32,396 bases of DNA. Origin: Verrucomicrobiaceae bacterium. GTDB lineage: Bacteria > Verrucomicrobiota > Verrucomicrobiia > Verrucomicrobiales > DEV007. The stretch spans positions 1-32,396 of the forward strand of contig JAAYAT010000071.1 in NCBI GenBank assembly GCA_012719225.1, in the 5' to 3' direction. The notes under the pieces are model-generated. The model was not told the DNA's origin and did no database searches. It saw only the letters and a program-made list of their open reading frames with translations. Below, piece by piece: positions 1-32,396 of the stretch; the first letter of the stretch is position 1; each line of letters begins with the position of its first letter. Made by a program: the position numbers and the translations under genes.

Positions 1-38
1 ATCCCCCGAACACAACAACCCATACCACCCCACCTGTC

Positions 39-569
39 ATGTCACATCACTCCGTCCTCTGTCTGGCCACCTCCCGCGCCCAAGCGGAACACATCGTCGA
101 TCAACTGAGGCTGGCCCGGTTCTCCAGCAACGACATTTCCGCTCTCTTCGCCGATCACGGCACCACCCGCGACTTCGCCCACGAGACCCACACCAAAGCG
201 CCCGAAGGAACCGCCGCCGGAGCGGGCACCGGCGGCGTCATCGGCGGAGCCCTCGGCTGGCTCGCCGGGATCGGGGCGTTCGCGATTCCCGGCATCGGCC
301 CCTTCATCGCCGCCGGCCCCATCCTCGCCGCGCTCAGCGGAGCCGCCATTGGTGCGACGGTGGGCGGCATCGCGGGCTGTCTCATCGGGATGGGCATCCC
401 CGAGATCGAAGCGAAACGCTACGAAGGCAAGCTGCAGGAAGGCAACATCCTCATCGCGGTCCACACCGAGAACCACGACGAAATGGACCGGGCCAAAGAG
501 ATTTTTGAAACCGCGGAAGCCGTCGATATCTGCACCACCAGCGAAAAGCCGATTCCGCAGCCATCGTGA
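39..569 (+). CDS. Glycine-zipper general-stress-type membrane protein
   Basis: The 176-residue protein has an N-terminal segment of about 50 residues resembling the general stress protein 17M/DUF3341 type fold. A long glycine/alanine-rich hydrophobic stretch follows at about residues 60-120, with GxxxG-like spacing typical of glycine-zipper membrane hairpins. A short polar tail contains the EAKRYEGKLQEGNILIAV segment that recurs in this family. It probably sits in the inner membrane; no enzymatic role is known. No clear ribosome binding site precedes the ATG, and only 38 bases of upstream sequence are visible, so its promoter cannot be judged. It lies first in a run of stress-type genes (DUF892 proteins follow), which fits a general or osmotic stress role. 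The family assignment is from memory of similar proteins, and the function is inferred. Confidence 0.8.
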   Translation: MSHHSVLCLATSRAQAEHIVDQLRLARFSSNDISALFADHGTTRDFAHETHTKAPEGTAAGAGTGGVIGGALGWLAGIGAFAIPGIGPFIAAGPILAALSGAAIGATVGGIAGCLIGMGIPEIEAKRYEGKLQEGNILIAVHTENHDEMDRAKEIFETAEAVDICTTSEKPIPQPS

Positions 570-722
570 GGCTACGAGAGGGGCACGAGCAACGTGCCGG
601 GTTTCTCCTGGGATCTCCGGACCCACGGGGCGGCCCGTCCAGTGACGACGCATCCTGCGGACCCCCGCATTTCTTTTGCGACACGCGTGCGCGTCGTCCC
701 CCCCCTCCCCGGCAACAACAAA

Positions 723-760
723 GCCTGCGGTCGGCTCCCCCCGACCGCAGGCACCCTTTT
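723..760 (+). terminator. Rho-independent terminator
   Basis: GCCTGCGGTCGG (723-734) pairs perfectly over 12 bp with CCGACCGCAGGC (741-752) around a 6-base loop. ACCC and then TTTT follow. It sits 154 bases after the stop of the glycine-zipper gene and before the next promoter candidate, so it probably ends that transcript. The opposite strand has a weaker T-rich tail. Confidence 0.8.
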
Positions 761-910
761 CTCCCCCTCCCTCTCTTCTCGAACGCGTATTTTCTCTCAC
801 GCAAATTGCCCGGTGGCGGATGCAATTCGCCTTTCCCGCCGCCTCACGACCCTCTCCCCCCCGCGACGCCAATCCCCGACAGAACAGACTTTCCGGCCCG
901 ACACGACCCG

Positions 911-926
911 CGGCACGACTCCTGCG
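911..926 (+). promoter_or_regulatory. Sigma-54-like -24/-12 promoter element
   Basis: CGGCACGACTCCTGCG has GG (912-913) and GC (924-925) separated by exactly 10 bases, the spacing required for sigma-54. It matches GGCAC fully and TTGC in three of four positions. The predicted transcription start near 937 gives a leader of about 47 bases before the DUF892 gene at 984. It shares 11 fixed positions, GGCACG-N4-CTGCG, with the elements at 7567 and 12515. Confidence 0.6.
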
Positions 927-983
927 AAAACGATTCTCCGTGGCATTCTCCACCACACCGAAAACCTGAAACCAACCCAAACC

Positions 984-1484
984 ATGTCAAAACTCAAATC
1001 CATCGAAGCCCTCCTCGTTCAAGAGATCAAAGACCTCTACAGCGCAGAAACCCAACTCGTCAAAGCCCTCCCCAAGATGGCCGAAGCCGCCGACGACCCC
1101 GATCTCCGCGCGGGATTCGAGACCCACCTCAAGGAAACCAAAGTCCACGTCGGTCGACTGGAGGAACTGGCCAAGCTCCTCGATGTCTCGCCGAAGGGGA
1201 AATCCTGCAAGGCGATGAAAGGCCTCGTCGAAGAGGGGTCCGAAGTCATCGACGAAGACGGCGAATCGTCCGTGAAGGACCTCGCCCTGATCGTCGCCGC
1301 CCAGAAAGTGGAGCATTACGAAATGGCCGGCTACGGATCCGCCCGCACCCTCGCCGAAGTGCTCGGCTACGAAGAGGCCGTGGAACTCCTCCAGGCCACG
1401 CTCGACGAAGAAGGAGAAACCGACAAAAAACTCACCAAGCTCTCTCTCCGGCTCATTCCCCAGGCCGGAGCCATCGCCGCCTGA
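984..1484 (+). CDS. DUF892 ferritin-like protein (YciE/YciF family)
   Basis: The 166-residue protein matches the DUF892 family: an N-terminal LLVQEIKDLYSAETQL helix, an FETHLKETKVH helix, a CKAMKGLVEEG segment, and a VEHYEMAGYGSARTLAE helix carrying the conserved Glu/His pattern of a ferritin-like four-helix bundle. E. coli YciE and YciF are stress-induced members whose metal-related activity is uncertain. The ATG at 984 is chosen because the family motif begins a few residues after it; the upstream in-frame sequence is low-complexity proline/serine. A -24/-12-like element lies 58 bases upstream. A paralogue follows at 1603, after a gap containing a short CCTCCG/CGGAGG hairpin. The family call is secure; the role in stress is inferred. 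Confidence 0.9.
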   Translation: MSKLKSIEALLVQEIKDLYSAETQLVKALPKMAEAADDPDLRAGFETHLKETKVHVGRLEELAKLLDVSPKGKSCKAMKGLVEEGSEVIDEDGESSVKDLALIVAAQKVEHYEMAGYGSARTLAEVLGYEEAVELLQATLDEEGETDKKLTKLSLRLIPQAGAIAA

Positions 1485-1602
1485 GCCAGCAGACACGCTC
1501 CGCCGGCGTTCGCCCCCTCCGTCCCGTCGATTCGCCTCCGGGGCGGAGGGGCGGGGCCTCGACACCGCAAGCACAACAAGCACCACAGAAAGGACCTCTC
1601 CC

Positions 1603-2145
1603 GTGCATCGTTTTCTCAGCCAGACCAGTGATCTCTTCTTCGACCAACTCCGCGACATTCACAGCGTGGAATCCCAGGTCGCTCTCACCCTCCCCGACCT
1701 CGCCCGCCTAGCCGCCCTGCCCGAACTGCGCGAGTTGCTCGAAGAACAGATCCCCCTGACCTTGCAGCAAAAACACCGCGTCGCCGGCATCTTCGAGCGA
1801 TACGGCCAACAGCCCGGAAACGACGAGAGCAAAGGGATGAAAGGACTCATCGAGGGAGGCAACGAACACCTCGCGAGGGTCCTTGACGACACCGTGCGCG
1901 ACCTCATGTTGATCGCGCACTGCAGCCGCATCAAGTACTACGAGATCGCCGCCTACCACTTCGCAACCACCCTCGCGGAAAATCTCGGCTACTACAAAGA
2001 AGCGGAGACCCTCTCCACCATCTGGGAGGAAGAACGGGACGTGTCCCACGCGCTGCACACCAACGCGGCAGCCCTTTTCGTGCAGAAGTCGCTCACCTTG
2101 TCCGGCGCCCCTCGCGGGGAAACGATGTCTCCCGGGTCGGTTTGA
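1603..2145 (+). CDS. Second DUF892 ferritin-like protein
   Basis: The 180-residue protein is a diverged paralogue of the preceding gene. It shares the DLFFDQLRDIHSVESQV opening helix, the SKGMKGLIEGG segment and the IKYYEIAAYHFATTLAE helix with its conserved Glu. The start is GTG at 1603, supported by an AGAAAGGA ribosome binding site about nine bases upstream, which is unusually good for this window. Its C-terminus (about residues 165-180) is a polar tail absent from the first copy. The gene probably belongs to the same transcript as the 984 gene, with a 118-base gap. Ferritin-like folding is predicted from the family; metal binding is not shown. Confidence 0.87.
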   Translation: MHRFLSQTSDLFFDQLRDIHSVESQVALTLPDLARLAALPELRELLEEQIPLTLQQKHRVAGIFERYGQQPGNDESKGMKGLIEGGNEHLARVLDDTVRDLMLIAHCSRIKYYEIAAYHFATTLAENLGYYKEAETLSTIWEEERDVSHALHTNAAALFVQKSLTLSGAPRGETMSPGSV

Positions 2146-2311
2146 CCCCTTCCCCGCCGCCGGGGCGGTAGGTGTAGGGACCTCCGCTCGCCCCGTTTTC
2201 GCCGCCGTCCGACACCACCGGAGTTTCCTGCGGCGGTGTCTCCTTCGGGTAGGCGGTGTGCCGAACCGCGTCGCTTTCCCTGCCTTTGAAGAATTGATAG
2301 ATCAGGCCCAT
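2093..2311 (-). CDS. Possible small polar protein, unrecognised
   Basis: A 72-codon frame begins MGLIYQFFKGRES and continues as a proline/glycine-rich polar chain. It is the most protein-like frame in the gap between the DUF892 gene and the response-regulator kinase, but it overlaps the DUF892 3' end tail-to-tail by 53 bases and has no ribosome binding site. It could easily be noise in GC-rich DNA. No family was recognised. Confidence 0.25.
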   Translation of the reverse strand: MGLIYQFFKGRESDAVRHTAYPKETPPQETPVVSDGGENGASGGPYTYRPGGGEGVKPTRETSFPREGRRTR

Positions 2312-2478
2312 GAGAGTTTGTGTGTTTGTGGTTTCCGGTTCCCCGCGCCGCGCTGTGAACCATGGATACGCCTTCGCCCCCTTCCTCACGACATCCATCG
2401 ATTCGTCTTCACCGCCTCGCTACGTCACACGCTGTCAAAAAAAGCGCAGCAACTCAAGACCAATCGCCACTTTTTTGC
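2146..2478. other. Intergenic region between convergent genes
   Basis: These 333 bases separate the DUF892 gene from the kinase read on the other strand. Apart from the doubtful small frame at 2093-2311, they hold only a short CCCCG/CGGGG hairpin (2152-2165) without a T tract. No terminator was found for either gene. Confidence 0.5.
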
Positions 2479-3564
2479 CTAACCTTTCGGGAAAGTCAGG
2501 CGGATCGAAGCGCCTTTGGCGGGGCGTTCCACTTCGATGGCGATGTCGAGGAGGTCGCAGAGCTGTTTGATGATGGCGAGCCCCAGTCCGGTGGAGACTT
2601 CGCCGGCGGTGGGACGAGCGCTGAGACGGGTGTAGGGCTGGAAAAGCTGCTCCCGGTCCGAGTCGGAGAAACCCGGTCCCTCGTCGCGGACGGTGAGGGC
2701 GACGGGCTCCGGCTCGAGGGCGACTGTCACGGTGGAGCCCGGGGGGGAAAATTTGATTGCGTTGGTCACGAGGTTCTCGATGACGCGCGCCACCGCGACG
2801 CGGTCGCTCTTGACCCGCAGTGGTCCCTCGGGAACGTCGCAGGCGACGGTGATGTCCTTGGCCCGGGCTTCGTCCTGATGATAGCAGGCGCAGGCCCTGG
2901 TGCGGGCCGCGAGGTCGAAGATCTTGCGCTCGATCTCGAGGGTGGTGCCGGCGGCGCGGGCGTTGGCGAGGTATTCGTCGATGAAGCGCAGGGCCTGGGC
3001 AGAGGACTCTTTGATCGTCGAGGAGAGCCGTCGCGCCTGCTCGGGGAGTCCGTCGGTCTCGTCGAGGAGCTGGGCGCTGAAGTGCGAACTCCCCACCCAG
3101 TTGCGCAGGTCGTGGGCCATGATTTCGAGGAAATGCTCGGCTTTGCGGAGGAGGTGTCGACATTCCACGCGGGTTTTTTTCAGTTCGAGATGCGAGCGCA
3201 CCCGGGCAATGAGTTCCGCCTTGTTGAAGGGTTTGGTGATGTAGTCGACCCCGCCGGTTTCGAGGGCTTTGACGATGGTGGATTTCTCGCCATCGGCGGA
3301 AAGGAAAATGACGGGCACGTCCTCCATCTCCGGCAGGGCGTGCAGGTCCCGACAGACTTCGAGGCCGTTTTTGCCGGGCATGAATATATCGAGGAGGACG
3401 AGGTCGGGGGTTTTGGCCTTGACCCGCTCCAGGGCCTGGTCGCCATCCTGCGCGATCATGAGATCGTATCCGAATGCCGCGAGCATGGTCCCCACGACCT
3501 GGACGTTGGCGAGCTCGTCATCGACCACGAGAATGGTCCCGGAATCACCTGAAAATCGGTTCAT
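2479..3564 (-). CDS. Hybrid response regulator-histidine kinase (REC-HisKA-HATPase)
   Basis: The 361-residue soluble protein has an N-terminal receiver domain (about residues 8-130). Its acidic pocket is VVDDE, the phospho-acceptor Asp59 lies in LVLLDIFMPG, and the Lys is in TKPF. A dimerisation domain follows with the phospho-acceptor His151 in IMAHDLRN. The catalytic ATPase domain has the N box around Asn268 (NLVTNAIKF), DEGPGF at 294 and GLGLAI near 326. It has no membrane segment, so its input must be phosphorylation of the receiver, plausibly by the membrane kinase just upstream. The ATG at 3564 is chosen; a TTG at 3609 would overlap the upstream gene by 17 bases. The 28-base gap to that gene suggests one operon and a phosphorelay. 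Confidence 0.9.
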   Translation of the reverse strand: MNRFSGDSGTILVVDDELANVQVVGTMLAAFGYDLMIAQDGDQALERVKAKTPDLVLLDIFMPGKNGLEVCRDLHALPEMEDVPVIFLSADGEKSTIVKALETGGVDYITKPFNKAELIARVRSHLELKKTRVECRHLLRKAEHFLEIMAHDLRNWVGSSHFSAQLLDETDGLPEQARRLSSTIKESSAQALRFIDEYLANARAAGTTLEIERKIFDLAARTRACACYHQDEARAKDITVACDVPEGPLRVKSDRVAVARVIENLVTNAIKFSPPGSTVTVALEPEPVALTVRDEGPGFSDSDREQLFQPYTRLSARPTAGEVSTGLGLAIIKQLCDLLDIAIEVERPAKGASIRLTFPKG

Positions 3565-3592
3565 GATTGCGTGTGGCGTATTCGTCGGCTTT

Positions 3593-5773
3593 TCACGAGA
3601 TTTTTTCAATGAGTTCGTGAAACCCTTTCAACAATTTTTCGATGCGGGGCGGGTGGATCTGCTCGACGGCGGCATGGAGCTCGCGGGCGTAGTCGGCCAG
3701 AGCGGGTTCGTCGTATCGGACGGCGAGGTGGCCGAGTTCGTCGGCGACGGAATCGACGTCGCTGAGCAGCATGGCCCGGAGCAAATGAGGCCAGCGCTCG
3801 TCCCGCAGGGTCTCGAGCGCTTCGACCAAGCCTTCCCGCGTCCGCTTTTGCCCGGCCGGGGCGGGGTCAGCGGGCGGGACGGTGGTGGCGGTCGGACGGG
3901 GGTTCCGCTGGTTTTCCGAGGTGTCCCGAGCCACCCCGTCGGGGGCCCCGGCGCGGCGCGCGAGGACGGCGCTCATGCCGCGAAAGAGGCTCGCGCGGGT
4001 GAAGGGCTTGCGGAGGTAACCGTCGAAACACTCGCGAATCTGCTTGTCCTGGCTCGACAGGGTCGATGCGGTCACGGCGATCACGGGGACGTCGGCGAGA
4101 CGGTCGTCCTCCTGCATCAGAGCGCGGGCCTCGTCTCCGCCCATCACCGGCATGCGAATGTCCATCAGAACGATGTCGGGCGGCGTCTCTTTCATCCGAT
4201 CCAGAGCGGCGAGTCCGTTTTCCGCGTATTCGATGTGATGATGGGTGTCTTCGAAAAATCCGGCGATCAGCTCGATGTTGAACGGGTTGTCGTCGACCAC
4301 GAGAATGCGGCTGGGCGGCAGATCGTCGAAGGAGGCGGTCGCGGTGTCCTCCGTGGTCGGCGAACCGGGCGTTTTGACCCGCTCGACATGGGGCAGGAGC
4401 AGGCGGAATTCGCTGCCCGCCCCCACTTCGCTCATCACCTCCAGTGCGCCTCCCATCAGAGTGGCCAGTTCGTGACAAATACTCAGACCCAGACCGGTGC
4501 CACCCAGCATCTCGTCCGACGATTCCGCCTGACGGAAAGGCTGGAAAATCATCGCCATTTTTTCCGGGGCGATCCCGCGTCCGGTATCCCGCACGGAAAA
4601 AAGGAGTTCGCAGCTCTCCGCTTCCACCTTGTCCGCGCGGATGCATCCCCGGATGGAGCCCTCGGTCGTGAATTTGAGGGCGTTGCCGAGCAGGTTGGCG
4701 AGCACCTGCCGCACCCGGATGGGGTCGAAGACGAGTCTCTCGGGGCAATCCTCGTCCACCGAGAATTCGAAGAGCAACCCGCGCCCGCTCGCCTGCTCCT
4801 CGAAGACAACCTGAATACCCCGGGCGAACTCGCGCACGTTCACCGGACAGGGGGCCAGTTCGAGGATGCCGGACTCGATCCGCGAGAGGTCGAGGATGTC
4901 GTTGATGAGGTCGGCGAGAGTGCCGCCGCTGGTGCGGATCGCGGCGAGGTAGCGACGTCCCCGGTCGGAGGTGACTTCGTTGTCGAGGAGTTCGCTGAAT
5001 CCGAGGAGGGCGTTCAGCGGCGTGCGGATCTCGTGGTTCATGCTCGCGAGAAAGCGACTCTTCTCGTGGGCCATGCGCTCCGCCTCGTCCTTGTCGCGCT
5101 CCAGTTGGATCGTCCGGATCTGGTCGCGGAGGTGGCCGATCAGAAAGACGAGCCCCAGCACGCCCAGGACCAGCGAAGAATACGCCGCGAGGTTCAGGAA
5201 GAGGGCCGCCCGGTCGACCTGACGTCGGTATTCGGATTCCGCCAGGACGAGATTGTCATCCACGATCTCCTCCATGTGATCGAGGACCCGGCGGATCTGC
5301 GCGGACAGATTCCGCCTCATCCCCTCGCGCACGGTTTGGACCGTTTCGTCCAGATTGTTCGCCCGCCGCTGGGCGATGGCGGCTTCCAATTCCTGGTCGC
5401 GATCTTCCAGGAGAATCTCCAGCTCCGGAAAAAGTGCGGCGATCCGGGGGAAGTCCGGCGCGAGCTCCTTTATCAATCTCATGTTCTCCGCCCGGTAGGT
5501 GAGCGCCTGCTCGTAGGGATCGAGGTACAATGTCTCGCCGGTGATGAGGAAGCCCCGCTCCGCCGTCTCCGCCGCGATGTTGTGCTGCCGTATCAGGGAG
5601 ACCAGGTTTCTCATCCGCTGATCCCGCTCGATCTCGTGTTGGGCCTGGTGCAGGGTGACGCGGTTGCGCCGGGAGGAATAGGCGATCCCGAGGAGAAAGA
5701 AAATCGTCAACCCGAAGAGGACCGCCACCACCACCATCCGGTACCGACCGACCCTGGAGTTCATGAGGTTCAT
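3593..5773 (-). CDS. CHASE3-like membrane hybrid histidine kinase with receiver
   Basis: The 726-residue protein begins with a membrane helix (about 10-33). An extracytoplasmic CHASE3-like sensor (about 34-185) follows, with the tell-tale AERGFLITGETLYLDPYEQA segment, then a second helix (about 190-213). HisKA has His247 in NHEIRTPLN, and HATPase shows NLLGNALKF (Asn364), DTGRGI (396) and GGTGLGLSI. The receiver has VVDDN and phospho-acceptor Asp538 in IVLMDIRMP, with Lys590. After a proline-rich linker, residues 648-726 form a helical domain placed like an HPt but lacking the HxLKG phospho-site. The ATG at 5773 is used; another ATG lies at 5764. It is divergent from the sigma-54 regulator at 6067, its likely partner. 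The ligand is unknown. Confidence 0.92.
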   Translation of the reverse strand: MNLMNSRVGRYRMVVVAVLFGLTIFFLLGIAYSSRRNRVTLHQAQHEIERDQRMRNLVSLIRQHNIAAETAERGFLITGETLYLDPYEQALTYRAENMRLIKELAPDFPRIAALFPELEILLEDRDQELEAAIAQRRANNLDETVQTVREGMRRNLSAQIRRVLDHMEEIVDDNLVLAESEYRRQVDRAALFLNLAAYSSLVLGVLGLVFLIGHLRDQIRTIQLERDKDEAERMAHEKSRFLASMNHEIRTPLNALLGFSELLDNEVTSDRGRRYLAAIRTSGGTLADLINDILDLSRIESGILELAPCPVNVREFARGIQVVFEEQASGRGLLFEFSVDEDCPERLVFDPIRVRQVLANLLGNALKFTTEGSIRGCIRADKVEAESCELLFSVRDTGRGIAPEKMAMIFQPFRQAESSDEMLGGTGLGLSICHELATLMGGALEVMSEVGAGSEFRLLLPHVERVKTPGSPTTEDTATASFDDLPPSRILVVDDNPFNIELIAGFFEDTHHHIEYAENGLAALDRMKETPPDIVLMDIRMPVMGGDEARALMQEDDRLADVPVIAVTASTLSSQDKQIRECFDGYLRKPFTRASLFRGMSAVLARRAGAPDGVARDTSENQRNPRPTATTVPPADPAPAGQKRTREGLVEALETLRDERWPHLLRAMLLSDVDSVADELGHLAVRYDEPALADYARELHAAVEQIHPPRIEKLLKGFHELIEKIS

Positions 5774-5909
5774 TTCCGCGGTCTTCCAGCAGCACCCGTA
5801 CCATTCGATTCCCCGGCAGGGGAATGACCGTCCGTCCACGGAGTTTGCTGGATTCTTTTTCCCATGGGAGTGCTTCGCGAAGTCGTAACCGGGCGGGCGG
5901 GTCGGGCCC

Positions 5910-6010
5910 CGCACGTGCGAATTGCATCACAAACGTGGCTTCTTTCGTGCAATTTGCAACTGCCCGCCCTCACGGCTCCCGAGGCCCGGTTGTCATAACT
6001 TTGTTATCAT
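5910..6010. promoter_or_regulatory. Divergent control region with several dyads
   Basis: Between the kinase (start 5773, leftward) and the regulator (start 6067, rightward) lie several inverted repeats: CGCACGTGCG (5910-5919), AATTGCA (5920-5926) facing TGCAATT (5948-5954), TGCAATTTGCA (5948-5958), and ATAAC-N3-GTTAT (5995-6007). The last is in a locally AT-rich patch. Such clustering suggests operator sites for the divergent pair. No clean sigma-70 or sigma-54 spacing could be assigned. Confidence 0.4.
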
Positions 6011-6066
6011 AAAACTCTTAAATGCCAAGGGTCCGCCGGGCATACAATCTGCGGAGGCGGGAGGGG

Positions 6067-7413
6067 ATGGATATCCTCATAGTCGACGACGAGAAAGCGG
6101 TGCGCACGAGTACTCTCATCGCACTCGAAGCCGAGGATCATTACGCCGAGGCGGTCTCCGACGGCGAGGTGGCTCTGCCGCGGCTCAAGGAGGATGAGTT
6201 CGATCTCGTCCTCCTCGACCTGAACCGCGGCGGCAAGAGCGGCCTCGACATCCTGCCACGGATCCAAAAAATCCGCCCCCGGACGCCGGTGGTGATCTTT
6301 ACCGCCGAAGCCACCATTCCCACCGCAGTGCGCGCAATCCAGGCGGGGGCGATGGACTATCTCGAGAAGCCCTTCACCCCCGACCAACTCCGCAGCGTCG
6401 TCGCCCGGGCGAAACAATGGCGGGTGCTCCACGAGCGCATCGAGGAACTCGAAACCGAGATTTCGACGCAGTCGCCTCCCCCGCATTTCACCTCGCGCGA
6501 CGCGAAGATGAACGAGACCCTCGATCTCCTCTTCCGCGCCTCCCCGACCAACGCCTCCATCCTCATCCTCGGCGAGAGCGGTACCGGGAAAAGCCTCGTC
6601 GCCCGCGAGATCCACCGCCGCAGCCATCTCAAGGACAAGCCTTTCGTCACGATCTCCTGTCCCAGCCTCTCGAAGGAACTCCTCGAAAGCGAACTCTTCG
6701 GCCACGTCAAAGGGTCCTACACCGGGGCGATCAAAGACAAGTGGGGCAAAGTCCACGAAGCGAACGGCGGCACCCTTTTCCTCGACGAGATCGGCGAACT
6801 CCCCCTCGACATCCAGCCCAAACTGCTCCGGCTCCTCCAGGAACGGGAATACGAACGACTCGGGGAAAACAAGATCCGCACGGCCGACGTCCGCGTCATC
6901 GCCGCGACCAACCGCAACCTGAGAAAATGCGTCGAGACGAACCGCTTCCGCGAAGATCTCTACTACCGTCTCGACGTCATCTCCGCGTGCATGGCACCCC
7001 TGCGGGAACGCCCCCGCGACCTCAAGGAGTTCGCCGAGAAGTTCGTCGCGTTTTTCGCCGGTGTGAGCAATCGCAAGCTGGAGGGGTTCAGCAGCGATGC
7101 GACCAGCCGACTCCTCAGCCACCAGTGGCCGGGGAATCTCCGCGAACTGCGCAACGCGATCGAGCGGGCCGTGATCCTCGCGCGCGGGCCGAAGATCGAA
7201 GCCGACGATCTCCCGACTCCGACAACAATCCGCCTCGATTCGGAAGACGAATCCTCCCAGTTCGTGCCGGGGGCCTCCTGCTCCATCGAGGAGCTCGAGA
7301 CCGAGCACATCCGGTGCATCCTCGCTCGGACGAGAACCTTGCAAGAAGCCGCCGGGGTGCTGGGGATCGATCAGGCCACTCTCTACCGGAAACGGAAACG
7401 GATCGGCCTGTGA
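6067..7413 (+). CDS. Sigma-54-dependent NtrC-type response regulator, copy 1
   Basis: The 448-residue protein has a receiver (VDDE pocket, phospho-acceptor Asp51 in LVLLDLN, Lys in EKPF). The AAA+ domain has Walker A GESGTGKS (169-176) and Walker B TLFLDEIG (about 236-243), with arginine-finger region REDLYYRLDV. A Fis-type helix-turn-helix closes the protein (LQEAAGVLGIDQATLYRKRK). It should activate sigma-54 RNA polymerase. The sigma-54 contact loop reads GSYTGA (216-221) rather than the canonical GAFTGA kept by its paralogue at 13467. The ATG at 6067 has GGAGG nine bases upstream. It is divergent from the CHASE3 kinase, its probable donor, and is followed by a -24/-12-like element in front of the next operon. 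Confidence 0.94.
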   Translation: MDILIVDDEKAVRTSTLIALEAEDHYAEAVSDGEVALPRLKEDEFDLVLLDLNRGGKSGLDILPRIQKIRPRTPVVIFTAEATIPTAVRAIQAGAMDYLEKPFTPDQLRSVVARAKQWRVLHERIEELETEISTQSPPPHFTSRDAKMNETLDLLFRASPTNASILILGESGTGKSLVAREIHRRSHLKDKPFVTISCPSLSKELLESELFGHVKGSYTGAIKDKWGKVHEANGGTLFLDEIGELPLDIQPKLLRLLQEREYERLGENKIRTADVRVIAATNRNLRKCVETNRFREDLYYRLDVISACMAPLRERPRDLKEFAEKFVAFFAGVSNRKLEGFSSDATSRLLSHQWPGNLRELRNAIERAVILARGPKIEADDLPTPTTIRLDSEDESSQFVPGASCSIEELETEHIRCILARTRTLQEAAGVLGIDQATLYRKRKRIGL

Positions 7414-7566
7414 AAGACAGGACGCGGAACGCGGCGGAACGCGGTGCATCTTGCACGACGCCTGTCGGTTGGCATCGGGAATCTGCACGATTTCCCCGGA
7501 CTGCCCTTCGCTCACCGTCCCTGCAACCGACTGACGTTCAAACGCCCGGACGAATCCCCCCGCCCG

Positions 7567-7582
7567 TGGCACGATCACTGCG
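7567..7582 (+). promoter_or_regulatory. Sigma-54-like -24/-12 promoter element
   Basis: TGGCACGATCACTGCG keeps GG (7568-7569) and GC (7580-7581) exactly 10 bases apart and matches the full TGGCACG half. It precedes the YqjD-like operon. The predicted start near 7593 leaves only about four bases before the ATG at 7597, so the transcript would be almost leaderless; this is a mark against it. It shares GGCACG-N4-CTGCG with two other sites. Confidence 0.5.
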
Positions 7583-7596
7583 CTCCACCTTGCATC

Positions 7597-8112
7597 ATGA
7601 AAAAAAGCGCCGCACCGGCAAAGCAGGACAATCGGAAGACGACCCGCAGCCTCAAGGAGAAAAGCGAGGGCAAAACAAAACGCGTCGGCAAAACGAAGTC
7701 CGGTGCCGCCTCCCCGGCGGGAGCGAAAGAGCGCGTCGCCGGGATCGGTGAACCCATTCAAGAGCGGCTCCACGAAGTGGTCGATACCGCCGTCGCCGGA
7801 GTGGAACGACGGGTCGATTTCTATGTCCAACGCGCTTCCGACCGAATCCGCGAGATCGAAAAGACCGGCCACGAAGCGGCCCGGAAATTGTCCCCGCAAC
7901 AGCCCGAAGCGCTCACCGACACCATCGAGTACCTCGCCGGTCAAATCGGGGGACTCGCCGACTATTTCGAACGGCGGGAGGCCCGCGACATTCTCGACGA
8001 CACCCGGCGGCTCATCCGCGAACACCCCGTGCCCACCCTCGGTGCCTTCGCTCTCCTCGGGATCACCGCCGGGCGCGTCCTCCTCGCCGAGCGCGACGCA
8101 CCGACCCGATGA
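7597..8112 (+). CDS. YqjD/ElaB-like (DUF883-type) membrane-anchored protein
   Basis: The 171-residue protein has a very basic lysine-rich N-terminus (1-45) and a long amphipathic helical middle. It ends with a single hydrophobic segment (VPTLGAFALLGITAGRVLLA) preceded by IREHPVPT. That layout resembles the DUF883 proteins YqjD and ElaB, which sit at the inner membrane through a C-terminal anchor and bind ribosomes in stationary phase in E. coli. The lysine-rich head also resembles histone-like tails. The ATG at 7597 begins MKKSAAPAK. It leads a three-gene set with the YqjE-like and DUF3618-like genes; the next gene starts 42 bases downstream. The sequence similarity is to the layout and the HPVP anchor motif; function is inferred. 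Confidence 0.75.
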   Translation: MKKSAAPAKQDNRKTTRSLKEKSEGKTKRVGKTKSGAASPAGAKERVAGIGEPIQERLHEVVDTAVAGVERRVDFYVQRASDRIREIEKTGHEAARKLSPQQPEALTDTIEYLAGQIGGLADYFERREARDILDDTRRLIREHPVPTLGAFALLGITAGRVLLAERDAPTR

Positions 8113-8154
8113 TTCGCCCTTTTCCCCTCCCCTCCCGACCTCAACCCGCAGAAC

Positions 8155-8694
8155 ATGTTCACCCGCAACCATCCCTCACCCCCCGCAGAGTTTCCCTCCG
8201 AACCGGGGGAGGAGCCGTATCCGTTTCCCCGCTCCGGACCGGAGCCAGAACGGGAACCGGAACCGGAGCCGGAGCCGGGCCTCGTCGAACTGCTCCCCCA
8301 GCTGCTCGAGGATCTCCGCACTTGGATGACTCTCGAAGGCGATCTCGCACGCACCGAACTGTCGGAAAAAACCCGGGCTGCCCTGCGCGGACTCGTCGTC
8401 GCGGCGACCGGATTGGCCCTCTTCCTCTGTGGCGGACTCGCGATCCTGTTGGCGACAGGCTTCGCCGTGAGCGGACTGCTCGCGCGCGCCGGAGTGGACC
8501 CCGCGTTTTCCCACGCCCTCGGTTTCCTCGCCTCTGGGCTGGTCGGTGCCCTGAGCGGCTGGTTCGCGATGGACAAGGCCAGAGCGGTCCTTACGCCCGC
8601 TCGCTTGATACCCTCGCGCACGACCACGGCGCTGCGCCGCGCCCTTCACCTCCAACCCCACGACGAAAATGAGCAGAACCCTCCGTCGCCCTGA
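8155..8694 (+). CDS. YqjE-like phage-holin-superfamily membrane protein
   Basis: The 179-residue protein starts with a Pro/Glu repeat tract (PEPEREPEPEPEPG, about residues 29-42). A helical segment (LLPQLLEDLRTWMTLEGDLARTELSEK) typical of the YqjE/PF07332 superfamily follows. Two membrane helices span about 80-105 (VVAATGLALFLCGGLAILLATGFAV) and 120-142. The polar C-terminus is short. These small inner-membrane proteins commonly neighbour YqjD-type genes, as here. The gene overlaps the following DUF3618 gene by 26 bases, indicating one transcript and coupled translation. The PEP repeat is an unusual addition. The family call rests on the membrane topology and the conserved amphipathic segment before it. 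Confidence 0.78.
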   Translation: MFTRNHPSPPAEFPSEPGEEPYPFPRSGPEPEREPEPEPEPGLVELLPQLLEDLRTWMTLEGDLARTELSEKTRAALRGLVVAATGLALFLCGGLAILLATGFAVSGLLARAGVDPAFSHALGFLASGLVGALSGWFAMDKARAVLTPARLIPSRTTTALRRALHLQPHDENEQNPPSP

Positions 8695-9391
8695 CGATCA
8701 CAACGGACACATCAGCTCCGCGGAAATCGTCGAAGACCTCAACCGAACCCAACAACGCATTGATTCCACCCTCAACCTGATCACCTCCAAAATGAATCCC
8801 AAATCCATCGGCTCAGAACTCGGAGCCTACCTCGTCGACACGATCCATCATTTCGAACTCGAAGATCTCAGGCACTTCGCTTCCCGCACCGCCGACCGCA
8901 CCGGCCAGTTCATCAAGGAGCACCCCGTCCCGGTGTTTTTCGGATGTCTCGCCGTGGCCTCCTGCCTACTCGGCCGCAACGGACGGAGCCACCCCCACGA
9001 AGAAGAGGAGGAGTCTCACGGACGGCTCCGCACCGCGGCCGGGAACGCCGCCGCCACGGCCTCGGCTACGGCGACACGTGTCTCGGCCGCCGCCGCGCGC
9101 GAGGCCAAGGCTCTCGCCAGCACCGCCCGATCCACCCGCCATGCCGTTTCCGAACGCGCCGGCGAGGGCGTCGAAAAACTCGACGAACTGGCGCACCGGA
9201 CCTCTGACAGAATCGCCGGAGCGGCCCACCGAACCGCCGACGTCGCCCGCGAATCCTCCGCCCGGCTGCGCTCCGCCGCCACCGATACTGCGGAAACCCA
9301 TCCGCTCGGCATGGCCCTCGGCGCGCTCGCCGTGGGATTTCTGACCGCCCTCGTCCTCCCCGGACCGGGAAGAGAAAAAGGGGACTCCTGA
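8669..9391 (+). CDS. DUF3618-like membrane-associated protein
   Basis: The 240-residue protein opens with ISSAEIVEDLNRTQQRIDSTLNLITSKMNP, very close to the DUF3618 signature of Asp/Arg-rich helix followed by a membrane-linked region. A hydrophobic segment follows at FIKEHPVPVFFGCLAVASCLLG (about 77-98), sharing the KEHPVP anchor motif with the first gene of the operon. Residues 105-210 are an alanine-rich coiled repeat. A second hydrophobic segment (LGMALGALAVGFLTALVLPG) ends the chain. Its ATG lies within the 3' end of the YqjE-like gene. The alanine-rich helical stretch resembles LEA/apolipoprotein-like stress proteins, which suits the context. No catalytic function is suggested. Confidence 0.78.
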   Translation: MSRTLRRPDDHNGHISSAEIVEDLNRTQQRIDSTLNLITSKMNPKSIGSELGAYLVDTIHHFELEDLRHFASRTADRTGQFIKEHPVPVFFGCLAVASCLLGRNGRSHPHEEEEESHGRLRTAAGNAAATASATATRVSAAAAREAKALASTARSTRHAVSERAGEGVEKLDELAHRTSDRIAGAAHRTADVARESSARLRSAATDTAETHPLGMALGALAVGFLTALVLPGPGREKGDS

Positions 9392-9465
9392 GGTTATCTG
9401 AAAACTTGGCGCAAAGAGGTATAGGCTACGCGCACCGGTCGTGAACGTCGCAACACGCTACCGAC

Positions 9466-9663
9466 TCACCGCGAGGAAGTGGGCGAGTCGCTGCGGCTGA
9501 GAATGATGTAGATACCGTGAATGATCCCGGGAATATACCCCAGCAACGTGAGCACCACATTGATCCAAAACGGAGCCTTCCATCCGACCTGGAGAAACAC
9601 TCCGAGGGGAGGAACGAGGATGGCCATCAGGATTCGGACAAAGTCGCGACTGTTCTCTTTCAT
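9466..9663 (-). CDS. Pmp3/UPF0057 (YqaE-like) small membrane peptide
   Basis: This 65-residue protein is a clear UPF0057/Pmp3 member: ILMAILVPPLGVFLQVG forms the first helix, WINVVLTLLGYIPGIIHGIYII the second, and the PPLGVFL and GYIPGIIH motifs are intact. In yeast and plants Pmp3 relatives affect membrane potential and salt tolerance, and bacterial YqaE is stress-linked. The ATG at 9663 has AGAGGAT just before it. A sigma-70-like promoter lies at 9720-9748. It is convergent with the DUF3618 operon, so it is its own transcription unit. It adds to the envelope-stress theme of the island. Confidence 0.93.
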   Translation of the reverse strand: MKENSRDFVRILMAILVPPLGVFLQVGWKAPFWINVVLTLLGYIPGIIHGIYIILSRSDSPTSSR

Positions 9664-9719
9664 ATCCTCTTACAGTAAAGCGGAAAAGATACCAAGCGGA
9701 CCAATTTTATCACAACCCA

Positions 9720-9748
9720 CTTATACTGTGTGAATTGCAGTTTTCCAA
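9720..9748 (-). promoter_or_regulatory. Sigma-70-like promoter for the Pmp3 gene
   Basis: On the minus strand TTGGAA (9748-9743) and TATAAG (9725-9720) are separated by 17 bases, matching -35 four of six and -10 five of six. The predicted start is near 9713, giving a leader of about 50 bases before the ATG at 9663. Confidence 0.5.
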
Positions 9749-9815
9749 AGACTCGTTTCCGCCTCTCCTCGGAACCTTTTGTCAGGCATTCTGCACACCT
9801 CGCCCGAAAAATGCA

Positions 9816-11720
9816 TCATCTTTCCACCCGCAGTCTCGAGGCCAGCACCACGACCGCCGAGACCGCGTCGCCCAGAGACGTCACCACCTCGTCCGCACCG
9901 CATTCTTGCAAAACCGTCCCGCCGTCCCCGTTTCCGCTCTCACTTCCGCCGGCCACTTCGCGGAGCGCCACCACCATTTTGATTTCGGGGAACCGGGTCC
10001 GCAGTTTGACACAGAGATAACGCACTTGATAAAAAGTGGTGGGTGTCACCGCGAGGAGACAGACCACTTCCGCCGAAGCCTCTTTGATCCAGCCAAGCAG
10101 CTCGCCCGAGACGAGCTTGGCCGGTGCGTTCCCCGCCTCGACGCCCCGCCGGTGCAGCAAATTCACCAGCATATCGCCGGCCAGTTCATCGCGAAAGGAA
10201 CTCACCGGAACACAAAAAATCCGGAGACTTTTTCCCGACTCCGCCGGGGGCTCGGGATTATCCTGACCGAAACGCAATTCGAGATCCTCGATGACCGCGC
10301 CAACCCGTCGATGCAGGCGGACGAGTCCCTTCCTCGAGAGCATCTCCTCGCGATAGTCCGACTCCGCGGTGGAGAGCACCGGCAGGAGCACGGACTCGTA
10401 GAGATCTTCCTCGGAATGTTCCTCCAAGTACTGATCGACGAACTCGAACTCCTCCCCCTCCCCTCGCCGTTGCAGCCATTGGTAGCATTCCTCCGCCGCA
10501 CTGAGAGGGCGTTCGTCACTCAAGAGGACGCTGAAAAACGATCGGCGCGGGATATGCCGTCCCATGACCACGAAACACACCGTGATCGGGGTGGCCAGCA
10601 CCAGCCCGACCGGCCCCCACAACCAGGTCCACGCGAGCGCGGCCACGATCAGGGCGATGGGGGTGACTCCGGTGGTCGAACCATAGAGGAGAGGTTCCGC
10701 GACATTGTTGCTGATCAGTTCGAGCAGGATAAAAAGGGAGATTGTCAGGATAGGTGCCATCCAGCCGGGCGAAACGACGAGGGACATGAGGATGGGAAAC
10801 AGCGCCCCGATCCACGGCCCCACGTAGGGAATGAAGCGCAGCACGGTACACAACGCACCCCAGAGGATCGCATTGGGCACGCCGATGAAATAAAGTCCCA
10901 CCGCGACGGGAATGCCGTAGGTGACGTTCACCACCAACTGCATGAGGAGGTATCGCGCGACGCTGGCCCCCGCCTCGTCCATCGCCCGCGAAGTCTCGCT
11001 GATACGTCCCTGGCCGACCAGGCGGAGGATGCGATGGCGCAGATCCTCCCGCCGCAGCAGCATGAAAATGAGCAACAGCACGACCAACGCGGCCGTGGCG
11101 AGGGATTCCAGGACCGGGGCGAGGACGAACTGGACCATCTCCAAGCGTTCGTTTTTTCCACTCACCACCTCCACCGGGGTGGCGGGCACCTCCCCGGCGT
11201 CTGTTTCCGGCTCCGATGTCGATGTCGTTTCCCTTCCGTTCGCGGAGGACCCGGCATTGTTTTCGCCCAGGCTTTCGCCTTCGCCTTCCTCTTCGGAGCT
11301 CGATCCGCTTTGCAGGACACCGGCGAGATCTTGTTTCCAGGCATCGACCGTCTCCGTGAGACGACCCGTGAAGCGGAAGCGAGGCAGTTGGATGCCGCGC
11401 AGCTTGGAGCTGATGTTTTCCTTGTATTCCGGTAGTTGCGATGCCAAATCCACGGCCTGGCGGGTGAGCACGGTGCCGACGAAACCGGCCGCGCAAAAGA
11501 GCATCGCGACCACGAAGAGGACCGATCCGACCCGCCCGAGAAACCGGTGCAACTTGGTCACCAGCGGAGCGAGCAGGAAGGTCAGGAGCGCGGCGAGAGC
11601 CAGAGGGATGAGAAGCTCCCGCCCGAAATACAAGACTCCGAAAACAAAAGCGGTCAGGAGAAGATTGGAAATCATCTCCAGCGACTCGGCCGCCGGAACC
11701 TTCTTTCGGGGGATGAGCAT
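9816..11720 (-). CDS. AI-2E family transporter with C-terminal soluble domain
   Basis: The 634-residue protein matches the AI-2E/PerM permease family (PF01594): an N-terminal helix cluster (about 20-90, FLLAPLVTKLHRFLGR), then a polar domain. A long acidic Ser/Glu-rich insertion follows near 150-190, and then the C-terminal membrane block with GVPNAILWGALCTVLRFIPYVGPWIG and the late GPVGLVLATPITVCFVV segment. Relatives export small molecules or drive sodium/proton exchange. After about residue 410 the chain is soluble and ends (about 498-634) in a Rossmann-like unit resembling a B12-binding fold, without visible cofactor residues. The ATG at 11720 follows the OmpA-like stop by seven bases, so the two form an operon. 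Substrate unknown. Confidence 0.87.
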   Translation of the reverse strand: MLIPRKKVPAAESLEMISNLLLTAFVFGVLYFGRELLIPLALAALLTFLLAPLVTKLHRFLGRVGSVLFVVAMLFCAAGFVGTVLTRQAVDLASQLPEYKENISSKLRGIQLPRFRFTGRLTETVDAWKQDLAGVLQSGSSSEEEGEGESLGENNAGSSANGRETTSTSEPETDAGEVPATPVEVVSGKNERLEMVQFVLAPVLESLATAALVVLLLIFMLLRREDLRHRILRLVGQGRISETSRAMDEAGASVARYLLMQLVVNVTYGIPVAVGLYFIGVPNAILWGALCTVLRFIPYVGPWIGALFPILMSLVVSPGWMAPILTISLFILLELISNNVAEPLLYGSTTGVTPIALIVAALAWTWLWGPVGLVLATPITVCFVVMGRHIPRRSFFSVLLSDERPLSAAEECYQWLQRRGEGEEFEFVDQYLEEHSEEDLYESVLLPVLSTAESDYREEMLSRKGLVRLHRRVGAVIEDLELRFGQDNPEPPAESGKSLRIFCVPVSSFRDELAGDMLVNLLHRRGVEAGNAPAKLVSGELLGWIKEASAEVVCLLAVTPTTFYQVRYLCVKLRTRFPEIKMVVALREVAGGSESGNGDGGTVLQECGADEVVTSLGDAVSAVVVLASRLRVER

Positions 11721-11727
11721 CCGTGGG

Positions 11728-12501
11728 CTAACGGAAGAGGATGGTGAACTCGATCCGGTTCTGCATCGCGGCCCGTTCGCCGTCATCGGGCACGGCGGTC
11801 GGGGCCGGCTCGGTGACCACCTCGGGATTCAGGATCGTGAAACTCGACTCGGCCATGCCTCCTTTTTCTGTCATCCATTTGACCATCGCCACGGAGCGCG
11901 ACCACGCGAGATCCTTGTCGTGGAGGTTGGGCGCGAAGTGGTAGGTCAGCTGAATCTCCCGGGCGAGGGCCAACTGGATGTACTCGGCGATGAGAGTGAG
12001 CTTCTCCTCCGCGATTCTGTCGACGGTGGTGGTTCCTGCCCGGAAAACGTTTCCCACGTCCAGCGAAAGGGCGGCGCTCGTCCCGGTATCGAGGATGCCG
12101 AGTTCACGCTTCAGCTCTGCGAGGCGTTTCGCTTCGCCCACCGCGAGGGTGCGCGGCGGTTCGACCACGTCCCGAGCGGTCGCCGGGGTTTTGGGGATTC
12201 CGGCGGGTCCCACGACACGATTGGCAGTGGGCGCGGGGATGGCGTCGACGGGGCGGATCGGCGGCCGCACCAGCGGAGGCCCGGTCTGCTGCGGCGGAGC
12301 CGTCTCGCCGGGGGTGACCGGCTCCGGCTTGCCGTCGCGATCGGAGATCTGGATGGTATCCGGTCCGCCCTCGATGACGACGCTCTGGGCCGCCGCCATT
12401 CCTGGAAGGGAAAATACCAGCGCGAAAAACAACACGATGCGCGCGCCGGTCCGAACGCCGTGGGAGGAGGGGAGGAAGAGAAGGAGGGGTTTTGTCTTCA
12501 T
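11728..12501 (-). CDS. Secreted OmpA-like C-terminal domain protein
   Basis: The 257-residue protein has an N-terminal signal segment (hydrophobic IVLFFALVFSLPGMAAA, cleavage after AAA). A proline-rich linker covers about 40-110 and includes PPLVRPPIRPVDAIPAP. The C-terminal domain resembles the OmpA/MotB fold: NVFRAGTTTVDRIAEEKLTLIAEYI, then SRSVAMVKWM and a final NRIEFTILF, equivalent to the NRRVE motif. The usual peptidoglycan-contact Asp/Arg pattern is weak, so binding is uncertain. AGGAGG lies one base before the ATG, unusually close. A -24/-12-like element sits immediately upstream. The gene is followed after seven bases by the AI-2E transporter gene. Confidence 0.75.
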   Translation of the reverse strand: MKTKPLLLFLPSSHGVRTGARIVLFFALVFSLPGMAAAQSVVIEGGPDTIQISDRDGKPEPVTPGETAPPQQTGPPLVRPPIRPVDAIPAPTANRVVGPAGIPKTPATARDVVEPPRTLAVGEAKRLAELKRELGILDTGTSAALSLDVGNVFRAGTTTVDRIAEEKLTLIAEYIQLALAREIQLTYHFAPNLHDKDLAWSRSVAMVKWMTEKGGMAESSFTILNPEVVTEPAPTAVPDDGERAAMQNRIEFTILFR

Positions 12502-12514
12502 GCCTCCTATCCAA

Positions 12515-12530
12515 CGCAGATCCCGTGCCG
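12515..12530 (-). promoter_or_regulatory. Sigma-54-like -24/-12 element before the OmpA-like gene
   Basis: On the minus strand CGGCACGGGATCTGCG has GG and GC spaced by 10 bases and the shared GGCACG-N4-CTGCG pattern. The predicted start near 12504 would leave about three bases before the ATG and would put the AGGAGG outside the transcript. It could instead be a regulator site or a chance match. Confidence 0.4.
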
Positions 12531-12655
12531 CGGGGGTTCTCTTTGTGCAACCTTGTTGTGTTCAGCACCTTACCCTGTCCGCCGCCGGGACTCTGGGAGC
12601 GTCCCGCCGACTCCCTCCGTGCAGATTGCCCGCCCGGTCTTTGCCCCCGCGATGC

Positions 12656-12698
12656 AAAAAGCCCGCCCTCCGCGACTGAACCGTATCGCAGAGGGCGG
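12656..12698 (-). terminator. Rho-independent terminator after the DUF1236-like gene
   Basis: On the minus strand CCGCCCTC (12698-12691) pairs with GAGGGCGG (12670-12663), extended inside by GCG/CGC. GC and then TTTTT (12660-12656) follow. It lies about 48 bases after the stop of the secreted-protein gene at 12746. Confidence 0.8.
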
Positions 12699-12745
12699 AC
12701 AGGTTGTTCGGGCCAGACTTCCTTCGGGGGATGAGACCCGGGAGC

Positions 12746-13273
12746 CTATTGCAAACGAACGGTTCGAACGATGCGGTAGTTCGGGTCCATGTAATAGACC
12801 ATGTCGTTGTAATAGCGCACCGTGATGTTTTCCTCGGGGCGCGGCACCTCCACGAAGGTGGTGCGCTGTGCCTCGGGAATGACATAGCCTTCCACGAAGG
12901 CGGCGTTCGCCTCCGCCTGCAGCGCGGGATTCACATTCACCACCCGCACGATTTTCCACGAATCGGAATCGACGTAGTAGGCGCGTCCGGCGTGGTAGCG
13001 GATGACCACGTCATTCGATTCGAGCGGAGGCAGTTCCGTGAAATGGGTGTGATACTCCTTCGGAACGGTGTAGCCCTCCACGAAGGTGGATGTGACCTCC
13101 GGGGCCAGTATCTCGCGGGCGGCTTCGACGGCCCCCTCGCCTTTGATCTTCACTTTGTTGTCTTTGATTTTGATCTTCACATCGTCCTGGGCCAGAGCCG
13201 GAGGGGAGGCGGCGAACAGTCCGAGGGCGATCAGGCCGGAGCCGAGTGTTTTGATAATGAGGTAGGGTTTCAT
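12746..13273 (-). CDS. Small secreted protein with duplicated DUF1236-like domain
   Basis: The 175-residue protein carries a signal peptide (SGLIALGLFAASPPALAQ) with cleavage after ALA. A short Lys/Asp-rich strand region (DVKIKIKDNKVKIKG) follows, then two copies of a unit of about 48 residues at 64-112 and 126-172. Each copy reads FVEGY-x-(V/I)P near the start, then xxTxFxE(L/V)P, an (I/V)RY pair, YY(V/M)D and IVR(V/T)V. The unit resembles DUF1236, a periplasmic domain of unknown function. The ATG at 13273 has no clear ribosome binding site. A sigma-54-like element lies about 60 bases upstream and a strong terminator follows, so the gene is probably monocistronic and inducible. A periplasmic or surface location is predicted. 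Confidence 0.8.
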   Translation of the reverse strand: MKPYLIIKTLGSGLIALGLFAASPPALAQDDVKIKIKDNKVKIKGEGAVEAAREILAPEVTSTFVEGYTVPKEYHTHFTELPPLESNDVVIRYHAGRAYYVDSDSWKIVRVVNVNPALQAEANAAFVEGYVIPEAQRTTFVEVPRPEENITVRYYNDMVYYMDPNYRIVRTVRLQ

Positions 13274-13334
13274 GGGTTATCTGCTGTTGGTTTTTTCCGG
13301 ATGAAATGGGATCGCATCCGACTCTCCACAGCCG

Positions 13335-13350
13335 CGCACGATGTGTGCCA
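13335..13350 (-). promoter_or_regulatory. Sigma-54-like -24/-12 promoter element
   Basis: On the minus strand TGGCACACATCGTGCG has GG and GC spaced by 10 bases and a full TGGCAC half. The predicted start near 13324 gives a leader of about 51 bases to the ATG at 13273. It lies in the 193-base gap just downstream of the second sigma-54 activator gene. Confidence 0.55.
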
Positions 13351-13466
13351 GTGACCGGCAAGCCCCGTCCGCGCTCGCCCCGAAGGCCTTTCCGCCCCAG
13401 CGGGTAGGCAGCGCCATCCCGTACATTGCATCGTTCCCCCCGCGATCCGCACGGCGCGAACCCGAC

Positions 13467-14828
13467 CTACATTCCGAATTTTTTCCGTTTCCGGTAAAGG
13501 GTCGCCTGATCGATCCCGAGAATCTTGGCGGCTTGGAGGAGGTTTTCGGATCGCGCCACGACTTTCCGAATATGCTCCGTCTCCAGTTCTTCCAAGGTCA
13601 CTTCCGCGCCGGGCACCACCGAGTCCGCAGCGCCTCCCCCGTCTCCGTTCCCGGCGACGGCGACGGCATCACGCGGGGCGGGCAGGTCGTTCTCTTCGAT
13701 GAAACGGCCCCGCGTCAGGATGACCGCCCGCTCGATCGCGTTGCGCAATTCGCGCAAATTCCCCGGCCACTGGTGGGTCATCATCCGGGTCATCGCGTCC
13801 TCGCTGAAGCCCTCGAGATCCCGCCGCCCCTGCGCCGCGAAAAAGTTCAGGTACCTCTCCGCGAACACGCGCAGGTCGCCGGGCCGCACCCGCAGCGGAG
13901 GGATCGCCGTCGAGATGACATCGAGGCGATAGTAGAGGTCCTCCCGGAAAGTGCCCTCCGCGACGCACTTTTTCAGATCGCGGTTGGTCGCGGCGATGAC
14001 GCGGACATCGGCGGTGCGGAGCTTGTTTTCCCCGAGCCGCTCGTATTGGCGCTCCTGCAGCAAGCGGAGCAATTTCGGCTGCACGTCGAGCGGCAGCTCA
14101 CCGATCTCGTCGAGGAAAAGGGTCCCCTCGTTGGCCACGTGGACCTTTCCCCAGCTATCCCGGATCGCGCCGGTGAAGGCGCCCTTGACATGGCCGAACA
14201 GCTCGCTCTCCAGCAGATCCTTCGAGAGACTCGGGCAGGAGACGGTCACGAAAGGTTTGTCGCGCAGATGACTGCGGCGGTGGATCTCGCCGGCCACGAG
14301 ACTTTTCCCCGTGCCGCTTTCCCCGAGAATGAGAATGGAGGCCGGGGTCGCGGCGGCGCGGAAAAGGAGATCGAGGGTCTCCTTCATGCCGGGATCCTGC
14401 GATTCAAAAAACGGCGGCGGCGACTGCGTCGAAATCTCGGTCTCCAGCTCCTCGATCCGTTCCTGGAGCTGCCGCCATTGCCGCGCCCGACCCACCACGC
14501 TGCGCAACTTTTCAGGAGTGAACGGCTTTTCGAGATAGTCCATCGCCCCCGCCTGGATCGCCTGCACGGCGGTGGGAATGGTGGCGTCCGCCGTGAACAC
14601 GACCACGGCGGTGCCCGGATGGCGCTTCTGCATGTCCGGGAGAATGTCGAGGGCACTCTCCCCCCCGAGGTTCAAATCGATCAGAACGAGATCGAAATCC
14701 TCCTCCTTTAATCGGAGCATCGCGACGCCGCCATCGGACACCGCCTCGACGTAGTGGTCGTCCATTTCCAGGGCGACTCGGGTGCTGTCACGTACGGTTT
14801 TTTCATCATCGACGATAAGAATGTCCAT
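13467..14828 (-). CDS. Sigma-54-dependent NtrC-type response regulator, copy 2
   Basis: The 453-residue protein is a close paralogue of the regulator at 6067, with near-identical blocks throughout the receiver-AAA+ linker (RIEELETEISTQSPPP) and the AAA+ core. The receiver acceptor is Asp51 in LVLIDLN. Walker A is GESGTGKS (169-176), the sigma-54 loop is canonical GAFTGA (216-221), and Walker B is TLFLDEIG. The Fis-type helix-turn-helix (AAKILGIDQATLYRKRK) is nearly the same as in copy 1, so the two may bind similar sites. No kinase gene is adjacent. It is followed on the same strand by the DUF1236-like gene with a sigma-54-like element between. An insertion rich in Gly/Ala (VAVAGNGDGGGAAD) precedes the DNA-binding domain. 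Confidence 0.94.
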   Translation of the reverse strand: MDILIVDDEKTVRDSTRVALEMDDHYVEAVSDGGVAMLRLKEEDFDLVLIDLNLGGESALDILPDMQKRHPGTAVVVFTADATIPTAVQAIQAGAMDYLEKPFTPEKLRSVVGRARQWRQLQERIEELETEISTQSPPPFFESQDPGMKETLDLLFRAAATPASILILGESGTGKSLVAGEIHRRSHLRDKPFVTVSCPSLSKDLLESELFGHVKGAFTGAIRDSWGKVHVANEGTLFLDEIGELPLDVQPKLLRLLQERQYERLGENKLRTADVRVIAATNRDLKKCVAEGTFREDLYYRLDVISTAIPPLRVRPGDLRVFAERYLNFFAAQGRRDLEGFSEDAMTRMMTHQWPGNLRELRNAIERAVILTRGRFIEENDLPAPRDAVAVAGNGDGGGAADSVVPGAEVTLEELETEHIRKVVARSENLLQAAKILGIDQATLYRKRKKFGM

Positions 14829-14842
14829 TGGGTCTCTGCCGC

Positions 14843-14871
14843 ATCGTAGGTCGCATCGGCCCGATACTCAA
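14843..14871 (-). promoter_or_regulatory. Weak sigma-70-like promoter for the second regulator
   Basis: On the minus strand TTGAGT (14871-14866) and TACGAT (14848-14843) are 17 bases apart, each matching four of six consensus bases. The start would be near 14836, eight bases before the ATG. The match is modest. Confidence 0.3.
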
Positions 14872-14987
14872 ACCCGGAATGAGGGCAGCACCGCGCGGGG
14901 TGCGGGGAAGGCGGCTCGGGTGGATCACGCGAATCGGTCTCGACGCGGGAGAGACAAAAAGCGGCCCGGTGTCCTACCCTGCCTCGA

Positions 14988-16358
14988 ATGAAACGCTTTT
15001 TCTCCCTTTTCCTCGCCCTCGCCGGGGTCGCGGCGACCCTCCCGGCCAACACCGCCAGCGCCGCTCCCGCGAAGGACAAACACGTCATCCTCGTCAGCAT
15101 CGACGGGTTTCCCGCCTACCTCTGGCACGATCCCACCCTGGCGGTGCCGAACCTGCGCGAACTGGCGGCGAAGGGGGCCTCGGCCAAGGCCCTCACGGTG
15201 AGCAATCCCTCCATCACCTGGATCAATCACACCACTCTCATCACCGGGGTCGAACCGAGAAAACACGGCGTGCTTTTCAACGGGCTCCTCGTCAGAAAAG
15301 ACGGCGTTCCGCCCGTGATCGAGCAGTGGGCCGACAAGTCGCGCATGGTCTTCGCCCCCACCCTCTACGACATCGCCCACGAGGCCGGTCTCACCACCGC
15401 CGAATCCGACTGGGTCGCGATCACCAATCCGGGCACGATCCACTGGAGCTTCGCCGAATTGCCCCAATCCGACGGCGCCGTCGTCAAGGAAATGATCGCC
15501 GACGGAGTCGCCACCGAAGAGGAGATCGGCTGGATGCAAAGAGGTCCGAACCGGAAAGGGGTCCACTTTCTCGACTCGATGTGGACCCGCGCGGCGATTC
15601 ACATGTGGGAAACCCACCAACCCAACCTGCTCCTCTATCACACCCTCAACACCGACTCCACCCACCACCGCTACGGACCGCGCAGCGGGCCGGGCTACAC
15701 CGCGCTGGAACTCGCCGACCGCCTCCTCGGCGATCTCATCGACGCGGTGGATCGCAGCGGATTGCGCGACAAAACGACCATCGTCGTGACCACCGATCAC
15801 GGATTCAAAAAGGTGAACAAATTCGTCCGGCCCAACGTCGCCCTGAAAAAAGCCGGACTCGCCCGCGGTCTCGGCCCGACGATCTCCTCGTGCGACGCCT
15901 ACGTCATGACCCAGGGCGGCATGGCGTTCGCCTACGTCACCAACGCGGCCCGACGCGCCGAACTGCTCCCGCAGCTGAAGGAAATGTTCTCCACCATGGA
16001 GGGCATCGCCGAAGTCATCGACGGGGAGGACGGCCCACGCCTCGGGATGCCGAAACCGGAGGAAAACCCCGGGATGGGCGATCTCGTTCTCTACGCCGCC
16101 GACGGCTACGCCTTTCGCGGGGATGCCACCGGCGAGGAGGTCGTCACTCCCGCCGTGAACTACGCGGGCACTCACGGCTATCGCAGCAGCGACCCCGAAC
16201 TCGACGGGATTTTTGTCGCCAACGGACCGGACATCCAACCCGGCGTCGTGCTGGAGAGAGTCCGCAATCTCGACGTCGCACCGACCCTCGCGAAGATCTT
16301 GGGCCTGACCTTGCCCGAAGTCGACGGGCGCGTCCTCGACGAGATTCTCAAAAAATAA
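14988..16358 (+). CDS. Secreted alkaline-phosphatase-superfamily phosphodiesterase
   Basis: The 456-residue protein has a signal peptide (MKRFFSLFLALAGVAATLPA, cleavage near ASA). Its two-metal site is that of nucleotide pyrophosphatase/phosphodiesterases: Asp39 in VSIDGF, the nucleophile Thr77 in NPSITWINHTT, Asp223 and His227 in NTDSTHHRYG, Asp270 and His271 in TTDHGF, and His396 in AGTHGY. All expected ligands are visible, so the enzyme should be active on phosphodiesters or pyrophosphates in the periplasm; the substrate is unknown. The gene is divergent from the second sigma-54 regulator and convergent with the APH/AAA gene, whose stop lies only 13 bases away. No promoter was assigned. 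Confidence 0.9.
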   Translation: MKRFFSLFLALAGVAATLPANTASAAPAKDKHVILVSIDGFPAYLWHDPTLAVPNLRELAAKGASAKALTVSNPSITWINHTTLITGVEPRKHGVLFNGLLVRKDGVPPVIEQWADKSRMVFAPTLYDIAHEAGLTTAESDWVAITNPGTIHWSFAELPQSDGAVVKEMIADGVATEEEIGWMQRGPNRKGVHFLDSMWTRAAIHMWETHQPNLLLYHTLNTDSTHHRYGPRSGPGYTALELADRLLGDLIDAVDRSGLRDKTTIVVTTDHGFKKVNKFVRPNVALKKAGLARGLGPTISSCDAYVMTQGGMAFAYVTNAARRAELLPQLKEMFSTMEGIAEVIDGEDGPRLGMPKPEENPGMGDLVLYAADGYAFRGDATGEEVVTPAVNYAGTHGYRSSDPELDGIFVANGPDIQPGVVLERVRNLDVAPTLAKILGLTLPEVDGRVLDEILKK

Positions 16359-16371
16359 GCCGCGGCCCCGC

Positions 16372-17943
16372 TCACCGCCCCCGGGCGAGGCGGATCAGAA
16401 TCTCCTCCACCGCTGCGTCCGTCCCGGTCTCGCCCGAGACGGAGAGGAGCCGATCCGCCTCCTCTTCCCCGGGCGGTTCGAAGGCGGATTTCAATTTTTC
16501 GTACACCGCCAGATCCGCGTCGCTGACGCTGGCGGGATCGTCGGCGCGGGCCGCGAGACGCCGCCGCACGACGCGCTCATCCGTCTCGATCCGGACGATC
16601 GCGAGCTTGGCTCCGGCCGCTTTCGCCGCCGTGAACACCTGACTCCGCTCCTCCCGCGCGCGGAAATTCGCATCGAGAATGACCAGCCCGCTCCCGGAGG
16701 TGAGGTCCTCCGCACGCCGACGGAGTTCCGCGTAGGTCCACCGGGAAAAATCGGCCGTGTAGCCGTCCGACGCGAGGGTTTCCGTCGGCGCCACCCCCGC
16801 GAGTTCCTTGCGGATGCGGTCACTCGCGAGAATGGGCCAGCCCCGACGCGAGACCTCGGCGAGAGCGGCGGCGAGATGCGATTTTCCCGACGCGGGTGGC
16901 CCGCAGAAAAGCAGCCACCATGGTCCGTCCTCCTCGATCGCCGACACCGCCGCGAGGCGCAGGTAGGTCGCGGCGGTCGCGGCGGCGGCTTCCCGTTTGT
17001 CGGCGGGCTGTTCGGCTTCACCGGCCTCGATCGCCGAGACCTTCGCCCGCACCATCGCCCGGTAGCGCACCAGCATGGGCAACAGGGCGATCATTTTCTC
17101 ATCGCCGGTGGCCGAGAGAACCGCCTCCCGATACACCGCCGACAATTCCCCGTGACCGCGAAAACGCAAATCCATGAGGAGGAAAGCGTGCTCCGTCGCC
17201 GTGTCCCCGCAGCGAAAGGCGGGGGTGAACTCGATGCAGTCGTAGATCGCGAGCGGATCCCCCAGGCAGATGTTGCGGGCATGGAGATCCCCGTGGCCGT
17301 CGACGATGTGACCGGCGGCAGCCCGCTCCCGCATCCGGGGAAGATGTTTCTCAAAATCGCAGCGGGTCCGTTCTTCGAGAAAGGCGTGAAGCGAGCCTGA
17401 CAACACACCGTCAGGCCCGGTCATCGCCCGGGTTTCCTCGAAATTGGCGAGGGCGAATTTGTAAAGTTTGTCAGGATCTCCCCAGGCCCGCACCTCCTCC
17501 CCGCGTCGCGCCTCCGCGTGGAAGGCAACGACCTGCCGGGCGATCTCCCGGATTTCCGGAGCCGTCACCCGATTCTCGCGGAGCAGCACGTCGAGCATAC
17601 GGTCGGCGGGGAGTCGCCGCATCCTCAGGCAGTGGTCGATCACTTCGCCCTCCCCTTCCCCGAGGTGGAGGGTGCCCTCGTGGTCCCGTCGCAGGGGCAG
17701 GACATCGAGATAGATCCCGGGACAAAGGCGGCGATTGAGCCGCAGCTCTTCCTCACAAAAATACCGTCGCTGCTCCAGAGTGGAAAAATCGGCGAAGGGC
17801 AAACGGATCGATTTTTTGAATTTGTAGGCAAAATCACCGGCGAGACAGACCACCGAAAGATGGGTCTGCACGATCTCGAATCCCTCCTGACCGTCGGGAA
17901 AGAGATCGGGATCGTCGAGGGAGTCGAGTTGCGAGGGATCCAT
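16372..17943 (-). CDS. Bifunctional APH-like kinase and AAA P-loop kinase
   Basis: The 523-residue protein joins two kinase-like modules. The N-terminal half resembles aminoglycoside/choline phosphotransferases, with the catalytic loop HGDLHARN (217-224) and metal-binding IYDCIEF a little later. The C-terminal part is a P-loop (AAA_33 type) with Walker A GPPASGKS (348-355), a TYAELRRRAEDL segment and ILDANFRAREER, as in zeta-toxin or polynucleotide-kinase-like enzymes. This fusion is a widespread conserved family (COG2187 plus COG0645) with no settled substrate; it should not be read as drug resistance. The ATG at 17943 follows the upstream TGA after a single base, so translation is coupled to the methyltransferase-like gene. 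A TTG at 17967 is a less likely start. Confidence 0.87.
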   Translation of the reverse strand: MDPSQLDSLDDPDLFPDGQEGFEIVQTHLSVVCLAGDFAYKFKKSIRLPFADFSTLEQRRYFCEEELRLNRRLCPGIYLDVLPLRRDHEGTLHLGEGEGEVIDHCLRMRRLPADRMLDVLLRENRVTAPEIREIARQVVAFHAEARRGEEVRAWGDPDKLYKFALANFEETRAMTGPDGVLSGSLHAFLEERTRCDFEKHLPRMRERAAAGHIVDGHGDLHARNICLGDPLAIYDCIEFTPAFRCGDTATEHAFLLMDLRFRGHGELSAVYREAVLSATGDEKMIALLPMLVRYRAMVRAKVSAIEAGEAEQPADKREAAAATAATYLRLAAVSAIEEDGPWWLLFCGPPASGKSHLAAALAEVSRRGWPILASDRIRKELAGVAPTETLASDGYTADFSRWTYAELRRRAEDLTSGSGLVILDANFRAREERSQVFTAAKAAGAKLAIVRIETDERVVRRRLAARADDPASVSDADLAVYEKLKSAFEPPGEEEADRLLSVSGETGTDAAVEEILIRLARGR

Positions 17944-17944
17944 C

Positions 17945-18700
17945 TCAGAGCTTGGCGGTGCGGGCAAGATACACCGTACTGGCCGATTCGCGATCCTGAA
18001 GCGGATTCGGAAAAGTCACGACGTGTGATTCGCAAGAGGCGAACACATCTCCGAGCGCCTGGAGGAACCCCTCTTCCGGCGCGTCGTCGGACCAGAGGGC
18101 GAACACCCCGCCGGGATGAATTTTCGCGGCGAGAATCCGCAGGCCCTCGGCGCGGTAGAAGCGGCCGTGCCGCTCGTGGAGGAGATTCGCGGGCGAATGA
18201 TCGATGTCGAGAAGCACGGCGTGGAAAAGGCGGGCGGGATGGTCCGGGTCAAAGCCGGGCTCGCTCGCGGGCGCGAGGGCCAGGCGAAAAAAATCACCGT
18301 GGACGAAACGACAACGCGGATCCGCGACGAGACCGGGACCGAGCGGAACCAGGCCCTTTTCGTGCCACTCGATGACCGGCTCGAGAATATCGACGACATG
18401 CAGCGAGGCGACGCTGTCGTGTTCCAGCGCAGCCCGCGCGGTGTAGCCGAGTCCGAGACCACCGACGACCACATCGAGAGCCGCCGCGCCGGGGAAGGAC
18501 TCGGAGGCCGCCGCGAGTCCGAGCCGGGAGAGCGCCTTTTCCACCTCGGTGAAGAGACTCGACATCAGATAGGCGTCGCCCAGGAGGATCTCGTGAATCT
18601 CGAGATGACCGAGCGAGCGGAGGATACGGCGGCGCAGGATGAGATCACCCAGCGGCGTCTTGCGGTAGTCGAGTTCTTCAAAGAGCGGGGAAGGAGGCAT
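17945..18700 (-). CDS. Spermidine-synthase-like methyltransferase-fold protein
   Basis: The 251-residue protein shows a SAM-type Rossmann fold: GGLGLGYTARAAL (about 80-92) is the nucleotide-binding loop. HVVDILEPVIEWH supplies the acidic residue after the second strand, and FHAVLLDIDHSP gives the DxDH motif at the position of the polyamine-synthase catalytic Asp. The opening YRKTPLGDLILRRR resembles spermidine-synthase-like proteins. True spermidine synthases need further Asp and Tyr residues that cannot be confirmed here, so a methyltransferase or aminopropyltransferase of unknown substrate is the safest name. The ATG at 18700 has AGGAGG (GGAGG) nearby. Its stop lies one base before the APH/AAA start. 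Confidence 0.82.
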   Translation of the reverse strand: MPPSPLFEELDYRKTPLGDLILRRRILRSLGHLEIHEILLGDAYLMSSLFTEVEKALSRLGLAAASESFPGAAALDVVVGGLGLGYTARAALEHDSVASLHVVDILEPVIEWHEKGLVPLGPGLVADPRCRFVHGDFFRLALAPASEPGFDPDHPARLFHAVLLDIDHSPANLLHERHGRFYRAEGLRILAAKIHPGGVFALWSDDAPEEGFLQALGDVFASCESHVVTFPNPLQDRESASTVYLARTAKL

Positions 18701-18751
18701 CGGATACGGGTAGCCCGCGATCCGGGCAAAAGCCACCCGCTATCGAAATCT

Positions 18752-20353
18752 CTACAGGACGGAAAAATCGGCGAATGCCAGGTAGATGACGAGAACGAAC
18801 AGCACGATTCCCAGGCCGATCGGGCGGGCCCATTTCCAGGGAGTGAGATCGACGTCACCGGTGTATTTGTGTTCCCAGTCCCGCTCCCGCGGACGGATTT
18901 TGCTCATGAGAAACTGGAAGAGCATCAGCGCGGCGAAGACGATTCCGAGAAAATGGAAATCGTGGACCTCTTTCGCCCATTCGGAAAAGGGCGGCACGAA
19001 ATACCCGAGAATGAGGATGCCGCAGCCGCCCGCGAGGGACAGGTTCGCGGCGAGAGCGTCGGCCCGTTTGAAAAGGAATCCGGCGAGAACCACGGCGAAG
19101 ATGGGGATGAAATACAGCCCGTTCATCTTTTGCAGATACCCGAAAATGCTCTCTTGTCCGGCGAGAAGCGGAGCGGTGGACATGGAGGCGATGGCGAGGA
19201 GGGTCCCGACGAGTTTTCCGTTTTGGATCACCTTGGCATCGTCGACCGCACCCCGGGGGAAGAGATTCTGATAGACGCCGAGTGAGAAGAGGGTCGCGGT
19301 GGAGTTGAGCGCCGAGTTGAAGGAACTGAGGATGGCCCCCACCATCACCGCGGCGAAGAAACCGGCCAGCCACGAAGGCAGCACGTCGCTCACGAGGGTG
19401 CCGTAGGCGTGATCCGGCCGGAACCCCTCGCGATCCGCGTAGAGATGGAAGGCGATGATGCCGGGCAGCACCAGGACGAGAGGGGCCAGCACCTTGAAAA
19501 TCCCGGCGATGAGAACGCCCCGCTGCCCCTCGGCGAGGCTGGAGGCCCCGAAGGTGCGCTGGATGATCTGCTGGTTGGTCGTCCAGTAGAACAGGTTGAG
19601 GAGCAGCACGCCGGTGAAGAGGGTGGAGAAAGGGACCGAGGAAGTGTCGGAACCGATGGAGTTGAATTTCTCGGGATGGGCTTCCGCGAGCGTCCGGAGG
19701 CCCTCCAGCATCCCGCCATCGCCCACTGCGTTGAGTCCGAGGACGAGGATCACGACCCCGCCGACGAGGAGCCCGAAACCATTGATCGTATCCGACACCG
19801 CGACGGTGCGGAGACCGCCGAAGATGGCGTAGATCGAACCGACAATCCCGATGAACCAGACCATGATCCAGAGCAGGGCCGTCTCGCTTTCGATTCCGGT
19901 CAGGGATTTGAGGTCGAGGATTCCCATGAGACCGATCGCCCCGGTGTAGAGAATGATGGGCAGCAGGATCGCGGCGTAGGCGAGGATGAAGATGAAACTC
20001 GTGATCGCTCTGGTCCGCGCATCGAAGCGCAGTTCGAGAAATTGCGGGATCGTGGCGATGCCGCTGCGAAGATATTTCGGGAGAAAATACAAGGCCATCA
20101 GGACCAGGGAGGCCCCGGCGATCACCTCCCAGGCCATCACCGCGATGCCGTCGGTGAAGGCGGCTCCGTTCAGCCCCACGAGCTGTTCGGTGGAGAGGTT
20201 TGTCAGGAGGAGTGATCCGGCGATGTAGCCTCCGGTGAGGGTGCGTCCGGCGAGGAAATAGCCGGTCGAGGTGCCGTGGTCATCCTTCCGAGTGAGAATC
20301 CAGGTGATCACCCCGACGAGGGCGGTGAAGAAGAGGAAGGTGAAAATGGTCAT
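18752..20353 (-). CDS. Sodium:solute symporter (SSS/SGLT family)
   Basis: The 533-residue protein is very hydrophobic, with roughly 14 predicted helices. It carries SSS/SLC5 hallmarks: YFLAGRTLTGGYIAGSLL at the N-terminus, ATIPQFLELRFDARTR after the second or third helix, and a central FKVLAPLVLVLPGIIAF region. GAILSSFNSALNSTATLFS is the sodium-site helix. The C-terminal half matches sugar transporters of the vSGLT type more than proline or pantothenate carriers. It is preceded 44 bases upstream by a secreted galactose mutarotase, which would supply the preferred anomer, so a hexose such as galactose or glucose is the likely cargo. That substrate call is inference. Confidence 0.92.
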   Translation of the reverse strand: MTIFTFLFFTALVGVITWILTRKDDHGTSTGYFLAGRTLTGGYIAGSLLLTNLSTEQLVGLNGAAFTDGIAVMAWEVIAGASLVLMALYFLPKYLRSGIATIPQFLELRFDARTRAITSFIFILAYAAILLPIILYTGAIGLMGILDLKSLTGIESETALLWIMVWFIGIVGSIYAIFGGLRTVAVSDTINGFGLLVGGVVILVLGLNAVGDGGMLEGLRTLAEAHPEKFNSIGSDTSSVPFSTLFTGVLLLNLFYWTTNQQIIQRTFGASSLAEGQRGVLIAGIFKVLAPLVLVLPGIIAFHLYADREGFRPDHAYGTLVSDVLPSWLAGFFAAVMVGAILSSFNSALNSTATLFSLGVYQNLFPRGAVDDAKVIQNGKLVGTLLAIASMSTAPLLAGQESIFGYLQKMNGLYFIPIFAVVLAGFLFKRADALAANLSLAGGCGILILGYFVPPFSEWAKEVHDFHFLGIVFAALMLFQFLMSKIRPRERDWEHKYTGDVDLTPWKWARPIGLGIVLFVLVIYLAFADFSVL

Positions 20354-20397
20354 GAATCACAGGCAAAAACGAAAGCGGAAAAAGCGAAGGCCGCGGC

Positions 20398-21537
20398 TCA
20401 CTCCACCGAGAAGGCGTGAACCATGCGGTGGTGATAGGTTTCACCGGGACGGAGCACGGCGCTGGGGGCGTCCGGCTGGTTGGGAGCGTCGGGATGGTTT
20501 TCGGTCTCAAGACAGAGGGCGCTGCGGCGCGGATACCGGACACCGCCCTTGCCGGTGCCGCCGTCGAGAAAATTGCCACTGTAGAACTGCACGGCGGGTT
20601 GGTTGGTGGAGAGTGTCAGGGTCCGGCCGCTCCCGGGGTCGCGCAGCTTCGCCGCTTTGACGAGTGAGTCGTCGCCTGCGGTGCCGTTGAGAACCCAGGC
20701 GTGGTCGTAGCCGCCGCCGAGGACGAGCGCCTCGAAGTCGGTCCCGATCCGCTCCCCGATGAGAGTGGCTTTGGTGAAATCCATCGGCGTGCCCGCCACC
20801 GCCGCTTTTTCCCCGGTGGGAATCATGCCGGCGTCGGTGGGGAGATAGTGATCGGCGTAGAGTGTCAGTTCGTGGTCGTGGATCGAGGACTCGGGGTCGC
20901 CGCTGAGATTCCAGTAGCTGTGATGGACGATGTTGATCACCGTGGGGGCCTCGGTGGTTGCGGTGACGTCCCAGATTAGTTCGTTGTTGTCGGTCAGGGA
21001 ATAGGTGACCGCCACGGTGAGTTCGCCGGGGTAGCCTTCCTCCCCGTCGGCGCTTAGGTAGGTGAGCCGGACCGCGTCGTCGCCGTCGGTTTTCACCGCC
21101 TCGCTCTTCCAGAGTTTTTTGCTGAATCCCTCGACACCGCCGTGGAGGGCGCACGGCACGCCACCGGGTTCGTTGTTGGTGGCGAGACGGTATTCTTTTC
21201 CATCGAGGGAGAATTTCCCGCCGGCGATGCGATTGCCGAAGCGACCCACCGTCGCGCCGAAGTAGGCGGAATCGCCGAGCCAGCCTTCGAGAGTGTCGTG
21301 GCCGTGGGTGATGTCGGCAAGTTTTCCGTCTTTGTCAGGCACTTTCAGGGAAACGAGGATGGCACCGTAGTCGATGATTTCCGCCTCCATTCCCGAAGCA
21401 TTCGTCAGGGTGTGAAGTTTCACTTCGCGGCCGTCGGACAGTTTTCCATAGACGGACGTGGTGAGACCGGCCGAGGCGGGAGAGGAGGAGAGGGCGCTCA
21501 TCGCGATCAGGGGGAATAAAAGGCGGAGGGGATTCAT
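20398..21537 (-). CDS. galM: Secreted aldose 1-epimerase (galactose mutarotase)
   Basis: The 379-residue protein begins with a signal peptide (LLFPLIAMSALSSSPASA), so it works outside the cytoplasm. It then matches the GalM family: GRFGNRIAGG, ALHGGVEGFSKKLW with its His, NIVHHSYWNLSG with the catalytic His, and CLETENHPDAPN with the catalytic Glu near the end. It interconverts alpha and beta anomers of galactose or related hexoses. The length is typical for extracellular members. The ATG at 21537 is chosen because the signal peptide starts there; the frame stays open upstream but is arginine/proline-rich noise. It lies upstream of the sodium:solute symporter gene on the same strand, consistent with a sugar-uptake operon. 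Confidence 0.93.
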   Translation of the reverse strand: MNPLRLLFPLIAMSALSSSPASAGLTTSVYGKLSDGREVKLHTLTNASGMEAEIIDYGAILVSLKVPDKDGKLADITHGHDTLEGWLGDSAYFGATVGRFGNRIAGGKFSLDGKEYRLATNNEPGGVPCALHGGVEGFSKKLWKSEAVKTDGDDAVRLTYLSADGEEGYPGELTVAVTYSLTDNNELIWDVTATTEAPTVINIVHHSYWNLSGDPESSIHDHELTLYADHYLPTDAGMIPTGEKAAVAGTPMDFTKATLIGERIGTDFEALVLGGGYDHAWVLNGTAGDDSLVKAAKLRDPGSGRTLTLSTNQPAVQFYSGNFLDGGTGKGGVRYPRRSALCLETENHPDAPNQPDAPSAVLRPGETYHHRMVHAFSVE

Positions 21538-21644
21538 GGAAGGGCGATCATTGAACAGCAAAAGCGGGAAAAAGGTCAACGGCGCATCGTCCGCGATCCC
21601 GCCGGACGATCCATCCGCCTCGCGCGGGGGCGGTGGGATCGGGA

Positions 21645-22151
21645 CTACGGGGATTCCGGGAGATGTTTCAGAAACGCCTCGCCCGCTCCGTCGACTTCCA
21701 GATAGTCCGGCGAGGCGCTGCGCGAGGTCACCGGCGAGAGCGCCCGGAAGAGACCGGAAACCGCCATCGCCACACCCCCGATCCCCGCCGCGAAGAGACT
21801 GCGGCTGGCGATTCCCGTGACCAGCATGAGCCCGCCGATGGCGAGGACGGACCAGGTCAGGGCCACCGCGACGCGGTGGTTGTCCAGAGGCTTCCGGCTC
21901 AGCCCCACTTCGAGGCGGGGGCGTCTCCCGAACCAGGTCAGCGGATTGGCGGGATTTCGCAGCGCGATCTCCACGGTTTTGACCGCCGGACGACCGGTCT
22001 TGATGCAGTATTCGCACGGAAGGGAGGCCCCGTTCAGCACGATGAGAGAACGCCCCTTGCGGTAGCTCGCCATGTACGGCGCTGCGGCGGGCGGCACCGG
22101 CTCGAGCGTCCGCGCGGACTCCGGCGACGAAGGGGGTTGGGCTGAGCTCAT
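21645..22151 (-). CDS. Unknown membrane protein with CxxC motif
   Basis: The 168-residue protein has a proline/serine-rich N-terminus (1-25). A PCEYCIKTGRPAVKT segment (about 47-61) follows, whose CxxC could bind a metal or form a disulfide. Two closely spaced hydrophobic helices run from about residue 97 to 140 (VALTWSVLAIGGLMLVTGIA, then FAAGIGGVAMAVSGLF). The C-terminus is soluble (SASPDYLEVDGAGEAFLKHLPES). The CxxC-containing part, with basic RRPRLEVGLSRKPL after it, probably lies in the cytoplasm. No known family was recognised. The gene is upstream of galM on the same strand with a 107-base gap, and divergent from the RND adaptor gene. Confidence 0.7.
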   Translation of the reverse strand: MSSAQPPSSPESARTLEPVPPAAAPYMASYRKGRSLIVLNGASLPCEYCIKTGRPAVKTVEIALRNPANPLTWFGRRPRLEVGLSRKPLDNHRVAVALTWSVLAIGGLMLVTGIASRSLFAAGIGGVAMAVSGLFRALSPVTSRSASPDYLEVDGAGEAFLKHLPESP

Positions 22152-22407
22152 GAGACGGTTGAGTCGGTTCGGCGGGTGGGTGGCTTCACCATACCCGAAC
22201 CCGGCCGCTCGAAAAAGTCCCTGATCGAGTCCTCTCATTCGTCTCCTCCCGAGCGGAAGATGGCGTGGGATGGCTCGCCCCGACCCCGCCCCTTCCTTTT
22301 TCGGGAGGATTCGCCGGAGAGCGCACGACTTGCTTTCCCCCTGAAAACGGCGAACTTTCCCTCCATTTTCCTTCTTTTCGCACGCAAAAAATCCCCCTTT
22401 CCTCTCC

Positions 22408-23673
22408 ATGAAACGATTTCTGCGTGCCACCCTGCCCCTCTTCATTCTGGGGGTCTGCGGGTTCCTCGCCTGGTGGTTCATCGCCCACCGTCCGGAACTG
22501 GCGACGATGGAAATCCCTCCCCCGGTCGTGAGGGTGGAGGCCACCGCCTTGAAAAAAACGAGTTTCCCCGTGGTCGTCCAGTCCCAGGGCACGGTGCAAC
22601 CACGGACCCAGAGCAGTCTCCTCCCCGAGGTCTCGGCGAAGGTGGTCGAGCTGAGTCCCTCCTTCCGCCCCGGCGGTTTTTTTGACCAGGGCGAAGTGCT
22701 CCTGCGGCTCGATCCGGTGGACTACGAAACCGCGATCGTCATCGCCAAGGCCACGCTCGCCCAGGCCGAGGTGACGCTTGCCGAGGAAAAAACCAAGGCC
22801 GATCAAGCGAGGGCGAACTGGCGCACCCTCGGCAAAACCGGGGAACCCAGCGCCCTCGCCCTGCGGCTGCCCCAAGTCGCCAAGGCGGAGGCCGATGTCG
22901 CCTCGGCCAAGGCCCAGATCGCCAAGGCCGAGCGCGATCTCGAACGCACCGTCATCCGGGCCCCCTACGACGGGCAGGTCCTCGAACAGCTCGTCGATGT
23001 CGGCCAGTACGTCACCGAGGGCACCTCGCTGGGGAGGATTTTCGCGGTCGATTACGTCGAGATCCGCCTGCCGCTGCCGGAGCGGGAAATGCGTTTTCTG
23101 AATCTGCCCGAGCGCTTCCGCGACGGCGAGGTCTCCGCCCCGAACGCGCCGGTTCGTTTGCAATCCCGCATCGACGGCGAAGCGGTCGTCTGGACGGGCG
23201 AAATCGTGCGGGTCGAGAGCCGGATCGACGAGGCCACCCGTCAGGTCACCGCGGTCGCCCAGGTCGACGATCCCTACGCCCGGCGCGGAACGGACCGCCC
23301 TCCCCTGAAGATCGGCCAGTTTCTCGAGGCGGGGATCCAGGGAGAAACCCTCAGCAATGTCTTCATCATCCCGCGCCGGGCGGTGCGCGCCGGCAACGAA
23401 ATTCTCCTCATCACCGAAGGGAACAAGCTCAGCCGCCGGACGGTGGATCCGCTCATCAGCGACGAAAATCAGATCGTGATTGCCGCGGATGCCCCGCGCT
23501 CTCCCGCCGAGGGCGACATCCTCTGTCTCACCCCCATTCCCTTCGCCGCCGAGGGGGCCACCGTCCTGCCGACGATAGACGGCGCTCTGGAGAATCCGTT
23601 GGGAAACCGTCCCGAAAGCAGCGGTGCGGGCACCGTCGGCGCTCCCCCCGCCCGCGAGAAATCCTCTTCGTAA
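22408..23673 (+). CDS. RND efflux periplasmic adaptor (HlyD/AcrA type)
   Basis: The 421-residue protein has an N-terminal anchor or signal (LPLFILGVCGFLAWWFI). Then come a lipoyl half-motif (SQGTVQPRTQSSLLPEVSAKVV), the FFDQGEVLLRLDPVDYE strand and a long coiled-coil hairpin rich in Ala/Lys/Glu (about 115-175). The second lipoyl half follows (TVIRAPYDGQVLEQLVDVGQYV), then a beta-barrel and a membrane-proximal domain. It bridges an RND pump to an outer-membrane channel. It ends 12 bases before the pump's ATG, so the two are one operon; no TolC-like gene is in view. The ATG at 22408 has no clear ribosome binding site, only pyrimidines. Substrate unknown. Confidence 0.92.
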   Translation: MKRFLRATLPLFILGVCGFLAWWFIAHRPELATMEIPPPVVRVEATALKKTSFPVVVQSQGTVQPRTQSSLLPEVSAKVVELSPSFRPGGFFDQGEVLLRLDPVDYETAIVIAKATLAQAEVTLAEEKTKADQARANWRTLGKTGEPSALALRLPQVAKAEADVASAKAQIAKAERDLERTVIRAPYDGQVLEQLVDVGQYVTEGTSLGRIFAVDYVEIRLPLPEREMRFLNLPERFRDGEVSAPNAPVRLQSRIDGEAVVWTGEIVRVESRIDEATRQVTAVAQVDDPYARRGTDRPPLKIGQFLEAGIQGETLSNVFIIPRRAVRAGNEILLITEGNKLSRRTVDPLISDENQIVIAADAPRSPAEGDILCLTPIPFAAEGATVLPTIDGALENPLGNRPESSGAGTVGAPPAREKSSS

Positions 23674-23685
23674 GATGTGTCGTCC

Positions 23686-26600
23686 ATGATCGCCTGGTTT
23701 GCCCGCAACGGCGTCGCCGCCAACCTGCTGATGATGGCTGTCATGGCGGCCGGCTTGTGGACCCTGTGGTCGGACAAAATCCCGCTCGAAGTCTTTCAGG
23801 ATACCCCTTCGCGTTTCATCTCCGTCAACGTCCCCTACCCCGCCTCCTCGCCCGAGGAGACCGAGGAGACCATCGTCATCAAGATCGAGGAGGCGATCCA
23901 GCAGGTCGGCGGTATCAAACACGTCAATTCCACCGCCGGCAGCGGGGGCGGGACCGTGGTCATCGAGGTCAACGAGACCGAAGATCCGCGCCGCGTCATG
24001 GAAGACGTGAAAATCCGGGTCGATGCCATCCCGAATTTTCCCGCTCTCTCGGAAAGGCCCATCATCCAGCTCGACGATTCCTTTCACTCCGTCATCACCG
24101 TGATCCTCAGCGCCGACATGGCCGAGAAGGATCTCAAACGGCTCGCCGAACAGATCCGCGACGAACTTTCCTCCCTGCCGGGCACCTCCCACGCCGAGAT
24201 CGGCGGGATCCGGGATGAGGAAATCGCCATCGAGATCCCCGAGGCGACCCTGCGGAAATACAATCTCAGCCTCGAGGCGATCAGCCAGGCGATCCGGGCC
24301 AGCGCCATCGACCTGCCCGCCGGAGTCGTCCAGACCGAGTCGGGCGATGTCTCCATCCGCACCCGCGGCCGCGCCTACACCGGCGAGGACTACGCCCGCG
24401 TCCCCGTCCTGACCCGCCCCGACGGGAGCAAGCTCACCCTCGGCGAGATCGCCAAAATCATCGATGGTTTCACCGAGGATCCCCTCATCGTGAAACTGAA
24501 CGGACGCCCCTGCGTCATGATCACGGTGATGCGCGAGGGCAATCAGAACGCCATCACCATCGGCGAGCGGGTCAAAGACTACATCGCCTCGGCCAACAGT
24601 ATCCTCCCGAGCGGGGTCCAGCTCGACTACTGGAACGACCGATCCCGCATCGTCAAAGGCCGCATCGACCTGCTGCGGGAGAACGCCCAGAGCAGTCTCA
24701 TCCTCGTGTTTATCTGCGTGGGGCTCTTCCTGCGGCTGGAGGCGGTCATCTGGATCGGCATGGGCATGATCATGAGTTTCCTCGGGGCCTTCGCCCTGAT
24801 GCCCTATCTCAACGTCACGATCAATCTCTCGTCGCTGATGGGATTCATCCTCGTACTTGGGATCGTCGTCGACGACGCCATCGTCATCAGCGAGAGCTGC
24901 GACTACTACCGAAGTCGCGGGCTCAACCCGCTCGATGCCGCGATCCGGGGGACGAAACGCATGGCCGTGCCCATCACCTTCGGCGTCATCACCACGGTGG
25001 TGGCCTTTCTCCCCATGGCCCTCGACACGACCGATTGGGGCAACATGTTCCGCCCCATCGCGGTGGTCTTCATCGCGGTGATGCTCATCGCCCTCGTCGA
25101 GACCAAACTCATCCTCCCGAGCCACCTCGCCCATCCTTTTCTCGGTCGGGCCGGCGATCTGCTCCGCCCGGTGCATCGTTTCTCCGGAGCGGGCCTGCAG
25201 TGGTTCATCAATCGCGTCTACCGCCCTTCGATCCGGTTTTGCGTGGACAATGCCTACGCCTCTCTCGCGGTGATGCTCGGCGGCCTCGCCATCCTCATCG
25301 GCCTCTATTTCGGCGGACACATCCAGACGGCCTTTTTCCCCCGCATCCCCAGCGAACGCATCGACTGCCGCCTTTCCATGCTCGAGGGAACCCCCTTCGA
25401 AGTCACTGACAAACACATCCAACGCATCTACGAGATCGCCGAGGAGATGCGCGACGAGTACGTCGGTCCCGACGGCCGCAGCGTCATCAAAAACATCGTC
25501 GCCTCCACCGGCACCACCGTGTCCCGGGGACGGCGCATGACCAATTCCCCCGGCTCCCATATTGGCGGGGTCGTCATCGAAACCTACGGCCCGGAAGAGC
25601 GCAGCCTCGAAGCCAACACCGTCGAGATGGCGGCGGAATGGCGCAAACGCATCGGCACCATCGTCGGGGCCGAGGAAATCACCTTCCGCGCCGAGTTCAT
25701 GCGCAGCGGCGATCCCATCGACATTCAACTCACCGGCCCCGAACCCGACGAACTCCTCGAAGTGTCCGAGGAGATCAAACTCTACCTCTCCCAGTTCCCC
25801 GCCCTTTTCGACATCAACGACTCCCTCGATTCGGGGCGGAGCGAGATCCAATTGCGGCTCAAGCCCGAGGCCCGCCAGTTCGGCGTGACCGTCAACGATC
25901 TCGCCAGCCAGGTGCGGCAGGCCTTTTACGGCGACGAGGTCCAGCGCATCCAGCGCGGACGCAACGAAGTCAAGGTGATGCTGCGGCTCCCCCGCGAGGA
26001 ACGGCGCAGCCTCGACACCCTCGACACGATGCGGGTGCGCACCGACGACGGTCTCGAGATTCCCTTCAGCAGCGTGGCCGAGGCCAGCGTGGTGAAAAGT
26101 TTCACCAGCATCCAGCGGGTGGATCGCCGCCGCGCCCTCAACATCACCGCCGACGCCGACAAAAAAACCGTCGACATCGAGCAACTGCGCGCCGAAACCG
26201 GCATCTTTCTCGACGAACTGCTCGCCAACCGCACCCACATCCGCTGGAGCTTCGAAGGCGAAGCCCGCTACCAGAGGGAAAGCAGCGCCCACATGGCCGT
26301 CTCCCTCGTCCTCATCCTCGCGGGGATGTACGCGATCCTCGCCATTCCCTTCCGGAGCTACACCCAACCCTTCATCGTCCTGCTGGTGATTCCCTTCGGC
26401 GCCGTCGGCGCGGTCCTCGGCCACGTCTTCCACGGCATCCCCGTCAACATCATGTCCCTCTTCGGCATCCTCGGCGTTTCCGGTGTGATCGTGAACGACA
26501 CCCTTCTCCTCGTCGACGAGATCAACGACCTCCGCGCCAAGGGCATGCCGCTGCGCGAGGCCGTCCAGCGCGGCGGAGTCCACCGGTTCCGCGCCATTTT

Positions 26601-26910
26601 CCTCACTCAGATCACCACCTTCTTCGGACTCGTCCCGCTGATTTTCAACGGCACCTGGGTCGCCAATCTCGCGCCCTTCTTTTTCAGCACCGGAGCCCAG
26701 AGCACCCACGCCCAGTTCCTCACCCCCGTCTCCGTGGCGATGGGATACGGCTCCCTCTTCGCCACCGTGATCACCCTTTTCCTCGTTCCCCTCACCTACA
26801 TCGCCATGGCCGACCTCGGCCACTGGATCGGAAAAATCCGCACCGATTGCAAGGAAGCCTGGCTCGGGAAACCCGCGACGGGAACCGGCGGCGCGACCGA
26901 AGCTGGCTGA
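23686..26910 (+). CDS. RND efflux transporter permease
   Basis: The 1074-residue protein has the full RND layout: a first helix (NGVAANLLMMAVMAAGLWTL), a large periplasmic loop, and a helix bundle containing GIVVDDAIVISE (about 394-403) with the proton-relay Asp pair. A second half follows with a further loop and LGVSGVIVNDTLLLVDEIND (about 930-948). It belongs to the AcrB/HAE branch, in the SWIM-type group similar to MdtB-like pumps. It exports drugs, detergents or lipids using the proton gradient. The ATG at 23686 is preferred because MIAWFARNGVAAN is the usual opening; a GTG at 23677 would add three residues. It is preceded by the adaptor gene and convergent with the 26928 gene. Confidence 0.95.
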   Translation: MIAWFARNGVAANLLMMAVMAAGLWTLWSDKIPLEVFQDTPSRFISVNVPYPASSPEETEETIVIKIEEAIQQVGGIKHVNSTAGSGGGTVVIEVNETEDPRRVMEDVKIRVDAIPNFPALSERPIIQLDDSFHSVITVILSADMAEKDLKRLAEQIRDELSSLPGTSHAEIGGIRDEEIAIEIPEATLRKYNLSLEAISQAIRASAIDLPAGVVQTESGDVSIRTRGRAYTGEDYARVPVLTRPDGSKLTLGEIAKIIDGFTEDPLIVKLNGRPCVMITVMREGNQNAITIGERVKDYIASANSILPSGVQLDYWNDRSRIVKGRIDLLRENAQSSLILVFICVGLFLRLEAVIWIGMGMIMSFLGAFALMPYLNVTINLSSLMGFILVLGIVVDDAIVISESCDYYRSRGLNPLDAAIRGTKRMAVPITFGVITTVVAFLPMALDTTDWGNMFRPIAVVFIAVMLIALVETKLILPSHLAHPFLGRAGDLLRPVHRFSGAGLQWFINRVYRPSIRFCVDNAYASLAVMLGGLAILIGLYFGGHIQTAFFPRIPSERIDCRLSMLEGTPFEVTDKHIQRIYEIAEEMRDEYVGPDGRSVIKNIVASTGTTVSRGRRMTNSPGSHIGGVVIETYGPEERSLEANTVEMAAEWRKRIGTIVGAEEITFRAEFMRSGDPIDIQLTGPEPDELLEVSEEIKLYLSQFPALFDINDSLDSGRSEIQLRLKPEARQFGVTVNDLASQVRQAFYGDEVQRIQRGRNEVKVMLRLPREERRSLDTLDTMRVRTDDGLEIPFSSVAEASVVKSFTSIQRVDRRRALNITADADKKTVDIEQLRAETGIFLDELLANRTHIRWSFEGEARYQRESSAHMAVSLVLILAGMYAILAIPFRSYTQPFIVLLVIPFGAVGAVLGHVFHGIPVNIMSLFGILGVSGVIVNDTLLLVDEINDLRAKGMPLREAVQRGGVHRFRAIFLTQITTFFGLVPLIFNGTWVANLAPFFFSTGAQSTHAQFLTPVSVAMGYGSLFATVITLFLVPLTYIAMADLGHWIGKIRTDCKEAWLGKPATGTGGATEAG

Positions 26911-26927
26911 ACCGGCCCGCCGGAACG

Positions 26928-27773
26928 TTACTCGCCGGTCAGCGTCAGGACCGCGAAAACCGGTCGGTGATCCGAGGCCATCGCTTCGTCGATGACCCGC
27001 GTCTCCTCGACCCGGAACTGAGCCGCGGAGCGGTAGAAGATGTAGTCGATCCGCGAAGTCGGGTTCTGCGACGGCACCGTCGGCGCGGCGGTCTCGTCGA
27101 TCGCGTTTTTCCACTTTGTTAGAAGCACCCCGACCGGTTCCGCATCGGGCGTGGCGTTCATGTCCCCGGTGAGAATGGTCGGCAACGTGTCCCCCTCGGC
27201 CGCGAAAAGCTCGTTGATGGCGTGGGCCTGATCGACCCGGTCGCTCTCGACATTGTGCTGGAAATGCGTGCTGATGAATCGCAAAGGTTTGCCGTCGGGA
27301 CCCTCCACCGTCACCGCGATGGCCGCCCGCGGGTAGGTTGTCAGTTCGGGCGTCGCCTCGGTGTAGGGGAGCGGATGGATGAGGACGTCGAGAACCGGCA
27401 GGTTCGTGAGCACGGCATTGCCGTAGAGGCCACCCTGGTAGTGTTGGGTCGGACCGTAGTAGCTTTTCAAACCGCACAATTCACCGAGTTTCGCCGCCTG
27501 GTGGACCTTGCCGGAGCGCCGCACCATCACGTCCACTTCCTGCAGCGCGACGAGGTCGGGCTTGACCGCCCGGATCACTTCGGCGAGCCGCTCCAGATCG
27601 TAGACGCCGTCATTGCCCTGTCCGTAGTGGATGTTGTAGCAGAGCACGCGCAGGGAGGATTTCCCGGTGGAATCCGGCGAATCCTGCGCCGGGAGGGTCG
27701 TCGTCAGGGCCATGATACCGAGGATAAGCCCGCCGAGAGGCTTTGCCAGAGAGGGAAGAATGTTTTTCAGCAT
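26928..27773 (-). CDS. Secreted endonuclease/exonuclease/phosphatase-family protein
   Basis: The 281-residue protein has a signal peptide (LGGLILGIMALTTTLPAQ). It shows the EEP fold signatures: VLCYNIHYGQG at the N-terminus, PDLVALQEVD with the metal-binding Glu, THFQHN, TGDMNATPD with catalytic Asp/Asn, RIDYIFY, and a final SDHRPVFAVL with Asp/His. All catalytic motifs appear intact. Family members hydrolyse DNA, phosphoinositides or sphingomyelin; a secreted member like this may act on nucleic acid or phosphodiester substrates outside the cell. The ATG at 27773 is chosen over an earlier frame start because the signal peptide begins there. It is convergent with the RND permease gene, 17 bases apart. 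Confidence 0.9.
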   Translation of the reverse strand: MLKNILPSLAKPLGGLILGIMALTTTLPAQDSPDSTGKSSLRVLCYNIHYGQGNDGVYDLERLAEVIRAVKPDLVALQEVDVMVRRSGKVHQAAKLGELCGLKSYYGPTQHYQGGLYGNAVLTNLPVLDVLIHPLPYTEATPELTTYPRAAIAVTVEGPDGKPLRFISTHFQHNVESDRVDQAHAINELFAAEGDTLPTILTGDMNATPDAEPVGVLLTKWKNAIDETAAPTVPSQNPTSRIDYIFYRSAAQFRVEETRVIDEAMASDHRPVFAVLTLTGE

Positions 27774-27919
27774 TTCAAAAAAGGGGAACAGAAGGTGGAC
27801 CGGTCGGTGCGTCGCGAGAAGGATCACCCGAACCGTAAGAAAACAGAAGCCTGAAATGTCGCCCAGCAGGGACGCAATAACGTCGGCTCACCGGGGACGG
27901 CTCGCCCCTCGTCGCGAAT

Positions 27920-27949
27920 CGATTTCGATTTCGATTTCGATGGCGATGG
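27920..27949. repeat. Tandem hexamer array
   Basis: Three copies of CGATTT (27920-27937) are followed by two copies of CGATGG (27938-27949), five in-phase hexamers in all. The tract is intergenic and could be a replication-slippage tract or part of a dispersed repeat. Confidence 0.85.
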
Positions 27950-28005
27950 TTCGTCCGCTCCCAATTGACTTCGTTTCACTCCGTCCATCTCCGCTTCGCT
28001 CCGAT

Positions 28006-28037
28006 TCCTGACTCCTAGCTCCTGACTCCTAGCTCCT
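28006..28037. repeat. Tandem 14-base repeat, two copies plus a partial
   Basis: TCCTGACTCCTAGC occurs at 28006-28019 and again at 28020-28033, followed by TCCT. The unit itself contains near-repeats of TCCT. It lies about 55 bases before the start of the dehydrogenase pseudogene. Confidence 0.85.
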
Positions 28038-28091
28038 CCCCCCAAAAACTTTCCAGTGGCAAAAAGGCGCAATCCACGCCATAGCATTCCC

Positions 28092-29204
28092 ATGTCGACC
28101 CCCACTTATTTTGTCGTTTCCCGCGAGCAGCACGAGGCCCTGGTCTCCGCCGCTTATCAGCACCGTGGTTACCAGCCGGAGGAATCCGCCGCCGCCGCGC
28201 GCATGTGCAGCGAGGCCTCCTGGCACGGCATCCGCACCCACAACGCCCTCAAGGCCCTCCACCTCGACGAACTCTTCGGCAGCGGAACCGGCGGCTGCGT
28301 CCCCGGCGCGGAGATCGAGATCCGCGAAAGCCGTTTCCCCGCCGTGCAGAGCTGGAACGCCAACCGCAAACTCGGCCAGGCCGTCGCCTGCGAGGCCATC
28401 GAAACCTGTATCCGCCTCGCCGACCAATACGGCAGCGGCACCGTCGCCATCGACAACGCCTTCCACTACCTCTGGGGCGGCGGCTACGTGATGGACGCGG
28501 CGAAGCGCGGCTACATCGCCTAAACCAACTGCACCTCGACCCTCGCGGAGGTCGTGCCTTTTGGCGGAAAATTCCCCACTCTCGGGACCAACCCCCACAG
28601 CTGGGGCTTCCCCACCACCGACGCGGTCGGCTACCCCGTCGTGATCGACTGGGCCACCTCGGAGATCGCCATGGGCAAGGTCCAGCAATACAAACGCGAA
28701 AACAAAAAACTCGAATCCGCCTTCGGCGTCGACAAGGACGGCAATCCCACCGACGACCCCTTCGCCGTGGTCGCCCTGCTCCCTTTCGGTCGGCACAAAG
28801 GCTACGGACTCGGTCTCCTCAATGAACTCTACGGTGCCGCCATCGGCGGTTCCCTCCCCACCCTGCGCGGACGGAACACCGAAGCGGAAGGCACCGGCGA
28901 AAAAACCACCTGCGCCTTTTACTTCCAGATCGTCCATCCCGACGCCATTCATGTCGGCGACTTCTCCAAGGGCCGCAGCCAATCGGAAAACATCACCGCC
29001 GTGCTCAACGACATCCTCGGCCACGGCAACGAGAGCTGCATGCTCCCCGGCACCATCGAGGCCAACAGCGCGAAACTCAGTGAAAAGGCGAACGGACTCC
29101 TCTTCAGCGAGGCCGAGATCAAAGGGTTCATCGAACTCGCCGAAGAATGCGGCCTCGACGCCTCCGCCTGGGCACCCGAATCGCTCCCCGCTTTCGCTGG
29201 CTGA
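28092..29204 (+). pseudogene. Malate/L-lactate dehydrogenase family (Ldh_2) gene with in-frame TAA
   Basis: Reading one frame from the ATG at 28092 to 29204 gives about 370 codons, the normal length for the Ldh_2 malate/L-lactate/ureidoglycolate dehydrogenase family. It has RMCSEASWHGIRTHNALK near the N-terminus, a GSGTVAIDNAFHYLWGGGY segment, FGGKFPTLGTNPHSWGFPT and PFGRHKGYGLGLLNELYG. The frame is broken only by TAA at 28521-28523, immediately after GYIA; TAC or TAT (Tyr) would restore it. The downstream half could restart at GTG 28554 but would lack the N-terminal domain. A single substitution or sequencing error is the simplest reading. There is no other frameshift. Confidence 0.85.
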
Positions 29205-29224
29205 GCGGCCCGAAAGGAAAGAAA

Positions 29225-29256
29225 AAAGCCGGACGGCTCTCGCACCGTCCGGCTTT
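29225..29256. terminator. Bidirectional rho-independent terminator
   Basis: AAAGCCGGACGG (29225-29236) pairs perfectly with CCGTCCGGCTTT (29245-29256) around an 8-base loop. On the minus strand the stem runs into a six-T tract (complement of 29222-29227), a strong terminator for the lipoprotein gene ending at 29293. On the plus strand it has TTTC and may also end the dehydrogenase transcript. Confidence 0.85.
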
Positions 29257-29292
29257 CGGAAAAGGGCTGGAAAAAAATCCGGCTACGACAAC

Positions 29293-29580
29293 TCAGTAAC
29301 GGGGACCGTAGTAGCCCGGCGCGGGCTGTCCGTATTGCTGTTGCTGCTGCATTTGCTTTTTCTCCTTGTTGGAGCCGATCGCGCCCCCGGCGAGACCACC
29401 GACGGCCCCTCCGATGAGAGCTCCGGTACCACGATTGCCGTCACCGGCGACCAGTGCGCCGATCCCGGCACCGGCGGCACCGCCCGTTGCGGCTCCCCGC
29501 TGGGTGGGGGAACATCCGATGGAACTCCCCGCGAGCGCAATGGCCGCGACAACTAGAAACGAAGAGGCGAGTTTTTTCAT
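29293..29580 (-). CDS. Glycine-zipper lipoprotein
   Basis: The 95-residue protein has a lipoprotein signal ([15 protein letters not shown]) with the lipobox Cys at residue 23. It then has a glycine-zipper stretch ([17 protein letters not shown] and [16 protein letters not shown]) and a Gln-rich, tyrosine-rich tail ([19 protein letters not shown]). It should be anchored to the outer or inner membrane, and resembles the many YMGG/glycine-zipper-2TM proteins linked to envelope stress or OmpA-type assembly. Its ATG overlaps the TGA of the NlpC/P60 gene as ATGA, so translation is coupled. A strong terminator follows its stop. Confidence 0.88.
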
Positions 29581-30308
29581 GGTGGAGAAGTTTCGCTTTT
29601 CTTAACTAAACTTTCAAGAAATGTTTTGAGGGGATTCGGCTTTTCCACGGGAACCGGTTTTGGCTCCTCTTTCCGCAAACCGGGAATGGGGCCGAAGCCG
29701 ACGAACCGGGATTTCGACTCCTCGTCCGGCACCACCCAATCGAAGACACTGACCCCGTGAATCGTTTTCCCGCGATAGCGACGCCCGCTGCTCGCGCCGA
29801 AGACGACACCCTGTCCGTCCTCTTCCAGCGTTCCGAGGAAAATCATGACGTGCGAGATCGCGGGGAGCGCCTCCCCCGTCTCGTAGGTCCCCTCCCAGAA
29901 GAGCAGATCGCCCGGTTTCAGCTCCGCGAAAATCGGATCTCCGGTGTCGCTCACCCCGGGAGTCTCCCGCAGCTTGCCGGAGGCCTCGACCCATTCGTAA
30001 AAATCCCGCGAAGACCGAGGGAGCGCCCCGAGACCGAGATCCGAGAGCGCGAACTGCACCGTGCCGGAGCAGTCCATCCCGCCTTTTTTCGGGGAATTGG
30101 AGCCGAACCGGTAGCCCAGTTTCTTTTTTGTCAGCGCCAGGGCATCCTCGATCAGTTCTTTCACCTCCTCGGGCTGGGCCTCGTATTCCACCAGATCCGT
30201 CGGGCGAATCGAGGCCACTGCGACCTTTTCGGCCCGGACCGGAGCGAGGGTCAGGACGCTGAACAGGGTCAGCCCGACGATCTGACAGGGTTTTCCGGAA
30301 CGATGCAC
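29577..30308 (-). CDS. Secreted NlpC/P60-family peptidoglycan endopeptidase
   Basis: The 243-residue protein starts with a short signal segment ([17 protein letters not shown]). The NlpC/P60 catalytic core shows Cys80 in [18 protein letters not shown], and His153 in ISHVMIFLG, with the third polar residue expected a little later. It should cleave peptide stems of cell-wall peptidoglycan. The C-terminus is proline/lysine-rich. The start is GTG at 30308; a sigma-70-like promoter places the transcript start at about the same base, so the message may be leaderless. The stop overlaps the glycine-zipper lipoprotein start (ATGA), tying a wall hydrolase to an envelope lipoprotein. Confidence 0.88.
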
Positions 30309-30314
30309 CCTGTG

Positions 30315-30343
30315 ATTCTACACCCCCGCGCCCGGTGGCACAA
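30315..30343 (-). promoter_or_regulatory. Sigma-70-like promoter for the NlpC/P60 gene
   Basis: On the minus strand TTGTGC (30343-30338) and TAGAAT (30320-30315) are 17 bases apart. The -10 matches five of six bases, the -35 only three of six. Transcription would begin near 30308, at the GTG itself. Confidence 0.35.
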
Positions 30344-30471
30344 GCGAGCCGTCGATGGAACAGCGATTCCGAAAGGTCGGCTGCGGGTGGCGCAGCAAAG
30401 CCCACCGATTCGGGGATACTCCCCGTCTGGGGACGGCTGGGGGCGCACGACCAGATTCGTGAAGCGGTTTT

Positions 30472-30497
30472 CCCGCAGTTTTCGGCATGACTGCGGG
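30472..30497. repeat. Perfect 8-bp inverted repeat
   Basis: CCCGCAGT (30472-30479) faces ACTGCGGG (30490-30497) across 10 bases. It lies about 115 bases beyond the transposase stop and may be an IS end structure or a weak terminator; no T tract follows. Confidence 0.6.
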
Positions 30498-30611
30498 TCG
30501 GCGGCTGCTACGAGTGCACGGAGCGGCGGCGGCGCGGGCAGCGCGGTGCTTGCGGGGGAACATACGGGGATCGCATCCGCGGCGCGGCTTCGTGCGCGCC
30601 GGGAAACCGGT

Positions 30612-31808
30612 TCATCCGGGAGGCGGCGGCCACCAGTCCGCGACGCGGAGGTCGGCATCCAGAAGCCGGGCGAAATAGATCGTGGTGCGGCCGTTCCGGA
30701 CGGCGGGCTTGAGGTTGCGCGAGTGGAAGCAGTGAAACACTGCGTGGGCCATGAAGAGCATCAGCCAGAGCACGAGGATGGAGTTGGGATGGTGGTGGAA
30801 GACGTGCCCGGAGTTCCAGTGGGTGCACAACTCGTTGAACCCCTCGTTCTCGATCTTCCAGCGGTCGTGGCCGAAGTCGAACACCGCCCGCCCGGTCGCG
30901 AGCGATGCCGACATGGTCGTGGCCCAGTACCAGGTCGAGTCCACGGGGGTGGTCTTCCACTCGTGGGCGACGCGTTCGCGCTTGACTCCGGTCTCGTGGG
31001 CGTGGACCACCCGCAAGGGCGTAGCGATGGTCTCGGTGGTGAAACCCTCGGCTTGGCGCAGCTCCACCGAGCGTGCCGGACAGCCTCGCTTTGCCTTCCG
31101 GAACTCCTCGGGAGCTTCGGCGGGTAGCAGCCTGCGGGCCTCGTCGAGCAGCTCGGGCTGGTTGGCCTTGAGCGTGGTGACCAGGTGCTTGCCCCGGGCT
31201 AGCAGAACAGCAATCATCGAGGGACGCAGGTAGATCGCGTCGCAGGTGAGCACGTCGAAGCAGCGGGGGTGGTTGTCGAGCACCCTTGCGACCAGCCGCA
31301 GGGCTGCTGCGACCTCGTCCTCGCCGGGGAGCACCGGCTCCAGGTCGAGGTGGAAGCGGAAGCCTTCCGAGATGATCTGCAAGACGACGATGCGGTGGTA
31401 GTATTGGGTGCGCGTCGAGCTTCCTGAGGCGACCTGCCTCTGGAGACAGCGGTGGCAGCAGCGCTTGTAGCTTGAGTGGGTCTCGTGTCCGTCGATGGCG
31501 GCGAGCATCCATCCGTGGCTGGGGGACAGAACCTTGTTGCGTTTAAGTCGGCTGTGGATATGGCCCAGGCACTCACGCAACCCGTCAAGTTCGATCCTCT
31601 CGGAGACGTAGCTCAGTTCGTCGGCGCAAGGCAGGCGCCACCCTCCGAGCCAGCGCCGCATCGCCGAGGAGGAGCGTTGCTGTTCGAGAGCATTGAAGCT
31701 GGGCTGCCTACAGGCGAACATCGCGAAGAAGGCGCGGGCGAACACCTCGGTGGGAATGAGTGCCCAGGAGCGCGAGTCGCTCACCTTCCGCCGCCATGTC
31801 TCGCGCAA
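30612..31808 (-). CDS. DDE transposase of the IS4/ISNCY type
   Basis: The 398-residue frame has the three acidic residues expected of a DDE transposase: Asp106 in LAAIDGHETH, Asp190 in LTCDAIYL, and Glu320 in RWKIENEGFNELCTHW (the R-x3-E block of IS4-type enzymes). The C-terminal MLFMAHAVFHCFHSRNLKPAVR matches related transposases. The start at TTG 31808 is only the first usable codon: the open frame continues upstream to a TAA at 31880-31878. The extra residues (RFLAYEEKVFRL) look like the normal N-terminus of the family, so the true protein probably begins upstream, perhaps by -1 frameshifting from the preceding ORF. No internal breaks are seen. Confidence 0.85.
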   Translation of the reverse strand: MRETWRRKVSDSRSWALIPTEVFARAFFAMFACRQPSFNALEQQRSSSAMRRWLGGWRLPCADELSYVSERIELDGLRECLGHIHSRLKRNKVLSPSHGWMLAAIDGHETHSSYKRCCHRCLQRQVASGSSTRTQYYHRIVVLQIISEGFRFHLDLEPVLPGEDEVAAALRLVARVLDNHPRCFDVLTCDAIYLRPSMIAVLLARGKHLVTTLKANQPELLDEARRLLPAEAPEEFRKAKRGCPARSVELRQAEGFTTETIATPLRVVHAHETGVKRERVAHEWKTTPVDSTWYWATTMSASLATGRAVFDFGHDRWKIENEGFNELCTHWNSGHVFHHHPNSILVLWLMLFMAHAVFHCFHSRNLKPAVRNGRTTIYFARLLDADLRVADWWPPPPG

Positions 31809-31843
31809 GCGGAAGACCTTCTCTTCGTAGGCTAGGAACCGGG

Positions 31844-32251
31844 CTAGGATGAGGTGGGCGGGGCTGGGGGTTTTCGTTTACCGGAGCCGGCGGAGGGCCG
31901 AGCCCGGCTCTTGTGCTCCTTGAGCCTGGCGCGCCCCTGCGAGTTGATCCCCTCGATGAGCGCGAGTGCCGCCCGGCAGTCCTCGACCCACTGGCGGACG
32001 GTCTGCTCAAGATGCTTGGGCACGTAATCCATGGTGGTCTTGCCCTCGTGGGTCCGCCCCAGGTAGAGCGATCGGTGCTTGGCGTCCTCGTCGGTGGCGC
32101 AACGGCAGGAAGGCTTGCCGCAGCGTCGGGCGACCTCGATAAGACTGCCGTGGATCATCCCCTCGGATCGGGAGAGCAGCTGGTGGAGCTGGCTGCGGAG
32201 GCGGCGCTCCTCCGGAGGGAGGGAGACAAGGTTGACTGGGCGGCGGGCCAT
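31844..32251 (-). CDS. DUF6788-type protein upstream of the transposase
   Basis: The 135-residue protein carries IHGSLIEVARRCGKPSCRCATDE, then HRSLYLGRTHEGKTTMDYVPKHLEQTVRQWVEDCR. This is the Cys-containing pattern of the DUF6788 family that is often found near transposases. The C-terminus is basic and proline-rich (ARPSAGSGKRKPPAPP), possibly for nucleic-acid binding. It starts at ATG 32251 after an AT-rich stretch. Its TAG stop at 31846-31844 lies inside the open frame of the transposase, which is in the -1 register relative to it. Its role in transposition is unknown; a regulator or frameshift-fusion partner is possible. Confidence 0.75.
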   Translation of the reverse strand: MARRPVNLVSLPPEERRLRSQLHQLLSRSEGMIHGSLIEVARRCGKPSCRCATDEDAKHRSLYLGRTHEGKTTMDYVPKHLEQTVRQWVEDCRAALALIEGINSQGRARLKEHKSRARPSAGSGKRKPPAPPTSS

Positions 32252-32396
32252 ATTGCATTACTGGTATACAATAATATATCAGATATCAAGCGAAAAATCA
32301 GCCTGGTGACAAATGCGAAAATGCCCAGTCACCGCCGGAACCCGAGGGAGGCCGAATCCTCCGCCATCAAAGGCCTCCAAGCCTCACGAAAAAAAT
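32252..32396. other. AT-rich flank and inverted repeat to the right of the IS-like unit
   Basis: The first 40 bases are very AT-rich with repeated GATAT and TATA steps and could hold the promoter for the DUF6788 gene. GGTGAC (32305-32310) and GTCACC (32328-32333) form an inverted repeat with a 17-base loop, a candidate for an IS end. No gene was seen. Confidence 0.4.

Follow-up and report, generated by a model that had tools for sequence, protein, structure and literature searches.

Organization of the locus

The window, i.e. the whole stretch of 32,396 nucleotides that was analysed, comprises an entire contig and contains near its edge two overlapping genes, which are located on the minus strand, as are all window features given below. 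The first gene (ORF1, 31844..32251) starts with the ATG at 32251, ends with the TAG at 31846-31844 and encodes a protein of 135 amino acids. A preliminary description of this DNA had assigned it to the DUF6788 type, which is supported by a match to PF20586 (E 4e-18); the sequence CGA AAA CCC CCA, proposed there as a slip site, is likewise present in the frame of ORF1 (31865..31876), within a stretch coding for KPPAPP. The second reading frame (30612..31877, 421 codons and a stop codon) codes for a transposase (PF01609, DDE_Tnp_1, E 3.5e-5) and lies in the -1 frame relative to ORF1, with an overlap of 34 nt. It is open from 31877, just after a TAA (31878..31880), to the TGA ending at 30612. No ATG, GTG or TTG occurs in it ahead of the TTG at 31808-31806, which is thus its first canonical start codon, as had been noticed before.

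The stop codon of ORF1 overlaps a leucine codon of the transposase frame in the letters CTAG (31844..31847; TAG of ORF1 and CTA of the transposase). Together with the preceding ATC codon of the transposase frame (31848..31850), which is the candidate near-cognate (re)initiation codon discussed below, the junction reads ATCCTAG. Further upstream, a GTG in the transposase frame (31989..31991; Shine-Dalgarno (SD) duplex -1.9 kcal/mol) overlaps the tryptophan codon of ORF1 at 31990-31988, and the frame which it opens is closed by the TAA mentioned above. The genome (3.98 Mb, 443 contigs) contains one match to the transposase. The element is a two-gene insertion sequence, consisting of a Tn5/IS4-like DDE transposase gene and an upstream DUF6788 gene.

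Upstream of ORF1, the sequence GGGCATTTTCGCATTTG at about 32326-32309 resembles GAGCATTTTCGCATTC in an intact relative (L098) and GAGCAAATTCGCATTC in a degenerate one (L087); it may represent the left end of the element. A significant partner repeat of this sequence was not detected, and a search for terminal inverted repeats by local alignment gave no signal over shuffled sequences in the window (P 0.74) or in L098 (P 0.28). Just downstream of the element, the window encodes an NlpC/P60-family protein (29577-30308, PF00877, E 8.2e-8). An open reading frame of 1763 amino acids at 22186-27477 showed no Pfam match at E 1e-5.

The encoded proteins

A structure model of the transposase was calculated from 36 aligned sequences (33 of the 70 listed transposase frames, together with the window, L002 and L003) and reached a mean pLDDT of 87.9 and a pTM of 0.87. 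Its best fold matches in the PDB were Tn5 transposase structures (1muh, E 3.2e-11); the transposase profile gave no match to PDB sequences at E 0.01. D129, D213 and E343 of the translation occupy nearly invariant columns in the 36 sequences and are, by our own assignment from the alignment, the probable DDE residues. E343 is part of the segment RWKIENEGFN, which is itself nearly invariant and corresponds to the IS4-type signature around the glutamate. The PF01609 score is just over the cut-off (24.1 vs. 23 bits), and the protein remained under the cut-off of every NCBIfam IS family that it matched (best 27.2 vs. 115 bits, IS4_1); it is therefore designated Tn5/IS4-like without a family name.

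The residues ahead of the TTG had been described as fitting the N-terminus of the family. This holds true, since they are conserved at the protein level and lie inside the first predicted helix (residues 6-22, block pLDDT 66-88), which is coded by 31812..31862 and precedes the TTG (residue 24). Across the 13 codons from the junction to the TTG (codons 0-12 only; later codons were not gap-aligned), the four nearest copies (six pairs) differ at the first, second and third codon position with rates of 0.32/0.17/0.46, the pattern of a translated frame. Similar rates (0.31/0.24/0.47) were obtained for the window and L098 over 409 codons, and from the junction onwards the frames of both are intact, with 411 and 410 codons, respectively.

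The ORF1 protein contains a cysteine-rich motif (CGKPSCRC), and C44, G45, C49, C51 and H59 are invariant in seven sequences. Its structure model (mean pLDDT 75.8) had no fold match in the PDB at E<=0.001, and its sequence gave a single PDB match (E 0.023), which is unrelated by name. No paper on DUF6788 was found in a collection of openly licensed papers. The ORF1 protein probably serves the element in DNA binding or in an accessory role.

Occurrence and nearest relatives

The window transposase, used as the query, had matches in nine out of 288 genomes from the phylum, in three out of 190 relatives and in five out of 386 genomes from the order, its own genome being counted in each of these three sets. 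Two out of 73 genomes from one genus and 1/1 of another set matched as well, and the protein of L098 matched in four out of 260 genomes from a single family; these genome sets overlap one another. A scan of the genome contigs yielded 141 relatives, and 80 loci were kept. No transposase match was found in plasmids, which gave two weak matches to ORF1 of L098, and none of six candidate stretches from viral contigs was confirmed as a relative.

The nearest copies are the window, L098, L003 and L002; two of these four are broken and, due to their kinship, they do not represent independent tests. The transposase of L098 is intact and 58% identical to that of the window (ORF1 55%). L003 (61%) is cut short by the end of its contig and is also interrupted; L002, with 57% identity in the N-terminal part, is rearranged, carries an internal deletion and has no recognisable ORF1 upstream. 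L093, L099/L197, L198 and L200 were left out due to an unreadable N-terminus, L095, L094, L096 and L097 were regarded as duplicate records of L003 and L002, L199 matches over 38 residues, and L087, L104 and L107 were treated as sister copies.

A start codon (ATG, GTG or TTG) at the junction is missing in three of the four nearest copies, namely the window, L098 and L003, and thus in two of the three relatives with a readable N-terminus. In L098, 54 open codons before the junction codon contain none, and the first one is an ATG 126 nt after it; in L003, the 22 codons available contain none, and a GTG follows 63 nt after the junction. L002 possesses a GTG immediately ahead of the junction ATC, and the upstream sequence in which this GTG lies matches no other locus of the set; it looks as if a start had been needed here once the coupling to ORF1 was lost. 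At the place of the ATC of the window, L002 and L003 also have ATC, and L098 has TTC. No SD pairing precedes the junction (+1.7 kcal/mol in the window, +0.3 kcal/mol in L098).

The stop codon of ORF1 is found at one shared transposase codon (YTAR), as CTAG in the window, CTAA in L098 and TTAA in L003, and the letters CTAA were kept in L002 even though ORF1 is gone. The YTA share of the other leucine codons is 7% in the window, 2% in L098, 7% in L003 and 25% in L002. The ORF1 tails of the window and L098 are of unequal length. An altered genetic code was rejected as an explanation of the missing start: the upstream frame ends at a TAA in the window but at a TGA in L098, and reassignment of a single stop codon would not open both.

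Translation starts in more distant relatives

DUF6788 loci comprised 30 that were fetched among the matches listed, as well as further stretches. Non-redundant pairs of ORF1 and transposase were counted if ORF1 was closed by a stop and the downstream frame matched the HMM of the window transposase, identical junctions being removed. Of 27 such pairs (including both of the near-identical loci L019 and L020, as well as L149 and L155, which are cut by contig ends or by the stretch taken), 21 have the transposase in the -1 frame, four in the same frame and two in the +1 frame. Some relatives start right at the junction, with ATGA in L036 and L104 (the frame of the latter being broken afterwards) and TTGA in L019 and L020. 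Others have an ATG shortly after the ORF1 stop (L107, 5 nt after, and L119). The transposase of L107, which belongs to a sister branch, begins with MNQLAQFLAY where the window reads HLILARFLAY. In the degenerate copy L087, in which ORF1 runs past this point, the sequence ATC TTG CTT occurs with AAGGAG 7 nt before the TTG. Judged from their reading frames, relatives with such recognisable starts would make a separate transposase.

A different arrangement occurs in L023, L085 and L086, in which an ATGA after ORF1 opens a mini-ORF. It contains 8-9 A's in a row and is closed within 10 codons; the transposase is in another frame, and slippage at the A-run may be needed to reach it. The DUF6788-led element L130 carries, near its ORF1 stop, A_AAA_AAA just after a -1-frame TGA, which is a classical frameshift layout. 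In L140 (638-2122), DUF6788 shares a single open frame with an ISKra4-like transposase (E 2.6e-47, under the family cut-off); in L132 (1-1785, minus strand), the open frame continues from DUF6788 into a long C-terminal region without a Pfam or NCBIfam match.

Fifteen of the loci with a -1 arrangement (L082, L083, L084, L088, L119, L128, L129, L131, L133, L136, L148, L149, L153, L155 and L158) were compared; these loci are related and were picked after viewing the alignments, and all statistics given for them are descriptive. Their overlaps amount to about 130-180 nt. The mismatch rates at codon positions 1/2/3 are 0.38/0.29/0.60 in the body of ORF1 and flip to 0.38/0.57/0.44 in codons W+29 to W+34, which indicates that the transposase frame is constrained ahead of the ORF1 stop. 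From a conserved tryptophan codon of ORF1 to the stop, the transposase frame is open in 15/15 loci, compared to a summed expectation of about 4 from synonymous randomisation (first 26 codons). Read in the transposase frame, the tryptophan codon itself yields an ATG in nine loci, a GTG in five and a TTG in one, and nine of the 15 overlaps contain no other NTG. Immediately ahead of the tryptophan codon, ORF1 codons that frequently encode Glu-Glu-Val form a duplex with the anti-SD sequence at -6.4 to -15.9 kcal/mol; this duplex is below the randomised mean in 14/15, and within the lowest 5% of the locus' own randomisations only in L129 and L153.

These patterns suggest that in the 15 distant relatives the transposase probably starts inside ORF1, at the NTG overlapping the conserved tryptophan codon. 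A counterpoint is that several of them have an NTG soon after the ORF1 stop (ATG in L119; TTG in L136, L155 and L128). Frameshifting was rejected for these 15 loci, as an NTG with an SD sequence at the tryptophan codon can explain the constrained frame without any slip. The corresponding GTG of the window is unusable because TAA 31880 ends its frame, and the same applies to the corresponding ATG of L098, which is followed two codons later by a TGA. A tentative and rather speculative picture of the DUF6788-led insertion sequences as a whole would be that their transposase is reached by two or more unusual routes: that many relatives start at the NTG in the tryptophan codon, with the ribosome binding site encoded by the preceding ORF1 codons, and that in the branch of the window this start is dead and the transposase, devoid of a canonical start, is made only by ribosomes fresh from ORF1.

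Proposed re-initiation at the end of ORF1

According to the mechanism proposed here, ribosomes that terminate at the TAG of ORF1 would resume translation immediately in the -1 frame. Their start would be a near-cognate codon within the overlap, for which the AUC at 31850-31848 is the most likely candidate. The product would be a separate transposase, and its output would be low, which would suit a transposase. Termination-reinitiation at the junction, perhaps at this AUC, is the explanation which we put first, at somewhat less than an even chance; both the re-initiation and the choice of the codon are deduced from sequence comparison. It is favoured because the ORF1 stop is located at the same codon in the window, L098 and L003 despite the unequal tails, and because relatives possess separate starts at this place. 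Three of the four nearest copies have no NTG at the junction, yet conserved residues follow directly downstream. In addition, the TTG of L087 with its AAGGAG falls on ATC 31850 when aligned by hand, and neither a conserved slip motif nor, in two folds of the region, a stimulator was found.

The preliminary description had regarded a normal start at this point in related copies as evidence against frameshifting. Such starts do exist in L107 and L104 (ATG) and in L002 (GTG, ORF1 lost), and they are absent from L098 and L003. Several observations also speak against re-initiation: the intact copy L098 has TTC instead of ATC, and L087, L104 and L002 are damaged copies. Initiation at ATT, as given in PMC10666635, reaches about 0.3% of that at ATG, which has to be set against re-initiation at AUC. 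Our confidence was kept at the level stated above because L098 has TTC and because no SD sequence precedes the junction.

Alternative explanations

A -1 frameshift in the tail of ORF1, either programmed or at a low level, would result in a fusion of DUF6788 and the transposase, with slippage on one of the codons AAA, CCA and CCG of the KPPAPP stretch instead of a single strong heptamer. Such a frameshift does not require a start codon, and L140 would represent a precedent of a DUF6788 domain fused in-frame to a transposase. The -1 frame is open ahead of the ORF1 stop in all three copies that keep the ORF1 tail (34 nt in the window, 169 nt in L098 and at least 73 nt, up to the contig edge, in L003), and the -1 overlap, whose conservation in related copies had been named as a check, is present in L098 and L003. 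This openness says little, however, because synonymous randomisation produced ORF1 tails without -1 stops in 51% of trials for L098 and in 79% for the window, the real tail of the latter containing one stop.

The A/C run, in contrast, is missing from the overlaps of L098 and L003 and was rejected as a conserved slip site. No heptamer of the type X_XXZ_ZZN occurs in the overlaps of the window, L098 and L003 (0/3). The slip tetramers differ among the three copies, and no motif is conserved: A_AAA, C_CCA and then C_CCG in the window, G_GGC as the only one in 55 codons of L098, and A_AAG twice in L003. With three Z_ZZN tetramers compared to 2.2 expected from codon-order shuffling, the motif of the window is not beyond chance. 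PMC4066793 ranks slippage in E. coli as A_AAG >> U_UUC > U_UUU > C_CCU = C_CCC > A_AAA. The two A_AAG of L003, the best tetramer in this ranking, would thus favour a slip, while A_AAA of the window is the last of the six tetramers that exceed the background at least fourfold, and C_CCA and C_CCG reach 1.8- to 3.6-fold (PMC4066793). Two pseudoknot-free RNA folds of 87-92 nt were inside the range of shuffled sequences (z 0.69 and -1.30). Furthermore, among 195 loci no ORF matched the HMMs of both DUF6788 and the transposase, and several relatives appear to encode a separate transposase. The proposed slip at A-AAA-CCC is therefore not upheld. Frameshifting as such is possible, without specific support from conservation, and we consider it a real rival, though less likely than re-initiation.

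The start may also have been lost and the copies may be decaying, so that no transposase would be made. In favour of this, the genome of the window has a single copy, which lies at the edge of a contig, and the nearest relatives include two broken copies (L002 and L003) and two fragments (L093 and L099). On the other hand, the frames of the window and L098 are intact over 411 and 410 codons with the codon-position bias described above, the likely DDE residues and a confidently predicted fold are retained, and the absence of a start is common to the window, L098 and L003. Decay is for these reasons regarded as improbable.

A start of the window copy at TTG 31808, which had been offered as the alternative to a fusion and would yield a shortened transposase of 398 residues, is improbable. 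In its favour, it is the first canonical start and is preceded by GAAGAGAAGG (31826-31817; GAGAAGG 8 nt upstream), with an SD duplex of -6.2 kcal/mol, the average across the gene being -2.9 (sd 2.9). However, duplexes of -5 kcal/mol or better occur at 27% of the gene positions, and the relatives have CTG (L098) or CTC (L002 and L003) in place of the TTG. A start there would also cut into the fold, as the residues ahead of it show conservation at the protein level and make up the first predicted helix; it was thus rejected as a conserved start.

Comparison with known systems and significance

Termination-reinitiation, the explanation preferred here, can be compared to IS911 of the IS3 family, in which orfA and orfB overlap, with the second in the -1 frame, and which possesses a recognised frameshift motif with stimulators and an IS3-type transposase. 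For IS911, both AUU-mediated initiation and -1 frameshifting have reportedly been observed. The element of the window resembles it in having two ORFs that overlap in this same phase and a near-cognate AUN codon in the overlap. It differs in that its catalytic ORF is Tn5/IS4-like, ORF1 belongs to DUF6788 and no slip motif is conserved. With frameshifting insertion sequences of the IS1 and IS3 type in general, it has the -1 overlap in common, but the conserved heptamer or strong tetramer is absent. The fold match to 1muh and the segment RWKIENEGFN connect the transposase to the Tn5/IS4 group of DDE transposases (PF01609). IS4, however, consists of a single ORF, whereas two are present here, and the transposase of the window is below the cut-offs of the NCBIfam IS families. 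A further likeness in gene arrangement is found in ATGA-type termination-reinitiation: overlaps of -1 and -4 nt share the same reading phase (PMC10666635), this phase is also found here, and some relatives have ATGA or TTGA. Unlike in these, the junction contains no NTG in the window, L098 and L003, but only ATC (window, L003) or TTC (L098).

If the proposed mechanism is true, transposases of this kind would be shortened or overlooked by gene finders, since their real N-terminus lacks an ATG, GTG or TTG. The apparent internal start in the DUF6788 gene of the relatives represents a testable overlapping-gene design. Re-initiation at the end of ORF1 would furthermore add a Tn5/IS4-like group to those insertion sequences whose transposase depends on the translation of ORF1, in this case without a classical slip site.
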